Positions 1-64,000 of a stretch of DNA of 64,000 bases are shown here, in pieces. The notes under the pieces are model-generated. The model made no database searches. It saw nothing but the letters and a program-made list of their open reading frames with translations, and was not told the DNA's origin. The DNA lies in assembly GCF_900115675.1 (NCBI RefSeq), contig NZ_FOXI01000005.1:62001-126000 (forward strand), given 5' to 3'. Every line of letters starts with the position of its first letter. Position 1 is the first letter of the stretch. The position numbers and the translations under genes were made by a program. The DNA comes from Halolamina pelagica (lineage in GTDB: Archaea > Halobacteriota > Halobacteria > Halobacteriales > Haloferacaceae).

Positions 1-987
1 CGGGGCGAAGAAGAGCCCGTAGAACCCCAGCACGACCGGGCCGAGCGTGTACGCGAGCATCAGGAGCCCCACGTGGGTGTTCTCGCCGCTGAGGATCGGT
101 CGCAGCAGGATGTCCGGGATCGTGTCGACGACCACGACGGCGACGACGAGGAAGCCGAGGACGTACACCAGTAGCGACTGGTCGCCCCCGAGCACGATCG
201 GGAGCGCCGCAACCCCCGTCAGCGGGAGGTAGACGATCTTCATTCCGACTACCGGGACCAGGCTCGCGATGCCCGTGAGCGTGCCCGCGAGCGTGGGGTA
301 GGGAACCTCCGCGGGGCCGGGAACGAGCGCGTTGTACACCGTGAACGCGGCGATGGCGATCAGCGATATCGCGATGACGTTGAGCAGGTTGCCGAACAGC
401 ACCGACTCCAGTTCCTGGTCGGCGGCCTCCAGGTACTCACGGATGATGGCGTCGTCGTCGAACCGGAGCAGCCAGTCCCGGATCCGACGGCCGTCGATGA
501 GCAGGTAGTAGGTGACGATGACGACGACGAAGAAGTTGAGGAAGAAGCCCGAGATCAGCGAGGTCAAAAGCTCCGCGTGGGCGCTCGCGAAGTCGATGAA
601 CGGGGAGAGGTCCCCCGACTGGTAGGCCTCGTACAGCCCCTGCACGGTGAACTCCGGGATCTGGTCGATGCCGCCGATCCACTCGACGTTGGTCGCGGCC
701 ACCTCGAGCAGGGAGTACTCCGTGACGAACGCCCGCGCCTCGATCACCAGCAGCACCGTCGCGTAGCTGATGAGCAGGATCAACGGGATCGCCAAGGAGG
801 CCAGCACGGTCACCGCACGCACCCGTGCCGGCAGTCGGAGGCGCCGGAGGAACTTGAAGTACCGCCGTGTCGAGTAGTAGAGGAAGATCGACACTGTCAG
901 CGGCGCGACGAACTGGTACGCGAGGAAACCGACCACGGCTGTGACGACGACGCCGAACGCGGCGATGATCAGCCGTTTCTCGTCCAT
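1..987 (-). CDS. AI-2E family transporter-like membrane protein (C-terminus cut by window edge)
   Basis: The reading frame opens with ATG at 987 and stays open to base 1, giving 329 residues with no stop, so the C-terminus lies outside the window. The product is a polytopic membrane protein. Two hydrophobic N-terminal helices are followed by a soluble, mostly helical stretch (roughly residues 70-150). Several further membrane helices follow, including FFLNFFVVVIVTYYLL and a glycine/proline-rich GIASLVPVVGMKIVYLP segment. This arrangement matches the AI-2E/PerM permease family (PF01594), whose members export or exchange small solutes; substrates are mostly unknown in archaea. It is divergent from the DacZ gene with about 150 bp between. 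The family call rests on topology and local motifs only. Confidence 0.72.
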   Translation of the reverse strand, partial: MDEKRLIIAAFGVVVTAVVGFLAYQFVAPLTVSIFLYYSTRRYFKFLRRLRLPARVRAVTVLASLAIPLILLISYATVLLVIEARAFVTEYSLLEVAATNVEWIGGIDQIPEFTVQGLYEAYQSGDLSPFIDFASAHAELLTSLISGFFLNFFVVVIVTYYLLIDGRRIRDWLLRFDDDAIIREYLEAADQELESVLFGNLLNVIAISLIAIAAFTVYNALVPGPAEVPYPTLAGTLTGIASLVPVVGMKIVYLPLTGVAALPIVLGGDQSLLVYVLGFLVVAVVVVDTIPDILLRPILSGENTHVGLLMLAYTLGPVVLGFYGLFFAP

Positions 988-1139
988 AGCGGGGCCAACA
1001 CTGCGGTCGCTTGTAAAGTGTACTGGAGCGGAGTTGTTCCGTGTGGCTGCCCCCCGTTGGCCGCGAGTGGGGGTCCCGTCAGCCGTTCGTCTGACGGACC
1101 CACAAACCCTTTCATCCACGGGCGGGATTATTACTGATA

Positions 1140-1949
1140 ATGTCGACCCCCGCCGATCTCCTCGACGATCTGACGGCCGATCTCGACGCGGTGTTCGTGT
1201 TCTCCCCCAGTAGCGGGTTCTACGAACGGTTCGAGGAGCTCGAGGGGGAGGTGGTCGTTATCGCCCCCGAGAACGCCGTCGACGCCGAGCAGTTCGTCGA
1301 ACTGCCGCTGGCGTTCGAGAGCATCCGCGACCGGATCCGCTTCGGCGTCGAGGGGGCGATGGACCGCAACCTCATCGACGCCGGCGACGAGGTCGGCTGT
1401 GTGGTGAGCGTCTTCGGCGACGACAACGACGCGCTCGTTCGCGTGCGTGCCGACGAGTCGATGCACTCCGGCGTCTACGACCTGTTCGCCAACTCGCGTG
1501 CGGATCCGGGGGTCATCCGCGACGTGTTCGAGGTCGTGATCGAGCTGGGGAAGAAAGGACAGAAGGGCAAGCCCGTCGGCGCGCTGTTCGTCGTCGGCGA
1601 CGCCGGGAAGGTGATGAACAAGTCCCGGCCGCTCAGCTACAACCCCTTCGAGAAGTCCCACGTCCACGTCGGCGACCCCATCGTGAACGTGATGCTCAAG
1701 GAGTTCTCGCGGCTCGACGGCGCGTTCGTCATCAGCGACTCGGGCAAGATCGTCTCCGCGTACCGCTACCTCGAAGCCGGCGCGGAGGGCGTCGACATCC
1801 CGAAGGGGTTGGGAACCCGCCACATGGCCGGCGCCGCGATCACCCGAGCGACGAACGCCACGTCGATCGTGCTCTCGGAGTCCGACGGGATGGTCCGGGC
1901 GTTCAAAGGTGGTGAGCTGATCCTGGAGATCGACCCGGAGGACTACTGA
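1140..1949 (+). CDS. dacZ: Diadenylate cyclase DacZ (c-di-AMP synthase)
   Basis: The 269-residue protein ends in a DisA_N (DAC) domain. The catalytic DGA motif is at residues 193-195 and the second active-site motif GTRH at 225-228, followed by AITRAT and a conserved SESDG. The N-terminal half is an alpha/beta domain, as in the haloarchaeal DacZ architecture. The family condenses two ATP into cyclic di-AMP, a messenger tied to osmotic and potassium balance. The stop overlaps the start of the following MscS-like gene by one base (TGATG), so the two are almost certainly co-transcribed. A short AT-rich segment (GATTATTACTGATA) lies directly upstream of the ATG, which fits a leaderless or very short leader mRNA. 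Confidence 0.9.
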   Translation: MSTPADLLDDLTADLDAVFVFSPSSGFYERFEELEGEVVVIAPENAVDAEQFVELPLAFESIRDRIRFGVEGAMDRNLIDAGDEVGCVVSVFGDDNDALVRVRADESMHSGVYDLFANSRADPGVIRDVFEVVIELGKKGQKGKPVGALFVVGDAGKVMNKSRPLSYNPFEKSHVHVGDPIVNVMLKEFSRLDGAFVISDSGKIVSAYRYLEAGAEGVDIPKGLGTRHMAGAAITRATNATSIVLSESDGMVRAFKGGELILEIDPEDY

Positions 1950-2755
1950 TGGCTGGCCCGTCAGCCATCCAGTTCGGGTTCGAGATCGGCGGGTCGCTGG
2001 GGGCGATCCCGGAGCGCGTCTGGCTCGCGTTCGCGGTGTTCGTCCTCGCGGCGGTGCTCGCGTGGCTGGTGGTCCGTGTGAACGCCGGCTTGCTCCGGCG
2101 TGCGGGCCTGCCCGAAACGATCGAGGGGACCGCGTTCGAGCGTACCGTCCGCGGGATCGGCACCTCGACCGTCGCCATCATCTCCCAGCTCTCGGGCTGG
2201 TTCATCCTCCTCCTCGGCGGCATCGTCGCCCTCTCGATCGCGGAGCCGGCCTACGCCGAACAGTTCTGGTCCAGAACGACCGGCTTCTTCCCCCGCGTGT
2301 TCGTCGCAGTGCTGATCGTGATCGTCGGCGTCGTCGTCGGCGACAAGGTCGAACTCCTGCTCTCCGAGCGGCTCCGGAGCGTCAAACTCCCGCAGGTCGG
2401 GATCGTCCCGACGGCCGCGAAGTACAGCGTCTTCTACGTCGCGCTCGTGCTCGCGCTCGATCAGGTCGGCATCGCGACGTTCGCGCTCGTCGTCCTCCTG
2501 GCACTGTACGCGCTCGCGCTGGTGGTGTTCACGGTCGTGGCGGGCGAACAGCTACTCACCTCCGGGGCCGCGGGACTGTACCTGTTCCTGAACGAGCCCT
2601 ACGGCATCGGCGACACGGTGCGGATCGGCGACCAGACCGGCGTGGTTCAAGAGATCGACGTGTTCGTCACCCACATCGAGTCCGACGGCGAGGAGTACGT
2701 GGTCCCCAACGACCGCGTGTTCGAGGGCGGCATCGTGATCGTCCACGACGACTGA
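1949..2755 (+). CDS. MscS-like mechanosensitive channel family membrane protein
   Basis: 268 residues with about five predicted membrane helices (residues 25-45, 75-97, 113-135, 155-175, 178-197). They are followed by a short C-terminal beta domain containing YGIGDTVRIG and GVVQEIDVFVTHIESDGEEYVVPN. That stretch is the signature of the MscS beta domain (PF00924 type), where a pore-lining helix is followed by G-D-x-V/I and a P-N-x-x turn. The C-terminus ends right after the beta domain, so the large cytoplasmic cage of canonical MscS is missing. It is in an operon with dacZ (1-base overlap), suggesting that c-di-AMP signalling and turgor release or ion flux are linked; that link is inference. 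Confidence 0.78.
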   Translation: MAGPSAIQFGFEIGGSLGAIPERVWLAFAVFVLAAVLAWLVVRVNAGLLRRAGLPETIEGTAFERTVRGIGTSTVAIISQLSGWFILLLGGIVALSIAEPAYAEQFWSRTTGFFPRVFVAVLIVIVGVVVGDKVELLLSERLRSVKLPQVGIVPTAAKYSVFYVALVLALDQVGIATFALVVLLALYALALVVFTVVAGEQLLTSGAAGLYLFLNEPYGIGDTVRIGDQTGVVQEIDVFVTHIESDGEEYVVPNDRVFEGGIVIVHDD

Positions 2756-2770
2756 CCGTCGCCGGCACGC

Positions 2771-3274
2771 TCACTTCGACCGATCCAGCGGCTCCGCGGG
2801 TACGCCCGCGACGGTCTCCCCCTCGGGCACGTCGTCGACGACGAGCGAGTTCGCCGCGACCTGCGCGTCGTCGCCGATCTCGACGCCCGGGAGCACGATC
2901 GCGCCGGCGCCGATCATCGCCCGGTCGCCGATCGTCACGTCGCCGAGTCGGTACTCCTCCTGGAGGAACTCGTGACAGAGCAGCGTCGCGTCGTAGCCGA
3001 CGATGGCGTCGTCGCCCAGCGTGATGCGCTCGGGCCAGAACACGTCCGGGGTGGCCTCGAGTCCCCACGAGACCCCCTCCCCCACGTCGGCCCCGAGGCG
3101 GACGAGCAGCCAGTTCTTGAGTCGGAGGCTGGGCGAGACGCGGATCAGCCAGACGACGACGTAGTTCAGCGCGACACGGAGCGGGGACTTGGCGTCGGGC
3201 CAGTGCTGGAGGGAGTTCCGCGGGCCGGGCGTGGCGTGACGCTCGAGCCGATCGAACCGCGAGCCGTCGCTCAT
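2771..3274 (-). CDS. Left-handed beta-helix (hexapeptide) acyltransferase family protein
   Basis: 167 residues. A hydrophobic N-terminal region (residues 32-60) precedes imperfect hexapeptide repeats (I/V-G-D-x-A-x), seen as LGDDAIVGYDAT, VTIGDRAMIGAGAIVLPGVEIGDDAQVAANSLV, ending in GETVAGVPAEPL. This is the fold of serine acetyltransferase, maltose O-acetyltransferase and related acyl-CoA-dependent transferases. The final VAGVPA motif is typical of O-acetyltransferases of the CysE/LacA/NodL group. The histidine in LLCHEF lies where such enzymes place the catalytic residue. The acceptor substrate cannot be read from sequence; surface glycans or small sugars are possible. It is convergent with the MscS-like gene (15 bp between stops). 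Confidence 0.75.
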   Translation of the reverse strand: MSDGSRFDRLERHATPGPRNSLQHWPDAKSPLRVALNYVVVWLIRVSPSLRLKNWLLVRLGADVGEGVSWGLEATPDVFWPERITLGDDAIVGYDATLLCHEFLQEEYRLGDVTIGDRAMIGAGAIVLPGVEIGDDAQVAANSLVVDDVPEGETVAGVPAEPLDRSK

Positions 3275-3389
3275 GGGTGGCGTTGGTCACGGGGTGACAA
3301 AACGGCAGGGGCCGGCCGCCGTCACGGCAACCGCCGACGCTACCGCTACTCGGTGTGATAAACGCAGAAGTCCGCAGCGAAGAACCGAC

Positions 3390-3584
3390 TTACAGGCGGG
3401 TCAGGTTCGTCGCGCGGGGGCCCTTGTCGGCCTGTTCAATGTCAAACTCAACTTCTTGGCCTTCCTCGAGGTCAGGGCCGCCCACGTCTTCCATGTGGAA
3501 GAAGACGTCTTCGTCCGCGTCCTCAGTCTCGATGAAACCGTAACCGCCCGTGTCGTTGAAGAAATCAACCGTTCCAGTCGCCAT
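3390..3584 (-). CDS. Cold-shock domain protein (CspA family), copy 1
   Basis: 64 residues forming one OB-fold cold-shock domain. RNP-1 appears as GGYGFIET and RNP-2 as DVFFHMEDV, with the usual end GPRATNL. CSD proteins bind single-stranded RNA or DNA and melt mRNA structure. It is very acidic. The paralogue at 11811-12005 differs at only about ten positions. Both copies share a promoter-like block 30-46 nt upstream of the ATG and the same GCAATGGC start context, so they are probably expressed in a similar way. Confidence 0.93.
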   Translation of the reverse strand: MATGTVDFFNDTGGYGFIETEDADEDVFFHMEDVGGPDLEEGQEVEFDIEQADKGPRATNLTRL

Positions 3585-3606
3585 TGCAACCGTAGCAACG
3601 TCGGCC

Positions 3607-3625
3607 GCCGGGATAACCTTTTCGA
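3607..3625 (-). promoter_or_regulatory. Putative promoter of cold-shock gene copy 1
   Basis: On the minus strand the block reads CTCGAAAAGGTTATCCC. It lies about 28-45 nt before the ATG at 3584. An equivalent block sits at the identical distance from the second cold-shock gene. AAAAGGTTATCC is a plausible BRE/TATA region, giving a leader of a few nucleotides. Confidence 0.5.
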
Positions 3626-3711
3626 GAGAGCGACCCGCGGATCGCCGGTTCGCTCGCGGAACCCGTCGTCTGACAAACGCTTAAGTCCGGCCGCTCGCAA
3701 GCGCCACCGAG

Positions 3712-4098
3712 ATGGGCACGAAGAGCAAGACGATCTCGTTCCGCGTCGACGAGGACGCCTTCGAGACGCTGCGGGAGATCGCCGAGGAGCGGGAACTCTC
3801 GCTGTCGGCGGTGTTCCGCGACTACGTCGACACCCTCGTGGCCCACGACGGCCAGGTGGATCTCGTCCCCGCGGACAAGGGGCCCGAGGAGGGGGAGGGG
3901 TTCCCGCCGACGGTGGAGGTGCCGAAGAGCTTCATCCGCGAACACGAGCGCCTGGAGCTCGAGGCCGACCACCTGCGAGAGCAGTTGGAGGAGCACAAAC
4001 GCTACATCGACTACCTGCGCGAGCAGGCCGACGAGGAGGAGGAGGTCGTCAAGCTCGAGGAGCTCGACGGCGACGAGAACACCTACCAGATCGGGTAG
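3712..4098 (+). CDS. Ribbon-helix-helix protein with C-terminal coiled coil
   Basis: 128 residues. The N-terminal segment (residues 4-45) KTISFRVDEDAFETLREIAE is a classic RHH/CopG-type beta strand followed by two helices, predicted to dimerise and bind DNA. After a linker with GEGFPPTVEVP (about residues 58-70), residues 72-115 form a charged heptad-rich helix (EHERLELEADHLREQLEEHK), a likely coiled coil. It is convergent with the 4099-4554 gene, their stop codons abutting. It is probably a small transcriptional regulator; the target is unknown. No antitoxin-toxin partner is seen next to it. Confidence 0.75.
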   Translation: MGTKSKTISFRVDEDAFETLREIAEERELSLSAVFRDYVDTLVAHDGQVDLVPADKGPEEGEGFPPTVEVPKSFIREHERLELEADHLREQLEEHKRYIDYLREQADEEEEVVKLEELDGDENTYQIG

Positions 4099-4554
4099 CT
4101 ACCCGGACAGTTCCCGCTTGGCCTCCCGAGCGCGCCGCGCCGCTTCCTGATCCCCCTCCACTTCTGCCAGCGACTCGACGGCCTCCAGCCGCCGGATCGC
4201 GCTGTCGAGGAAGGAGAGCACGTCCCCCGAGTACGCGTAGAGCATGTACTCCGCGGACATCGTGTCGACGATGGCGTCGGGGCCCAGCCCCTGTGCGCGG
4301 AGTTCGAGGAGGTAGGTGATGAACTTCTCCTCGGGGTGGCCGCAGTAGGGGTTGTTGTCGCAGTCACAGTCGAGGAAGTCCTCCGCGAAGTCGAGCACCT
4401 TCTCGCGGGTCGCCTCGTCGAGTTTCTCCATGCCGTCACCGGTGAACAGCAGGTCCAGCGTCGCGCCCTTGAACGCGCCCTTGGGGATCGAGCGCTCCAG
4501 CTGGGAGGCGATCTGCCGGTGGTTCTTGACGTAGATCTTGTCGGTGATGGCCAC
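4099..4554 (-). CDS. Conserved haloarchaeal protein with Cys/His cluster, function unknown
   Basis: 151 residues, acidic, mostly helical. A compact cysteine cluster CDCDNNPYCGH at about residues 63-73 could bind a metal. The C-terminal part (YSGDVLSFLDSAIRRLEAVESL) is predicted helical and contains a hydrophobic repeat. No enzymatic motif was recognised. The start at 4554 (MAITDKIYVKNHRQIASQLE) is supported by the absence of coding character upstream and by the tRNA promoter region that follows. I do not recognise a named function; in related genomes such proteins carry only DUF names. Confidence 0.7.
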   Translation of the reverse strand: MAITDKIYVKNHRQIASQLERSIPKGAFKGATLDLLFTGDGMEKLDEATREKVLDFAEDFLDCDCDNNPYCGHPEEKFITYLLELRAQGLGPDAIVDTMSAEYMLYAYSGDVLSFLDSAIRRLEAVESLAEVEGDQEAARRAREAKRELSG

Positions 4555-4628
4555 TACCGACGGCTACGGCGTTGGTCGGCAAAAGCTCCCCGCTCCTCTG
4601 CGTCGACGTAGCACGGGACCGGTGATGT

Positions 4629-4645
4629 CGTAACGTATTTCCCTG
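4629..4645 (+). promoter_or_regulatory. Putative promoter of tRNA-His
   Basis: AT-rich box CGTAACGTATTTCC lies about 25-40 nt upstream of the tRNA 5' end in an otherwise GC-rich spacer. Spacing fits an archaeal TATA/BRE element. Confidence 0.45.
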
Positions 4646-4667
4646 AAACCGTGGTAGGAGTCGGTGT

Positions 4668-4739
4668 GTCCGGGCTGGGGTAGTGGTATCCTTCAGCCTT
4701 GTGGGGGCTGAGACGCGGGTTCAATTCCCGCGCCCGGAC
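4668..4739 (+). tRNA. tRNA-His (GUG anticodon)
   Basis: A full cloverleaf can be folded by eye. The acceptor TCCGGGC pairs with GCCCGGA, and the anticodon stem CAGCC pairs with GGCTG around the loop TTGTGGG, giving anticodon GTG. The T arm is GCGGG/CCCGC with loop TTCAATT. The extra 5' G at 4668 opposite C4739 is the G-1:C73 pair that identifies histidine tRNA, here encoded in the DNA. No intron. The T loop has A at position 57. A near-identical copy of the 3' 24 bases lies 120 bp downstream. Confidence 0.95.
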
Positions 4740-4740
4740 C

Positions 4741-4985
4741 TCGTTGTCTCCGAGCAACTACGCGAGGAGACACGAGTCCATCGGTAAGGGATTGGACCCT
4801 GCCAGCCGTGCGCAGCGCAGCGAGCACGTCTGGCTCCGGTTCGATTCCCGCGCCCGGACCTTCTGGCTGCGAACGAAGGTGAACAGCCGAAGGGAATTGA
4901 ATCAGGGAGTGGAGCGAACGGAGTGAGCGGAACGACCGTGGCTCGCTTCTCCGGCGACAACCGGCGCCACACGCGCCGTCGACGC
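4741..4985. other. Intergenic region with tRNA-His 3'-end copy and hairpins
   Basis: There is no gene between tRNA-His and the protease gene. The segment holds a 7-bp hairpin (TGTCTCC at 4745-4751 with GGAGACA at 4766-4772). A second stem-loop GCCAG...CTGGC (about 4801-4834) contains the inner pair GTGC/GCAC. After it come a duplicate of the tRNA 3' end (4838-4861) and the motif GCGAACGGAGTGAGCGG (4914-4930). The same arrangement of tRNA-end copy, hairpin and CGAACGGAGTGAG motif occurs near tRNA-Ala at 43.2 kb. It looks like a scar of tRNA-targeted integration. Confidence 0.6.
4838..4861 (+). repeat. Duplicate of tRNA-His 3' end (att-like)
   Basis: These 24 bases match 4718-4741 (T loop through discriminator and one base beyond) with one mismatch (A4723 versus G4843). 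The copy stands 120 bp downstream of the tRNA. A direct repeat of a tRNA 3' end is what tyrosine-recombinase integration leaves. No integrase gene is present, and only about 100 bp lie between the copies. Confidence 0.7.
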
Positions 4986-6167
4986 CTACCGCCCGAACGG
5001 CGACAGGTTCGGCCCCAGCGACTCGCCGGAGGCGGCGCCGCTCTGCTGGATGATGTCGAACGCCGTCATCAGGTCCGTCCGGGAGACGATGCCGCAGAGC
5101 TCGCCGTCGGCGTCGACGACGGGGAGTCGCCCGACGTTGTTCTGTTGCATCGTCTGGAACGCGTCCATCGCGTCGGTTTCGGGCGTGACGGTGTAGACGT
5201 CCGTCGTCATCACGTCGTCGACGCGCATCGCGTCGCGCTCGACGTCGTCGACGGACTGGGCGTCGCCGAGTGTCACCATCCCCACCAGTTCGCCGCGGTC
5301 GACGACCGGGTAGCCCGTGTGGCGCTCGCGGAACATCCGCTGGATCAGGTCGGCGACGCTGTCCTCGGGAGCGACGGTGTGGAGGCCGTCGCCCGTCATC
5401 ACGTCCGCGACCGTGACGCCACGGAACGCCGCCTTCAGCACGGTCTGCTGGGCCTCCCCGGCGGCGCCCATGTAGATGAAGAACGCCAGCGCGAGCAGGT
5501 AGAGGTTCAGCCCGGTAAAGAGCGCGAACAGCGCCAGTAGCAGCGCGAAGCCCTTCCCCACCTCGGCGGCGAGCTGGGTCGCGCGGGCGTGCGTCCGGGT
5601 GCGGGCAAGCAGCGCGCGCAGCACGCGCCCGCCGTCCATCGGGAACCCCGGCAGCATGTTGAACGCCGCGAGCACGACGTTCGCGAGCATCAGGTAGCCG
5701 AGGACGAACGTGATCACTGGCTGGCCGCCGCCGGCCAGTAGCGTGAAGCCGGCGTAGGAGAGGGCCCCCAGCGCGACGCTGACGATGGGGCCGGCGATGG
5801 CGACCTGCAGTTCGATCTTCCAGTCCTCGGGCATCTCGGTGAACTGGGCGACGCCGCCGAGCAGCCAGAGCGTGATCGAGTCGATCTCGTAGCCGTAGTA
5901 CATCGCGACCACGGAGTGGCCGAGTTCGTGGAGGAGCACGCAGGTGAACAGGCCGACGGCGGCGACGGCGCCCAACACGAACGGGGTGGAGCCGCCGGTC
6001 AACGCGGCCGCCTCGATCCCGGCGCCGAAGGCGGGGTTGAGCACCTGATCGACGAGCGTCCCGACGTCGCTGCCGATCAGGTACGCCAGCAGCGGCAGGA
6101 TCAGCAGGAACGTGACGTTGAGCTTGATCGGGATCCCGAAGATGCTCCCTAACCGGATTCCTCGCAT
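4986..6167 (-). CDS. Site-2 protease family (M50) zinc metalloprotease with two CBS domains
   Basis: 393 residues. The membrane domain carries the zinc-binding HELGH at residues 80-84 and the third-ligand motif LPGFPMDGG (Asp178), the S2P/M50 active site buried in membrane helices. Residues from about 245 to 370 form a CBS pair: VADVMTGDG...GYPVVDRGELVGMVTLGD and VDDVMTTDV...GRLPVVDADGELCGIVSRTDL. S2P-CBS proteins cut membrane-spanning substrates and are thought to be gated by nucleotides bound to the CBS pair. It is divergent from the cupin gene (79 bp). The substrate is unknown. The stop at 4986 lies just past the tRNA-His scar. Confidence 0.9.
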   Translation of the reverse strand: MRGIRLGSIFGIPIKLNVTFLLILPLLAYLIGSDVGTLVDQVLNPAFGAGIEAAALTGGSTPFVLGAVAAVGLFTCVLLHELGHSVVAMYYGYEIDSITLWLLGGVAQFTEMPEDWKIELQVAIAGPIVSVALGALSYAGFTLLAGGGQPVITFVLGYLMLANVVLAAFNMLPGFPMDGGRVLRALLARTRTHARATQLAAEVGKGFALLLALFALFTGLNLYLLALAFFIYMGAAGEAQQTVLKAAFRGVTVADVMTGDGLHTVAPEDSVADLIQRMFRERHTGYPVVDRGELVGMVTLGDAQSVDDVERDAMRVDDVMTTDVYTVTPETDAMDAFQTMQQNNVGRLPVVDADGELCGIVSRTDLMTAFDIIQQSGAASGESLGPNLSPFGR

Positions 6168-6246
6168 ACCTCCCGGTTCGGGGTACGGAGTGAAAAAGGC
6201 GCGGCGCTCCCGTACGGTTTAGGCCGTCGGCGCCGAACGCCGACGT

Positions 6247-6618
6247 ATGAGCGATTCCGATCCCGTGGTGAAGCACAGTGAGGAGATCAGCTACGAACCG
6301 GTCGACGCCGCGGCGGGCCTGCGGAAGGGGGTCCTGATCGACGACTCCGACGGCGCGCCCCACTTCGCGATCCGGCGGTTCGAACTCGACGCCGGCGCCG
6401 AGGTCCCCGAGCACACCAACGAGATCGAACACGAGCAGTACGTTCTCGCGGGCGAGTACGTCGTCGGAATCGGCGACGAGGAGTACACCGTCTCCGCGGG
6501 CGACTCGCTGCTGATCCCCGCGGGCGCGGTCCACTGGTACCGGAACGAGGGCGACCAGCCGGGGGCGTTCCTCTGTGCGGTCCCAAACGGCGACGACACG
6601 ATCGAGCTGGTGGAGTAA
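6247..6618 (+). CDS. Cupin domain protein
   Basis: 123 residues with one cupin barrel. Motif 1 (GAEVPEHTNEIEHEQYVLAG) offers His56, His62 and nearby acidic residues as metal ligands. Motif 2 (DSLLIPAGAVHWYRN) offers His96. The family binds a metal or small ligand and covers dioxygenases, isomerases and sensor domains; nothing here fixes the reaction. A TATA-like GGTTTAGGCC lies about 25-30 nt upstream of the ATG, consistent with a leaderless transcript. It is divergent from the CBS protease. Confidence 0.8.
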   Translation: MSDSDPVVKHSEEISYEPVDAAAGLRKGVLIDDSDGAPHFAIRRFELDAGAEVPEHTNEIEHEQYVLAGEYVVGIGDEEYTVSAGDSLLIPAGAVHWYRNEGDQPGAFLCAVPNGDDTIELVE

Positions 6619-6646
6619 GGCGTCCCGCCGGCCGACGGCCGTGGCG

Positions 6647-6729
6647 TCAGTCGCCCACGCCGGGTGATAGCGTCCCGGCGTGATCAGTCGCCCACACCGG
6701 GTGACAGCCTTCCGGCGTGATCAGTCGCC
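6647..6729. repeat. 37-bp imperfect tandem repeat overlapping a gene end
   Basis: The unit starting TCAGTCGCCCAC begins at 6647, 6684 and 6721, an exact 37-bp period with two full copies and a partial third. The third copy contains the stop codon and final codons of the minus-strand zinc-finger gene. The other two therefore look like tandem copies of its 3' end, and each contains CCGGCGTGA. Confidence 0.75.
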
Positions 6730-6924
6730 CGCCACGACGGCGTCGACGCCCCGATCACGGAGGGGGCGGCGCGTGATGGTCGTCTCGCAGTCCGGACAGG
6801 AGAGCGTGAGCCGCTGGCCCACCTCGGTCGTCGTCTCGGACTCGTGCCAGTCGCCGTCGGGCGGGCTCTCGTGGCCACACACCGAACAGAACAGCGTCGT
6901 CTTCGAACGCATGGAGGAGCTCAT
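6721..6924 (-). CDS. Small zinc-finger protein
   Basis: 67 residues with two CxxC knuckles: CSVC at residues 13-16 and CPDC at 43-46, forming a four-cysteine zinc ribbon. An alternative ATG four codons further in (6912) would start at MRSKTTLFC and cannot be excluded. Haloarchaea carry many such small zinc-finger proteins of unknown function. Its 3' end is part of the 37-bp tandem repeat that follows. Confidence 0.72.
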   Translation of the reverse strand: MSSSMRSKTTLFCSVCGHESPPDGDWHESETTTEVGQRLTLSCPDCETTITRRPLRDRGVDAVVAGD

Positions 6925-7047
6925 TACCGGAGCCTAGCCGCTCCGGGGTGGTAAACCCTCTGTGAGGCTGTGTTGCACCCGCATGGGGCGGATTCGCGCG
7001 CGGCACGCACCGCATGGCTGAAGTACCCGTTTCGCCTACGCCCACCC

Positions 7048-9102
7048 GTGTCTCAGCAGGTCGCTCGCGTCGATACCCTGTTCCTCCACGAGGCCGGCGA
7101 CGACTTCCTCGTCGCGGTCCTGCGTGACGGCTCCCGGGTGTTCCGCGGCACGCTCGAACTGAAGGAGACCGACGCGGGCCCCCGGCCCCGGCGGTTCCTC
7201 CAGTCCGACGACGACGGCGGCGAGCCGATGCGCCCCGAGGAGTTCGTCGAACTCGCCCGCCGCGCCGAGCGTATCCGCATCTCCGAGCAGACCTCCCCCG
7301 AGGGTCGTAAGCGCCTCCAGGAGATGCTCGACGGCTACCAGCAGGAGGCGCTGGTCGTGCGGACCTGTCGCTACTGCGCCAACGCCGGCCGCTACTCGCC
7401 GATCACCGAGGAGACGGCCATCGCCGCCGATCGGGACTACATCTGTCAGGACTGCGCCGTCGAGGAACTGGAGCGCGAACTCGCCTACAAGGGCCAGTTC
7501 ACCGGCGCCGCACAGGAGCGCCTGGAGGAACTCCTGCTCGAGGTGGGCGACCTCGACCGCATCACCGACCTCCTGCAGGGCGAGCTCGACCCCGACCTCA
7601 CCAAGTTCGACACCATCTCGGCGACGACCGACGAGGTCGATCCTTACCCCACCAGCGACCTCGACCTGCACCCGGAACTCCAGTCGATGATCGAGGGCCG
7701 GTTCGAGAACCTCCTCCCGGTCCAGAGCCTCGCGGTCGAGAACGGGCTGTTCGAGGGGCGGGACCAGCTCGTCGTGTCGGCGACGGCGACGGGGAAGACC
7801 CTCGTCGGCGAGCTCGCCGGCGTCGACCGCGCGCTGAAGGGCGAGGGGAAACTGCTCTTTCTCGTCCCGCTGGTCGCGCTGGCGAACCAGAAACACGAGG
7901 ACTTCGAGGAGCGATACGGCGACATCCTCGATGTGACCCTGCGGGTCGGCGGCTCCCGTGTGACCGACTCCGGCGCCCAGTTCGACCCGAACGCCGACGT
8001 GATCGTCGGCACCTACGAGGGGATCGACCACGGCCTCCGGACCGGCAAGGACATGGGCGACATCGGCACGGTCGTCATCGACGAGGTCCACAGCCTGAAG
8101 GAGGGCGAACGCGGCCATCGCCTCGACGGGATGATCTCCCGGCTCAAACACTACTGCGAGAACCGCGCGAAAGAGCGCGAGGACTACGCCGGCGCCCAGT
8201 ACGTCTACCTCTCGGCGACGGTCGGTAACCCCGAGTGGCTGGCCGAGCAACTGCGCGCGACCCTGATCGAGTTCGAGGAGCGTCCGGTGCCCATCGAGCG
8301 CCACGTCACGTTCGCCGACGGCCGGGAGAAGCTCCGGATCGAGGACCGCCTCGTGAAACGGGAGTTCGACAGCAAGTCCTCGAAGGGCTATCGGGGCCAG
8401 ACGATCATCTTCACCAACTCCCGGCGGCGCTGCCACGAGATCTCCCGCAAACTCGAGTACGACTCCGCGCCCTATCACGCCGGCCTCGACTACGGCCGGC
8501 GCAAGCAGGTCGAGGGCCAGTTCCTGGACCAGGATCTCGCGGCCGTCGTCACGACCGCCGCGCTCGCGGCGGGCGTCGACTTCCCCGCCTCGCAGGTGGT
8601 GTTCGACTCGCTCGCGATGGGGATCGAGTGGCTCTCCGTCCAGGAGTTCTCCCAGATGCTCGGCCGCGCGGGCCGGCCGGACTACCACGATCAGGGGACG
8701 GTGTACCTGCTCGTGGAGCCGGACTGCAGCTACCACGGCTCGATGGAGGCCACCGAGGACGAGATCGCGTTCAAACTCCTCAAAGGCGAGATGGAGGACG
8801 TGTCGACGGTGTACGACGAGTCCGCCGCCGCCGAGGAGACGCTGGCGAACGTCGCCGTCGCCGGCAAACTGGCCAAGCGGCTCAACGACCGCATGATCGG
8901 CGACGTGCCGACCAAACACGCGGTCGGGAAGCTGCTGGAGTGGGAGTTCATCGACGGGTTCGAGGCGACGCCGCTGGGCCGGGCGGTCACCAGCCACTTC
9001 CTCTCGCCCGACGACGCGTTCCTGATCCTCGAGGGGATCCGGAACGGGAGGAGCCCCTACGAGCAGGTGGCGGCGCTCGAACTCGCCGACCAGGAGCTGT
9101 AG
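7048..9102 (+). CDS. Ski2-like DEAD/DEAH-box helicase with N-terminal zinc knuckles
   Basis: 684 residues from the GTG at 7048. The frame extends to another GTG at 6970, but that stretch reads like intergenic DNA. An N-terminal domain has a four-cysteine site (Cys107/110 and Cys133/136). The superfamily 2 core follows with motif I ATGKT (Lys250), motif II DEVH (from Asp345), motif III SAT and motif VI QMLGRAGRP (about 536-544). A C-terminal helical region resembles the Ski2/Hel308 group. Such enzymes use ATP to unwind or remodel nucleic acids; the zinc knuckles suggest substrate recognition. RNA decay and DNA repair are both possible. It stands alone, upstream of the SLC13 transporter. Confidence 0.85.
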   Translation: MSQQVARVDTLFLHEAGDDFLVAVLRDGSRVFRGTLELKETDAGPRPRRFLQSDDDGGEPMRPEEFVELARRAERIRISEQTSPEGRKRLQEMLDGYQQEALVVRTCRYCANAGRYSPITEETAIAADRDYICQDCAVEELERELAYKGQFTGAAQERLEELLLEVGDLDRITDLLQGELDPDLTKFDTISATTDEVDPYPTSDLDLHPELQSMIEGRFENLLPVQSLAVENGLFEGRDQLVVSATATGKTLVGELAGVDRALKGEGKLLFLVPLVALANQKHEDFEERYGDILDVTLRVGGSRVTDSGAQFDPNADVIVGTYEGIDHGLRTGKDMGDIGTVVIDEVHSLKEGERGHRLDGMISRLKHYCENRAKEREDYAGAQYVYLSATVGNPEWLAEQLRATLIEFEERPVPIERHVTFADGREKLRIEDRLVKREFDSKSSKGYRGQTIIFTNSRRRCHEISRKLEYDSAPYHAGLDYGRRKQVEGQFLDQDLAAVVTTAALAAGVDFPASQVVFDSLAMGIEWLSVQEFSQMLGRAGRPDYHDQGTVYLLVEPDCSYHGSMEATEDEIAFKLLKGEMEDVSTVYDESAAAEETLANVAVAGKLAKRLNDRMIGDVPTKHAVGKLLEWEFIDGFEATPLGRAVTSHFLSPDDAFLILEGIRNGRSPYEQVAALELADQEL

Positions 9103-9178
9103 GCGGCACCGATCTCCCCCGCGGCCCGCACCTGACGCGACCCTCACCCTTTTGCCGACGCCCGGATATCCTGCGTTC

Positions 9179-11062
9179 GTGGCAGCGATCACGCCCGGAG
9201 TCGTCGTCGTCACCCTGATCGTGCTGGCGGCGCTCGTGCTGTTCGCGACGGAGCCGGTGCCAGTCGACATCACCGCGCTGGGGGTGATGGTGACGCTGAT
9301 GCTCGTCGAACCGGTCAGCGGCCTGCTCGCCGACGCCGGCGTCCTCGCCGTCCCGGTGACGATGATCACCCCCGAGCAGGGGCTCTCGGGCTTTGCGAGC
9401 GCGGCGACGATCACCGTGCTGGCGATGTTCATCCTGAGCGAGGGCGTCCGCATGACCGGCATCGTCCAGACGCTCGGGGAGTACATCGGCCGGATCACCG
9501 GCGACAGCGAGACCAAGCAGTTGGGCGCCATCGTCGGCATCGTCTCGCCGGTCTCGGGGTTCATCAACAACACCGCCGCGGTCGCGATCCTGCTCCCGAT
9601 GGTGACCGACGTGGCCAACCGCGGCAACACCTCGCCCTCCAAGCTCCTGCTCCCGCTGTCGTACGCGTCGATGTTCGGCGGGACGCTCACGCTGATCGGG
9701 ACGTCGACCAACGTGCTCGCCAGCGACGTGGCCGCGCGGCTGGCGACGGCGCCGGAGTACGCCGACACCGACCTCCACGCCCTCGGGATGTTCGAGTTCA
9801 CGGGGCTGGGGGTGGTGGTGATGCTCGTCGGGATGGCCTACCTGCTGACGGTCGGTCGGTGGCTCACGCCGGCCCGGATCCCGCCGACGGACGACCTCAC
9901 CGAGGAGTTCGGCGTGGGCGACTACCTCACCGAAGTGACCGTCCGGGAGGACTCGCCGCTGGTCGGTCGGAAGGTGCGGGACGCGCTGGTCGAGGGGGAC
10001 CTCGACGTCGACCTCCTCCAGCTCATCCGGGGCGACGACGTGTTCCTCGAACCGCTCGGCCCCAAACAGATCCGGGCCGGCGACACGTTCACGCTCCGGA
10101 CCGATCGCGACACGCTGCTCTCGCTGCTCGACGTGGAGGGGCTGGACCTGGTCGACGTGCCAGTCGACGAGGCCGAACTCGAGCAGGCCGAGGCGGGCCA
10201 GAACCTCGTCGAGGTGGTCGTCGCCCCGGGCTCGCCGCTCGTCGGCGAGTCGCTCACCTCCGTCTCGTTCCGCCAGCGCTTCAACGCGACCGTGCTCGCG
10301 CTCCGGCGCGGGCGCGAGGTCGTCCGCCGGCGGATGGACGAGGTGCCGCTGAAGGTCGGGGACACGCTGCTGGTCCAGGCGCCGACGGAGACCGTCGAGC
10401 GCATCGACGCCGGGCGCGAGTTCATCCTCATCGGCGAGGTCGACCACCACGACTACCGGCAGGAGAAAACCGGGATCGCCATCGGCATCGTCGCCGGTGT
10501 CGTCGCGCTCGCGGGGCTCGGCGTGCTCCCCATCGTCGTCTCGGCGCTGCTTGGCTCGCTGGCGATGGTCGTCACGGGCTGTCTCGATCCCGGAGAGATC
10601 TACGAGGCGGTGCAGTGGGACGTGATCCTCCTGCTCGCGGGCGTGATCCCCCTGGGGATCGCGCTCGAACGCACCGGCGCGGCCTCGCTGCTCGCGGAGG
10701 GCGTCGTCGCGTCGTCGTCGATGCTGCCGGCGATCGGCGTGCTCGCGGTGTTCTACCTGCTCACCGCGCTGCTGACCAACGTGATCAGCAACAACGCGAG
10801 CGTCGTCCTGATGATCCCCGTCGCCGTCGAGACCGCCCAGGCCGTCGGCGCCAGCGCCACCGCGTTCCTGTTCGCGGTGATGTTCGCGGCCAGCACCGCG
10901 TTCATGACCCCGGTCGGCTACCAGACCAACCTGTTCGTCTACGGGCCGGGCGGGTATCGGTTCACGGACTACGTCCGGGTCGGTGGGCCCCTCCAACTGC
11001 TGTTGATGGGCGTGACGACGGTGGGGATCGCGGTGATGTTCGACATCCCGATCCCGGTCTGA
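9179..11062 (+). CDS. SLC13/DASS-type permease with two TrkA_C (RCK_C) domains
   Basis: About 627 residues from the GTG at 9179; a TTG nine codons upstream is a weaker choice. Two membrane halves flank a soluble centre. The N-terminal half contains SGFINNTAAVAILLPMV and GGTLTLIGTSTNVLAS, the hallmark of the SLC13 anion permeases. The C-terminal half has NVISNNASVVLMIPVAV and the related FMTPVGYQTNLFVYGPGGYR. The centre (about residues 245-410) holds two TrkA_C domains, recognisable as EVTVREDSPLVGRKVRD and EVVVAPGSPLVGESLTS. Transported ions may be sulfate, dicarboxylates or other anions. TrkA_C domains are known ligand sensors (c-di-AMP in some bacteria). It ends 42 bp before tRNA-Pro. Confidence 0.88.
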   Translation: MAAITPGVVVVTLIVLAALVLFATEPVPVDITALGVMVTLMLVEPVSGLLADAGVLAVPVTMITPEQGLSGFASAATITVLAMFILSEGVRMTGIVQTLGEYIGRITGDSETKQLGAIVGIVSPVSGFINNTAAVAILLPMVTDVANRGNTSPSKLLLPLSYASMFGGTLTLIGTSTNVLASDVAARLATAPEYADTDLHALGMFEFTGLGVVVMLVGMAYLLTVGRWLTPARIPPTDDLTEEFGVGDYLTEVTVREDSPLVGRKVRDALVEGDLDVDLLQLIRGDDVFLEPLGPKQIRAGDTFTLRTDRDTLLSLLDVEGLDLVDVPVDEAELEQAEAGQNLVEVVVAPGSPLVGESLTSVSFRQRFNATVLALRRGREVVRRRMDEVPLKVGDTLLVQAPTETVERIDAGREFILIGEVDHHDYRQEKTGIAIGIVAGVVALAGLGVLPIVVSALLGSLAMVVTGCLDPGEIYEAVQWDVILLLAGVIPLGIALERTGAASLLAEGVVASSSMLPAIGVLAVFYLLTALLTNVISNNASVVLMIPVAVETAQAVGASATAFLFAVMFAASTAFMTPVGYQTNLFVYGPGGYRFTDYVRVGGPLQLLLMGVTTVGIAVMFDIPIPV

Positions 11063-11104
11063 CCCCGAAACGCTTTACCGCGAGAGTCGCGGAGATGGGA
11101 GTAC

Positions 11105-11177
11105 GGGACCGTGGGTTAGCCTGGTATACTTCGGGCCTTGGGTGCCCGTGACCCCGGTTCGAATCCGGGCGGTCCCA
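11105..11177 (+). tRNA. tRNA-Pro (UGG anticodon)
   Basis: 73 nt. The acceptor GGGACCG pairs with CGGTCCC, with discriminator A at 11177. The anticodon stem CGGGC/GCCCG encloses loop CTTGGGT, giving anticodon TGG. The T arm is CCCGG/CCGGG around TTCGAAT. No intron. A TATA-like GCTTTACC lies at about 11071-11078, roughly 30 nt upstream. Confidence 0.96.
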
Positions 11178-11285
11178 TACCCTTCTCGAAGAACGCGGCC
11201 GCTTCACCGGGAGGCTCAGGGCCGACCGAGGGGCGACGGCGCCGGGTGGAACGGACCCCGGACGGTCCGCCGAGCTGCGACCGGC

Positions 11286-11501
11286 TCACTCCTCCGGGAG
11301 CTGCCGGATCTTCGTCGTGGAGTCCCCGTTGAGGATGAGCTTCCGGTACTCGTCGGCGATGTACTTCCGCAGGATCCGTTCAGCGTGGTCGTCGGCGTCG
11401 ACCGACTGGTCGTGTTGTTGCTCCAGCCCGTTCAGGATCCGCTCGTAGGCGTGCGCCGCCTCGCTGTCGAGTGAGACGGTGATCTCGAGCGTGTCGCTCA
11501 T
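11286..11501 (-). CDS. Small acidic protein, function unknown
   Basis: 71 residues beginning MSDTLEITVSLDSEAAHAYE. The start resembles the beta strand plus helix of small RHH or DUF proteins. The rest is helical (HDQSVDADDHAERILRKYIADEYRKLI) and ends in a basic patch. Codon use matches neighbouring genes. No catalytic or metal site was seen and I do not recognise the family. It lies between tRNA-Pro and a gene-poor 300-bp segment. Confidence 0.55.
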   Translation of the reverse strand: MSDTLEITVSLDSEAAHAYERILNGLEQQHDQSVDADDHAERILRKYIADEYRKLILNGDSTTKIRQLPEE

Positions 11502-11810
11502 CGTCCTCGAGCCCGGTGCCGCCCAGTCAGTCTCCCCCCAATGGCGCCGATTTCCACGCCTTCGCTTCGTACTCCGTCGGGTTGCCGGTGGTTCATCGAC
11601 GGGACATCATTCGTGTCAACGAAAAAACTTTCCCTGTCGATATCTCGACTGATAACTTGATTCCCCCTCGGCGGCCGAAACGAGCCAGCCCGCCACGAGG
11701 CCGATGGCGAACGTGGTCCTGTGGCGTCGACGCTCGAACGCCGTCGCTCGGCGGTGAGTGGGTACGTAAAAGGTGCTGTATCCGGTCGCGGTCAGGCGAC
11801 AGAAGACAGA
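11502..11810. other. Gene-poor, locally AT-rich spacer
   Basis: No convincing coding frame was found. Around 11611-11660 the sequence is unusually AT-rich for this genome (AACGAAAAAACTTTCCC, TATCTCGACTGATAACTTGA). This could hold promoter elements for the 71-residue gene or a transcription end for the cold-shock gene. The segment is flanked by two minus-strand genes. Confidence 0.4.
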
Positions 11811-12005
11811 TTAGTTGCGGACGAGGTTCGTCGCGCGGGGGCCCTTGTCGGCCTGTTCGATGTCAAACTCCACTTCCTGTCCCTCCTCGAGGTCGGCGCC
11901 GCCGATGTCTTCCATGTGGAAGAAGACGTCATCGTCCGCGTCCTCAGTCGAGATGAAACCGTAACCGCCCGTGTCGTTGAAGAAATCAACTGAACCGTTT
12001 GCCAT
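11811..12005 (-). CDS. Cold-shock domain protein (CspA family), copy 2
   Basis: 64 residues with GGYGFIST (RNP-1) and DVFFHMEDI (RNP-2). It is closely similar to the gene at 3390-3584, with changes mainly at residues 3, 5, 19, 25, 34, 37 and the last positions. A longer open frame continues upstream to 12698 but runs antisense through or beside the BI-1-like gene. The ATG at 12005 is chosen because the domain begins there and the upstream promoter block is shared with copy 1. The role is RNA/ssDNA binding. Confidence 0.93.
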   Translation of the reverse strand: MANGSVDFFNDTGGYGFISTEDADDDVFFHMEDIGGADLEEGQEVEFDIEQADKGPRATNLVRN

Positions 12006-12027
12006 TGCAAACAAACGTACAGCCCGT

Positions 12028-12046
12028 TCCCGGATAACCCTTGCGA
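12028..12046 (-). promoter_or_regulatory. Putative promoter of cold-shock gene copy 2
   Basis: On the minus strand the block reads CTCGCAAGGGTTATCCGGG, about 26-42 nt upstream of the ATG. It aligns without gaps with the block before copy 1, starting at the same offset from the start codon. Confidence 0.5.
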
Positions 12047-12064
12047 GGGTCGTGGTACCACGAC

Positions 12065-12748
12065 CTACCGCTCGGCGAGCATCCGCACGACGATCTGGAG
12101 CACGTGGACGAACACCCCGGCCACCGCCACGTACAGCCCCACGGACTGCATCGCCGGCCGGCCGCGGCTCTCCCGGACCTGCCACATCTCGTACCCCAGT
12201 CGGAGCAGGAAGCCGAGGAAGATGAGCGCGAAGGCGGCGACGCCGACGACCGGGACGAACGTCGCCACGAGGAGTGCCCCCAACCCACCGAGGAAGGCGT
12301 AGGTCGCCCAGCGGCCGTAGTGATCGAACTGTGTACCCGAGCGCAGGTAGACGTACGAACCGATCACCGCCGTCATGGCGACCACGACGACGCCGGCGAT
12401 CGCGAGGGCGGGGATGCGGGCCCCCGCCGAGAGGAAGGAGAGCACGCCGCCGCCGAAGGCGCCGAAGGCGAGTTCGAGAACGATCACGCCGGCCATCGCC
12501 ATCCCCATCGAGTCGTTCTTGAACCCCCGCTCGGCGATCATCTGGCCGCCCGTGATCAGCGCGCCGTAGACCAGCGCGCCGACGATGGGGACCGAGAACA
12601 CGATCTGGTTCACCCGCGCCAGCGGCGTCGCCGCGGCGAGGTACATCACGAACACGTTCAGGAGCATCAGCCCCGTCGCGCCGCCGATGACGCCCCACTC
12701 CCGTGTCGAGAGCAGGAACCCTCGCTCGGTCGTGGTCTCGTAACTCAT
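12065..12748 (-). CDS. Bax inhibitor-1/YccA-like polytopic membrane protein
   Basis: 227 residues from the ATG at 12748 (MSYETTTERGFLLSTREW). The frame remains open to 12907 but with no protein-like character. It has seven predicted membrane helices. The final helix and tail, SVGLYVAVAGVFVHVLQIVVRML, resemble the BI-1/YccA family ending (ALxLYLDxxNLFLxLLRIL). The family affects ion (calcium/proton) leak in eukaryotes and stress responses in bacteria; its archaeal role is unknown. Its stop lies 59 bp upstream of the cold-shock gene start on the same strand. The family call is moderate. Confidence 0.62.
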   Translation of the reverse strand: MSYETTTERGFLLSTREWGVIGGATGLMLLNVFVMYLAAATPLARVNQIVFSVPIVGALVYGALITGGQMIAERGFKNDSMGMAMAGVIVLELAFGAFGGGVLSFLSAGARIPALAIAGVVVVAMTAVIGSYVYLRSGTQFDHYGRWATYAFLGGLGALLVATFVPVVGVAAFALIFLGFLLRLGYEMWQVRESRGRPAMQSVGLYVAVAGVFVHVLQIVVRMLAER

Positions 12749-12942
12749 GGCTCTCGGTTGGCGAAGCGCACCGAAAAGCGTTGTCGCCGTTCGGCGGCGC
12801 GACGCCGTCCCGGACCTCTTGTGGGAGGGCGCGCCACGGCTCCCATGGACGCGAGATCCCGAACGCGAAAACCGATAGATAGCGGCGCGTTCACACCCCA
12901 ACGGCAACGCTTAACCGTCGGCTGTGCTACCCACCGCTACGA

Positions 12943-14361
12943 ATGAGTGCCATCGAGGACGTCCACGAGGAACTCGACGCGGACGTCTCCGCCGAGGAGT
13001 TCGAGGAGATGGTGGCGGAGAAGGTCGAGGAGATGGGTGGCCTCGCGGACGACGAGACGGCGGCGATGCTCGTCGCCCACGAACTCGAGGACGAGGGCGG
13101 CGAGGTCGAGAGCGTCGCCGACGTCGAGCCCGGCATGGACGACGTGAAGTTCGTCGCCAAGCTCGTCTCGATCGGCGAGAAGCGGACGTTCGAGCGCGAC
13201 GGCGACCAGCCCGACGGGCAGGTCGTCAACACCGAGGTCGCCGACGAGTCCGGCCGGATCCGGCTCTCGCTGTGGGACGAGATGGCCGAGTCCGCCCTCG
13301 AGGAACTGGAGGAGGGCGACGTGCTCCGCATCGCCGGCCGCCCCAAGGAGGGGTACAACGGCGTCGAGGTCTCCGCGGACAAGGCCGAGATCGACCCCGA
13401 CGTGGAGATCGACGTCTCCCCGTCCGACAGCTACACCGTCGAGGAGCTCTCGATGGGGCTCTCGGACGTGACCCTCGTGGGGAAACTGCTCGACGTGGAC
13501 GACGACTACCGGACGTTCGACCGCGACGACGGTACGGAGGGCCGGGTCGGCAACGTCGCGATCGGCGACGAGACGGGCCGGATCCGCGTGACGCTCTGGG
13601 ACGAGGCGACGGACCTGCTCGAGGAGCTCGACGCGGGCGAGGTCGTTGAGGTCGTCGACGGCTACGTCCGCGAGCGCGAGGGCGACCTCGAACTCCACGT
13701 CGGCTCCCGCGGGACGATCGAGGAAGTCGACGAGGACGTCGAGTACGTCCCCGAGACCACCGACATCGACGACGTGGAGATGGGCGACACCGTCGACATC
13801 GCCGGCGCGGTGATCGAGACCGACGACAAGCGCACGTTCGACCGCGACGACGGCTCGCAGGGCCAGGTCCGGAACGTCCGGGTCCGAGACGACACCGGCG
13901 ACATCCGGGTCGCGCTCTGGGGGGAGAAGGCCGACCGGAACGTCGACCTCGCCGACCGCGTCGCGTTCACCGACGTGGAGATCCAGGACGGCTGGCAGGA
14001 CGAGCTCGAAGCCTCCGCCGGCTGGCAGTCCACCGTCTCGGTGCTCGACGGCGAGGCCGACGTGGAGGCGCCCGACGCCGGCGGCGAGAAGACGCCGCCC
14101 GCCGCGGACCAGGGCGGCCTCTCGGCGTTCGGCGAGGACGGCGATGGGGCGGACGAACTCCGCGAGGAGAGCGACGACGCCGGCGACGGCGAGGAAGTGG
14201 AGTTCACCGGTACGGTCGTCCAGTCGGGCAGTCCCGTCGTCGTCGACAACGGCGAGGAGACCCGCAGCGTCGAGACCGGCGAGAGCGTTCAGCTCGGCGA
14301 GGAGGTCACCGTCCGCGGGGTCGAGCAGGACGGCCGGATCGACGCCGACGAACTGCTCTGA
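12943..14361 (+). CDS. Replication protein A-type single-stranded DNA-binding protein (multi-OB)
   Basis: 472 residues. A short helical N-terminus (residues 1-60) is followed by three similar OB folds starting near residues 62, 165 and 275. Each carries the repeated pattern K-R-T-F-x-R-D-x-G/D...V-x-N-x-x-V-x-D-x-x-G-x-I-R-x-x-L-W. An acidic, glycine/alanine-rich linker (about 365-415) leads to a short fourth beta-rich segment (EEVEFTGTVVQSG). This layout matches haloarchaeal RPA large-subunit proteins (RpaC type), which coat single-stranded DNA during replication and repair. No partner rpa gene is adjacent. A GCTTAACC box sits about 30 nt upstream of the ATG. Confidence 0.88.
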   Translation: MSAIEDVHEELDADVSAEEFEEMVAEKVEEMGGLADDETAAMLVAHELEDEGGEVESVADVEPGMDDVKFVAKLVSIGEKRTFERDGDQPDGQVVNTEVADESGRIRLSLWDEMAESALEELEEGDVLRIAGRPKEGYNGVEVSADKAEIDPDVEIDVSPSDSYTVEELSMGLSDVTLVGKLLDVDDDYRTFDRDDGTEGRVGNVAIGDETGRIRVTLWDEATDLLEELDAGEVVEVVDGYVREREGDLELHVGSRGTIEEVDEDVEYVPETTDIDDVEMGDTVDIAGAVIETDDKRTFDRDDGSQGQVRNVRVRDDTGDIRVALWGEKADRNVDLADRVAFTDVEIQDGWQDELEASAGWQSTVSVLDGEADVEAPDAGGEKTPPAADQGGLSAFGEDGDGADELREESDDAGDGEEVEFTGTVVQSGSPVVVDNGEETRSVETGESVQLGEEVTVRGVEQDGRIDADELL

Positions 14362-14428
14362 CCGGGTTTCTGCCGCTGACCGTCCCGGAGGGACACACTT
14401 AGGTTTCGGCCGTTACACTCGCCGACCG

Positions 14429-16339
14429 ATGAATCGCTCCTCGCTCCCCGATGCCCTCCGCCGAACCGACGACACGGTACGGGCCGTCCTCGCCGTCGTC
14501 GCCGCGGGGCTGGTCGCCCGCCTGCTGTTTCTCGGCCAGCGCGTCGCCCACTTCGACGAGGGCCGCGTCGCCTACTGGGCGCTGAACTACCTCGAGACGG
14601 GCGAGATCAGCTACCGCTACATCGTCCACGGGCCGCTGGCGCAGTACGCCGACGCCTGGGTGTTCGCCGTCCTCGGGGCGAACGACTTCTCGATGCGCCT
14701 GTTCGTGGCCGTCGTCGGCGCGCTCCTCCCGCTCGCCGCGCTGCTGTTCCGTGGGCGGCTGAGCGACCTCGAGACGGTGCTCGTCGCCGTCCTGCTCTCG
14801 TTCAACCCGATCCTGCTCTACTACTCCCGGTTCTACCGGAGTTCGCTGCTGGTGGCGGCGTTCATGTTCGTCGCCTTCGGGTTCGGCCTCCGCGCGCTGG
14901 ACGACGCCCGGCCGCGCCTGCTCTCCCCCGCCTTCGCGTTCGGCGCGCTCGGCTTCGCGGCCAAGGAGAACGCGATCGTCTACCTGATGTGCTGGGTCGG
15001 CGCCGGCGCGCTCCTGCTCGACTTCTCGCTGATGAACCCCCGGAACTACGACTCGGGGCTCGACGCCGTCGTCGCCCGGGTCGACCCCTACGTCGACGCG
15101 CTCTCCGGCCCCGACCGATCGACCGACGTGGGCCTCTGGACGGCGGTGTCGGTGCTGACGCTGCTCGTGCTCGGCTACGCCGTCCTCTCGGGGTGGCCGC
15201 TGACCGCCAGCGTCGCCGCGCTGGTGCTGCTCGTCGCGGTGACGATGCTGGTCGACCTCGTCCACCCCGACGGGGACGCGATCCGCTGGGGCGGCGCGCT
15301 GCTGGGCAGTCTGGGCCTCTTCTTCCTGGTCTCGCTGTTCTTCTACGCGCCGCGAGCGCCCGGCGCGGGCGTCGGGCTCTGGGACGCCGTGTTCAACCCG
15401 CTCCGATTCCCCGACCTGCTCGACGCCACGTGGGCCGACATCCGGCCGGGGCTGGAGTACTGGTTCGGCGGCAGCGTCGAACCCAAATGCGGCGAGGAGA
15501 CGGTGATCGGCGGCTACGTCTGCTTCCTCGAACACACCGTCGGCGTGCTGGCGAACTACGCGCTCGTCGTCGTTCCCTTCGCCGCGGTTGGCTTCCTGGT
15601 CGCGCGCTACGGCGGCGACCGGCCGCGCCCCCTGGTGATGTTCGCGGGCTACTGGGGGTTCGTCAGCATCCTCGGCTACCCGCTGGCGACGGACATCCGC
15701 GCCGGCTGGATCATGGTGAACGCGGTCGTGCCGCTGGTGATCCCCGCCGCCGTCGCGCTGGCGCTCGTGATCCGCTCGGGCTGGCAGTCGCTGGCCGCCG
15801 AGGACCGCGTGGGAACCGTCCTGACAGCCACGCTGGTGGTGCTGGTCGTCGGCGCCATGCTCGTGCCGGCCGCGTCGGCCGCGTACGTCTCCCCCGCTTC
15901 CGACGACAACGAACTCGTACAGTACGCTCAGCCCCAACAGGAGTTCCGGGAGACGTTCGACGACATCGGCGCCATCGCGCCGACTCACGAGGGGACTGAC
16001 CTCCTGATCTACGGCAGCGAACTCGTCGTCGAACCCGGCACCGGCGGCGGGATGGCGCCGGAGTGTCTCAACCTCGGGCACGCGCTCCCCCTCCACTGGT
16101 ACATCGCCGCCGACGACGTGACCACCGAGTGCGCGTACAACGAAACACAGCTCGGAAACCGGATCGAGGAGGACCGGCCCGCGGTCGTCATCGCCCACGT
16201 GAACCGCGACGGCGCGGTGACGGCCGCGCTGGACGGCGAAGGGGAGTACGAGCGCCGGCGCCACCACCTCCGAACCGTCGGTCGGGAAGTGGTCGTGTTC
16301 GTCGACGAGGACGCCCTCGCCGAGGCGGAGAACCGATGA
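14429..16339 (+). CDS. agl23: Flippase activity-associated protein Agl23 (TIGR03663-type membrane glycosyltransferase-like)
   Basis: 636 residues from the ATG at 14429; the frame is open further upstream but overlaps the RPA gene end and lacks protein character. It is a polytopic protein with about 12 membrane helices. The first luminal loop has HFDEGRVAYWALNYLETG (residues 41-58), with the acidic pair typical of GT-C/PMT-like enzymes, followed by YRYIVHGPLAQY. Later motifs include YYSRFYRSSLL and AAKENAIVYLM. The C-terminal 130 residues are soluble and probably extracellular. The family is found near N-glycosylation genes in haloarchaea. The stop overlaps the next gene by four bases. Confidence 0.82.
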   Translation: MNRSSLPDALRRTDDTVRAVLAVVAAGLVARLLFLGQRVAHFDEGRVAYWALNYLETGEISYRYIVHGPLAQYADAWVFAVLGANDFSMRLFVAVVGALLPLAALLFRGRLSDLETVLVAVLLSFNPILLYYSRFYRSSLLVAAFMFVAFGFGLRALDDARPRLLSPAFAFGALGFAAKENAIVYLMCWVGAGALLLDFSLMNPRNYDSGLDAVVARVDPYVDALSGPDRSTDVGLWTAVSVLTLLVLGYAVLSGWPLTASVAALVLLVAVTMLVDLVHPDGDAIRWGGALLGSLGLFFLVSLFFYAPRAPGAGVGLWDAVFNPLRFPDLLDATWADIRPGLEYWFGGSVEPKCGEETVIGGYVCFLEHTVGVLANYALVVVPFAAVGFLVARYGGDRPRPLVMFAGYWGFVSILGYPLATDIRAGWIMVNAVVPLVIPAAVALALVIRSGWQSLAAEDRVGTVLTATLVVLVVGAMLVPAASAAYVSPASDDNELVQYAQPQQEFRETFDDIGAIAPTHEGTDLLIYGSELVVEPGTGGGMAPECLNLGHALPLHWYIAADDVTTECAYNETQLGNRIEEDRPAVVIAHVNRDGAVTAALDGEGEYERRRHHLRTVGREVVVFVDEDALAEAENR

Positions 16340-16971
16340 CCGACGCGGTACTCGCGGGCGTCGCCGCCCACAACGCGGGCGAGTACGCCGTCGCCAGCGC
16401 GATCTGGGCGGGCGAGGCACCCGTCGATCCCGAGCGCCACGATGCCGAAGTCGACGAGTTCGACGCCGCCAACCGACTGCTCGACGGCCTCGCCGCGTTC
16501 GCGACCGCGGTCACCGGGAGCCGTCGGGGTGACTGGTCCGCGGCGCTCGACGCGGCGACGGCGGCGGAACTGGCCTTCGACGCAGTTGCGGACGACGAGG
16601 GGATCGACCTCGCCCCGATCGAGCGCTGGCTGGCGGCGTTCGACGCGGACCCGGAACTCGCCGAGCGCTCGTCGCCGCCGACGGTCGCCGTCGACGGTGA
16701 CCGTCCCACGCCCGGGGAACTCCCGATCGCGGCGGCGGCGGTCGTCGCCGGCGCCGTCGCGGCCGCCCGCGGCGACGGCCCCGACGTGGTGGCGGACGCG
16801 CTCCGGTTCGCCCGCGAGGCCGAGCACCCCGAGACCACGCGCTACGCGACGTTCCTCCGGGATTACGCGGCCGCCGACCCGAGCCAGCGGGCGATCGTGT
16901 TCGAGCGTCTGTCCGGCGTCGTGGCCCAGGAGCGACGGAAGGAGGACGACGTGGCGGGACTGTTCGAGTGA
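16336..16971 (+). CDS. Helical protein co-transcribed with agl23, function unknown
   Basis: 211 residues starting at the ATGA overlap with agl23. It is alanine-rich and helical. The opening LAGVAAHNAGEYAVASAIWAGE vaguely recalls DUF309-type proteins (helix-turn with HNAGEYxxAHxxWE), but the key downstream pattern is not clear, so no family is assigned. The remainder shows alternating Ala-rich helices (AAAAVVAGAVAAARGDGPDVV) and a charged C-terminus. It has no signal peptide or membrane segment. Translational coupling with agl23 is the only functional clue. It is convergent with the MOSC gene. Confidence 0.65.
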   Translation: MTDAVLAGVAAHNAGEYAVASAIWAGEAPVDPERHDAEVDEFDAANRLLDGLAAFATAVTGSRRGDWSAALDAATAAELAFDAVADDEGIDLAPIERWLAAFDADPELAERSSPPTVAVDGDRPTPGELPIAAAAVVAGAVAAARGDGPDVVADALRFAREAEHPETTRYATFLRDYAAADPSQRAIVFERLSGVVAQERRKEDDVAGLFE

Positions 16972-16992
16972 CGCGAGGCCGTCGACGCCCGC

Positions 16993-17802
16993 TCAGTCGA
17001 CGACTTCGACCGGATCGCCGACGCGGAGCGTCCGGCCACGGTCGCGTTCGGGCACGCGGGCGATAAGCATCAGCGTGTAGAAGTGGTCGAACGCGTCCTC
17101 GTCGGCCCACTCGGGGAACGTCGCCTCCCGCTTCCGGACGAACCGATCGCGGAACTCGGGGGTCGGGTCGCCGGTCTCCGGGTCGCGCTCGGGCACGACA
17201 CAGCGAGCGCAGGGGGTGACACCCTCGAAGCGGGCGCCGCCGACCGCGAACGCCGGCGCGTCGTCGCCGACGAACCGGTCCTCCCAGAACGCCGGCACGC
17301 CGGAGACCTCGAGGTTCGCGCGGAGGCGTCGTCTGGCGCTTTCGACGCTCATGTCGTCGAACCACGAGGCGACTGTTTCGAGCGTGGCGGTGCTCACGAC
17401 GGCGGGGCCCATCCCCCGTCGGTCGACGAAGCCGAGCGATCCGTCCCGTCGCAGGGTGAGGTCGTGATCGAAGACCTCCGAGAACCACGCCGACGCGGCG
17501 TTGCGCTCGTTATCGAGGTCGAACTCCCTGGATCCGCCGTCCGTCTCGACGGTTACTTCCGCCGTCTCGGGGTCGTACGCCGTGTCGAGGACGTGGAAGC
17601 GATCGCTGTGTTTGGCGTTGAACACCCCGTTACCGTGTGGATTCCCGTCCACTCCGCCGGCACCAGTCACGGCGCCGGCGTCGAACAGCGCGAACTCCCG
17701 ATCGCCCGCGAGCGTTCCGCCGTCGAGGACCTCGACCGAGTCGACTTCGGTTGCGTCGAGCCCCTTCACGGGGTAGATTCGGACGCGTTCGAGTCGGGGC
17801 AT
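16993..17802 (-). CDS. MOSC domain protein (YcbX/mARC-like)
   Basis: 269 residues from the ATG at 17802 (MPRLERVRIYPVKGLDA). The N-terminal MOSC_N beta-barrel domain has the typical RIYPVKG and GDREFAL. The C-terminal MOSC domain has the conserved cysteine region GVTPCARCVVPERDPETGDPTPE. In this family the cysteine coordinates the molybdenum cofactor or carries sulfur, and related enzymes reduce N-hydroxylated compounds. The longer open frame upstream (to 17847) adds an unlikely extension into the peroxiredoxin promoter region. Confidence 0.85.
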   Translation of the reverse strand: MPRLERVRIYPVKGLDATEVDSVEVLDGGTLAGDREFALFDAGAVTGAGGVDGNPHGNGVFNAKHSDRFHVLDTAYDPETAEVTVETDGGSREFDLDNERNAASAWFSEVFDHDLTLRRDGSLGFVDRRGMGPAVVSTATLETVASWFDDMSVESARRRLRANLEVSGVPAFWEDRFVGDDAPAFAVGGARFEGVTPCARCVVPERDPETGDPTPEFRDRFVRKREATFPEWADEDAFDHFYTLMLIARVPERDRGRTLRVGDPVEVVD

Positions 17803-17861
17803 GGCCGGATGTGGGCGCCCGGGAACAAAGACGTTCGTCCTGATCACGTTCGCGTCCGCGT

Positions 17862-17872
17862 TTAAGTGTCAC
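17862..17872 (+). promoter_or_regulatory. Putative TATA box of the peroxiredoxin gene
   Basis: GTTTAAGTGTC lies about 20-30 nt before the ATG at 17891 in a GC-rich spacer, at the spacing expected for a leaderless or short-leader haloarchaeal transcript. Confidence 0.5.
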
Positions 17873-17890
17873 TAGTACGTACTCTCGGGT

Positions 17891-18364
17891 ATGGTTTCAA
17901 TCGGCGACACCGCACCAGTGTTCACGGCGACGAAGGGGACGAGCGATCACGAGGAGTTCGATCTCGGCGACCACCTCGGCGACGGACCGGTCGTGCTCGC
18001 CTTCTTCCCCGGGGCGTTCACGCCGCCCTGTACCAACGAGATGGTCGCGCTCCAGGGCCGCCTCGACGACTTCGAGGCCGCCGGCGCGACGGTGTTCGGC
18101 GTGAGCGCCGACTCGCCGTTCTCGCAGGGCGCCTTCCGTGAGGAACACGGCATCGAGTTCGACCTCGTGAGCGACATGGCCGGCGAGGCGATCCGGGGGT
18201 ACGGGCTGGAGATGGACATCCCCGAGCTCGGCCTGTACGGCATCGCGAACCGGGCGGTGTTCGTCCTCGACGACGAGGGAACGGTCGCGTACTCGTGGGT
18301 CGCCGACGACCCGACCAACGAACCGCCGTACGACGACCTCCTGGATGCGGTCGTGGCGGCGTAA
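17891..18364 (+). CDS. Peroxiredoxin (AhpC/TSA, Bcp-AhpE-like)
   Basis: 157 residues with the thioredoxin-fold peroxiredoxin pattern. FFPGAFTPPCTNE carries the peroxidatic Cys47 inside PxxxT/SxxC. Later elements are VFGVSADSPFSQGAF and the strand NRAVFVLDDEGTVAYSWV. No other cysteine is present in the protein, so this is a 1-Cys type that must be recycled by an external thiol. It detoxifies H2O2 and organic peroxides in the cytoplasm. It has its own promoter and is convergent with the epimerase gene (stops separated by one base). Confidence 0.92.
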   Translation: MVSIGDTAPVFTATKGTSDHEEFDLGDHLGDGPVVLAFFPGAFTPPCTNEMVALQGRLDDFEAAGATVFGVSADSPFSQGAFREEHGIEFDLVSDMAGEAIRGYGLEMDIPELGLYGIANRAVFVLDDEGTVAYSWVADDPTNEPPYDDLLDAVVAA

Positions 18365-19159
18365 CTACTCGCCGTCGACGGCGTCTTTCGGTTCCCCTTC
18401 GAACGTGTACGCCGCGGAGTTGTCCACGGGCTCGTAGCCGAGCACGTCCTTCGCGCGCTCGATGGAGTAGTACTTCCGGTCGTTGTCGGAGATGCCGTAG
18501 ACGATCTCGTAGTCGTAGTCGGCCCGGAGACACCGATCGAACAGGCGTGCGCAGTCGCGGTGGGAGAGCCACATCGCCTGCCCGCGCTCGTACTCCCGCG
18601 GGGGGTGGCCTTCGGTGAGGTTGCCGATCCGGACACAGACCACGTCGAGGTCGGTGTGGTCGTGGTAGTAGCGCCCGAGCGTCTCGCCGCTGGCCTTCGA
18701 GACGCCGTAGAGGTTCGACGGCCGGGGGAGTTCGGTGCCGTCGAGCCGGTAGTCGTCGTCGGTGCGGTACATCTCGGGCGTGCGATCGTCGGTCTCGTAG
18801 GCGCCGACGGCGTGGTTCGAGGAGGCGAACGCGACCTTCTCGACGCCGGTGTCGGCGGCCGCGGAGAAGACGGTCTGGGTGCCGTCGATGTTGTTGGCGA
18901 GCACCGAGTCCCACGGGGCGTCGGGACGCGGGTCGCCCGCGAGGTGGATCACGGCGCCGCAGTCGGCCATCGCGTTCGCGACGGCGGCCTCGTCGGTCAC
19001 GTCGGCGACCACTGTCGCCGACTCGGGGACGCCGTGTCGACGCGTTTCGGGGATCGGTTCCCGGTCGAGCAGTCGCCAGTCGTACTCGTCGGCGAGCTGT
19101 GAGAGGATAGCCTGCCCCACGCGCCCGCCGGCACCCGTCAGCAGCACCGGGTCGTCCAT
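18365..19159 (-). CDS. NAD-dependent epimerase/dehydratase family (uronate/aldose dehydrogenase-like SDR)
   Basis: 264 residues from the ATG at 19159; a far longer open frame to 20050 is antisense to mptD and the next gene and is rejected. The Rossmann start VLLTGAGGRVGQAI is followed by the extended-SDR motif YGVSKASGE (catalytic YxxxK). A conserved HLAGDPRPDAPWDSVLANNIDGT lies between. This short form (about 265 residues) resembles haloarchaeal glucose/galactose and uronate dehydrogenases rather than UDP-sugar epimerases. Sugar oxidation is therefore likely, but the substrate is unproven. Confidence 0.82.
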   Translation of the reverse strand: MDDPVLLTGAGGRVGQAILSQLADEYDWRLLDREPIPETRRHGVPESATVVADVTDEAAVANAMADCGAVIHLAGDPRPDAPWDSVLANNIDGTQTVFSAAADTGVEKVAFASSNHAVGAYETDDRTPEMYRTDDDYRLDGTELPRPSNLYGVSKASGETLGRYYHDHTDLDVVCVRIGNLTEGHPPREYERGQAMWLSHRDCARLFDRCLRADYDYEIVYGISDNDRKYYSIERAKDVLGYEPVDNSAAYTFEGEPKDAVDGE

Positions 19160-19252
19160 TCGGTTGGATATGTGGATACCGGGGGTAAATACGGTGCGGT
19201 TCGTCCGGTCGGCTCCGGTATCGCTTTCCCCCGTCGCTGCCCACCCCCGACC

Positions 19253-19603
19253 ATGTCCGACGCGCCTACCGACGCCCAGCAGGCCTGCTTCGAGGCCGGC
19301 ATCAAGTTCGGTTCGCTCTACCACCAGTTCGCCGGGACGCCCGTCTCGCCGGCCAGCACGGACAGCCTCGAGACGGCGATGGCGGAGGCGATCGGGAACC
19401 AGCCCCACTGCGAGTGGGTTTCGGTCGACATTCTCGACGACCGCGTCGCCGATGCCATCGACCACGACGAGGGGTACGCCGAACTCACGGGCTCGCTGAT
19501 GGAGGTCGAGATGCGCATCGACTACGAGGGGACCGCGGTCCGGACCCGGATGACGATGGAAGAGGGCTACCCGCGGATGCGACTCGTCGCGATCGAGAAC
19601 TGA
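19253..19603 (+). CDS. mptD: Archaeal-type dihydroneopterin aldolase MptD
   Basis: 116 residues from the ATG at 19253. The signature EAGIKFGSLYHQFAGTPVS near residues 14-32, followed by a DSLE helix, is that of the archaeal MptD family (PF04038). This family cleaves 7,8-dihydroneopterin to 6-hydroxymethyl-dihydropterin in the tetrahydropterin/folate pathway. Length equals the family norm. It stands divergent from the epimerase gene. A creatininase/ArfB-like gene, which could act earlier in pterin- or flavin-type ring metabolism, is about 0.5 kb away on the other strand. Confidence 0.85.
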   Translation: MSDAPTDAQQACFEAGIKFGSLYHQFAGTPVSPASTDSLETAMAEAIGNQPHCEWVSVDILDDRVADAIDHDEGYAELTGSLMEVEMRIDYEGTAVRTRMTMEEGYPRMRLVAIEN

Positions 19604-19726
19604 GGCCGGCGCGGTGAAACTGGTCGGTGGTTTCCGTCTGAACAGCGTGCTGACTCGGCAATGGCCGGTGTTTTCAGTTTCACTCCGTGGCGACCTTTTT
19701 ACCGCACGGGTGTGCAACCTGTCGGC

Positions 19727-20137
19727 ATGAGTCAGACCACGTTCGACGAGGACGACCTGTTCGGCGAGGCCGCCGAGGAGATGCGGGGCGAGGTCGAGAG
19801 CCACCTCGCGGACGCCCGGGCGTCGCTGCCGGCCGCCGACGCCGTCTGGGAGATCGAGTCCGACAACGCGCTGGGCGCGCTCAACTCCCTCAAGTCGGCG
19901 CTCGACACCGGCGACGCCGCCGAACACCTCCGCGCGGCGAAGAAGCAGTACGTGATGGGCGAGCGCGCCGACGCCTTCGAGGACGCCGACGATCTGGAGG
20001 ACGAGATCGACGACTTGGAGGACCTCATCGAGGACATCCAGGACGCCCACGAGGACGTGGGCGACCTCGCGGGCACGCTGCCCGAGATCCGCTCCGAACT
20101 GCAGGACGCCGCGGGCGGGGACGAAACCGACGAGTAG
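19727..20137 (+). CDS. Conserved acidic coiled-coil protein, function unknown
   Basis: 136 residues from the ATG at 19727 (MSQTTFDEDDLFGEAA). Almost entirely helical: an N-terminal helix pair with AVWEIESDNALGALNSL, then a tetratricopeptide-like AAEHLRAAKKQYVMGERADAF, then a strongly acidic coiled coil (DADDLEDEIDDLEDLIEDI). Conserved haloarchaeal families of this kind carry only DUF labels; I do not recall the number with certainty. TTTTTACCG, about 35 nt upstream, is a probable promoter element. It is convergent with the creatininase-family gene (stops adjacent). Confidence 0.72.
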   Translation: MSQTTFDEDDLFGEAAEEMRGEVESHLADARASLPAADAVWEIESDNALGALNSLKSALDTGDAAEHLRAAKKQYVMGERADAFEDADDLEDEIDDLEDLIEDIQDAHEDVGDLAGTLPEIRSELQDAAGGDETDE

Positions 20138-20872
20138 CTACGCGGTCCGCTCCTGGAGCGCGTCGAGCAGCTCGACCAGCGCCGCCGTCGCGAGTTCTTC
20201 CAGTTCTTCGCCCCGCGCGGCGTCGCCCTCGCTCGGGTCGCCGACGACCCCGTTCCCGGTGAACTCGTCGCTGTCGACGGCGAGGTTCACGCCCGAGACC
20301 CAGTCGCCCCAGCGCTCGCTCCCGTTCTCGCGGGCCGCCTCGACGCGATCCTCCCGGACGAGGTCGGGGCGTTCGTGCCGCAGGAACGCGGTCTCCAGCG
20401 GGCCGGCGTGGCCCATGTCGCTCGTGTGCTCGCCGACGGCTTCGAACCACGTGAACGGCGCGACCCGCGCCACCCCGTCGCGGGTGAGTCGGGCGGCGAC
20501 CTCCCGGAGCGCGTCGACGTTCCCGCCGTGGCCGTTGACCAGCACCACCGCGTCCGGCCCGCCGCCGCCGGCGAGGCTCTCCGCGGTCTCGCGGACGTAC
20601 GCCCGGAACGTGTCCGGCGACACCCAGAGCGTGCCGTCGAACGCGCGGTGTTCCTCGCTGATCCCGACGGGGATCGTCGGCGCGACCAGTACGGACTCGC
20701 CCGTCTCCGCCTCGTAGGCGGCGGCGCCGGCGTCGGCGACGGTCTCGGCGGTCAGGCTGTCGGTGCCCAGCGGCGCGTGCGGGCCGTGTCCTTCGGTCGA
20801 GCCGACCGGGAGCACGGCGAGGTCGGCGTCGGCGTCGCGAACGTCGGTCCAGGTGGCGTCGGCGAGGCGCAT
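20138..20872 (-). CDS. Creatininase family amidohydrolase (ArfB-like)
   Basis: 244 residues from the ATG at 20872. The metal-site motif GSTEGHGPHAPLGTDS (Glu27, His29, Asp38) and the later NGHGGN are diagnostic for the creatininase fold. In archaea the best-known member is ArfB, the formamide hydrolase of flavin and coenzyme F420 biosynthesis, acting after the archaeal GTP cyclohydrolase III. Creatinine and mycofactocin-type members also exist, so the substrate is inferred only. Its nearness to mptD supports a pterin/deazaflavin role. Confidence 0.8.
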   Translation of the reverse strand: MRLADATWTDVRDADADLAVLPVGSTEGHGPHAPLGTDSLTAETVADAGAAAYEAETGESVLVAPTIPVGISEEHRAFDGTLWVSPDTFRAYVRETAESLAGGGGPDAVVLVNGHGGNVDALREVAARLTRDGVARVAPFTWFEAVGEHTSDMGHAGPLETAFLRHERPDLVREDRVEAARENGSERWGDWVSGVNLAVDSDEFTGNGVVGDPSEGDAARGEELEELATAALVELLDALQERTA

Positions 20873-21005
20873 ACCCGGGGATGGAGTGGCTGGCGCTTGT
20901 AGGCTGTGGGTCGGGGTGATGGGTATCGTCGTCGGCTTCGCACAGCCACGGCAGACGCTCCGAGCGAGCGGCCGGCGCCGCTCGCTGGTCACGTGCCGTG
21001 GCTGG

Positions 21006-21581
21006 CTAGAAGAACGTCACGACCTCGATCAGCCCAAGCGTCACCAGCAGCCGCCCGACGCTGCCGACGAACGTCGCCAGCGCGAACCGGTAGTAGTCCT
21101 CCTCCAGCACCGAGAACGCGTAGATCGAGAGCGTGTCGGGGAACGTCGGGACACAGAGCGCCAGGGCGAGGCCGCCGTAGCCGTACTTCTTCGCCAGCTG
21201 GACCACCTTCTTCTCGGACCACTCGACCACGTCGAACCGCGAGCGCCGCAGCGCCCGCGTCACGGGGCCGGACTCCTTGGCCTCCTGGCCGATGTGGAAC
21301 GCGAACACGGAGCCGGCGGCCTTACCGACGCCGGAGACGAGGATGATCACCGCGAGTCGCATGGTCTGACTCAGTCCCAGATCCAGCGGCGCCGCCAGCA
21401 CGATCTCGCTCACGCCCGGGAGTGCGAACGCGATCAGGAACGAGTAGACGAAGATCGCGACGAGGCCGACCGGACCGGTGGCGGTCTCGACGAGTCGGGA
21501 GAGCGGGCCGCCGGAAGCGGTGTGCTGGAGCAGGACCGCGAGCGGGGAGACGAGCGGGTCGAAGCCGGGGACCGGCAACAC
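21006..21581 (-). CDS. VTT/DedA (SNARE-associated) family membrane protein
   Basis: 191 residues. Hydrophobic segments at about 37-58, 70-95, 138-155 and 165-190 frame a conserved re-entrant pattern. It shows the family-type GVSEIVLAAPLDLGL and KYGYGGLALALCVPTFPDTLSIYAF, including the proline-rich G-x-x-x-P motif. Members of the family move phospholipids or maintain proton motive force. It is similar to the YqaA subgroup. It lies 33 bp downstream of the DUF502 gene on the same strand and may share its transcript. Confidence 0.7.
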   Translation of the reverse strand: MLPVPGFDPLVSPLAVLLQHTASGGPLSRLVETATGPVGLVAIFVYSFLIAFALPGVSEIVLAAPLDLGLSQTMRLAVIILVSGVGKAAGSVFAFHIGQEAKESGPVTRALRRSRFDVVEWSEKKVVQLAKKYGYGGLALALCVPTFPDTLSIYAFSVLEEDYYRFALATFVGSVGRLLVTLGLIEVVTFF

Positions 21582-21614
21582 GGGTGGGTATCCAGCCTGG
21601 GCCGACCTAAGTCT

Positions 21615-22292
21615 TCAGGTTCGGGACCGTTCCGCACCGTCGTCGCCGGTCCCGGAGAGGGCGTCGCTGACCGGGATCTCGGTCGCGTCCGACGCCTCCG
21701 ACTCGCCGAACCCCGCCGAGAGCACGCGCGTCAGCGCCTGTTCGACGCTCTCGTCGGTCTCCTCGTACTCGTCGGGGTCGACCTCGACGACGAAGCCGGT
21801 GGTGATGTTCGGCGCGGTCGGGAGGAAGAGCACGTCCCGGCCGTCGGAGGTGCGCTGGCCGGTCTTGAACGCGGTCATCCGCATCCCGTTCCAGGGCTCC
21901 AGCTTCACCGGCTGCTGGAGCTCGCTCGCGCCCGAGACCGCGGTCTCGACGGCCAGCTTCGAGGCGTTGTACAGCACGCGGACGCCGGGGAGGCGGTTCA
22001 CGATGTCGTCGAACAGCCCCTCGGCGATCCGCCCCATCTGGGTGCGCATCAGGTAGCCGGCGGCGAGCGTGATCGTCAGGAACAGCCCCAGCGTCAGCCC
22101 GAGCTCCAGCGCCATCGCCGCCGCTTCGAGGGTAATCGGCGCCGGCACCAGCCCCGGCGGGATGCGGTCCGGCGGCACGTTCAGGGGCAGCCCGAGCAGG
22201 TGGCCGATCAGCCAGCGCAGCACCAGCAGCAACACCAGGACCGGGAGGACGACGATCAGGCCGCTGGCGAAGTCGCGCTTCCACCGAGTCAT
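21615..22292 (-). CDS. DUF502 family membrane protein
   Basis: 225 residues from the ATG at 22292 (MTRWKRDFASGLIVVLPVLV). Two membrane helices (residues 9-30 and about 60-82) are followed by a soluble domain. The domain has the family pattern NRLPGVRVLYNASKLAVETA, PWNGMRMTAFKTGQ and FLPTAPNITTGFVVEV. DUF502 (PF04367) proteins occur in bacteria, archaea and plants; their biochemical role is unsettled, with vesicle or membrane transport suggested in plants. The C-terminal tail after the conserved domain is acidic and low-complexity. Confidence 0.82.
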   Translation of the reverse strand: MTRWKRDFASGLIVVLPVLVLLLVLRWLIGHLLGLPLNVPPDRIPPGLVPAPITLEAAAMALELGLTLGLFLTITLAAGYLMRTQMGRIAEGLFDDIVNRLPGVRVLYNASKLAVETAVSGASELQQPVKLEPWNGMRMTAFKTGQRTSDGRDVLFLPTAPNITTGFVVEVDPDEYEETDESVEQALTRVLSAGFGESEASDATEIPVSDALSGTGDDGAERSRT

Positions 22293-22367
22293 TGTCGACA
22301 CGTGTCGCCGCGAGAAGTAAAGCGGTACCGCTCCGCGAGCTCCCTCGCTCACGATTGCGTAACGCGG

Positions 22368-23207
22368 TTACCCGCTCACGATTGCCCGCAGCGCGAACAG
22401 CGCGTTCTCCTTGCGCTCGCGCAGGCGGCGGTAGAAGTACGAGAGCCACTTGTCGCCGTAGGGTGCGTACTGCCAGACCTCCTCGCCCTCGGCGGCGAGC
22501 TCGCGTTGCGCGTTCCCACGGACCCCCATCAGCATCTGGATCTCGAACTCCCGATCGTACTCCTCGCGCAGGTCGCGGGCGTAGTCGATCATCTCCGGGT
22601 CGTGGCTGCCGACGGCGACCTCGCCCTCGTACTCCGCGAACAGCGTCTCCAGGTCCTTCCGGTAGCGCTCGTTGACCGCCGACTTCTCGGTGTACGCGAT
22701 CGACTCGGGCTCGTCGTAGGCGCCCTTCACCAGGCGGATCTTCCCCGGCACGTCCGAGAGCCGTTCGAGGTCGTCGCTCGTGCGCCGGAGGTTCGACTGC
22801 ACACACTGCCCCACGCCGCCGTCGAACTCGCGACCGAACTCCTCGAAGGCGTCGAGGGTCACGTCGGTGGTGTCGGCGTCCTCCATGTCACACCAGACGA
22901 ACACGCCCGCGTCCTGTGCGGCCTCGACGATCGAGCGGTAGTTCGACGTGAACACGTTGTCGCTGATGTCGATCCCGAGCTGGGAGGGCTTGACGGAGAT
23001 GCAGGCGTCCACGTCGCTGTCGGCGATGTCACGGACCAGCGCGCGGTAGGCCTTCGTGTCGGCGGCGGCGTCGCGCGGGTCGTCGTAGTGCTCGCCGAGG
23101 AGGTTCAGGATCACGTTCACGCCGTCGTCGTTCGCTCGCGCGGCGTGGTCGAGTGCGGCCGCGGGGCTCTCACCCGCGACGAAGTTGCTGGCGATCGGGG
23201 GTATCAC
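22368..23207 (-). CDS. Proline dehydrogenase
   Basis: 279 residues forming a single TIM-barrel ProDH domain. The FAD/substrate motifs include the family end box YGDKWLSYFYRRLRERKEN and the middle RLVKGAYDEPESIAY, plus GVRGNAQRELAA. Length equals monofunctional ProDH. It oxidises proline to 1-pyrroline-5-carboxylate, feeding electrons to the membrane. No P5C dehydrogenase gene is adjacent. The gene is on the same strand as, and upstream of, the DUF502 gene (75 bp). Confidence 0.9.
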   Translation of the reverse strand: MIPPIASNFVAGESPAAALDHAARANDDGVNVILNLLGEHYDDPRDAAADTKAYRALVRDIADSDVDACISVKPSQLGIDISDNVFTSNYRSIVEAAQDAGVFVWCDMEDADTTDVTLDAFEEFGREFDGGVGQCVQSNLRRTSDDLERLSDVPGKIRLVKGAYDEPESIAYTEKSAVNERYRKDLETLFAEYEGEVAVGSHDPEMIDYARDLREEYDREFEIQMLMGVRGNAQRELAAEGEEVWQYAPYGDKWLSYFYRRLRERKENALFALRAIVSG

Positions 23208-23232
23208 ACCCGTACAGTTCGCCGGGGGGAGC

Positions 23233-23490
23233 CTAAAACCGTTGGGCTCCGGCCTGCGTCACCGCTTCGGCGACGGTGAGCAGCCGACTCCAACTGGTCG
23301 TACCGGCCCGTAGCGCGGTCAGATCGGTGGCCTCGACGGTCACCGCCACGGTGTCGCCGTCGCGGGTAACCCCCGCACTCGCTCGATCGTCGTCGACGCC
23401 GCCGACCTCGGGTTCGAGACTCTCGAAGACACGTCTGGCGCGGTCGGGAGAGTCGAACGAGATAGAGAGGGTAGCGCTGTGTGCCGTCAC
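23233..23490 (-). CDS. pcc1: KEOPS complex subunit Pcc1
   Basis: 85 residues with a GTG start at 23490 overlapping the rpoP stop in GTGA. The fold is a small alpha/beta protein: strand ([10 protein letters not shown]), helix ([12 protein letters not shown]), strands ([18 protein letters not shown]) and helix ([21 protein letters not shown]). This is the Pcc1 pattern, with the conserved D-x-x-x-L-R-A-x-x-x-S-x-x-R. Pcc1 dimerises the KEOPS complex that makes t6A37 on ANN-decoding tRNAs. It is translationally coupled to rpoP. Confidence 0.87.
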
Positions 23491-23621
23491 TTCACGTCGA
23501 CTTCCTTCACGTCGCCGCCGCGTTCCTTCAGCAGGACGCGGTGGCCACAGTAGGGACAGCGGACGCCGCCGTACTCGTCGAGTTCGACGTCGCGCTTACA
23601 GCGGGAGCACTTGTAGCTCAT
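23487..23621 (-). CDS. rpoP: DNA-directed RNA polymerase subunit P (Rpb12-like)
   Basis: Only 44 residues. The protein starts [19 protein letters not shown] and has CPYCGHR, so Cys5/Cys8 and Cys22/Cys25 make the zinc ribbon of RpoP/Rpb12. It is the smallest RNA polymerase subunit and helps hold the assembly platform. The start (23621) is 3 bp from the L37Ae stop, and its stop overlaps pcc1 by four bases. The three genes form a tight operon. Confidence 0.93.
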
Positions 23622-23624
23622 TCG

Positions 23625-23894
23625 TTACTCGCTCTCTTCGGAGAGTGCCGCGCGAATGGACCGCTTGACCGAGCGCCCGCCGGGCGTCTCGGGGCGGTAG
23701 GCGCCGCCGGTGAAGGTTTCGCCCGTCTCCTCGTTCTTCCAGATGCCGGTGCCGATTCGCTTGACGGAGTCGCCGTCGACGGTGGCGTTCTCCATCGCGT
23801 CCTCGATCTCCGAGACGCGTCGTCGCGAGACCCGCCCGTAGCGAGCGCCGAAGCGCCCGGCGCTGCCGGTGGACCGAGCCTTGTTCTCAGCCAT
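23625..23894 (-). CDS. rpl37ae: Ribosomal protein L37Ae, lacking the zinc-finger cysteines
   Basis: 89 residues from the ATG at 23894. Family marks are [18 protein letters not shown] at the N-terminus and [22 protein letters not shown] at the C-terminus. Between them the usual CxxC...CxxC zinc finger is replaced by [23 protein letters not shown], and the protein has no cysteine at all. The fold is probably kept by other contacts. Large-subunit component. First gene of the L37Ae-rpoP-pcc1 operon. Confidence 0.93.
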
Positions 23895-23945
23895 AGTGGA
23901 GGTGAGTAACCCCAGCGCGCACAAAAACCCTGCGAGTCGCCCCGA

Positions 23946-24698
23946 CTACTCCGCCTGAAAACCGGCGTCGACCAGCGCCTCGTTGAGCGCCGCCCGAACC
24001 CGTTCGCCGGTTTCGCGGTCCATCGCCGTCGTCACCACCCGGTTCTCCTGGACGCTGGAGCCGTCGCGGATCAGCAGGCGGACGTTGCCGTTCTGCCCGG
24101 CCCGGGTCGCCTTCGCTCGCACGCCCCCGCGGCTCCCGCCCCCGCCGGCCTCGATGGGGCCCGGGATCAGCTTCTTCACGTTCGGGTGGGCGGCGACGGT
24201 GTTCACCACGTCCCGGCCGTCCCGGCCGCCGATGAGCGTGGAGTGGGAGCCGCCGAGTTTCTCCTCGGGCGCGGTCCGGACGACCTCCAGCGACCGCTCG
24301 CCGCGCTGATTTCGAACGCGCTCGACGGGGTCGTCGTCGGGCACGCGGTAGAACCGGTGGTGGAGCTGGGCGCGACACTCACGCAGCGGCTCGCGTGCGC
24401 CGGCGGCGTACACCTCCTCGGGTCGCTTGCGCCGGATCTCGTCGGCAACCTTCCCGGCGAAGTTCCGGAGTTCGACGACTCGTGCCTCGGGATCCTCCTC
24501 AGGGACGGTGGTGATCGTGGTTTCGCCGACGATCTCGGGCTCCTCGTCGTCGGCGTGCTCGGGCGGATCCCGCAGGAAGGTGAGCGTCGCCCGCTCGCGC
24601 TCGAACGCGACGACGACGGCGTCGCAGTTGGCGGTGTCGCAGGCCAGACAGTAGTCGCCCGGCCGGTCGAGGTCGGTACCACACCGCCGACAGTTCAT
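23946..24698 (-). CDS. Zinc-ribbon protein with DUF2103-like domain
   Basis: 250 residues. The N-terminal ribbon has Cys3, Cys6, Cys17, Cys20 and Cys25. A helical middle follows (NFAGKVADEIRRKRPEEVYAAG, ECRAQLHHRFYRVPDD). The C-terminal domain, from about residue 150, has GGSHSTLIGGRDGRDVVNTV and AHPNVKKLIPGPI, and ends with a basic Gly-rich stretch (GGGGSRGGVRAKATR). I associate this with the haloarchaeal DUF2103 group, tentatively. The operon-like neighbours (TruD, Pth2 upstream; L37Ae, RpoP downstream) suggest an RNA- or ribosome-linked role. Confidence 0.72.
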   Translation of the reverse strand: MNCRRCGTDLDRPGDYCLACDTANCDAVVVAFERERATLTFLRDPPEHADDEEPEIVGETTITTVPEEDPEARVVELRNFAGKVADEIRRKRPEEVYAAGAREPLRECRAQLHHRFYRVPDDDPVERVRNQRGERSLEVVRTAPEEKLGGSHSTLIGGRDGRDVVNTVAAHPNVKKLIPGPIEAGGGGSRGGVRAKATRAGQNGNVRLLIRDGSSVQENRVVTTAMDRETGERVRAALNEALVDAGFQAE

Positions 24699-24768
24699 GT
24701 CGGGAGGAGGCGGCTGGCCGGGAAAAGCGGAGCGCTTGCGGTCTTCGTGTCACGGGGCGCGGTTTCGG

Positions 24769-26151
24769 CTACAGATCCGTGGGGTCGGTCTTCAGGTACT
24801 CCCGGAGCACCGTCGTCGCGTAGCTCCCCGAGGGCAGCGCGAACTCGAACGTCAGCGGGTCGCGTTCGACACCCATCTCGGTGTCGACCAGGATCGCCCG
24901 CCGCGTCCCGGTCGACTCGAAGTTCCCCGGCAGGTCGAACAGCGCCGGTTCGAGGCCGAGCTCGTCGAACACCTCGCGCTCGATCTCGCCCGGCTCGCCG
25001 TCGGCGAACTCGGTCCCGGTGCCGATCAGCGGCGCGGTCACGAACGCCCGACCGCGCTGACAGTGACGCGCGAGCACGTCGACGCGGCTCTCGGTCGCGC
25101 GCTGGATCCTGTCGGGATCGGGCTTCCGGACGGCGTCGATCCCCGTGTCCGCGAAACAGCACACGTCACCCGCAACCGGTTCGTGGAACGGGAGCCCGCG
25201 ATCGAGTCGCTCGCTCAGGATCCGGTTGAACGCGTAGGACTGCGCGGCGTTGACGAACAGCCGCTGGAGGTTCGACGGGACGGCTTCGAGCGCGTGGCGC
25301 CACGGGTCCGCGGCTTCGTCCTCGCCGGCGTCGACCTCGCCGCCGTCGGCGCCGCCGGCGCCGCGCTCCTGCAGGCGGTGGAGCATCGACCGCTCGTACC
25401 CGAGTTTCCGGGGCATCACGTCGAGGCAGGCGCCCCAGTCGGGGTCGTCACTCGCGGCCTGCTCGTCGACGACCGCCCGCGCCTCGCGGGTGTCGTCGGG
25501 TTCCGTTTCGTAGGGGTTCCCGACGTACGCCAGCACCGCCTCGCGCCACTCCCGGCGGACGATCGCGAGCCCGACCTCGTGGGTGACGGGCCGGCGGCTG
25601 CCGAAGCGCTGGTGGCCGAAGACGTTGGGGACGCCGATCCGGTCGCCCTCGCCGTCGCCGGCGAACGCGCGAAGTTGGTCGGTGATCTCGTCGGCGTTCG
25701 CCGGGGTCTCGGGGTCGCGAACCGTGATCTCGAAGGCGTTGCCCGCGAGGTCGCCGTAGGAGAGGTGGCGGCCGGCGCGGCCGACGACCTCGATCTCGGC
25801 GTCGCGGATCTCGGGCAGGTCCTCGGGGTCGGCGTCGTACACCGAGAACAGCTGGGTGGTGACGGCGTACTTGTCCTTCGTGCCGGCCCAGTCGACCCGC
25901 TCGCGGGAGATCTCCATCGCGTCCGAGAGCCGGCCGGCGAAGTCGTTGGTGTCCCAGCCGGTCAGCGTCGCCCGGAGCACGAGGTACGGGTAGTCGCCGG
26001 CGCCGGCGTCGACGGGATTGGTGTCGAAGTTTTCCAGTTCCCGCACGCGGAAGTCGTCCGGACGATCCCGGAGGCGGCCGCCGACGCCGTCGGCGTCGCT
26101 GACGTACCACTCGACGCCGATCGTGCGCTCGCGGGGGTGGGCCTCACGCAT
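24769..26151 (-). CDS. truD: tRNA pseudouridine(13) synthase TruD
   Basis: 460 residues with the TruD catalytic motif [17 protein letters not shown] (Asp93 in GTKDK). Other family marks are the N-terminal [10 protein letters not shown] and a conserved [19 protein letters not shown], followed by the large insertion domain typical of archaeal TruD. It converts U13 of tRNA (and perhaps other U sites) to pseudouridine. It ends 70 bp upstream of the zinc-ribbon gene and lies 81 bp after pth2, on the same strand. Confidence 0.94.
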
Positions 26152-26232
26152 CGCTTTCCGATACCCCGGCTCGGGAGTTAACGCTGTCCGTCCCGACGCC
26201 GACCGTCAGTCGAGCGCCCTCGGACCCCGGCC

Positions 26233-26571
26233 TCAGTAGAGCGAGAGGTCGCCGGTCACGCGGTCGACGATCTCGTCCTCGCCGGGGCCGATCGCGACCG
26301 TCGTCGCCGTCCCGGGATCGAGTTGGGTGTGGCCCGCGTCGCGGACGACCGCGTTGGGGAGCCCCTCCCGCTCGGCGCGGTCGGCGAGTTCGAACAGCTG
26401 GTCCTCGCCGCTGCCTTTCAGGACGACTTTCTTCTGGCCCTCGCCCTTCCAGGCCCGGCGCGTACGTTCGTCGGCGTCCTCGTAGGCCGAGAGCGACGCG
26501 TGTGCAACCTGCGCGGCCAGCTTGCCGGTCCCCATCGCGAGGTCGGTCCGGGCGACGATCGCCTGCTTCAT
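26233..26571 (-). CDS. pth2: Peptidyl-tRNA hydrolase Pth2
   Basis: 112 residues, the normal length. It begins [26 protein letters not shown] and has [20 protein letters not shown] and the active-site region [22 protein letters not shown], all typical of archaeal/eukaryotic Pth2. It frees tRNA from stalled peptidyl-tRNA. Linked with truD. It is divergent from the Yip1-like gene, with starts 88 bp apart. Confidence 0.95.
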
Positions 26572-26659
26572 ACCCGCTTCTCCCCGGGGACGCGGGAAAG
26601 CGCTTCGGGACCGGCCGTCGACGGCAGGCTATTTGTCGCCCGGCGAACACCGTGGCGCC

Positions 26660-27376
26660 ATGGCCGGTCCCCGAACGCCCCTCCTCCGACCGGATCGGTA
26701 CTTCCGCGAACACGACGGCTCGCCCCCGCTCGCCCACGCGGCGGCCGTCGTCGCCGTGGTGACGGTCGCCGTCGCGGCCGGGATGGCCGTGTTCCTCGAC
26801 CAGTTCGCCGCCGCGCTCGACACGACGGTCACCGTCGACAACCCGGCGTACCCCGGCGACGCGTTCTGTGAGGACGGAACGTTCGACCGGACGCCGTCTG
26901 GCTGTGGCGAGCCGAAGACCGTCGAGCGGAACCTCGGCGCGATGGTCGTCGAGGAGCTCTCGTGGCTCCCGCCGGCGTCGGTCGTGCTCGTCCCGCTCTG
27001 GTGGCTCTGGCACACGACCGTCCTCTACGGCGCCGGACGGGCCGCGGGCGGCTCCGGGAACTTCGCCGAGATCGCCGCCGTCGCCGGCTGGGGGATGGCG
27101 CCGAGCCTCCTCCGACTCGTCGCCGTGCTCGGGTTCACGGTGCGCCAGCTCCGGTCGGTGTCGGTCCCCGCGGACCCGGAGAGCGCGATCGCGGTACTCC
27201 AGTCGGCGATCGTGGGCGTCGAGGTCGTCGGGCTGATCGCGGTGCTGCTCGTCGGCGTCTGGGCCGGCGCGATCCGGGCGTACGGCCTCGCCGACGCCCA
27301 CGGGATTCCGGTGCCGACGGCAGCCACCGTGGTCGCGGGGCTGACGCTGGTCGGCTTCGTGTTCGAACTCGCCTGA
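26660..27376 (+). CDS. Yip1-like membrane protein
   Basis: 238 residues from the ATG at 26660. Five predicted membrane helices follow an N-terminal LLRPDRYFREHDG, a start typical of archaeal Yip1 domain proteins (PF04893). An extracytoplasmic loop after the first helix contains two cysteines (DAFCEDG and SGCGEPK) that could form a disulfide. The conserved GAGRAAGGSGNFAEIAAVAGWGMAPSLL fits the family. Role unknown. The upstream region has TATTTGTCG about 30 nt before the start. Confidence 0.72.
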   Translation: MAGPRTPLLRPDRYFREHDGSPPLAHAAAVVAVVTVAVAAGMAVFLDQFAAALDTTVTVDNPAYPGDAFCEDGTFDRTPSGCGEPKTVERNLGAMVVEELSWLPPASVVLVPLWWLWHTTVLYGAGRAAGGSGNFAEIAAVAGWGMAPSLLRLVAVLGFTVRQLRSVSVPADPESAIAVLQSAIVGVEVVGLIAVLLVGVWAGAIRAYGLADAHGIPVPTAATVVAGLTLVGFVFELA

Positions 27377-27544
27377 GTCGGCGGCGTCGTGAACGGACGA
27401 CCGGCGGACGCCCGAAGCGGTGTGCCGTACGCCCGCTCGCCGCTCGGGGGTGGCGCTCGGCGCACGGGTGGACCGCCCCGTCGTTCCGTTTCGGTCCTCG
27501 CCGGACCGGGGCGTTTAGGCACCCCCGGCCCCTGCCTCTCGGGT

Positions 27545-28135
27545 ATGATCCTCTCGGACCGCGACATCCTGCGCCGGATGGAGGAGGGCGACCTCGTCGT
27601 CGAACCCATCGATGACCTCGACACCCAGCTCCAGCCGGCGAGTCTCGACCTCCGACTCGGCGAGGAGTTCCTCGAGTTCCAGCGCACCAACATCTCCTGC
27701 ATCCACCCCAACCGCGAGCAGGAAGTCGGCGACTACGTCCGCGAGACCACCGTGTCCGAGGGCGACGAGTTCATCCTCCACCCCGGGGATTTCGTCCTCG
27801 GGACGACGAAGGAGCGCGTCGACGTGCCCGACGACCTGATCGCGACCGTTCAGGGGCGCTCCTCGCTCGGCCGCCTCGCGGTCGTCATCCACGCCACGGC
27901 GGGCATCGTCGACCCCGGCTACCGGGGACAGATCACGCTCGAGCTCTCGAACCTCGGGACGGCGCCCGTCGCGCTCTCGCCGGGGATGCGGGTCTCACAG
28001 CTCATCTTCACCGAACTCTCCTCGGCGGCCGACCGCCCCTACGGCGTCGACCGCGACTCGAAGTACCAGAACCAGGAAGGCCCACAGGCGTCCCGGATCG
28101 GCGTCGATCCGGAGTTCTCGGGGGAGGGGGAATGA
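27545..28135 (+). CDS. dcd: dCTP deaminase
   Basis: 196 residues from the ATG at 27545. Family motifs: [29 protein letters not shown], the active-site [25 protein letters not shown], and ITLELSN (catalytic Glu133). The enzyme deaminates dCTP toward dUTP (some archaeal forms go directly to dUMP) for thymidylate supply. A TTTAGGC box is about 30 nt upstream. The last four bases overlap the start of the next gene (ATGA). Confidence 0.94.
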
Positions 28136-29043
28136 AGTTCGTCGAGGAGGTCGTCGTCGACGCCTTCCTCCCGACGTACCGGGCGATGCTGGCCGAGCGC
28201 CTCCGCGAGCGCGGGCTCACCCAGGCCGAGGTCGCAGACCTGCTGGGCGTGAGCCAGTCGGCCGTCTCGAAGTACGCCCACGGCGAGGTCGACGTCCACC
28301 CCGACGTCGAGGGCGACGAGCGCGTCCAGGCGCTCGCCGACCGCGTGGCCGAGGGGCTGGCCGACGGGACGCTCAGCCGCGTCGGCGCGCTGGTCGAGGC
28401 CGAAGTGCTGATCCGGGAACTGGAGGACGGCGACCTGCTGGCCCGCCTCCACGAGGCGGCCGTCCCCGAACTGGCCGACGCCGACGCGACGTTCGCAGTC
28501 CACGACGCCGACTCGGCACTGCGCACGAGCGAGCAGGTGCTCGCCTCGGTCCGGCGCGGCCTCCGGGTGCTCACCAACGCCTCGGGCTTCGCAGGCCTGA
28601 TCCCCAACGTCGGCACGAACCTCGTCGAGACGCTGCCGGACCCCACGGGCATCGAGGACGTGGCCGCAGTCCCGGGCCGGATCGTCGACGTGAAAGGCGC
28701 CGCGACGGTGCCGGGCGACCCGGAGTTCGGCGTCAGCGAGCACGTCGCCGGGATCCTGCTCGCCGCCCGCGCCGGCGGGACAGCAGCTGCCGCCGCGGTG
28801 AACGTCGCCTACGACGAGGAGGTCCTGACGGCGTTCGCCGACGCGGGCTACGCGACCGTCGAGTTCGACCCCGGCGCGGGCGAGGACGCTGCGGAAGCAG
28901 CCGTCGCGGCGGCCGACCTCGACGCCGACGAGTCGTTCGTGCTCTACCAGACCGGCGCCCACGGCGTCGAGGCGATCACGTACGTCCTCGGCCCCGACGC
29001 GCCGACGGTCGCGCGAGCGGTCGTCGAGACGCTGCTGCGGTAG
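28132..29043 (+). CDS. ThiR-like regulator: HTH plus ThiN (thiamine-phosphate synthase-like) domain
   Basis: 303 residues. Residues about 28-52 form a Cro/XRE-type helix-turn-helix ([23 protein letters not shown]). From about 120 on comes a ThiN domain (PF10120), with [38 protein letters not shown] and [16 protein letters not shown]. The HTH-ThiN fusion is the thiamine-responsive regulator ThiR of archaea, where the ThiN part senses thiamine phosphate. It is translationally coupled to dcd, an odd partner. No thi biosynthesis gene is adjacent. Confidence 0.83.
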
Positions 29044-29064
29044 CGCGGTCACCGGGTCCCGGTT

Positions 29065-30180
29065 TCAAACGACGCCCACCAGCGGCGCGGCCAGCGCGGC
29101 GATCCACGCGACGACGCCGAGTCCGAGGACCCGCCGGTCGGTTCGTGCGGCACCGAACGCGATGACGCCGAGCGCGGCCGCCAGCGCGAGGCGGTGCTGC
29201 AGGACGTGGGTCGGAACCGGATCGACGCCGACGACCGCGAGGTCGACCCCGGCCGCGACGGCGAGCCCCGCGAACGCGAGCAGCGCGGCCGGAACGGGCG
29301 GCCGATCCCGGGCGAGGACGCTCGCCAGCGCGGGCGGGCCGACAACGAGCACGGGGTAGCCGACGGCGACGTACAGCTTCGGGTTCACGCCGGGGGCAAC
29401 CGCCTCGGCGGCCAGTCCCCAGGCGCGGACGCCGAGGACGACGCCGAGGATCGCGACCGGGAGCGCGACGTCGCGACGCGAGAGTCGCCCCCGCGTCAGC
29501 GGCACGGCGGCGCCGAGGAGGGTCGCCGCCGCGAACTCCACGGTGATCCAGGTGCCGTCGCTGCCGCCGCCGAGTTGGCCGTGGGTCCGGCGGTCGATCG
29601 CCTCGACGAACGGCTCGTCTTTCAGGTCGCGCCCGACGAACGCCGCGCCGGGCTCGACGCCGGTGACGGTGTGGCGGAGCCGGAACCAGTCCCAGTACTC
29701 GGTGTGGGCCTGCAGCGCCGTCCAGTTACCCGACGGGCCGGGGTAGGCCCGGATGTGGGTTCGGTCACCGAAGTACGCGCCGACCGCCAGTTGGTACTCG
29801 GGGGCGATCCAGCGGCCGGTGCCCCCGCGGTCGGGGGTGACGTAGGAGTACCGGACCGAGCCGTGGGCCGGCCGCCACGGCGACGCGCCGACGGTCGCGT
29901 TCTGGCCGGCGACCGTCCAGTTCGTCCCCGAGCGATCGACGAACGCCCGCCTGACCCTGTCGGGCCCGCCGTAAACGACGACGTTGAGTGCGAGCGTCCG
30001 GCCGGCGGTCGACTGCCGCCGGCTGGTGTACGGCCAGACGTAGCTCTCGGTCCCGGCCGGCGAGACGAGTTGGTCGGCCGGGGGGACCGACGGCTCGGCC
30101 GTCGACGACCCGACCGCGGCCGTCCCGGCCAGCGCGGCGGCGACGAGCACGGCCGCCAGCAGGACGCGTCGTGAACGCAC
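29065..30180 (-). CDS. Exported/membrane protein of unknown function
   Basis: 371 residues with a GTG start. An N-terminal signal-like helix (residues 5-25, RRVLLAAVLVAAALAGTAAVG) leads to an extracytoplasmic domain of about 190 residues rich in Trp, Tyr and Asn-x-Thr sequons (TNWTVAGQNATVG, GNWTAL). Then come about five membrane helices with short loops to the C-terminus. No enzymatic motif was recognised. It looks like a haloarchaeal cell-surface protein with a membrane-anchored C-terminus. It is divergent from the GST-like gene. Confidence 0.7.
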   Translation of the reverse strand: MRSRRVLLAAVLVAAALAGTAAVGSSTAEPSVPPADQLVSPAGTESYVWPYTSRRQSTAGRTLALNVVVYGGPDRVRRAFVDRSGTNWTVAGQNATVGASPWRPAHGSVRYSYVTPDRGGTGRWIAPEYQLAVGAYFGDRTHIRAYPGPSGNWTALQAHTEYWDWFRLRHTVTGVEPGAAFVGRDLKDEPFVEAIDRRTHGQLGGGSDGTWITVEFAAATLLGAAVPLTRGRLSRRDVALPVAILGVVLGVRAWGLAAEAVAPGVNPKLYVAVGYPVLVVGPPALASVLARDRPPVPAALLAFAGLAVAAGVDLAVVGVDPVPTHVLQHRLALAAALGVIAFGAARTDRRVLGLGVVAWIAALAAPLVGVV

Positions 30181-30269
30181 GGTCGTCCTTGCGGCGCCAC
30201 CGACAATACTGTTCGCGTGAGCGGGCCGGCGACGCTCGCCTTATCCGGCTCGCAGCCCTCCCCTCGTCC

Positions 30270-31265
30270 ATGAACATGCTCGTCGACGGCGAGTGGCGGA
30301 CCGGCGCGTACGAATACACGGACGAGTCGGGGGAGTTCGACCGCCAGGAGAGCAGCTTCCGTGACTGGCTCGACGGGGGCGTCGCCGCGGCGGGCGAGGA
30401 GCCGGTATCCTCGACGTTCACTCCCGAGTCCGGCCGCTACCACCTCTACATCTGTCGGGCGTGCCCGTGGGCCCACCGCGCGGCGATGGTTCGACGGCTC
30501 CGGGGACTGACGGACGAGATCTCCGTCTCGCTGGTCCAGCCCGAACGCTACGACCAGGGCTGGGAGTTCTCCGACGACCACCCCGACCCGCTGCACGGCT
30601 ACGACTACCTCCGGGAGGTGTACACCGACGCCGACCCCGGGTACACCGGTCGCGTGACGGTCCCCGCCCTCTGGGACAAGCAGACCGAGACCATCGTCAA
30701 CAACGAGTCCAGCGAGATCATGCGGATGCTGGATACCGCCTTCGACGGCAACGACGCCTCGCTGTACCCCGAAGACCGGCGCGAAGCGATCGACGAGATC
30801 GTCGACGCCATCTACGGGCCGATCAACAACGGCGTCTACCGCGCCGGCTTCGCGGGCACGCAGGGGGCGTACGAGGACGCCGTCGACGACCTGTTCGACG
30901 CGCTCGACCACTGGGACGCCGTCCTCGCGGACCAGCGCTACCTCGCCGGCGACGGCGAGCGCCTCACCCTCGCGGACGTGGCGATGTTCGCGACGCTGAT
31001 CCGGTTCGACCACGTCTACCACACCCACTTCAAGTGCAACCGCCGGGCGATCCACGAGTACCCGAACCTCTGGGGGTACACGAAGGACCTCTACCAAACC
31101 CGGGGGATCGCCGAGACGGTGAACATGGACCACATCACCCGGCACTACTACGGCAGCCACGCCGACATCAACCCCAAGCGCATCGTGGCGACGGGCCCGG
31201 ACATCGACTTCGACGAGTCCCACGGCCGGGACGGTCTGTCGGGCGAGCCGCCGCTCCCGCAGTAG
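30270..31265 (+). CDS. Xi-class glutathione S-transferase-like (glutathionyl-hydroquinone reductase family)
   Basis: 331 residues from the ATG at 30270. The N-terminal thioredoxin-like domain has YICRACPWAHRA with Cys65 in the family's CPWA motif. Then come the extended GWEFSDDHPDPLHGYDYLREVY and VPALWDKQTETIVNNESSEIMRML. The C-terminal helical domain has RFDHVYHTHFKCN and YPNLWGYTKDLYQ. The family reduces glutathionyl-hydroquinones. Haloarchaea use gamma-glutamylcysteine instead of glutathione, so the real co-substrate is probably that thiol (inference). Confidence 0.9.
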   Translation: MNMLVDGEWRTGAYEYTDESGEFDRQESSFRDWLDGGVAAAGEEPVSSTFTPESGRYHLYICRACPWAHRAAMVRRLRGLTDEISVSLVQPERYDQGWEFSDDHPDPLHGYDYLREVYTDADPGYTGRVTVPALWDKQTETIVNNESSEIMRMLDTAFDGNDASLYPEDRREAIDEIVDAIYGPINNGVYRAGFAGTQGAYEDAVDDLFDALDHWDAVLADQRYLAGDGERLTLADVAMFATLIRFDHVYHTHFKCNRRAIHEYPNLWGYTKDLYQTRGIAETVNMDHITRHYYGSHADINPKRIVATGPDIDFDESHGRDGLSGEPPLPQ

Positions 31266-31312
31266 TCTCGCCGCAGCGACACATCCATACGCTGCCCGGC
31301 CGCACCGCCGGC

Positions 31313-32056
31313 ATGGTCCTCGGTCTCTCCGGCAGCGACCTGTTCGGCGCCGCGCTGGTCGCCGTCGGCGCGGTCGTCCTCCTGTTCAGCGCCCGCTACG
31401 TCCGGCGTGCGATCGGCGTCGTCCGGGCACGCTCGGTCGCGACGCTCGACGGAACACCCGCGGGAACGCTCGTCCGCGTCGCCGGCACGGCCCGGGAAGC
31501 CGAGGCGGGAACGCTGACGGCGCCGTTCTCCGGCCGGGAGTCGCTCGTGCTCCGGTACGCCGTCGAGGAACGCCGACTCAGCCCGTACCTCCTCCCGTGG
31601 TTCGTGACGATCCACGAGCGGGCGGGCTCGAACGCCTTCTCCCTGCGGACCGCCGAGGGCGTCGTCGACGTGACTCGACCGACCCGGACGGTCACGCTCG
31701 CGCGGGACACCGTCGCGACCGTCGCGGCGGGCGAGACACCCCCGGACAGCGTCGCCCGTTTCGAGCAGCGAACCGGCGCGCTCCCGGCGACGACGCGCTG
31801 GCGCGACCCGCCGACGGGGCTCCGGACGATCGCGAAGCACCTCTCGCTGGGGACCCGTCGCTACACCGAGGAGCGCGCGACGCCGGGCGACGACGTGACT
31901 GTCGTGGGGCGGGTGACCGACGGCGGCCTCGACCCGGTCGTGGTCTCTGACCGCCCGCGTACGGAGACCCTGCGCCGGATGGCGGGCACGTCGCTGATCG
32001 GCCTGGCTATCGGCGCGTTCGCGGTCGCGCTGGGTTGTGTGTTGCTCGTGATCTGA
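31313..32056 (+). CDS. GIDE-like membrane protein
   Basis: 247 residues from the ATG at 31313. An N-terminal helix (8-28) and a C-terminal helix (about 222-245) flank a beta-rich domain. The domain starts TPAGTLVRVAGTAREAEAGTLTAPFSGRESLVLRYAVEER, followed by FSLRTAEGVVDV and a long loop. The layout resembles the GIDE domain (two membrane helices bracketing the soluble part) seen in prokaryotic homologues of the mitochondrial E3 ligase MUL1, without a RING. Role unknown. It lies 47 bp after the GST-like gene. Confidence 0.62.
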   Translation: MVLGLSGSDLFGAALVAVGAVVLLFSARYVRRAIGVVRARSVATLDGTPAGTLVRVAGTAREAEAGTLTAPFSGRESLVLRYAVEERRLSPYLLPWFVTIHERAGSNAFSLRTAEGVVDVTRPTRTVTLARDTVATVAAGETPPDSVARFEQRTGALPATTRWRDPPTGLRTIAKHLSLGTRRYTEERATPGDDVTVVGRVTDGGLDPVVVSDRPRTETLRRMAGTSLIGLAIGAFAVALGCVLLVI

Positions 32057-32100
32057 CTCGGCGGCAGAACTGCCTTGACGCTCCGCCACGAGGTAGAGGT

Positions 32101-33255
32101 ATGCCAACGCCAACGGAGCGGGTTCGCGCCTGCGAACGCTCGAAGATCCGCGTGATGTTCGACCTCGCGGAGGCCGCCGACCGCGACCTCGTCCGACTGG
32201 AGGTCGGGGAGCCGGACTTCGACACGCCCGAGCACATCGTGGAGGCCGCCGCCGACGCCGCCCGCGCGGGCGAGACCCACTACACCTCCAACGCCGGCCT
32301 GCCCGAACTCCGGGCCGCCATCTCGGAGACGCTGGACCGCGACTACGACGTGTCCTACGACCCCGAGCAGTTCGTCGTCACCAACGGCGGGATGGAGGCG
32401 CTCCACCTCGCGACCCTCTCGACGGTCGGGCCCGGCGACGAACTCCTGCTCCCCTCGCCGTCGTGGCCCAACTACTGGGCGCAGGCCCGACTCGCCGACG
32501 CCGTCCCGGTCGAGATCCCGATGCCGGAATCGACCGGCTACGCGCTCGACGCCGACCGCGTGATCGAGCGCATGAGCGAGGACACGGGCGCGGTGGTGCT
32601 CTGCTCGCCCGCCAACCCCACCGGCCAGCTGTACGACCCCGACGAGATCCGCGCGGTCGTCGACGCTGCGGCCGAGCACGACGCCTACGTGCTCGCCGAC
32701 GAGGTGTACCTCGGGCTGACCTACGACCGCGATCCGACCGGGATCGCCGCGCTGACTGGGCACCCCGACCACGTGCTCACCATCGGCTCCTGCTCGAAGA
32801 CGTACGCGATGACGGGCTGGCGGGTCGGCTGGCTCGGCGGCCCGCAGGAGGTGATCGACGAGGTGACCAAGATCCACGAGAGCACGACCGCCTGTGCGGG
32901 CTCGGTCGCCCAGCACGCCGCGATCGCTGCCCTCACCGGCCCGCAGGACCCCGTCGAGGAGATGTACGACGCCTTCGCCGAGCGCCGGGACTACGTCGCC
33001 GAGCGGATCGACGCGATGGACGGCGTGTCGGCGCCGACGCCCGACGGCGCGTTCTACGCCTTCCTCGACGTGGACCTGCCGGGGAGCAGCCTCGACGTCG
33101 CCAAGCGCCTGCTCCGGGAGCGCGACGTGGTACTCGCACCCGGGGACGGCTTCGGCGAGGCCGGGGAAGGGAAGCTCCGGCTCTCCTTCGCGAACTCACT
33201 GGAACAGTTGGAGAAAGGGCTGGACGGCATCGAGGCGGCGGTTCGGGAGAGCTGA
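32101..33255 (+). CDS. PLP-dependent aminotransferase (class I/II, aspartate aminotransferase-like)
   Basis: 384 residues from the ATG at 32101; the frame is open 22 codons further up without support. PLP lysine is Lys233 in SCSKTYAMTGWRVGW. Other marks: VGEPDFDTPEHIVEAA, HYTSNAGLPELRAAI, CSPANPTGQLY (Asn of the cofactor site) and the C-terminal GKLRLSFANS with the carboxylate-binding Arg. It probably transaminates aspartate or an aromatic/branched amino acid with 2-oxoglutarate. It is convergent with the SDR gene. Confidence 0.9.
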   Translation: MPTPTERVRACERSKIRVMFDLAEAADRDLVRLEVGEPDFDTPEHIVEAAADAARAGETHYTSNAGLPELRAAISETLDRDYDVSYDPEQFVVTNGGMEALHLATLSTVGPGDELLLPSPSWPNYWAQARLADAVPVEIPMPESTGYALDADRVIERMSEDTGAVVLCSPANPTGQLYDPDEIRAVVDAAAEHDAYVLADEVYLGLTYDRDPTGIAALTGHPDHVLTIGSCSKTYAMTGWRVGWLGGPQEVIDEVTKIHESTTACAGSVAQHAAIAALTGPQDPVEEMYDAFAERRDYVAERIDAMDGVSAPTPDGAFYAFLDVDLPGSSLDVAKRLLRERDVVLAPGDGFGEAGEGKLRLSFANSLEQLEKGLDGIEAAVRES

Positions 33256-33260
33256 GTCGC

Positions 33261-33989
33261 TTATCGCATCAGCTCGCCGCCGTTCACGTTCAGGGTCTCC
33301 CCCGTCACGAACCCCGCGTCGCGCAGGTACGCACACGCGTCGGCGATGTCCTCCACCTGCCCGATCCGCCCGACGGGGATCCGTGCGATCTCCTCGGCCA
33401 GTTCCTCCTCGGTCCGGTCGCTCACCATGTCGGTCTCGATGTGGCCCGGCGCGACCGCGTTCACCCGGATCTCCGGCGCGAAGTCCTTCGCGTGGCTCTT
33501 GGTCAGCGAGAGGAGCGCCCCCTTCGAGGACGCGTAGTGCACCTCGACCGGCGCGCCCTCGAACGCGAGGATCGAGGAGACGTTGACGATCGAGGGGCCG
33601 TCGTCGGACGCCCGCAGGTGAGGGAGCGCTGCCTTCGTGACGTTGAACGCGCTGTTGACGTTCACGTCCATCACGCGGTCGAAGTCCGCCGGGTCGAGGT
33701 TCTCGGTGAAGGTGTGCTGGTCGATCCCGGCGTTGTTGACCACGTGATCGACGCCGCCGAACGCGTCGACCGCCGTCTCGACCAGTCGCTCGGCGGCGTC
33801 GGGATCGGCCACGTCGGCGCCGACGACGACTGCCTCCTGCCCGGCCGACCTGACGCGTGCTGCGGTTTCCTCGGCCGCCTCCTCGCTGGTGTGGTAGTTC
33901 ACCGCGACGTCGTAGCCGTCGGCGGCGTAGCGTTCCGCGATCCCGCGCCCGATACCCCGCGACGAACCGGTGACGATGACTGCTGGCAC
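33261..33989 (-). CDS. SDR family oxidoreductase (FabG-like)
   Basis: 242 residues with a GTG start at 33989; the frame is open upstream but the protein fold begins with PAVIVTGSSRGIGRGIAERYA. Cofactor motif TGSSRGIG, NNAG in HVVNNAGIDQ, the catalytic Ser in NVSSILA and YxxxK in YASSKGALL, and the tail GFVTGETLNVNGGELMR, all classical SDR. It probably acts as a 3-oxoacyl-thioester or sugar alcohol reductase with NADPH. Haloarchaea lack standard fatty-acid synthesis, so the FabG name should not be read as a pathway claim. Confidence 0.9.
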   Translation of the reverse strand: MPAVIVTGSSRGIGRGIAERYAADGYDVAVNYHTSEEAAEETAARVRSAGQEAVVVGADVADPDAAERLVETAVDAFGGVDHVVNNAGIDQHTFTENLDPADFDRVMDVNVNSAFNVTKAALPHLRASDDGPSIVNVSSILAFEGAPVEVHYASSKGALLSLTKSHAKDFAPEIRVNAVAPGHIETDMVSDRTEEELAEEIARIPVGRIGQVEDIADACAYLRDAGFVTGETLNVNGGELMR

Positions 33990-34096
33990 GTTTCCACATG
34001 GTCGCTCCGGCACTTGGCTCTCGGGGTGGCGGCGACGGCGGCCGGGTCGCCCTCGCCCGCGACGCACTCTTGCCCGCCGAGGCCCATCCCCCCGAT

Positions 34097-35209
34097 ATGG
34101 GCCGCTTCAGCCGGCGGCTGCGCCGCCTCGCGCCGCCGCCCCGGGTCGTCGACTGGGCGATCCTCGCCGTGGTCGCGGGCGCCGTCGCCACGGGGCTGCT
34201 CGCGTGGACCGGCTGGCTCCCGGCGGCGCTACCGGTCGACCTCCACGGGATCGTCGGCCTCACGCTCGCCTGCCTGCTCCTCTTCAAGTTCGCCCGCGTC
34301 GCCCGGCGCGTGCTGGATCGTGGTCGCTGGGATCCTTCGACGCCGATCTCCGTCCTGCTGGGAAGCCTCGCCGTCGCCGTGCTCGCCTCGGGCGCGTTCT
34401 GGGGGCTGGGCGGGAACGTCCCGCTGGGCCCGTGGACGACGCTCGCCGCCCACGTCGGCTTGGGCCTGCTCGTCGTCCCGATCCTCCTCCTGCATCTCCG
34501 CGCCCGCCTCCGGTTCCCCTCCCGGACCGACGCGTCCCGCCGGAGCGCGCTCCGGTTGGGTGGGCTGCTCGTCGCCGGCACGATCGCGTGGCGCCTCAGC
34601 GAGGCCGTCGGGTCGCTCCGCGGCGCGACGATCGCTGAGACCGGCTCGAAACCGACGGGCGAACTCTACGACACGGAGACGGAGGGCGGCTCGTTCCCCG
34701 TCACCTCGTGGGTCGCCGACGACCCCGAGCCGATCGACCGGTCGAACTGGACGCTCACGGTCGCGGGGCTGGACGATGCGGCGGTCGAGCTGGCGTACGG
34801 CGACCTGCTCGCCGCCGCCGGCGAGGAGCGCCGCGCGAGGCTCGACTGCACCAGCGGCTGGTACACGGTTCAGGACTGGGAGGGGGTCCGCGTGGGCGAC
34901 CTGCTCGCCGAGGCTGGCGTCGACGCGGGCGTCGACGGTGCAGGGGAGGCGGCGAGCGAGGCCCGCTGGGTGCGGTTCGTCAGCGTCACGGGCTACCGCT
35001 GGAGCCTCCCGATCGAGGAGGCCCGCGACGCGCTACTGGCCACGGCCATCGACGGCTCCCGGCTGGCCCACGGCCACGGCGGGCCCGCGCGGCTGGTCGC
35101 GCCCGGCCGCCGGGGGTTCCAGTGGGTGAAGTGGGTTGAGCGCGTCGAACTCCGGCGCGACCCGGACCCCGCGCAGTGGGCGGTCACGCTGGTGAGCGGG
35201 TTCGACTGA
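34097..35209 (+). CDS. Membrane-anchored molybdopterin-dependent oxidoreductase (sulfite oxidase fold)
   Basis: 370 residues from the ATG at 34097. The first 180 residues contain four or five membrane helices (VDWAILAVVAGAVATGLLAW, VDLHGIVGLTLACLLLFKFAR, AHVGLGLLVVPILLLHLRARL). His63 and histidines in the later helices could ligate heme b. The C-terminal half is the Mo-pterin fold (PF00174) with Cys251 in RLDCTSGWYTVQDWEGVRVGDLL, the position of the Mo-ligand cysteine, then LAHGHGGPARLVAPGRRGFQWVKW. No Tat signal is seen. A membrane cytochrome fused to a Mo enzyme would pass electrons to quinone or heme; the substrate is unknown. Confidence 0.82.
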   Translation: MGRFSRRLRRLAPPPRVVDWAILAVVAGAVATGLLAWTGWLPAALPVDLHGIVGLTLACLLLFKFARVARRVLDRGRWDPSTPISVLLGSLAVAVLASGAFWGLGGNVPLGPWTTLAAHVGLGLLVVPILLLHLRARLRFPSRTDASRRSALRLGGLLVAGTIAWRLSEAVGSLRGATIAETGSKPTGELYDTETEGGSFPVTSWVADDPEPIDRSNWTLTVAGLDDAAVELAYGDLLAAAGEERRARLDCTSGWYTVQDWEGVRVGDLLAEAGVDAGVDGAGEAASEARWVRFVSVTGYRWSLPIEEARDALLATAIDGSRLAHGHGGPARLVAPGRRGFQWVKWVERVELRRDPDPAQWAVTLVSGFD

Positions 35210-35254
35210 CCCTCGGTGCGCGGCTTTTTGTCACTCCGTCACTCCCCACCGAGC

Positions 35255-35749
35255 ATGGACCGAATCGCCGTCGACGACCTCGACGACAGCATCCAGGCGG
35301 CCGCGGTGATGCGCCACCTCACCGAGCCGCTGGGAACGACGGATTTCGCGATGAACTACTACGAACTCGAACCGGGGGACTCCTTCGCCTTCGCGTACCA
35401 CAGCCACGAGGTACAGGAGGAGGTGTTCTACGTGATCGAGGGGACGGCGACGTTCGAGACCGAGTCCGGTCCGGTCGAGGTCGGGCCCGACGAGGCGATC
35501 CGGTTCGGCCGCGAGGAGTTCCAGCGCGGCTGGAACCGCGGCGACGAGCGCGTCGTCGCGCTGGCGCTTGGCGCGCCGCTCGAGTACGGCGACCAGGTGA
35601 AACTCCGCTACTGTCCGGAGTGTGCCGAAGAGACCGACAACGAACTCGACCGCGCCGACGACGAGGAGGCCGTCGTCGCGTGCTGTAAGGAGTGTGGGAC
35701 CGAAACCGGGCGCTGGTACCGCGGGTCGATGCCGGGCGAGGTCCCCTGA
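35255..35749 (+). CDS. Cupin protein with C-terminal zinc ribbon
   Basis: 164 residues from the ATG at 35255. The cupin barrel occupies residues 30-112 with YHSHEVQEEVFYVIEGT (His49, His51, Glu55/56 as candidate metal ligands) and the second motif GPDEAIRFGREEFQRGWN, which lacks the usual histidine. Residues 118-150 form a zinc ribbon with CPEC (120-123) and CKEC (144-147). A cupin joined to a zinc ribbon is uncommon outside haloarchaea. It might be a sensor or a regulator rather than an enzyme. A TTTTTGTC run lies about 30 nt upstream. Confidence 0.8.
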   Translation: MDRIAVDDLDDSIQAAAVMRHLTEPLGTTDFAMNYYELEPGDSFAFAYHSHEVQEEVFYVIEGTATFETESGPVEVGPDEAIRFGREEFQRGWNRGDERVVALALGAPLEYGDQVKLRYCPECAEETDNELDRADDEEAVVACCKECGTETGRWYRGSMPGEVP

Positions 35750-36022
35750 TTACGCGGAGCCCTCGTCCGACTCGGCGGACTCCTCGCCGCCGGCCGTCGC
35801 GGGACCGCTCCCGTCCGTGCGGTCGCGCTCGCGGTCCGCGAGGATCGCAAAGCCCGGGAGGCCGATGCCGAGACCGACGGCGAAGGGGACCCAGAACAGC
35901 GGCTCGCCGACGAACAGCAGCGCGAGCGAGAAGGCGAACGCGCCGATCACCGAGAACCCCGCCAGCCGGTCGAGCCGGTAGCTCCGTGTCGTGTCGTCCT
36001 CGGTGCCGGGGGACTCGCTCAT
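35750..36022 (-). CDS. Small two-helix membrane protein
   Basis: 90 residues from the ATG at 36022 (MSESPGTEDDTTRSYRLD). Two adjacent membrane helices (about residues 23-45 and 48-62, LFWVPFAVGLGIGLPGFAIL) are followed by an acidic, low-complexity tail (GGEESAESDEGSA). No known motif. It is convergent with the cupin-zinc ribbon gene, their stops abutting. Function unknown. Confidence 0.65.
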   Translation of the reverse strand: MSESPGTEDDTTRSYRLDRLAGFSVIGAFAFSLALLFVGEPLFWVPFAVGLGIGLPGFAILADRERDRTDGSGPATAGGEESAESDEGSA

Positions 36023-36077
36023 GGCCTGATCGAGGTGACGCGCGCTCAAAGGCGCTGTGTTCCAGTCGTCGACGGGC

Positions 36078-36557
36078 TCAGACGGCGAACTCGTAGACCT
36101 CGTCGCCGACGTGGTGCAGCGACTCGATCACCTTCCCGCTGTCGCCCAGCATCTCCCCGCCGTCGACCAGCGCGCGGCCGACCGCCAACGCCTTCCCGTG
36201 GCTCTCCTCGACGATCACGACGAGGTCGCCCTCCTCGATCCCCTCGTCGGCCTCGGTGATCCCGGGACGCATCACGTCGGCGCCGTTGCTCACGAACGAC
36301 ACCGCGCCGGCGTCGACGGTGACGACGCCCTCCGCGGGTGGGTGGGCGTTCGCGCCACGGACCGAGAGGAACGGCTCGCCGTCGTAGTAGAGCACGTCGG
36401 GGTCGCCGTCGACCAGCACCACGTCGAACTCGGTGTCCTCGAGCTCCACCAGTTCGTACGTGTCGGCGTCGAGGGCGACGCCCAGTCCCTCGTCCAGCGC
36501 AGTCTCGATCTCGTCGACGGCGTCACTCCGCAGGTGGTGGCGGGAGCTGATCTCCAT
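36078..36557 (-). CDS. PUA domain RNA-binding protein
   Basis: 159 residues. The N-terminal half begins MEISSRHHLRSDAVDEIETAL, typical of the MCT-1/DENR-like pre-PUA fold. The C-terminal PUA domain (about 76-155) contains VTVDAGAVSFVSNGADVMRPGITEADEGIEEGDLVVIVEE and GKALAVGRAL. Archaeal proteins of this type are linked to ribosome recycling or tRNA binding. It stands upstream of the small membrane gene on the same strand and divergent from the RNase gene (starts 100 bp apart). Confidence 0.87.
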   Translation of the reverse strand: MEISSRHHLRSDAVDEIETALDEGLGVALDADTYELVELEDTEFDVVLVDGDPDVLYYDGEPFLSVRGANAHPPAEGVVTVDAGAVSFVSNGADVMRPGITEADEGIEEGDLVVIVEESHGKALAVGRALVDGGEMLGDSGKVIESLHHVGDEVYEFAV

Positions 36558-36657
36558 ACCGGACAGTCGGCCGTCTCGGGAAATAAATCGCCCGCTCCGG
36601 AGCGTTCTCCGGCGGCGCCCCCGAAACGCCTACCTGCCGGCTCCGCCAACGGGGACC

Positions 36658-37965
36658 ATGAGCGAAACTGACGACGCCCAGGCCCAGGCCGGAACCGCCG
36701 AGGGGCAGGGGCCCGTGCTGATCTCCGAAGCCCTCGACGAACGGCTGGAAGAGAAACGCGACGAGCTGTTCGAGGAGTTCGACCTCCGGGACGAGTTCCC
36801 GCCCGCGGTGCTCCGGGAGGCCGAGCGCCGCGTCGAGAACGTCGGACAGGAGATCCAGGACGAACTTGACGACCGGCATGACCTCCGGGACCTGACGGCG
36901 TGGACCACCGACCCCGCCGACGCACAGGACTTCGACGACGCGCTCTCGGTCGAGGAGCACGACGACGAGTACGTGCTCTACGTCCACATCGCGGACGTGA
37001 GCCACTACGTCCACCCGGACTCGCTGATGTGGGAGGAGGCCGTCGAGCGCTGTAACACGGTCTACCTGCCGGCGTACACCACGCACATGCTCCCGCCGGC
37101 GCTGGCGGAGACTGTCTGCTCGTTGGTGCCCGAGGAGGACCGACTCGCCCACACCGTGGAGATGCACCTCGACAAGGAGAACCTCTCTTTCGAGGAGATC
37201 GATATCTACAAGTCCGTCATCAACTCCGACGAGCGGCTCACCTACACGCAGTGTGAGCACCGACTCGACGACGAGGACGCGCCGTTGCACGACGAGAACC
37301 AGCTGGCGTTCGAGCTCGCCGACCGCATGCACGAACAGCGCAAGGCGGACGGTTCGCTCGTGCTCAACCCCCGCCGGGACCGGGCGCACACGATGATCGA
37401 GGAGTGCATGCTGAAGGCGAACAAGGCCGTCACGCACACGCTGATGTGGGACCGCGGCGTCGAGGCGATGTACCGCGTTCACCCCCAGCCCACCCCGGAC
37501 CAGTGGAACGAGGCGCTGAAGGAGATCCAGGAACTGAACGGCGTCTCCATTCCGGGCGAGGCGTTCGGGGACGACCCGCGGAAGGCGGTCAACGCCGCCC
37601 TGGAGGAGTCGCCCGGGCGCTCGCTGGACAAGATCCAGCGCGCCGTGTTGAAGGTGATGCCCCGCGCGAAGTACATGAACGACCCCTTCGGCGGCCACCA
37701 CGCGCTCAACTTCGACATCTACGGCCACTTCACCTCGCCCATCCGGCGGCTGTCGGACCTGATCAACCACTGGATCGTCCACACCAACGAGGTGCCGGAG
37801 GACCTGATCGAACTCTGTGACCGCGCCTCGGACAAGCAGAAGGACGGCGAAACTGCGGAACGGCTGTACAAGCAGTTCATGCAGGAGCAGGGCCTCGATC
37901 CGCACGCGGTGAACAACCGTGGCCTGGAGGTCGTCGACGCCGAGGACGCCGATCACGACGTATAG
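36658..37965 (+). CDS. RNase R-like exoribonuclease (RNB domain)
   Basis: 435 residues from the ATG at 36658. The RNB domain (about 75-400) has the catalytic acidic motif TTDPADAQDFDDALSV (Asp85, Asp91, Asp93, Asp94). Further marks are DVSHYVHPDS, RRDRAHTMIEECMLKANKAV, YRVHPQP and HHALNFDIYGHFTSPIRRLSDLINH. Unlike bacterial RNase R it has no N-terminal cold-shock domains and no C-terminal S1 domain; this short form is the haloarchaeal type. It degrades RNA 3' to 5', important in archaea that lack an exosome (haloarchaea do not all have one). Confidence 0.92.
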   Translation: MSETDDAQAQAGTAEGQGPVLISEALDERLEEKRDELFEEFDLRDEFPPAVLREAERRVENVGQEIQDELDDRHDLRDLTAWTTDPADAQDFDDALSVEEHDDEYVLYVHIADVSHYVHPDSLMWEEAVERCNTVYLPAYTTHMLPPALAETVCSLVPEEDRLAHTVEMHLDKENLSFEEIDIYKSVINSDERLTYTQCEHRLDDEDAPLHDENQLAFELADRMHEQRKADGSLVLNPRRDRAHTMIEECMLKANKAVTHTLMWDRGVEAMYRVHPQPTPDQWNEALKEIQELNGVSIPGEAFGDDPRKAVNAALEESPGRSLDKIQRAVLKVMPRAKYMNDPFGGHHALNFDIYGHFTSPIRRLSDLINHWIVHTNEVPEDLIELCDRASDKQKDGETAERLYKQFMQEQGLDPHAVNNRGLEVVDAEDADHDV

Positions 37966-37966
37966 G

Positions 37967-37988
37967 GTTTTAGCGTTCGCGTTTTTGC
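37967..37988 (+). terminator. Putative transcription terminator after the RNase gene
   Basis: Directly after the stop codon the sequence carries two T runs (GGTTTTAGCG and CGTTTTTGC) within 20 bases, unusual in this GC-rich genome and matching archaeal oligo-T termination signals. Confidence 0.5.
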
Positions 37989-38103
37989 TGGATCTCTTGG
38001 TCGAGTAGCGTCGACGACGACGCTCCTGCCAGAGCGACCGAACCGATCCCCACTCACGCCGAAGGGGAAACACCCACGTACCGCGAACCACTCCCTGCGA
38101 GTA

Positions 38104-38163
38104 ATGCAGTCCACCCCGAGCAGGCACGCGAATCACACCAGCCTCGGAGGAGCCCTGTCGTGA
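38104..38163 (+). CDS. 19-codon upstream ORF overlapping the hyuA start
   Basis: An ATG at 38104 opens a 19-codon frame ending in TGA at 38161-38163. The stop shares GTGA with the GTG start of hyuA at 38160. The peptide begins MQSTPSRHANHTS and has no obvious amino acid bias. Such a leader could couple or regulate translation of hyuA. It could also be chance; the sequence alone does not decide. Confidence 0.35.
   Translation: MQSTPSRHANHTSLGGALS
38146..38150 (+). promoter_or_regulatory. Shine-Dalgarno site for hyuA
   Basis: GGAGG lies nine bases before the GTG start at 38160, inside the short upstream ORF. A clear SD supports this start, since many genes in the window look leaderless. Confidence 0.6.
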
Positions 38164-40220
38164 CCGAACAGCCCCACGGGACCCGCGTCGGCGTCGACAT
38201 CGGCGGCACGTTCACCGATGTGGTCGCCGTCCGCGACGGCGAGGTCACCGTCACGAAGACGCCGTCGACGCCCGACGAGCCCGAGCGCGGCGTGATGAAC
38301 GGCCTCGACGAGAGCGAGGCCGCCGCGGGCTACGCGCCCGACGCGGTCGACTTCTTCAGCCACGGCACGACCGTCGCGACCAACGCCGTGCTCGAGGGGA
38401 CGTGGGCCGACACCGCGCTCGTCACCACCGAGGGCTTCCGCGACGCGCTGGAGATCGGCCGGCAGGACCGCCCCGACATCTACGACTTCGACGCCGAGAA
38501 GGCCGAGCCCGTGGTCCCGCGGGATCGGCGGTTCACCGTGCCCGAACGCCTCGACGAACGGGGGACCGTCCTGCGCGAACTCGACGAGGACGCGGTCCGG
38601 GAGGTCGCCGCCGCCATCGACGGGACCGGCGTCTCGGCGGTCGCGGTCTGTCTCCTCTTCGCCTTCGAGAACCCGACCCACGAGCGGCGCGTAGCCGAGA
38701 TCCTGCGCGAGGAACTGCCCGACGTCTCGGTCTCACGATCCAGTACCGTCCTCCCCGAGATCCGGGAGTACGAGCGCAGCGTCACCACCAGCCTCAACGC
38801 CGCGCTCAAGCCCGTGATGTCCGACTACGTCGGCGACCTGGAGCGGGAGGTCCGGGGCCGCGGCGTCGACGCCGCGGTGAAGCTGATGCAGTCCAACGGC
38901 GGCCTGATCGACGCCGACGCCGCCCGGGAGCGCCCGGTGAACACGCTCCTCTCCGGGCCCGCCGCGGGCGTGCAGGGCGCGACCCACGTCGCCGACCGCG
39001 CGGGCTATTCGGACCTCATCACGATGGACATGGGCGGCACCTCCTGTGACGTGTCCCTCGTCCAGGACGGCGAACCGGTCGTCTCGACCGACGTGGCCGT
39101 CGGCGACTACACCGTCGGCGTCCCGATGATCGACGTCCACACCGTCGGCTCCGGCGGCGGCTCCGTCGCGTGGGTCGACGCCGGCGGCGCGCTCCGGGTC
39201 GGCCCGCGCTCGGCGGGCGCCGATCCGGGCCCGATCTGTTACGGCCGCGGCGGCGAGCGCCCGACGACGACCGACGCGCACCTCCTGCTGGGCCGGATCG
39301 ACCCCGAGGGGTTCCTGCCCGAGGACCGCGACGTGGGCGTCGCCGACGTGCGCGCCGCGTTCGCGGAACTGGGCGACGAACTCGGGATGGGCCCCGAGGA
39401 GACCGCCCAGGGCGTCCTCGACGTCGCGAACGCCAACATGGGTCGCGCGCTCCGGGTGGTGTCGGTCGAGCGCGGTCACGACCCCCGGGAGTTCGCGCTG
39501 GTCGCCTTCGGCGGCGCCGGCCCGCTGCACGCGCCGACGCTGGCGGCCGAACTCGACGTGCCGACGGTGCTGGTGCCCCGAACTGCGGGCGCGCTCTCGG
39601 CGCTCGGCCTGCTCATCAGCGACGTGGGCTACGACTACAGCCAGTCGATGGTCCGGCCGTGGGCCGGCGTCGACGCCGAGACCGTCGCGACCGCCTTCGC
39701 GGAACTCCGGGCCGAGGGCGACAGCGAACTCGCCGCCGAGGACGTTCTGCCCGCCCGGCGCGAGTTCGAGCGCGTCGCCGACCTGCGCTACGAGGGCCAG
39801 TCGTTCGACGTGTCCGTCCCGCTTCCCGACGGCGAGGTCGACGACGGGATGCTCGCGACGATCGAGCGGCGCTTCCACGAGCGCCACGAGTCCCGGTACG
39901 GCCACGCCGACCCCGAGGAACCGGTCGAACTGGTCACCCTGCGCCTGCACGCTCGCGGCGTCGTCGACTCGCCGGAAACGGCCGCGGTCGCCGCCGACGG
40001 CACCGTCGCTGACGCCGTCGCCGAGCGCCGGGAGGTCCGCTTCGCGGGTGACGCCTACGACGCGCCGATCTACGACCGGGACCTGCTCCCCGCGGGCGGC
40101 GAGTTCGACGGGCCCGCGGTCGTCGAGGGGCCGGAGAGCACGGTCGTCCTCAGACCCGGCCAGTCGGCCGAGGTCGACCCCGACGGGACGCTGGTCGTCG
40201 ATACGGGGGTGGCGAAATGA
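38160..40220 (+). CDS. hyuA: Hydantoinase/oxoprolinase subunit A
   Basis: 686 residues from a GTG. The N-terminal Hydant_A_N domain has VGVDIGGTFTDVVAV (residues 10-24), followed by HGTTVATNAVLEG. The hydantoinase A core holds the ATPase-like motif GPAAGVQGATHVADRAG and MDMGGTSCDVSLV. The later part has GSGGGSVAWVDAGGALRVGPRSAGADPGPICYGRGG, all typical. With HyuB it forms an ATP-dependent N-methylhydantoinase or 5-oxoprolinase-type enzyme. The natural substrate in haloarchaea is not established; acetone carboxylase-related enzymes share the fold. Confidence 0.93.
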   Translation: MTEQPHGTRVGVDIGGTFTDVVAVRDGEVTVTKTPSTPDEPERGVMNGLDESEAAAGYAPDAVDFFSHGTTVATNAVLEGTWADTALVTTEGFRDALEIGRQDRPDIYDFDAEKAEPVVPRDRRFTVPERLDERGTVLRELDEDAVREVAAAIDGTGVSAVAVCLLFAFENPTHERRVAEILREELPDVSVSRSSTVLPEIREYERSVTTSLNAALKPVMSDYVGDLEREVRGRGVDAAVKLMQSNGGLIDADAARERPVNTLLSGPAAGVQGATHVADRAGYSDLITMDMGGTSCDVSLVQDGEPVVSTDVAVGDYTVGVPMIDVHTVGSGGGSVAWVDAGGALRVGPRSAGADPGPICYGRGGERPTTTDAHLLLGRIDPEGFLPEDRDVGVADVRAAFAELGDELGMGPEETAQGVLDVANANMGRALRVVSVERGHDPREFALVAFGGAGPLHAPTLAAELDVPTVLVPRTAGALSALGLLISDVGYDYSQSMVRPWAGVDAETVATAFAELRAEGDSELAAEDVLPARREFERVADLRYEGQSFDVSVPLPDGEVDDGMLATIERRFHERHESRYGHADPEEPVELVTLRLHARGVVDSPETAAVAADGTVADAVAERREVRFAGDAYDAPIYDRDLLPAGGEFDGPAVVEGPESTVVLRPGQSAEVDPDGTLVVDTGVAK

Positions 40221-42046
40221 GCGCCGATCCCGCGGCCGGCGACGACGCCGAGGTCGACCCGGTCACCCTCGAAGTCGTCCGGAACGGCTGCGTGGCCGTC
40301 GCCGAGGAGATGAACGCCAACCTCGTCCGGACGGGCTACTCGCCCAACATCAAGGAGCGCCGGGACTGCTCGTGTGCGCTGTTCGGCGCCGACGGCGAGA
40401 TGGTGAGCCAGGCCGAGAACATGCCGGTCCACCTCGGCGCGATGCCGTTCTCGGTCCGTGCGGCCGTCGACGCCTTCGAGGGCGACCTGAACCCGGGCGA
40501 CGCGATCCTGCTCAACGACCCGTTCCGCGGGGGCGCGCACCTGCCGGACCTGACGCTCGTCTCGCCGGTGTTCGCCGACCCCGAGAGCGACGACCCGCGG
40601 CTCGTCGCGTACGCCGCCAACCGCGCCCACCACGCCGACATCGGCGGCTCGACCGCGGGCAGCGTCGCGGCCGACTCCACCGAGATCTACCAGGAGGGGC
40701 TCCGCATCCCGCCGGTCAAACTGATCGAGGATGGCGAGATCGACGACGACGTGTTCGGGATGATCCTCGCGAACGTGCGCACGCCCGACGAGCGTCGCGG
40801 GGACGTGCGCGCCCAGGAGGCTGCAAACGAGACCGCCCGCGAGCGCGTCCACGGGATGGTCGACGAGTACGGCGCCGACACGCTGGAGGCCGCCTTCGAG
40901 GCGGTGAAGGACTACTCCGAGCGCCGGATGCGTAGCGAGCTCGAGGCGTTCCCCGACGGCACCTACGAGTTCTCGGACCTGCTCGACGACGACGGCCGCG
41001 GGAACGAGGACCTCCCGGTCGAGGTCGAGGTGACCGTCGACGGCGACGAGGTCGGCGTCGACTTCGCCGGCACGGCACCCCAGACCGAGGGGCCGATCAA
41101 CGCCGTGCTGGCGGTCACCTCCTCGGCGACGTACTACGCGGTCCGCTGCGTGACCGACCCGGAGATCCCGCCGAACCACGGCTGTTACCGGCCGATATCC
41201 ATCGACGCCCCGGAGCGGAGTCTCGTCAACCCCGAACCCCCGGCGGCGGTCGTCGGCGGCAACCTCGAGACCAGCCAGCGCGTGACCGACGTGGTGCTCG
41301 GCGCGTTCGCGACCGAAGCGCCCGAGCGCGTCCTCGCGGCGTGTCAGGGGACGATGAACAACGTCACCTTCGGCGGCACGGACCCGCGGGGGGAAGACGG
41401 CGACGGAGCCGACGGCGAACCCTACGCCTTCTACGAGACCCAGGGCGGCGGCTTCGGCGGCCGCGCGGGGAAGGACGGGATGGACGGCGTCCACGTCCAC
41501 ATGAGCAACACGATGAACACGCCCGCGGAGGTGCTGGAGACGGCCTACCCGCTGCGGATCCTGCGCTACTCGCTCCGCCCCGACTCCGGGGGCGCGGGGG
41601 AGTTCCGCGGCGGTCTCGGGCTCCGGCGTGACATCGAGGTCCGGGACCACACGGCCCGGTTCAGCCTGCTCGCCGACCGGCAGCGCCACGCGCCGTACGG
41701 ACTGGAGGGCGGCGACGAGGGGGAGCGCGGCGCCGCGTACCTGTACGACGACGCCGACGCGTACGACGCGGCCGCGGACGACGACGCCGCGGACGCCGGC
41801 GAGAAGCTCCCCCAGAAGTCGGTCCACGACCTCCCGCCGGGGAGCGTCGTCAGCATCCGCACGCCCGGCGCGGGCGGCTACGGCGATCCGGACGAGCGCG
41901 CGCCGACGGCGATCGATCGGGACCTCCGGCTGGGGAAGCTGACCCCGGCGGCCGCCCTGGCGCGGTACGGCGTTGACGAGGGGAGTTCGTCAGCCGGTCG
42001 GACGCAGTCCGACGACGCCGATCCCGCGGACCTCGACGGCGAGTAG
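40217..42046 (+). CDS. hyuB: Hydantoinase/oxoprolinase subunit B
   Basis: 609 residues starting inside the ATGA overlap with hyuA. Marks: MNANLVRTGYSPNIKERRDCSCALF, LNDPFRGGAHLPDLTLVSPVF, a conserved HHADIGG, NPEPPAAVVGGNLETSQRV, FYETQGGGFGGRAGKDGMDGVHVHMSNTMNTP and SGGAGEFRGGLGLRRDIEV. These are the HyuB (PF02538) signatures. It partners HyuA in cytosolic ring opening driven by ATP. The C-terminal tail after SIRTPGAGGYGDP is acidic. Confidence 0.93.
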   Translation: MSADPAAGDDAEVDPVTLEVVRNGCVAVAEEMNANLVRTGYSPNIKERRDCSCALFGADGEMVSQAENMPVHLGAMPFSVRAAVDAFEGDLNPGDAILLNDPFRGGAHLPDLTLVSPVFADPESDDPRLVAYAANRAHHADIGGSTAGSVAADSTEIYQEGLRIPPVKLIEDGEIDDDVFGMILANVRTPDERRGDVRAQEAANETARERVHGMVDEYGADTLEAAFEAVKDYSERRMRSELEAFPDGTYEFSDLLDDDGRGNEDLPVEVEVTVDGDEVGVDFAGTAPQTEGPINAVLAVTSSATYYAVRCVTDPEIPPNHGCYRPISIDAPERSLVNPEPPAAVVGGNLETSQRVTDVVLGAFATEAPERVLAACQGTMNNVTFGGTDPRGEDGDGADGEPYAFYETQGGGFGGRAGKDGMDGVHVHMSNTMNTPAEVLETAYPLRILRYSLRPDSGGAGEFRGGLGLRRDIEVRDHTARFSLLADRQRHAPYGLEGGDEGERGAAYLYDDADAYDAAADDDAADAGEKLPQKSVHDLPPGSVVSIRTPGAGGYGDPDERAPTAIDRDLRLGKLTPAAALARYGVDEGSSSAGRTQSDDADPADLDGE

Positions 42047-42096
42047 GCGCTCACGACCATCCGGACGCTTATGGTCGCGGCTGGCGTCTACCGGGT

Positions 42097-42306
42097 ATGA
42101 GCGACGACGACGGTCCCGAGGTGCCGATCCACTGCCCCGAGTGTGAGACCACCACTCGCGTGCCCCTCGACGACCTCGCCGAGCGGATCGAACGCCACAA
42201 CGAGTCGGTCCACGACGGCGAGGAGTTCGCGCGGGTCGATCCCGAACTCGCCGCGGCGTTTCAGGACCTCGTGGTCGAGGACCTCGGCCTGCTGGAGGAG
42301 GAGTAG
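42097..42306 (+). CDS. Small C2H2-type zinc-finger protein
   Basis: 69 residues. Cys13-x2-Cys16 followed by His34-x4-His39 has the spacing of a C2H2 zinc finger (CPEC...RHNESVH). The rest is acidic. A GCTTATGG box about 30 nt upstream suggests its own promoter. Function unknown; nucleic acid or protein binding is likely. Confidence 0.7.
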   Translation: MSDDDGPEVPIHCPECETTTRVPLDDLAERIERHNESVHDGEEFARVDPELAAAFQDLVVEDLGLLEEE

Positions 42307-42346
42307 CGTGGCGAACGCTTATCCCGTCGCTGGTCGAGGCTAAGGC

Positions 42347-43099
42347 GTGTTCCGTGACCGCCGCGGGGTGAGCGAGACCGTCGGGTTCGTGCTCGTGTTC
42401 TCGCTCGTGATGCTCACGGTCGGGACCGTTCTCACCGTCGGCTACGCCGGTCTGCAGGACGCCCGCGACGCCGAGCGGGTCAACAACGCCGAGCGCGCCT
42501 TCGACGTGCTCGCGAACAACATCGAGGACATCATCGACGGCGGTGCCCCCAGCCGCGGGACCGAGATCAGGCTGGCCGAGGCGAGCATCGGCCCCGGGGA
42601 ACCGATCACGCTGAACATTTCCGGGTTCGCGGCCGACGGCTCAAGACAGTTCTCCACCGGGAACGACAGCCTCGGCACCATCGCGTACGAGGCCGACGGC
42701 ACGAGGATCCGCTACGCCGGGGGCGCGGTGACGCGCGTCCAGTCCGACGGGTCGACGTTGCTCGGCGACCCCAACTTCCTGATCTCGAACGACAGCGTGA
42801 TCATCCCGATCGTGGAGCTCACCGTCCAGGAGCGCACGATCGCCGGATCGCGGACCGTGCTCGTGCGCTCCGAGCGCAATCTCAACGACGTGGAGGTTGA
42901 CCGGACCGGCATCGACCGGCTGGCGATCAACCTCTCCACCCCGGCGGCGGGGGCGTGGGAGACGTACTTCGAGGACGAGGGGATGGACTGCTCCCGCCCG
43001 GACGGCGACGACGGCACCCGGCTCACCTGTGAGTTCGAGGCGGCCGACGAGTTCCGAGTCCAGTTGGTCCGGTTCACTATCGACGTGACGTTCGACTGA
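42347..43099 (+). CDS. Pilin-like secreted protein (DUF7289-type)
   Basis: 250 residues with a GTG start. The N-terminus MFRDRRGVSETVGFVLVFSLVML resembles haloarchaeal type IV pilin/pseudopilin starts, a short basic leader before a long hydrophobic helix. The rest is a beta-rich extracytoplasmic domain with two cysteines near the end (GMDCSRP, RLTCEFEA) that may bond. DUF7289 naming is from memory. GCTTATCC about 25 nt upstream fits a leaderless promoter. Possible component of surface filaments, or an anchored surface protein. Confidence 0.72.
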   Translation: MFRDRRGVSETVGFVLVFSLVMLTVGTVLTVGYAGLQDARDAERVNNAERAFDVLANNIEDIIDGGAPSRGTEIRLAEASIGPGEPITLNISGFAADGSRQFSTGNDSLGTIAYEADGTRIRYAGGAVTRVQSDGSTLLGDPNFLISNDSVIIPIVELTVQERTIAGSRTVLVRSERNLNDVEVDRTGIDRLAINLSTPAAGAWETYFEDEGMDCSRPDGDDGTRLTCEFEAADEFRVQLVRFTIDVTFD

Positions 43100-43153
43100 G
43101 TCGGGGGTGCCGTCGCTCGACGTTCGTTTCGGCGTGTTCGACCAGTACCGCGT

Positions 43154-43189
43154 GTGGACTCGCTGCGAGTGGGACTAAAGCGAGTCCAC
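43154..43189. repeat. Hairpin made of tRNA-Ala 3'-end copies
   Basis: GTGGACTCGC (43154-43163) and its inverse GCGAGTCCAC (43180-43189) form a 10-bp perfect stem with a 16-base loop. GTGGACTCGCTG also matches, as a direct 12-base repeat, the 3' end of tRNA-Ala at 43217-43228. It lies beside the motif ACGAACGGAGTGAGTG (43196-43211), which also occurs near tRNA-His. Confidence 0.6.
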
Positions 43190-43217
43190 GACTGAACGAA
43201 CGGAGTGAGTGAAGAAG

Positions 43218-43289
43218 TGGACTCGCTGGGATTTGAACCCAGGGCCTCTTCCTTGCGAAGGAAGCGATCTACCACTGATCTACGAGCCC
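43218..43289 (-). tRNA. tRNA-Ala (CGC anticodon)
   Basis: 72 nt on the minus strand. The acceptor GGGCTCG pairs with CGAGTCC (one G-U pair), with discriminator A. The anticodon arm CTTCC/GGAAG surrounds TTCGCAA, giving anticodon CGC. The T arm is CTGGG/CCCAG with TTCAAAT. No intron. It lies downstream of rps10 on the same strand. Confidence 0.95.
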
Positions 43290-43406
43290 GCACTCGAATC
43301 GACGCGGGGGAGCGGTTTGAACGTTGCGCTTCCTCGTCGTGTGGCCGCTGGGGCGTCGACGGCGCAGCCGCTGGCCGGCCGGGAAAACGTAAGAACGGAA
43401 GGCCGC

Positions 43407-43721
43407 TCAGTCCTCGAGGACGATCTCGATCGAGACGTCGTTCGGGACCTGAATCCGCATCAGCTGGCGGAGCGCGCGTTCGTCCGCGTCGATGTCGATC
43501 AGTCGCTTGTGGACCCGCATCTCCCAGTGTTCCCACGTGGCGGTCCCCTCGCCGTCGGGGGACTTCCGTGAGGGCACGTTGAGCTCCGTCGTCGGGAGCG
43601 GGATGGGGCCCGAGAGCGAGACGCCCGTCTTCTCCGCGATCTCGCGGACGTCGTCGCAGATGTCGTCCAGGTCCTCCGGGCTCGTTCCCGAGAGTCGGAC
43701 GCGGGCCTGTTGTTCGGGCAT
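43407..43721 (-). CDS. rps10: Ribosomal protein S10 (uS10)
   Basis: 104 residues. Family marks are [43 protein letters not shown] and the end [18 protein letters not shown]. The start follows the aEF-1alpha stop with no gap, the classical archaeal tuf-rps10 order. T-rich sequence (TTCTTACGTTTTCC on the minus strand) just past the stop may terminate the transcript before tRNA-Ala. Confidence 0.96.
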
Positions 43722-44990
43722 CTATCGCTCGTCGACGCTCAGGACCTTGCCGGCCGCGATGGTCTGACCCATGTCGCGGATGGCGAAGCTCCCCAGCTCC
43801 GGGATCTCGCTCGACGGCTCGATCGAGAGCGGCTTTTGGGGGCGGACGGTGACGACCGCGGCGTCGCCGGACTTGATGAAGTCCGGGTCCTCCTCGGCGA
43901 CCTCGCCGGTCGACGGGTCGATCTTCTGGTCGATCGACTCGATCGTACACGCCACCTGTGCGGTGTGAGCGTGGAACACCGGCGTGTAACCGGCGGTGAT
44001 CACGCTCGGGTGCTGCATGACGACGACCTGGGCCTGGAACGTCTCCGCGACGCTGGGCGGGTCGTCGGCCGGGCCACACACGTCGCCACGGCGGATGTCG
44101 TCCTTGCCGATGCCGCGGACGTTGAACCCGACGTTGTCACCGGGCGCAGCGCTGGGCACCTCCTCGTGGTGCATCTCGATCGTCTTCACCTCGCCGCCCA
44201 CGTCGCTGGGCTGGAAGGAGACGTTGTCGCCCGTGTTGAGCGTCCCCGTCTCGATCCGTCCGACCGGGACGGTCCCGATGCCGGAGATGGTGTAGACGTC
44301 CTGGATCGGCAGGCGAAGCGGCGCGTCCGTCGGCGGCTCCGGCTCCGGCAGGTTGTTGAGGGCCTCGAGCAGGGTCGGGCCGTCGTACCAGTCGGTGTTC
44401 TCGGACGCCTCGGAGACGTTGTCGCCTTCGAACGCCGAGATCGGGATGAACGTGGTGTCGTCCGTCGCGAACTGGACCTGGTTCAGGAGGTCGGTAACTT
44501 CGTCGATGACCTCCTTGTAGGAGTCCTCGCTGTAGTCGACGAGGTCCATCTTGTTGATCCCGATGATGAGCTCGTTGATACCCAGCGTGCGGGCCAGGAA
44601 CACGTGCTCTCGGGTCTGGGGCGCGACGCCGTCGTCGGCCGCGACGACGAGCACCGCGTTGTCGGCCTGCGAGGCACCCGTGATCATGTTCTTCACGAAG
44701 TCACGGTGGCCCGGACAGTCGACGATGGTGAAGTTGTACTCGTCGGTGTCGAACTCCTGGTGGGCGATGTCGATGGTGACCCCTCGCTCCCGCTCCTCCG
44801 CGAGGTTGTCCATGACGTAGGCGAACTCGAAGCCGCCCTTGCCCTTCTCCTCGGCCTCCTCTTTGTGCTGCTCGATGACGTGCTCGGGGACGCTTCCTGT
44901 CTCGTACAGGAGTCGGCCCACGAGCGTACTCTTCCCGTGGTCGACGTGGCCGATAATGGCCAAGTTCTGGTGCGGTATGTCTTCGCTCAT
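43722..44990 (-). CDS. tuf: Translation elongation factor aEF-1alpha
   Basis: 422 residues from the ATG at 44990; an upstream open frame to 45098 is not supported. GTPase motifs: G1 GHVDHGKS (14-21), G2/G3 region [10 protein letters not shown] and DCPGHRDF, G4 NKMD. Domains II and III follow, with DIRRGDVCG and [29 protein letters not shown]. It delivers aminoacyl-tRNA to the ribosome. A TTTAGCGCG box about 20 nt upstream is a likely promoter. Its stop touches the rps10 start. Confidence 0.98.
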
Positions 44991-45116
44991 GGTGGATTCA
45001 CGCGCTAAAGGCGCTGTGGGGAAACCTTCGGCAGAACGCCGTAAAACCATTTCGATACGCACCACCGGAATCCGGCCGCGTACGGCGGTTTGTGCCACTG
45101 TACCGTGGTTCTGGCC

Positions 45117-46073
45117 TCAACGGGGGGGCAATCGCCCCACGTCGGACAGCACCGCCGACGCCGTCTCGGGGCCGCCGGCGCCGTGGCCCGAGAGGTTCAG
45201 CCGACCGGCGTGGGCGGTCTCGACCTGGACGATGTTCTGGGTGCCTGTCACCGCGAGCGTGCCGTTCTCGGGCACCAGTCGCGGACCGACCCGGACGCCC
45301 TCGGGCGACGCCTCGGCGATCAACCGCACCGTCCGGCCGTCGTCGCCGGCCAGCGAGAGCGCGCTGACCGGGAGATCCTCGATCCCGGCCACCTCGGCGT
45401 CCGACAGCGAGAGCGCGTCCTCCCCGCGAGCCTCCCGGAGCACGTTCGCGACGATGACGCCCTTGAGTGCCGCGTCGGTGCCGTCGACGTCGAACGTCGG
45501 GTCGGCCTCCGCGACGCCCAACTCCTGGGCCTCCGCGAGCACGTGGTCGTAGCTCAGCCCCTCGGCAGCCATCCGGGAGAGCACGAAGTTCGCGGTGCCG
45601 TTGAGCACGCCCCGGACGCGCTCGACCCGGCTCGGGCCGAAGTCCTCGACGGTCCGCACCGCGGGGATCGCGCCGCCGACGGTGGCCTCGAACCGGAGTT
45701 CGCCCGCGCTCTCGCGCGTGGCGGCCCGTATCTCGTCGTACCGTTCCGCGACCGGTCCCTTGTTCGCCAGCACCACGTGGCGGTCCCGGTCGAGCGCGGC
45801 GACGGCGTTGGAGAAGCCGGGTTCGGCGTCGCCGAGCGTCGTCGGCGTCGCCTCGACCAGCACGTCGTAGGCGGCCCCGAGCAGGTCGTCGTGGTCGGCG
45901 TCGCCGACGGCGCCGGTCTCGGACTTGCGTTCGAGCGCCGCGGGCACGTCGAGCGGGTCGCCGAGTGCGGCGCCCGTCGAGTCCGCGAGGCCGATCACGT
46001 CGTGGCCGTGCTCGCCGGCCAACTGCGCGACCGAGCGCCCGACGGCGCCGGCGCCGACGATCGCGAGCCTCAT
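45117..46073 (-). CDS. Homoserine dehydrogenase
   Basis: 318 residues from the ATG at 46073, overlapping the ACT gene stop by four bases. The Rossmann start is MRLAIVGAGAVGRSVAQLAGEHG. Catalytic-domain motifs are VEATPTT, VLANKGPVA, EATVGGAIPAVRTVEDF and GVLNGTANFVLSRM. It makes homoserine from aspartate semialdehyde for threonine and methionine. It has no ACT domain of its own; the upstream coupled gene provides one. Confidence 0.92.
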   Translation of the reverse strand: MRLAIVGAGAVGRSVAQLAGEHGHDVIGLADSTGAALGDPLDVPAALERKSETGAVGDADHDDLLGAAYDVLVEATPTTLGDAEPGFSNAVAALDRDRHVVLANKGPVAERYDEIRAATRESAGELRFEATVGGAIPAVRTVEDFGPSRVERVRGVLNGTANFVLSRMAAEGLSYDHVLAEAQELGVAEADPTFDVDGTDAALKGVIVANVLREARGEDALSLSDAEVAGIEDLPVSALSLAGDDGRTVRLIAEASPEGVRVGPRLVPENGTLAVTGTQNIVQVETAHAGRLNLSGHGAGGPETASAVLSDVGRLPPR

Positions 46074-46594
46074 GAGCTCGCCTCCAGCGGTTCGACGACG
46101 GTCAGTCCCTTGGCGTCGGCGATCTCGCGGACGCGATCCAGCGCGGCCCCGCGTTCGCCGGAGCGCGCGCCCAGCCGCAGGTACGCACTCGAGACCGCCT
46201 CGACGCCGTCCGGTGCCGACAGCGAGAGCTCCTCGACGGAGACCGTCGACGCGCGCTCGATCTCCCGCAGCGTCGCCGAGAGGTCGGTGTCGACGAGGTG
46301 GCCGGTCAACAGGACGCGGAACGCCTCGCCGTAGTACTCCTCGTCGGCTGCGACGACGGTCACCCCTTCCTCGCGCAGCCCCTCGATCACGTCGTCGAAC
46401 CGACCGGCCGGACAGTCGATCGCCACCTCGACGGGAATGCGGCCGCCGGGTGTGAGGTTCCCCCGCTCGTGGAACACCGAGAGCAGGTTCCCCCCGTGCT
46501 CGGCGATGGGTTCGAGCGCGGCCATGAGTTCGCCCGGCTCGTCGGTGAGTTCGAGCCGGAGCGTGTGCGTGGTGACGCTTTCCTGCCGACTCAT
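46070..46594 (-). CDS. ACT domain protein coupled to homoserine dehydrogenase
   Basis: 174 residues. The N-terminal ACT domain shows HTLRLELTDEPGELMAALEPIAEHGGNLLSVFHERG (residues 10-45) with the ligand-site G. The second half (from about 95) resembles another small regulatory domain (LRLGARSGERGAALDRVREIADAKGLTVV). It overlaps the dehydrogenase gene by four bases, so the two proteins are probably made together. It likely gives threonine or another amino acid control of the enzyme (inference). Confidence 0.85.
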   Translation of the reverse strand: MSRQESVTTHTLRLELTDEPGELMAALEPIAEHGGNLLSVFHERGNLTPGGRIPVEVAIDCPAGRFDDVIEGLREEGVTVVAADEEYYGEAFRVLLTGHLVDTDLSATLREIERASTVSVEELSLSAPDGVEAVSSAYLRLGARSGERGAALDRVREIADAKGLTVVEPLEASS

Positions 46595-46736
46595 TGCTGG
46601 ACGGCACCTCGATCGAACGGATACGGACGGAGCACGTCTGAACGGAGCGTCGGGGTCGGTAAAAGCCTTCCCGGGGTGTGTGAGCGGTCGCTAGCTGGTG
46701 GGAGAAAGAGCGAAGAGAACCGCAGATAGCGTCGAC

Positions 46737-48926
46737 TTAGAGGTAGTCGATCGACTCGGGGAGTTCGAGCTTCATCCCCTTGCGCTCGCGGATCTCCATG
46801 ATCTTCTCGCGCTGGAGGTTGTCCGCCATCACGCGGAAGCCGGCGTTCTCGGTGTTCCACGAGGCACGCCCCTCCGTCGCGCTCCGGATGTCGCTGGAGA
46901 AGCCGATCATCTCGCCGACGGGCGCGACGCCCTCGACGACCATGAGGCCGCCCTCCTGGTACATGTCGTCGACGCGGCCACGGCGACCCTGGATCTCGCC
47001 GGAGGCGGCGCCCATGTGCTCGCTGGGCACGTCGATGCGGACGTTCTGGATCGGCTCGAGCAGGCGGATCTCGCCGTCGATCAGCGCGTGGTGAACGGCC
47101 TCACGCACTGCGGGGATCACCTGTGCCGGACCGCGGTGAATGGTGTCCTCGTGGAGTCGGGCGTCGTGCAGGCGCAGGAGCGTCCCCTGCACCGGCTCGG
47201 CCGCCAGCGGGCCGTCGTCGAGCGCCTCGCTCAGCCCCTCGACCACCAACTCCATCGTCTCGTTCAGGTGCTGGATCCCCTTCGTGTCGTCGATGAGGAT
47301 GTTGGTGCCGTGGATCGTCTCCACGTTCTGGGAGGTGTCCTTATCCATGCCGGCCTCCTGCAGCGCTTCACGGCGCTCCAGTTCGGGCATGTCCATGGAG
47401 ACCTCGCCGCGCTGGATGGCCTCGACGATCTCCTGGTCCATCGGGTGGATGGAGATGTAGAACTTGTTGTGGCGGTTGGGCGAGACCCCCTCGACCTCGC
47501 GGGACTCCTCCTGGGGCTGCTCGCGGTACACCACGATGGGCTCACCGGTGTTGACCGGGATGCCCTGGTCCTTCTCGATACGCTGGGTGATCACTTCGAG
47601 GTGGAGCTCACCCTGCCCGGAGATGAGGTGTTCCCCGGTGTCCTCGTTGATCTCGATCTGGATCGTCGGGTCCTCCTTGGCGACCTGCTGGAGCGTCTCG
47701 ATCAGCTTCGGCAGGTCGTCCATCGTCTGTGCCTCGACGGACTTCGTGATCACCGGCTCCGAGATGTGCTCGATCGACTCGAACGGCGTCATCTCCACGG
47801 AGGAGACCGTCGAGCCGGCGATGGCGTCGCGCAGGCCCGTGACGGAGGCGATGTTCCCCGCGGGCACGCGATCCACTTCCTCGCGTTCGCTCCCCATGAA
47901 CAGCCCGACGGACTGGATCCGGTTCTGGCCGGCCGTCCCGGAGACGTAGAGGTCCTGGCCCTTCTCCAGCGTCCCGGAGAAGACACGACCGGTCGCGATC
48001 TCGCCGGCGTGGGGGTCCATCGAGATGTCGGTCACCATGAACACGACCTCGCCGTCCTCGTTGACCAGCCGCATGTCCTCCGCGAGTTCGGACTCGGCGT
48101 CGCCACGCCAGATGCGCGGGACACGACGGGGCTGGGCGTCGACGGGGTTGGGGAAGTGCTCACAGACCATGTCGAGCACCACGTCCGACAGCGGCGAGCG
48201 CTCGTGGAGCTCGTCGCGCTTGTCGTTGCGCTCCAGGTCGATGATGTCCTGGAAGGAGATGCCGGTCCGCTGCATCGACGGCATCGAGACGCCCCACTTG
48301 TAGAGCGCCGAGCCGAACCCGACGGTCCCCTCCTCGACGGAGACCGTCCAGTCGTCGTCGATGTCGTCCATCTCCTCGATCATCCCGCGGATCAGCTCGT
48401 TGACGTCAGAGATGACGCCGAGCAGGCGCTCCTGCATCTCCTCCTCGCCCTCCTGGAGCTCGGAGATCAGGCGGTCGACCTTGTTGATGAACAGGGTCGG
48501 CTTCACGCCCTCGCGGAGCGCCTGTCGCAGCACCGTCTCCGTCTGGGGCATCGCGCCCTCGACGGCGTCGACGACCACCAGCGCGCCGTCGACGGCACGC
48601 ATCGCTCGGGTCACGTCGCCACCGAAGTCGACGTGGCCCGGGGTGTCGATCAGGTTGATGAGGTGGTTGGTGTCCTCGTACTCGTGGGTCATCGAGACGT
48701 TCGCCGCGTCGATGGTGATCCCACGCTCCTGTTCGTCCTCCTTCGTGTCCATCGCCAGCTGCTCGCCGGCGGTTCCCTCGGAGATCATCCCCGCGCCGGC
48801 GAGGAGGTTGTCCGAAAGGGTCGTCTTCCCGTGGTCGACGTGGGCGGCGATGGCGATGTTCCGGATGTTCTCCGGAGTGTCCATCAGCCGCTCACACTCT
48901 TGGACAATTTTCTTGCGTCGGCCCAT
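46737..48926 (-). CDS. fusA: Translation elongation factor aEF-2
   Basis: 729 residues. G1 AHVDHGKT (28-35), [24 protein letters not shown] and NKVDRL. Domain IV holds the diphthamide site in [18 protein letters not shown], with His597 as the modified residue. The C-terminus [14 protein letters not shown] is normal for aEF-2. It catalyses ribosome translocation. It is divergent from the HExxH gene, with starts 163 bp apart. Confidence 0.98.
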
Positions 48927-49089
48927 TACCGTCGAGTACCCGTGGCGGGGTCAAAAGGGTAGTGTTTCGCGTAGGCGGGTGTGCCACCGCCACACGGCGG
49001 TTTGGCCGTTCATGCGGGTGTTTTCGTCTCTCCCCGCCACCGGCGGCCCCGAAACCGTCTTCCCCCTCTACCCCGTGGTAGGTGTACAC

Positions 49090-49824
49090 ATGGATATACG
49101 GCTCCCAGATAACGGTCCCGCGGAACCGTTTCTCGGCGCAGCAGACCTCCTGGAGACCGAGAGCGACGTCGAGCACCCCGTCCACGTCCGCGTCCGCGAC
49201 GACCCCGACGAGCGGACCTGGGCCGGCCACTACGAGGACCGCCACGTGCTCAACATCTCCCGCCAGGCGGCGACGAGCGCGATGGCCCGGGAGCTGGCGT
49301 TACACGAGCTCTCCCACATGGCGCGCTACGAGCAGCACCACCCCTCCCACCACCAGTCGACGCGCGAGGCCATCTTCCTCGCGCTGGCCGGGAAGAGCGT
49401 CGAACGCCGCAAGCTGACCCACGTCCACCAGCTCGCGAACCACATGAAGGACATCTACGCCGACGACATCACGCTCTCCGTCGCCCCGGGCGGGAAGCTC
49501 GTGACGTTCTTGGAGTCCCGGCTGGCCGACGCCGTCGCCGACCGTCCGCCCGCGGTGCCGACGGGCTGGCAGCTCGCGACGCCCGGCTCGGACCCGGAGA
49601 TCACCGCGGTCAACGCCGCCTTCGCGCTCGCGCTGGTCGAGCGCCACGACCTCGTCGACGGGAGCCACCGCATCTACGACCTCGCGCACGCGGCCGCGGA
49701 CGACGCGCCCGAGGTCGGCGTCGAGCGGTTCGCCGAGACGTTCCGCTCGCTGGCCGCCGACCCGTCCGAGAGCGAGTACCGGAAGGCGCTGGTCGACGTG
49801 ACCCGGGCGTACGTCGCCGACTAG
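49090..49824 (+). CDS. Putative HExxH metallopeptidase-like protein in the translation-factor cluster (DUF5781-type)
   Basis: 244 residues from the ATG at 49090. The centre carries LALHELSHMARYEQHHPSHHQSTREAIFLA, with HELSH at residues 72-76 as a zinc-binding HExxH site and several further histidines and Glu93 as possible third ligand. No signal peptide or membrane helix, so it acts in the cytoplasm. The rest is helical. I recall this haloarchaeal family as DUF5781, without experimental function. It sits between fusA and rps7 on the opposite strand, and its stop overlaps the stop of the sugar dehydrogenase gene by four bases. Confidence 0.78.
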   Translation: MDIRLPDNGPAEPFLGAADLLETESDVEHPVHVRVRDDPDERTWAGHYEDRHVLNISRQAATSAMARELALHELSHMARYEQHHPSHHQSTREAIFLALAGKSVERRKLTHVHQLANHMKDIYADDITLSVAPGGKLVTFLESRLADAVADRPPAVPTGWQLATPGSDPEITAVNAAFALALVERHDLVDGSHRIYDLAHAAADDAPEVGVERFAETFRSLAADPSESEYRKALVDVTRAYVAD

Positions 49825-51182
49825 CTCTCGGTGATCCGCACTAACACGTCGTCGCGCTCGCGCGGGAACGGGTCCTTCGCCCGCCCGTCGCGGTTGGACG
49901 TGATGGCGTACAGCGCGCCGTCCGGCCCCTCCTCGACGTGGCGGACCCGCCCGAGTTCGTTCACGAGCAGGTCGTGGCTGGTGACGGTGGAGGCGTCGTC
50001 GAGCCAGTCGGCGTCGTGGCGGACGCCCGTCTCGCCCAGCGCCGGCGGCTCGCCGTCCGGCGGCGTCAGCGTGAACGCCTTCAGCCGCTGGTGGACCAGA
50101 CAGCCCACGAGCAGCCGGTTCGAGAGCGTCGGCGCCGCGTCGCCGCGGTAGAACGTCGAGCCCGACGGCGCCCAGGTCGCGCCCTCGACCTGCGAGCTCG
50201 CGACCGGCGGGCGGTAGTCGGTGTCGGGGTACTCCTCGGCGCTCGCCGCCTCCGGCCAGCCGTAGTTCGTTCCGACTTCCAGCGCGTTCAGCTCGTCGGG
50301 GCCGGTGCCGTGCTCGTTCTCGATCGGCGTCGCGTCCGGGAGCCAGCTGATCCCCTGGGGGTTGCGGTGGCCCAGCGTGAACACCCGCGGGTCGCCGCCG
50401 CTCTCGTTCTCGGGGGCGCCCTCGCCGGTGGGGGTGAGTCGGTGGATCTTCCCCGCCAGTGACGAGGGATCGGCCGCGAGTTCGCCGTCGCCGGCGTCGC
50501 CGGTCGTCACCCAGAGGTAGTTGGCCGGGCCGAACCGCACCCGGCCGCCGTTGTGGATGTTCGCTCTGGTCCCCTCCCGCGCGGGCGCCTCGAGCAACAC
50601 GTTCGCCGGCTCCGCCGGCCGCTCGCTCTCGGGGTCGAAGGCGGCGACCCTGACCACCAGTTCCTGCTCCTCCTCGCCGATGTCGGCGGTGTAACACACG
50701 TACAGCAGCGGCACGTCGGGGTAGTTCGGGTGGACTTCGACGCCCATCGTGCCGCCCTCGCCGCCGTCGACGAACCAGCTGGACTCGTCGCTTCCGGGCT
50801 CGACCGAGCCGGCGTCGATGACGTTCGCCGGCTCGAACAGCGACGTCACCTCGCCGTCGGCGTACCGCAGCACCTGCCCGGTGCGCTGGGTGAGAAAGAG
50901 CTCGCCGTTGTCGGCGAAGGAGAGGTCCCACGGGATCTCGAGCGTCTCGGCCAGCACCTCGACGGAGAGGTCGGGCTCGGCGGCGTCGGTCGGCGCGGAC
51001 CACTCGGGGTCGTAGCCGTCCCAGGCCGTCTCGTCGTGCTCGAGGCTGGGGTCGTACCCTGCCCCCCCGGGACTCGGTGAGTCCGTGGGCGGGTCGCTCG
51101 GCTCGTCGGGGCTGCTACAGCCCGCGAGTCCGATCGTGGAGAGGGCCAGCATCGTCCGACGCGAGAACGTGTCGGGGTCCAT
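49821..51182 (-). CDS. PQQ-dependent sugar dehydrogenase, Tat lipoprotein
   Basis: 453 residues from the ATG at 51182. The N-terminus FSRRTMLALSTIGLAGCSSP combines a twin-arginine motif with a lipobox (LAGC), so export by Tat and lipid anchoring are predicted. An acidic linker follows (residues 23-50). The six-bladed propeller domain shows LEIPWDLSFADNGELFLTQRTGQVLRY, NIHNGGRVRFGPANYLWVTTGDAGD, LGHRNPQGISW and EVGTNYGWPEA, the glucose/sorbosone dehydrogenase pattern. It oxidises sugars outside the cell, with PQQ or no cofactor known in haloarchaea. Confidence 0.9.
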   Translation of the reverse strand: MDPDTFSRRTMLALSTIGLAGCSSPDEPSDPPTDSPSPGGAGYDPSLEHDETAWDGYDPEWSAPTDAAEPDLSVEVLAETLEIPWDLSFADNGELFLTQRTGQVLRYADGEVTSLFEPANVIDAGSVEPGSDESSWFVDGGEGGTMGVEVHPNYPDVPLLYVCYTADIGEEEQELVVRVAAFDPESERPAEPANVLLEAPAREGTRANIHNGGRVRFGPANYLWVTTGDAGDGELAADPSSLAGKIHRLTPTGEGAPENESGGDPRVFTLGHRNPQGISWLPDATPIENEHGTGPDELNALEVGTNYGWPEAASAEEYPDTDYRPPVASSQVEGATWAPSGSTFYRGDAAPTLSNRLLVGCLVHQRLKAFTLTPPDGEPPALGETGVRHDADWLDDASTVTSHDLLVNELGRVRHVEEGPDGALYAITSNRDGRAKDPFPRERDDVLVRITES

Positions 51183-51227
51183 TGTTCGGGTATCCACGAG
51201 CCGGGAGTAAAGGTCTTCTGTCGGCCG

Positions 51228-52436
51228 TCAGGAGACACGGGATCCGTCCGTCGCGACCAGACGTAGTGGCCGACCGACTGTCGACACGGCAGCCACGATG
51301 AGGAATATCCCCCCGAGTGCGGCGACAGCGGTCGTCTCCCCCAGTGCGTCCGCGACCACGCCCGCGCCGATCGCCAGCGGCAGCTTGTAGAGCCTGACGA
51401 GCATCGAGACCGCCGATACCGCCGTCGCCCGCCCGGCGTCGGCGACTGCCTCGCTCACGCGGCCGTTGACGACGGGCAACAGCAGGGCTCGGGAGGCCCG
51501 CTGGGCGACGAACATTGGGAGGGCGGCGATCAGCGTCAACCGTGGGAGCACTAGCACCCCGCTCGTGAGGGCGGGTACGACGATCAGGAGTCGCCGCGTC
51601 CCTAGGCGATCCTCGAGCAGGCCGGCCCGCTGGCTCGCGACGGCCGTGACGCCGCTGAAACTCGCGTACAACAGCCCCAGCGAGAGACCAACCGGGAGGT
51701 GCCCCGGAATCGCCGTCTCAAGTAACGACTCGGCGACGGGCTGGACGTACGTCATCGACGCGCTCAGAACGGCGAAGAACAGGCCGGCGTAGAGCGCGAA
51801 CGACCGGAGTGACGGACGGGAGACGGCCCGTCGGAGCACCCCGAACGTCTCCGCCGCGTTCCGAGTATCGCCCTCGTCGTCGCGATAGGCTCGGTTCTTC
51901 GGGAGCGAAGCTAGCGCCACTAGCCCGAGGAGGTTTAGGCCGGCGCTGGCAAGAAAAGGCCACGCCGGATCGAACCCGTAGAGCGCCCCACCGCCGACGG
52001 CGGTGACGACCGAACTCCACGCCATCACGGCCTCGCCACGGCCGCGGATGCGAGTGAACTCACCGGCGTCGAGGCGCTCGCTGAGTGTGTCGTAGAGCCA
52101 CGCGTCGATACTTCCGGAGGCGAAGGTGAGCCCGAGCGCCCACGGGACGTACAGCACTGCGTAGCCGGCGGCCGAGCGGACGAACACGAACCCCAGCAAC
52201 GACAGCGCCTTGAGCCCGATGCTGAGCCCGATACTGGTCCGCCGACCCAGTCGGTCGCCCACGTAGCCCGTCGGCACCTCGCCGAGGACGACGATCGCTG
52301 CCGACAGCGCGCTCAGCGTCCCGACGACGGTAAAGGAGAGATCCCGGAGCAGGAACAGCGTGAAGATCGGGGAGACGAACCCCACCGACCGGGTCGCCTG
52401 CAGTAGGTAGAACTTCCGCACGACAGTGGAGGGCAT
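51228..52436 (-). CDS. MFS transporter
   Basis: 402 residues from the ATG at 52436. Twelve predicted membrane helices with the MFS signature GYVGDRLGRRTSIGLSIGL between helices 2 and 3 and a repeat in GLLEDRLGTRRLLI between helices 8 and 9. No soluble substrate-specific domain. It resembles drug/proton antiporters; the substrate is unknown. To the eye its third codon positions look less G/C-rich than those of the ribosomal genes around it, a hint of later arrival. It lies downstream of rps7 on the same strand (98 bp). Confidence 0.87.
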   Translation of the reverse strand: MPSTVVRKFYLLQATRSVGFVSPIFTLFLLRDLSFTVVGTLSALSAAIVVLGEVPTGYVGDRLGRRTSIGLSIGLKALSLLGFVFVRSAAGYAVLYVPWALGLTFASGSIDAWLYDTLSERLDAGEFTRIRGRGEAVMAWSSVVTAVGGGALYGFDPAWPFLASAGLNLLGLVALASLPKNRAYRDDEGDTRNAAETFGVLRRAVSRPSLRSFALYAGLFFAVLSASMTYVQPVAESLLETAIPGHLPVGLSLGLLYASFSGVTAVASQRAGLLEDRLGTRRLLIVVPALTSGVLVLPRLTLIAALPMFVAQRASRALLLPVVNGRVSEAVADAGRATAVSAVSMLVRLYKLPLAIGAGVVADALGETTAVAALGGIFLIVAAVSTVGRPLRLVATDGSRVS

Positions 52437-52534
52437 CCTGCGGGGGTCCACGCTGATAGCGCAAAAACGCACCGCAACACCGATCGAACGGCGGCACCGC
52501 TACCCACGTGGAGAACGGAGAGAGGGAGAACCGC

Positions 52535-53164
52535 TTAGCGGGCCGCGGCCGCGACGCGCTCGGTCTCCTCCTTCTGGGAGATCGGGTACGCCTGCACGTC
52601 GTAGTCGGCGGCGCCGATCAGCTGCTGGGCGAGCGCCTCGGCAGCCGGCGTCGTCGTGTTTCGCGAGGCGTTGAGCGTGCCCTGCGCGATGAACTTCAGG
52701 CCCTGGTCGACGCGGCGCTGGGGCGCCACGTCGACGGCTTTCGGGACCGAGATCCCGCCGTACTTCAGGCGGACGGTCTCCTCACGCGGCGCGGCGTTCT
52801 CGACCGCCGTGACGAGCACCTGCGCCGGGTTCTCGTCGGTCTGCTCGTGGACGATGTCGAAGGCGTCCCGCACGATGCGGGTCGTCTTCTGTTTGTGACC
52901 GGTGTTGTCCTCGGTCTGCATCAGCCGGTTGATCAGGCGCTCGACCACGCTGATCTCGGACTTCTCGAACTGCTTGCCGGCGTGGCGACCCATCGTGTGT
53001 GCGACGGGCGTCACGGTGAGGTAGTTCTGGGTCGAGGGGTCGGAGTACTCGATCTCGCTCACGTCCCACTCGCCGAACAGCTTCGCGCCCGTGGCGGACG
53101 ACTCCTCCTCGGCCTCGGCGTCGACCTCCTCGGTCTCGGCCTCGGCGGCTTCTTCCTCGCTCAT
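52535..53164 (-). CDS. rps7: Ribosomal protein S7 (uS7)
   Basis: 209 residues. An acidic N-terminal extension (residues 1-25) precedes the S7 core: [96 protein letters not shown]. The start overlaps the rps12 stop (ATGA). It organises the 3' domain of 16S rRNA in the small subunit. Confidence 0.97.
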
Positions 53165-53589
53165 CTGACGGGTTTCTCCGCGTTCCCGCGAACCAGTTCG
53201 ATCAGCGACACGCCGTTGACCTTCTCGACCTTGTAGTTGACACCGGAGATGTCACCCATCGCACGACCCTTCGAGCCACCGATCCCGGCGATGGTGACCT
53301 CGTCGTGCTCGTCGATGAACGAGATCGCGCCGTCACCGGGACAGAACGCCGTGACCTGCTTCCCGTTCTTGATCAGCTGGACCCGGACGCACTTCCGGAT
53401 GGCCGAGTTCGGCTGCTTCGCCTCGATGCCGACCTTCTCCAGCACGATCCCTCGACCCTGGGGCGCTCCCTCGAGCGGGTCGGACTTCTCCTTCAGTCCT
53501 CGTTCTCGGCGCGCGTACTCCGAGTCGGACCACCGCCGCTTCTGGCGGTCCTTCTTGAGTTTGCGCGCGGCGTATTTGCCGTTCGCCAT
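53161..53589 (-). CDS. rps12: Ribosomal protein S12 (uS12)
   Basis: 142 residues from the ATG at 53589. It begins [20 protein letters not shown] and carries [41 protein letters not shown], the decoding-centre loop with the P-N-S-A motif. Translationally coupled to rps7. Upstream lies a 410-bp gap with a gene remnant, whereas nusA usually follows closely in related operons. Confidence 0.97.
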
Positions 53590-53689
53590 ACCACAACTCC
53601 CCCACGGAGCCACTTAAGCGTCCCCTTTCGGAGAGGCGGGACGGGCGCAGAACTGATTAGCGGTATCGCTAATCGGATCTGAGCGCGTT

Positions 53690-53983
53690 TCACTGCTCGG
53701 TCGACGACGGCGTCTCGGTCGCCGCCACGGGAATCCCGGTCGACCACCTGTCGACGCCCCAGTCGAGCCAGACGCGGTCGTCGTCCCCCGTCCCGTAGCG
53801 TACCGTCGACGGGCTGAGTTCCCGTTTCCCCCCGCATCGAGGCTCGCAGTCACGAGATCCGACCCGGACGCGGGGGTCCGACAGGCTCACACCGAACGTC
53901 CCCGGCCCCTCGCCACGGTTCGTCACCGCGAACGAGACCGTTACCCACGTCTCCTGTCGAACGGTCCGGATAAATGCTTCGTG
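53690..53983 (-). pseudogene. Possible C-terminal remnant of an exported or surface protein
   Basis: On the minus strand an in-frame stretch ends with TGA at 53690. It includes ETWVTVSFAVTNRGEGPGTF and later RVWLDWGVDRWSTGIPVAAT, which looks like a beta-sandwich (CARDB-like) domain. A GTG at 53926 could start a 78-residue product, but the domain begins upstream of it and runs into the nusA end in another frame without a start. It may be a decayed 3' end of a lost gene, or a small secreted-protein gene with an unrecognised start. Low certainty. Confidence 0.3.
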
Positions 53984-53999
53984 GGGCGAGTGCCCCGAC

Positions 54000-54422
54000 T
54001 CAGGCCAACTGCACGTCGTCCAGGTCGAAGTGCCGGGCCGCCAGCCGTCGGGCGGCCTCGATCGACTCGCCGTCGGCGCCGATGGCGACCCCGCGGTCGG
54101 CCTGGGCGACCTCGACGTACGCGACGGTGCTGCCGCCCTGCGTCGAGAGGGTGACGTTACGCACGGCCGCGGGCGCGAGGCAGTTGGCGACGAACGCGGC
54201 CGGCTCGTCGGCGTCCTCGACGAGGTCGACCCGGGTCCCCAACTGCTCCTCGACGGCGTCGACCGTCCGGCCGTCGGGACCGATCGCCGCCCCCATCTCG
54301 CCCGCCGGGATCAGGAACACCACGCGGTCGTCGTCGACGAGGCAGTCGACCGGCGTGACGCCGGTCACCTCGGCGAAGGCGCCGATGTACTGCCGGGCCT
54401 CGTCCGACAGCGTCAGCGTCAT
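54000..54422 (-). CDS. nusA: NusA-like transcription factor with KH domains
   Basis: 140 residues from the ATG at 54422. Two KH domains without the bacterial N-terminal part: the pattern GAAIGPDGRTVDAVEEQLG (GxxG loop IGPDG) and RGVAIGADGESIEAARRLAARHF (IGADG). It lies in the canonical archaeal position between rpoA2 and rps12. It probably binds RNA near the polymerase; exact role in archaea is open. Its start is 49 bp downstream of the rpoA2 stop. Confidence 0.92.
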   Translation of the reverse strand: MTLTLSDEARQYIGAFAEVTGVTPVDCLVDDDRVVFLIPAGEMGAAIGPDGRTVDAVEEQLGTRVDLVEDADEPAAFVANCLAPAAVRNVTLSTQGGSTVAYVEVAQADRGVAIGADGESIEAARRLAARHFDLDDVQLA

Positions 54423-54471
54423 CGACGCCACCTCCGGGCTGGCGGCTGCGTCGGTGGGCGGCGCCGATCCA

Positions 54472-55710
54472 TCAGTCGTCGGCGGACTTCATCGCGCTGC
54501 CCGAGCCCATACGGAGGTCCACGTCGCCGGTCCCGATGGAGACGGGCTTCCCGACGATGACGTTCTCGATGACGCCGTCGAGGTCGTCGACCTCGCCGTG
54601 GACGGCGGCGTCGAGCAGGTGGTTCACCGTGACCTCGAACGCCGCGCGGGCGAGCACGGAGTCCTTGGACCCCGAGATGCCGTGGCGGCCGATCGACTCG
54701 ATGGTGCCGGGGTTGGTCATGATGTCCGCCACCAGCATCAGGTGCCGGACGTTCACGTCGTCGAGCCCCTGTTCGGCCAGCGTCTCGTGGGTCTCGTTGA
54801 TGATGGTCTCGCGGGCGGCCTCGATCCCGAGTTCCTCGTTGATCTCGTGGATGTTGTTACACGTCGACCGGGAGGTGTCGACGCCCTCGATCTCGAGCAC
54901 GTCGCCGAAGGCCGACCCCTCGGTGTAGAGGACGAACTCCTCCTCGTCGCGGTCCTCGAGCTCCTCCTTGCGGATCACGACGCGGGAGACCTCCTCGATC
55001 CCCTTGAACACGACCTCGCGGAGCTCCTCGACCAGTTGGAGCAGCTCGCGGTAGCTGGGCTGCTCGGGGCCGAAGGCGATGGTCGTGCCCTTGCGCTTGG
55101 TCGCGACCTTGAGTTCGCTCTCGATGGTGTCCTGGATCTCCTCGGCGATCTCGCCCACGTCGTCGTAGGTGGGCCAGCGCTTCTGGAGGGTCTCCTCGTT
55201 GAGGTCGATGGTGACCTGCATGTCCGCGACGTTGGTCGAGACGTTCCCGAGCGCGAGGATCTTGGTGGCCTCGATCTGCCAGACGACCTCGCGGGCCTTG
55301 TCGCGGTCGGTCGCGTACTCCTCCTCGAGGTGGACGGTCATCGTCGGCGTGTCCGGCGTCTTCCGGGCGTCGACGAGCTCGATCAGCCGGGGCAGCCCCT
55401 GTGTCACGTCGATCTCCGCGACGCCCGCGAAGTGGAACGTGTTCATCGTGAGTTGGGTCCCCGGTTCGCCGATCGACTGCGCCGACACCGTCCCGACGGG
55501 GTCGAGCGCGTCGACGCGGGTGTCCTCGTACCGGGCGACCACGGCCTTGACGATCTCCTCGATCTCCTCGGCGGTCGCGCCCTCGTTCTCCTCGATGGCG
55601 CCGTAGATGCGGTCCTTCAGTCGGCGCGGGAGCTCGGTGTCCTCGACCAGCGCCTCGGTCGCCTCGTCGACGTGCTCGAAGCTCTCGGGGAGCGCCTCGG
55701 CGTCAGTCAT
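54472..55710 (-). CDS. rpoA2: RNA polymerase subunit A'' (Rpo1C)
   Basis: 412 residues. C-terminal part of the largest subunit with the trigger-loop/bridge region [39 protein letters not shown] and [48 protein letters not shown]. The start overlaps the rpoA1 stop by eight bases. Together with A' it forms the catalytic clamp half of RNA polymerase. Confidence 0.98.
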
Positions 55711-58630
55711 CGCTTACCCCCTGTCCCGCCTTGTTCAGGCCGGGACCGGCGAACTCCGAGAGGTTGGTCTCCTGGGTCTGCTCGCCGAGGAAGCGGGCCT
55801 TCTGCTCCTCGCTGCTGAACTCCTTGTCCAGCACGCGCTGGGTGATCGCCTCCACGTTGACGGGGTCGTCCTCGTCGGAGGAGACTTTCACCGGCGAGGT
55901 GCCGTCCTCGCCGAACTCGAACTGGACGACGGTGCCGGAGGTGTCCCGGACGGTGCCGTCGTACTGTGCCTCGAGTTCCGAGAGCGCGTTGATCAGTCGG
56001 CGCTGGAGGTAGCCGGACTTGGAGGTCCGGACTGCCGTGTCGACCAGCCCCTCGCGGCCACCCATCGCGTGGAAGAAGAACTCCCGCGGGGTGAGGCCGG
56101 AGCGGTAGGAGTTCTCGACGAATCCGTGGGGTTTCGCCGAGAGGTCGCCCGGCTCGAAGTGGCTGAGGGTGCGGCCCTCGTAGCCGCGGTTGATGCGCTC
56201 GCCGCTGACGGTCTGCTGGCCGACGGAGCCGGCCATCTGGGTCAGGTTCAGCATCGACCCACGCGCGCCGGACTGGGCCATGACCACGGCCGGGTTGTCG
56301 TCGGCGAAGTGGTCGTCGGCGATCTCCCCGGCGGAGTCACGCGCCTTGCCCAGCGTCTGCATGATCTTGAGTTCGAGCGTCTCGTCGACGGTCCGGCCGG
56401 GGATCGAGTTCAGATCGCCCGCCCGGTACGTCTCGATCAGCTCGTCGATGCGCTCGTGGGCGTCGTCGATGGCCTCGTCGACCTGCTCGCTCGCCTCCGG
56501 CGGGATCGACTCGTCGTCGATCCCGATCGAGAACCCGAAGTGCATGATCGAGCGCATCGCGAGCGTCGCCACCTCGTTGACGAACACCCGGGCGCGCGTC
56601 TTCGAGTAATCCTTCGTGATGGTGTCGACGATGTCGCCGCCGAAGGCGCCGATGGCGCCCTCGTCGATGGTGCCCTGCAGGAGCTGGCCGTCGTCGATGA
56701 CGACCTCGTCGTCGGCCTCGGAGCGGAACTCGAGGTTGAGGTCGTCCGGCAGGAGTTCGGAGAACACGGTCCGGCCCTCCCAGACCGGCTGCCCGTCCTC
56801 CTCGCCGTCGGGCTCGGGGAGCTCGTCGACGCTGGTCGCACGCAGCAGGTCCAGCGCCTGGTTCTCGGTGAACGTCGGGTTGTTCCGAGTCAGCAGGTAG
56901 GTGCCACTGATGTGGTCCTGGATCGCGCCGATGATGTTCTCACCGAAGCGCGGGCTGAGCATCTGTTCCTGGACCCGCATCAGCACGCGGGCCTCGGCAC
57001 GCGCCTCCTCGTTCTGGAGCGCGTGCATGTTCATCTCGTCGCCGTCGAAGTCGGCGTTGTACGGCGTACAGACCGTCGTGTTCAGCCGGAACGTCTTGTA
57101 CGGCATCACGACCACCTCGTGGGCCATGATGGACATCCGGTGCAGCGACGGCTGTCGGTTGAACACGATGATGTCGCCGTCGGTCAGGTGTCGGGAGACC
57201 TCCCAGTCGGGTTCGACCTTCTCGGCGAGCTCCTCGCAGTTCTTCTCGGTCACCTTCAGCCGGCGACCGTCGGGGCGCTTGACGTAGTTGGCGCCGGGGT
57301 GGCCCTCGGGGCCGTTCCGGACGTACGTCTTCGCCTCCTCGAGGTTGCGCTCGGAGACGTTCATCGTCTGGGTCATCTCCCGCGCGACGCGCTCGGGGAC
57401 GCCGACCTCGTTCAGGGAGAGGGTCGGGTCCGGCGAGATGACGGTCCGCGCCGAGAAGTTCACGCGCTTCCCGGACAGCGAGCCGCGGAAGCGACCCTCC
57501 TTCCCCTTGAGTCGCTGGGAGAGGGTCTTCAGCGGCCGGCCGGAGCGGTGCCGGGCCGGCGGCGTCCCGGAGATCTCGTTGTCGACGAACGTGGTGACGT
57601 GGTACTGCAGCAGCTCCCAGAGGTCCTCGATGATCAGCTGGGGCGCACCCGCCTCGCGGTTCTCCATGAACCGCTGGTTGATGCGGATGATGTCGACCAG
57701 CTTGTGGGTCAGGTCGTCCTCGGAGCGCTGGCCGTTGTCAAGCGTGATCGAGGGGCGGGTGGTGACCGGCGGCACCGGCAGCACCGTCATGATCATCCAC
57801 TCGGGCCGGGAGGTCTCGGGGTTGACGCCGATGTTCGCCAGGTCCTCGTCCGGGATGTCCTCGAACCAGTCCCGGATGTCGCTGGGCATCAGCTTGTTCT
57901 CGTCCTCCTCGGTGAGGTCGATGTCGAGCGCCTTCTCCAGCGCCTTGCGGTCCTCCTCGCGCGGGCGGAACTCGCCGCCGAGGATGTCGTTGACCCGGTC
58001 GAGCGCGATGCCGGTCTCGTCGGCGAGTTCGGTCGGGGCCATCCCGGCGTCGTCCTCCTCCTCGTCGGGCTGCATCGCCTCGGCGATGATCTCGGAGTAC
58101 TCCGCGGCCAGAACGTCCTGGACCTCGTAGTAGGTGGTCGGCTTCTCGTGTTTGATGTCGTACTGGGTCTCGCCGCAGTACGGACACCGCGAGGTCTTCC
58201 GGGCCTGCCGGATCGCCGCCTTCAGCACGTCGTCGGGGTCGTCGCCGAGCTCCTTGGCGCGCTCGAGCCGGTCGGCGAACTCCTCCTGCTCGTCCTCGGT
58301 CAGGGAGAGCCGGCCGCACTCCCGACACGTGCCACGCAGCAGGCGACGGATCAGCTTCGCGAAGCCGACGTGGATCACCGGCGCCGCGAGCTCGATGTGC
58401 CCGAAGTGGCCGTTACACGAACCGGAGTGCTGGCCGCAGGTCCGACACTCCAGCCCGGGGTCGATGACCCCCAGTCGGGGGTCCATGAGCCCCATGTCGA
58501 TGGGGTAGCCGTCGTCGTCGTACGTGTCGGCGGTGATCACCTTCGTCGCACTCATGTCCCGGTACGTCTCCGGGTCCATCAGGCCGAAGCTGATCTTGCC
58601 GATCTCCTTGGGTGAGCCTGAGATTGACAT
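55703..58630 (-). CDS. rpoA1: RNA polymerase subunit A' (Rpo1N)
   Basis: 975 residues. The absolutely conserved catalytic NADFDGD is at about 525-531 (Mg-binding aspartates). Zinc sites are near the N-terminus (Cys62/65/72 with His75/78; Cys102/105 with Cys149/152). Further marks include [16 protein letters not shown] and [15 protein letters not shown]. No intein was seen. Its start follows the rpoB1 stop directly with no spacer. Confidence 0.98.
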
Positions 58631-60463
58631 TTATACTGCGTCCTCCAGTTCGAGTTTGGGTCGGATGCCGAGCGCTTTCATCTCGTCGAGCAGCAGCTTG
58701 AACGCGTAGCTGACCTCCAACTCGTGGATGTTGTCCTCGTCCTTCGTGACGGGGTCGTACACCCGGCGCTGCTCCACGTCCTCCACCGCGACCATCCCGG
58801 TGTCCTCCGAGATGTACACCGTCTCGCGGTCCGAGGAGTCGAGCAGTCGTTCCTTCAGCGCCATCGCGGCGCCGTGGCCGATGAGCACCTCGCGCTCCAT
58901 CTCCCCCACACGCAGGCCACCCTCGCGGGCGCGACCTTCGGTGGGCTGGCGGGTGAGCACCTGCACCGGCCCGCGGGAGCGGGCGTGCAGCTTGTTGCTC
59001 ACCATGTGGTACAGCTTGTGGTAGAAGATGGTGCCGACGAAGATCTCGGCCTCGATCTTCTCGCCGGTGACGCCGGAGTACATGACTTCCTTGCCCGAGG
59101 ACTTGAAGCCGTGCTCCTCGAGGCTGTCCCGGAGCTTGTCCTCGCCCTCGCCCTGGAACGGCGTGCCGTCGACACGCCGGCCCTCGAGCGAGCCGACCTT
59201 GCCGCCGAGCATCTCCAGCACGTGGCCCACGGTCATCCGTGACGGGAGCGCGTGGGGGTTCATCACGAGGTCGGGGATCAGCCCCTCCTCGGTGAACGGC
59301 ATGTCCTCCTGGGGTGCGAGGTGGCCGATGACGCCCTTCTGGCCGTGCCGGGACGCGAACTTGTCCCCGAGCTCGGGGATCCGCTCGTCCCGCACGGAGA
59401 CCTTCGAGAGCTTCGAGCCGTCCTCGCCCTCCATCAGCGTGACCGTGTCGACGATGCCGTCCTCGCCGGAGCGCATCGTGACCGAGGTCTCGCGGCGCTT
59501 CTGGGGCGACAGGCCGCCGAGGTCCTCCTGCTCCTCGAGGAACCGTGGCGGCGAGGTCTTGCCGAGCAGCACCGAGCTCTCGTCGACCCTCGTCTCGGGG
59601 TTGACCAGGCCGTCCTCGTCGAGGTGAGTGTAGGCGTCCTCGCCGCGTGCGCCGCGCACGTCCTGCGAGGGCGTCTCGAAGCGGTCCTCCTGGCCGCCGG
59701 GGTAGCGTCGCTCCTCACCCTCGTAGGTGCGGAAGAAGTGCGAGCGGGCGAGGCCGCGCTCGACCGAGCCCTGGTTCATGACCAGCGCGTCCTCGATGTT
59801 GAACCCCTCGTAGGACATGACCGCGACCGTGAAGTTCTGGGCCGCGGGGCGCTCGTCGAACCCGATCTGTTCGGTGGTCTGCGTCTTGACCATCGACAGC
59901 TGCGGGTAGTGCAGGAGGTGCTGGCGCGTGTCGGGCCGGATCCGGTAGTTCGCGCTCGGGAGCCCGAGTGACTGCTTCATCATCCCGGCACCCATCGTGA
60001 TACGCGGCGACGCGTTGTGCTCGGGGTAGGGGATCATCCCGGCGCCGATGCCGAAGATGAGCTGGGGGTCGACCTCGAGGTGGGTGTGGTTCTCGGTGAT
60101 GTCACCCTCGTCGACGGCGACGAGGATGTCCTCCTCCTCCTCGGCGTCGATGAACTCGATGATCCCGCGGTCGACGAGGTCGTCGAACTCGAGTTCGTCG
60201 TTCTCGACGGCCTCGATGTGCTCGTCGGTCAGTCGCGGCTCGCCGTCGTCGACGACGATCAGCGGCCGTCGCGCGCGGCCGGAGTCCGCGTTGACGATGA
60301 CCTCGCGGGTGCGGTCCTTGACCGCGACGTTGACCATCTCGCTGACCTCGCCGCTGCGGCGGGACTCTCGGATCTGTGCTGCCAGTTCCTCGGGGTCCGG
60401 GTGGGTCCCCACGAGGCTGCCGTTGACGTAGACCTTCGCAGGCCGTTCTTGTTTTCCTGCCAT
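58631..60463 (-). CDS. rpoB1: RNA polymerase subunit B' (Rpo2C)
   Basis: 610 residues. Core motifs include [34 protein letters not shown] (from residue 366) and [45 protein letters not shown]. The C-terminal zinc ribbon present in most archaeal and eukaryotic homologues is degenerate. Residues 551-580 ([12 protein letters not shown]...) hold acidic or Ser residues in place of cysteine, and the whole subunit has no cysteine. One base separates its start from the rpoB2 stop. Confidence 0.98.
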
Positions 60464-60464
60464 C

Positions 60465-62033
60465 TCAGTCGTCCGCGGGTGTTGCTCGTTCGACGCCCTC
60501 GATACCGGGGATGCCCTCGACGCCCATCTCGTCGAGTTCGCGCTTCAGTTCGCGCTCGTCGTCGACGTGTTGGGAGAGCTCCATCGCCTGGGCGAAGTTC
60601 TTCACCAGCCCACAGTTCGGCCCCTCCGGGGTCTCGGAGGGACAGATGCGTCCCCACTGGGTGGCGTGCAGGTCACGCGCGTCGAAGTGAGGCTGGGAGC
60701 GACTCAGCGGCGAGCGCAGCCGTCGCAGGTGGCTGAGCACGCCCATGTAGTCGGTCCGGTCGACCAGCTGGGAGACGCCCGAGCGGCCGCCGACCCAGTT
60801 CCCGGTCGCGATCGGGTGCTCCAGGCGCTCGGTGAGCACGTCCGACCGGACGACCGTGTTGACGCTGAGGTCGCGGTTGCGCATGTTGGCGCGTTCGAGC
60901 TGGTACTTCACGTCCCGGGAGAGCTTGTTCAGCGCGGTCCGGAACAGGTCCTTCATCAGGTCGCCGCTGACCTTGAGGCGCTTGTTGGAGTAGTGGTCCT
61001 TGTCGTCGGAGTCGCGGCGCCCGAGCGCGAGCTCGAAGCAGGCCTCGGCCATCCGGCAGAGGTAGTACGCCTTGTTGATGCGCACGTCCTCCTCCTCGAC
61101 GCCCTCCTCGTGGAGGTGCGGCAGGAGGTAGCGGTCGATGACGTAGTTCGCCCGCTTGAGCTGGTAGTTCTTCCCCTGGCCCGAGGCGACGCGCTTCCCG
61201 AGGGTTTCGATCGCCTCCTCCTCGGTCTGGACGTCGGCCTCCTCCAGGTTCTCCAGCATGAACTTCACGATCTCGGGGTCCTCCGAGACGCGGTGGACGA
61301 TCTCCTCGTCGGACTCCAGCCCGAGCGCACGGACCAGCGTCACGAACGGCACCGAGCCGGAGACGGAGGGGAAGCTGACCTCGAGCAGCCCCTCGCGGTT
61401 GCGCTCACAGAGCACGAGCGCGCGGTAGCCACGGCGCTGGGAGAACGTCTTGGCCACCTGGATGTCGTCGCCGTACTTGGTGTCGTGCTCCGCGAGGATC
61501 TTGTTCGGCGCCAGGTCCTCGCTGGTCATCAGCACGCGCTCGGAGCCGTTGACGATGAAGTAGCCGCCGGGGTCGACGGGGTCCTCACCGATGTCGATCA
61601 GTTCGTCGTCGGAGAACCCGTCGATGTTGCATTTGTTCGAGCCGACCATGATCGGCATCCGGCCGACCTTGGTCTCGGTCTGGTCGACGACCTCCTCGGG
61701 CTCGTCCTCGCCGCCCCGGACGATGGACATCTCCATGAACACGGGGGCGGCGTAGGTGATGTTCCGCAGGCGGGCCTCCTGCGGGTAGAGCAGTTCCTCG
61801 GAGCCGTCGGCTTCCCGAACTCGCGGCGTCAGGATGCGGACGTCGCCGAGTTCGACCCAGACGGGCTCCTGTCCTTCCTTGTCGCCGATGTCGGTGCCGA
61901 TGGTCTCCTTCTCGTCGACGACGTCCTGCATGCCCCGGTCGAGGAAGTTGTTGAACGACCGGAAGTGGTGCTCCGCCAGTCGCTCCTGGGAGAAGTACTC
62001 CCGGGAGACTGCGCGGCGACTCTCTCGGTCCAT
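60465..62033 (-). CDS. rpoB2: RNA polymerase subunit B'' (Rpo2N)
   Basis: 522 residues. Lobe and protrusion region of the second largest subunit: [18 protein letters not shown] at the N-terminus, [29 protein letters not shown]-like [46 protein letters not shown]. The start shares one base with the rpoH stop (TAATG). The split into B'' and B' is normal for haloarchaea. Confidence 0.98.
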
Positions 62034-62260
62034 TATTGCACCACCAGCCGATAGACGACGGCGGTGTCAGTGGTTCGCGAGTCGCGCTCGATGCGGACGA
62101 CGTCGCCGGGCTCTGCCTCCTTCGGCAGGGCGGGATCCCTGCGCTTGATTTTGGGTAGGTTCGTCTTCTTCACTTGGTACTCCTCCAGCACGTCCTCGAT
62201 CTCGGGCTCGTCGAGGAGTGTGTGCTCCGGAACCAGTTCGTGTTGGCTTACGTCTACCAT
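62033..62260 (-). CDS. rpoH: RNA polymerase subunit H (Rpo5)
   Basis: 75 residues: [71 protein letters not shown] is the Rpb5 C-terminal-like fold with the invariant LPKI and the GDVVRI turn. First gene of the polymerase operon; an AT-rich promoter lies about 45 nt upstream. Confidence 0.96.
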
Positions 62261-62301
62261 AGGTGTTGGGCGTTCAGAGAATCGGTCACGAGATACTACG
62301 G

Positions 62302-62314
62302 CTGTATTTTAGCC
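62302..62314 (-). promoter_or_regulatory. Putative promoter of the rpoH-rpoB-rpoA operon
   Basis: On the minus strand GGCTAAAATACAG lies about 42-55 nt before the rpoH ATG, a good TATA match in a GC-rich context. Confidence 0.6.
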
Positions 62315-62435
62315 GGCGGCACATAACGCTTGCTAATGTAGGTTGCGCGTGCGCGAGGCGTTGGCACCCGTCGCCGTCGACGACCGGGCGCGGTCGCGTC
62401 ACGGGGTGGCGTCGCACGGCGGCGACGGATGGCAA

Positions 62436-62447
62436 GCCTTATTTACA
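62436..62447 (+). promoter_or_regulatory. Putative promoter of tRNA-Asp
   Basis: GCCTTATTTACA lies about 36-47 nt upstream of the tRNA 5' end, the only AT-rich block nearby. Confidence 0.5.
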
Positions 62448-62482
62448 ACACGGCGGTACGATTGAGTGCAGCGAGGCAGCGT

Positions 62483-62555
62483 GCCCGGATGGTGTAGTGG
62501 CCCATCATACAACCCTGTCACGGTTGTGACGCGGGTTCAAATCCCGCTCCGGGCG
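62483..62555 (+). tRNA. tRNA-Asp (GUC anticodon)
   Basis: 73 nt. The acceptor GCCCGGA pairs with TCCGGGC, with discriminator G. The anticodon arm CAACC/GGTTG encloses CTGTCAC, giving anticodon GTC. The T arm is GCGGG/CCCGC around TTCAAAT. No intron. Confidence 0.96.
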
Positions 62556-62666
62556 TCTTCTGCTGAACTCGAACGGCGAGCGAGAAGCTTGCTTCGAGCG
62601 AGCCCTCCCAGTTCTCTTCCCGTTCCGATCGCGTGCTACCGACCGGTCATCCAGTAGACCGCCGAA

Positions 62667-64000
62667 TCAGTCGTCGGCGGCAGCCACCTGCGACGCCCCC
62701 GCCAGCACGTCGAGCTGCGTCGCGAGCCACGCGTCGATGTCCTCCTCCCGAACCGACGCCTGCAGCGACTCCATCCGGTCGTGCCGCTCGGGTTCGCCCA
62801 TCCCGAGTGCCGTCCGGATCGTCTCGGCGAACGTCGACACGTCGTAGGGGTTCACCGGGAGCGCCGCGGGACAGAGCGACTCGGCGGCGCCGACGAAGCG
62901 ACTGAGCACGAGCGCGCCCGGCACCCGGTCGCGGTTGGGTGACTCGAGCCCCTTTGCCTGTGCGAGACCGGCGTTTGGGAACGGCCGGCCCTGTGCGGCG
63001 ACGAACTCCTTCGCGACGAGGTTCATGCCGTCCCGCCGGGAGCTCACCACCGCCACGTCGGCGTTGCGGTACAGCCCCGCGAGTTCGCGGTCGTCGACGT
63101 CGTCCTCGATGTACACCGCGGGCGTCCAGTCGTCCGTGCCGTGGACCCGGTCCAGTTCCGCGATCCGGTCCCGGACCGCGTCGTAGTAGCGCCGATAGGC
63201 CGGGATCCCCTCGCGGGTCCGGGTTCCCTTCTGGACGTACGTGAACTCGCCCGCCAGTTCCGGGTTCGTCTCCAACAGGTGCGAGAGCGCGTCGAGGCGT
63301 TCCACCACGCCCTTCGTGTAGTCGAGGCGGTCGACGCCCAGGACGACCGGCCGGTCGGGGTCGAGGTCGTACCGGTCGGTGATGCGGTCCCAGTAATGGG
63401 CTGCGGCGTCGCTCCGGGCGTTCGCTGCCACGCGCTCGGTGTCGATGCCGATGGGCGACGCGTACGCCGCAACGGTCCGCCCGTCGTAGCGGATCCCCGA
63501 GTCGGTCACCTCGGCCTCGGGGACGAACCGCGCCACGCAGTCCCGGAAGTTCGCGGCGTAGCGCTCCAGGTGGAAGCCGACCGCGTCGTTGCCCAACAGT
63601 CCGCGGAGCAGTTCGGTCGCTTGCGGGCAGATCTCGAAGAAGTCGGGCGTGGGCCAGGGGACGTGCCAGAACTGGACCAGCCGCGCGTCCGGTCTGGCCT
63701 CCCGGACGTACTTCGGCGCCAGCCCGAGGTGGTAGTCCTGGAACCAGACCAGGTCCGGGTCCGCGTCGACCGCCCGCTCGGCGAACCGGCGGTTGGCTTC
63801 GCGGTACGCTGGCCAGAACTCCGGGTCGACGGTCACCGGGTCGGCTTCGAGGTGACAGATCGGCCAGAGCACCTGGTTGCTGTAGCCGTAGTAGTAGTTC
63901 TCGACCAGCCGGCGGGGGAGGTCGAGCCGGGCGAGCGTGTAGCCCGGGCGGTCGTCGTCGTCCTGTGCCGTCGACTCCGGCGGCAGTTCGACCTCGCCGT
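62667..64000 (-). CDS. otsA: Trehalose-6-phosphate synthase OtsA (N-terminus cut by window edge)
   Basis: The frame runs from the stop at 62667 to the window end without a start, so the N-terminus is missing. GT-B fold glycosyltransferase family 20: YYYGYSNQVLWPICHL, VWFQDYHLGLAPKYVRE, VQFWHVPWPTPDFFEICP, VVLGVDRLDYTKGVVERLDAL and SSRRDGMNLVAKEFVAAQ are all typical OtsA motifs. It makes trehalose-6-phosphate from a nucleotide-glucose and glucose-6-phosphate, an osmolyte pathway. The C-terminus is short and acidic. No otsB lies on the visible side. Confidence 0.93.
   Translation of the reverse strand, partial: GEVELPPESTAQDDDDRPGYTLARLDLPRRLVENYYYGYSNQVLWPICHLEADPVTVDPEFWPAYREANRRFAERAVDADPDLVWFQDYHLGLAPKYVREARPDARLVQFWHVPWPTPDFFEICPQATELLRGLLGNDAVGFHLERYAANFRDCVARFVPEAEVTDSGIRYDGRTVAAYASPIGIDTERVAANARSDAAAHYWDRITDRYDLDPDRPVVLGVDRLDYTKGVVERLDALSHLLETNPELAGEFTYVQKGTRTREGIPAYRRYYDAVRDRIAELDRVHGTDDWTPAVYIEDDVDDRELAGLYRNADVAVVSSRRDGMNLVAKEFVAAQGRPFPNAGLAQAKGLESPNRDRVPGALVLSRFVGAAESLCPAALPVNPYDVSTFAETIRTALGMGEPERHDRMESLQASVREEDIDAWLATQLDVLAGASQVAAADD

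What the first reader, a model, noticed from the sequence alone, without database searches (positions are those of the whole stretch)
4668..4930. tRNA-His 3'-end duplicate with hairpins: scar of tRNA-targeted integration
Seen: 24 bases of the tRNA 3' end recur 120 bp downstream with one mismatch, and two stem-loops and GCGAACGGAGTGAGCGG lie in or beside the interval. Known: tyrosine-type integrases use tRNA 3' ends as att sites and leave such duplicates. The interval is far too short for a full element, so this looks like the remains after loss of the cargo, or a small non-autonomous element.
Basis: partly seen in the sequence, partly recalled or inferred. Interest (0 to 1): 0.6.

Follow-up and report, generated by a model that had tools for sequence, protein, structure and literature searches.

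The report
Hairpin arrays copying haloarchaeal tRNA tails
The duplicated end of this tRNA gene belongs to an apparently undescribed family of ~100-120 bp hairpin units that sit just behind many different tRNA genes across salt-loving archaea, each unit carrying a forward and a backward copy of the very tRNA it sits beside, which suggests tiny mobile elements that use tRNA genes as landing sites.

Summary
In detail: tRNA-His positions 52-73 (window 4718-4739) recur at 4838-4859 with one mismatch, separated by hairpins. It is not a lone scar. The interval is one unit of a repeated anatomy: tRNA, spacer hairpin X, short inverted copy of the T-loop, core hairpin Y, direct copy of tRNA positions 52-73. 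A second, truncated unit follows (4860-4941). The Y core occurs in 260 of 391 Halobacteria genomes and 73 of 86 genera. Of 100 cores examined, 94 lie downstream of a tRNA on its strand, 2 are downstream but reversed, 4 have tRNA-like arms but no tRNA found nearby. The arms match the local tRNA, and the direct copy begins sharply at tRNA position 52 in 114 units. Y and arm stems covary. Halolamina species differ by exactly one unit at some tRNAs. Integrative elements sit between some tRNAs and their arrays, so the arrays appear separate from them. "Loss of cargo" is not supported; "small non-autonomous element" fits better. Best reading: tiny palindromic, tRNA-targeted mobile units, possibly moved as single-stranded hairpins by tyrosine recombinases (inferred, not shown). 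Structured RNA and template switching remain rivals. No published description was found in the searched library.

The parts
4669..4740 (+). tRNA-His(gtg), the anchor of the array; positions 52-73 are at 4718-4739
   Evidence: ARAGORN, Rfam RF00005 52 bits, coordinates
4740..4776 (+). spacer hairpin X1 (TCTCC..GGAGA stem)
   Evidence: fold; near-identical in the G006 genome
4788..4798 (-). inverted copy of the tRNA T-loop region (GGGATTGGACC), preceded by a weak inverted copy of the acceptor end (4777-4787)
   Evidence: sequence; as a class, inverted arms match the local tRNA, permutation 0/20000
4799..4837 (+). core hairpin Y1 (CTGCCAG..CGTGC-loop-GCACG..CTGGCTCC)
   Evidence: fold; class-wide relatives; covariation
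4838..4859 (+). direct copy of tRNA-His positions 52-73 (21/22)
4860..4892 (+). spacer hairpin X2 (CTTCTGGCTG..CAGCCGAAG)
   Evidence: fold; the same spacer follows tRNA-His directly in G003 and G004
4892..4903 (-). inverted T-loop copy of the second unit (GGGAATTGAATC)
4904..4941 (+). second core Y2, containing the GCGAACGGAGTGAGCGG motif; its 3' direct copy (GGTTCAATTCCCGCG) is missing here but present in relatives
   Evidence: comparison with L021, L023, L025
43154..43189 (-). a similar short unit behind tRNA-Ala(cgc) in the same window: inverted end 43179-43189, direct copy of the tRNA end 43154-43164
   Evidence: sequence; self-specific match

Best explanation
The interval is one unit of a family of tiny palindromic, non-autonomous insertion units that target the 3' end of tRNA genes in Halobacteria. 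SHOWN by sequence: (1) the unit anatomy X - inverted T-loop - Y hairpin - direct copy of tRNA 52-73; (2) placement behind tRNAs of many kinds, on the tRNA strand; (3) arms that match the local tRNA while the same Y type recurs at different tRNAs; (4) conserved, covarying hairpins; (5) presence or absence of whole units between related species. INFERRED: the unit enters at the junction of T-stem and T-loop (position 52/53) and leaves the tRNA intact because a copy of positions 52-73 is on each side. The inverted-Y-direct part, folded as a single strand, re-creates a double-stranded copy of the tRNA T-arm/acceptor site, so a tRNA-targeting tyrosine recombinase supplied in trans could join the folded hairpin to the tRNA gene, much as an integron attC joins attI. 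Units are lost, and tandem copies made, by homologous recombination between the 22-bp direct copies.
For: Class-wide core: 260/391 genomes, 73/86 genera, none for the reversed pattern. Of 100 cores, 94 are <900 nt downstream of a tRNA on its strand, 2 downstream but reversed, and 4 lack a nearby tRNA but have tRNA-like arms. Named genomes: 84 of 85 matching stretches are from records named as haloarchaea; 68 of 84 cores are <600 nt behind a tRNA, 8 at contig edges, 8 displaced. Local matching: direct arm score 19.6 vs 10.2 with other isoacceptors, inverted arm 11.1 vs 8.3, both 0/20000 permutations. Sharp left boundary in 114 units: identity 0.17 just before position 52, 0.91 at 52, 0.99 at 53. 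Same Y type at different tRNAs in Halolamina with local arms, e.g. CCCAGAGGACGAGCGCAGCGAGTCCTCGC behind Val and Asp. Covariation: 31 double-changed cells vs 10.0 in shuffles, score 0.245 vs 0.108, 0/500, slid versions far lower. Halolamina census: 10/39, 19/38 and 15/41 tRNAs carry a copy, 0.35, 2.65 and 1.82 expected. One-unit difference at tRNA-Thr(tgt) between G004 and G005 and at tRNA-His. The T-loop is a known attachment region of tyrosine integrases (PMC8371274); the genome has 16 PF00589 matches.
Against: No mobilising enzyme is tied to the units. No integron-type integrase exceeds its cut-off in 7 Halolamina genomes. Presence/absence can be explained by recombination between direct repeats without transposition. 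Y flanks are more alike at the same isoacceptor in different genera (0.68 vs 0.48), which suits long vertical persistence. A plain target duplication does not explain why the inverted arm matches the local tRNA. The right boundary at position 73 may only reflect that the tRNA is conserved and its trailer is not.
Confidence: 0.5

Rival explanations
1. Structured RNA: the arrays are 3' trailers of tRNA transcripts whose hairpins act in RNA (termination, 3' processing, or a small RNA with an anti-T-loop segment), and are inherited mainly vertically.
For: Strong covariation. Wobble pairs G.T outnumber A.C 75 to 33 on the tRNA-sense strand. Almost all cores share the tRNA's strand. Y flanks are isoacceptor-specific across genera, e.g. 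CAGGGAGG/CGACCGT at tRNA-Arg(cct).
Against: Most tRNAs of a genome lack units, and related species differ in which tRNAs have them, so no general need. No Rfam family other than tRNA reaches its cut-off. The direct copy lacks the 5' T-stem and 5' acceptor strands, so it should not form an RNase Z substrate by itself. The cells counted for wobble are not independent, and single-stranded DNA would give the same strand bias.
Confidence: 0.2
2. Replication slippage: repeated template switching at the T-arm palindrome produces alternating direct and inverted copies of the tRNA end, kept perfect by quasi-palindrome correction; no mobile element exists.
For: Alternating direct-inverted-direct order with hairpin loops. 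Local matching of both arms is expected if both are copied from the adjacent tRNA. Two cores are reversed.
Against: Local copying does not explain a conserved 24-nt core and X loops shared between different tRNAs and across 73 genera.
Confidence: 0.15
3. Scar of a classical integrative element (provirus or plasmid) that lost its cargo.
For: The direct copy of the tRNA 3' end looks like an att duplication. Elements do integrate at these tRNAs: a G004 array lies about 34 kb from its tRNA-Ala, and an own-genome Thr-type array has a PF00589 gene about 0.55 kb away.
Against: Elements are found between tRNA and array: provirus L154 ends in a longer duplication reaching the anticodon arm, followed by a complete unit in the flank. 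The same hairpin core at many tRNA types across the class is not expected from independent scars. Of the 11 viral-contig pattern hits, one (L154) is a genuine unit.
Confidence: 0.07

Closest known systems
Small mobile repeats SMR-A of Haloquadratum walsbyi (HqIRS42, HqIRS43, HqIRS55; PMC3119063)
   Same: Haloarchaeal, about 110 bp, no transposase, prominent inverted repeats, insert into palindromes, way of mobilisation unknown
   Different: SMR-A insert near the ends of IS605-type elements and PATEs, are described as highly conserved in sequence, and make no target duplication; these units sit at tRNA genes, carry tRNA-matched arms and a 22-nt duplicate. Sequences were not compared.
Tyrosine-integrase att duplications at tRNA genes (archaeal integrases, PMC8371274)
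   Same: Duplicate of the tRNA 3' part; T-loop and 3' end are known attachment regions
   Different: No integrase or cargo in the unit; added inverted copy and conserved hairpin; many tRNA kinds share one core family; tandem arrays
Integron attC sites and cassette arrays (archaeal integrons, PMC9668308)
   Same: Topology: fixed site (tRNA in place of attI), then repeats of spacer plus palindromic hairpin with inverted and direct arms; stems vary with compensation
   Different: No integron integrase over the cut-off; spacers are hairpins of tens of bases, not gene cassettes (one doubtful exception); the paper's main text has no hit for Halobacteria or tRNA
MITEs and PATEs of haloarchaea (PMC3119063)
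   Same: Short, non-coding, palindromic, presumably moved in trans
   Different: Not dispersed: cores are at tRNA genes; arms follow the host tRNA rather than a fixed terminal repeat

Membership tests
Integron | integron integrase (IntI) in the genome | tested here: not met
   TIGR02249: 0 of 7 Halolamina genomes over the curated cut-off; weak partial hits only
Integron | array of palindromic recombination sites that fold as single-strand hairpins | tested here: inconclusive
   Conserved covarying hairpins exist; no recombination activity known, and the attC model itself was not run
Integron | gene cassettes between sites | tested here: not met
   Among the cores, L239 was the only case recognised with genes between tRNA and unit and no other tRNA-end copy between
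Scar or remnant of a tRNA-integrated element | direct duplication of the tRNA 3' part | tested here: met
Scar or remnant of a tRNA-integrated element | integrase or other cargo genes, or remnants, between the copies in relatives | tested here: not met
   At tRNA-His in 7 Halolamina genomes only units or decayed spacer were seen; elements elsewhere lie between tRNA and array
SMR / MITE-type small mobile repeat | short, no coding capacity, inverted repeats | tested here: met
   unit about 100-120 bp, palindromic
SMR / MITE-type small mobile repeat | filled and empty sites in related genomes | tested here: inconclusive
   One-unit differences at His and Thr(tgt), but recombination between direct copies would give the same picture
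SMR / MITE-type small mobile repeat | sequence relation to SMR-A or to terminal repeats of a known transposon | not tested
   No reference sequences of SMR-A at hand
Known RNA family (Rfam 15) | match over gathering score other than tRNA | tested here: not met

The most novel reading that the evidence does not exclude
A haloarchaeal integron-like system without classical integrons: each tRNA gene serves as a fixed insertion site, and minimal hairpin cassettes with tRNA-matched arms are joined to it as folded single strands by tRNA-targeting tyrosine recombinases, occasionally with cargo genes (L239 carries what reads as a nucleotidyltransferase/HEPN-like gene pair between tRNA-Ala and the hairpin).
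Probability: 0.15. Interest if true: 0.88.

Novelty: new variant of a known kind. Interest (0 to 1): 0.62.

Why it matters
A feature of at least 73 haloarchaeal genera that rewrites the DNA behind many tRNA genes has, as far as the searched library shows, not been described. The arms follow the host tRNA while the core stays conserved, a combination for which no known mobile element or RNA family was found here to account. It bears on how small elements choose tRNA genes, on how archaeal integration sites evolve, and on annotation, since partial tRNA copies behind tRNA genes are easily read as provirus scars. It is directly testable in Haloferax-type laboratory strains.

Tried and rejected
Rfam: nothing plausible beyond the tRNA. 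Viral contigs: 11 pattern hits, one (L154) a genuine unit, in the flank of a provirus. Upstream flanks of tRNAs: no self-copies (p = 0.39). RNA-primed (mature tRNA) origin: considered and set aside because no CCA was noticed between copies in the units read; this was by eye, not counted. Inverted copy of the acceptor end: not tRNA-specific (p = 0.11), so the inverted arm is essentially T-loop plus T-stem. Integron membership: no integrase over the cut-off. K-turn reading of the tandem G.A hairpins: set aside by inspection, no three-base bulge. Literature: 10 searches (one further call was malformed); no paper on such arrays found.

Full report
OBSERVATION. The repeat is as described: 4718-4741 and 4838-4861, 23/24 identical, 120 bp apart, the first inside tRNA-His. 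The second copy matches tRNA positions 52-73 at 21/22, against at most 17/22 in 2000 shuffles of the flank. The stretch between the tRNA and the end of the second copy folds unusually well (z = -5.3).

ANATOMY. Reading the interval with its relatives gives: tRNA; spacer hairpin X1 (4740-4776); inverted T-loop copy (4788-4798); core hairpin Y1 (4799-4837); direct copy of 52-73 (4838-4859); then a second unit X2 (4860-4892), inverted copy (4892-4903), Y2 (4904-4941).

RELATIVES. In seven genomes the first unit is present in G000 and G006, with a related one in G002; G003, G004 and G005 have a single unit directly behind tRNA-His, and G001 only a decayed remnant (sequence reading; G004). At tRNA-Thr(tgt), G004 has one more unit than G005 directly behind the tRNA, and the sequence then continues identically for about 30 bases.

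GENOME-WIDE. In the window's genome, tRNA 3' ends match their own downstream 450 nt better than other tRNAs do (mean 11.3 vs 8.4, permutation 0/20000); the inverted match is weaker (p = 0.0019) and there is nothing upstream. With a threshold of 17/22 for positions 52-73 within 500 nt, 10 of 39, 19 of 38 and 15 of 41 tRNA kinds in G000, G004 and G005 carry a copy, against 0.35, 2.65 and 1.82 expected from other tRNAs' ends.

CLASS-WIDE. The core pattern GCGCGCAGCG-N(0,20)-GCGAGCACGTCY occurs in 260 of 391 Halobacteria genomes, 73 of 86 genera, and never in the reversed control. A stricter version hit 85 stretches in one genome per species of bacteria and archaea, 84 from records named as haloarchaea; the other is a MAG labelled Bacteroidetes. 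Of 100 cores in the loci fetched, 94 are within 900 nt downstream of a tRNA on its strand, 2 are downstream but reversed, and 4 have no tRNA found nearby but tRNA-like arms. These 100 were taken from the places listed, so they are a sample, not a random draw. In the named set, 68 of 84 cores are near a tRNA on its strand, 8 are at contig edges and 8 are displaced; the displaced ones carry tRNA-Ala-type ends by sequence reading.

LOCAL MATCHING AND BOUNDARIES. Direct arms match the local tRNA (19.6 vs 10.2), as do inverted arms (11.1 vs 8.3), both 0/20000; the acceptor part of the inverted arm does not (p = 0.11). In 114 units the direct copy starts abruptly: identity 0.17 just before position 52, 0.91 at 52, 0.99 at 53, and falls from 0.78 at 73 to 0.46 at 74. 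Alignment was anchored on the first 14 bases from G53, so values inside that span are favoured; the left edge is not. The fall at 74 could come from tRNA conservation alone. The inverted profile used a best fit over 11 bases and its extent should be read with care.

STRUCTURE. Stem pairs outside the invariant core change in step: in 18 units, 31 double-changed cells against 10.0 in shuffles, covariation score 0.245 against 0.108, 0/500; slid versions reach at most 13 cells and 0.078. The 18 rows were chosen by hand for a 24-nt core and diverse stems, which favours seeing variation; the 90-unit tally shows the same pattern. G.T pairs exceed A.C pairs 75 to 33 on the tRNA-sense strand (p = 6.6e-5 if cells were independent, which they are not).

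SPREAD OR INHERITANCE. The same Y type appears at different tRNAs in Halolamina with locally matching arms. Y flanks are also more alike at the same isoacceptor in different genera (0.68 vs 0.48, 0/2000) and somewhat more alike within a genome (0.60). Both long persistence at a tRNA and movement between tRNAs, or tRNA-specific re-insertion, are therefore plausible.

RELATION TO LARGE ELEMENTS. In G004 an array with tRNA-Ala ends lies at C3:270491, and the tRNA-Ala on the same strand at C3:304306, about 34 kb away, with no tRNA detected in the part of the gap that was read. Provirus contig L154 ends in a longer tRNA-Gly-like stretch reaching the anticodon arm, followed by a complete unit. So large integrative elements insert between tRNA and array; the arrays appear to be separate from them. 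In L239 a 1.8-kb stretch with two open frames, which read to me as a nucleotidyltransferase/HEPN-like pair (not tested against a family library), lies between tRNA-Ala and a unit; this is the only gene-bearing case recognised.

MECHANISM. I favour small non-autonomous units that enter at the T-stem/T-loop junction. The folded inverted-Y-direct hairpin would mimic the tRNA-gene site, which would explain why the arms match the local tRNA; a tyrosine recombinase in trans is the natural candidate, since the T-loop is a known attachment region (PMC8371274) and the genome has 16 such genes. None of this has been shown biochemically. The RNA and template-switching rivals are given with their weights.

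KNOWN RELATIVES. SMR-A repeats of Haloquadratum (about 110 bp, targeting palindromes, mobilisation enigmatic; PMC3119063) are the nearest description found. Integrons in archaea (PMC9668308) offer a similar topology, but the integrase criterion failed here. No paper describing tRNA-tail arrays was found in 10 literature searches; subscription journals are mostly absent from that library.

Noticed in passing
L239 (Halorubrum alkaliphilum), reverse strand about 3289-5133: A 1.8-kb stretch with two open frames that read like a nucleotidyltransferase/HEPN-like toxin-antitoxin pair lies between tRNA-Ala(ggc) and an inverted-Y-direct unit: the only gene-bearing spacer recognised.
   Followed up: partly
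L021 (G006 tRNA-His) and units behind G004 Leu(taa) and the G005 tRNA that ARAGORN calls Stop(tta): A similar roughly 50-base insert (GGCGGGACC..GGTCCCGCTGGCAGCCG..CGGCGACGAAG) sits inside the Y loop in three different units, looking like a second small repeat nested in the first.
   Followed up: no
L087 (G004 tRNA-Gly(ccc)) compared with L049 (G000): In G004 the tRNA ends ..CGGCATCCGCA while the copy downstream reads ..CGGACGGCGC, the end of the G000 tRNA: the array seems to keep a fossil of an earlier tRNA allele.
   Followed up: no
G000:C31:13423 (L010): A Thr-type array away from any tRNA within 300 nt, with a PF00589 integrase gene about 0.55 kb away, probably displaced by an integrative element.
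   Followed up: partly
G004:C3:270491-304377: About 34 kb separates tRNA-Ala(ggc) from an array with tRNA-Ala ends in Halolamina salifodinae; displaced Ala-type arrays recur in several haloarchaea.
   Followed up: partly
genome-wide, 11 of 16 CGAACGNAGTGAG sites: The tandem G.A hairpin motif also occurs away from tRNAs, in contexts not explained here.
   Followed up: no
L245, contig PXTT01000074.1: A MAG labelled Bacteroidetes (QS_9_68_14) carries the core behind a tRNA; its long open frames look mixed, so mis-binning or a chimera is possible.
   Followed up: partly
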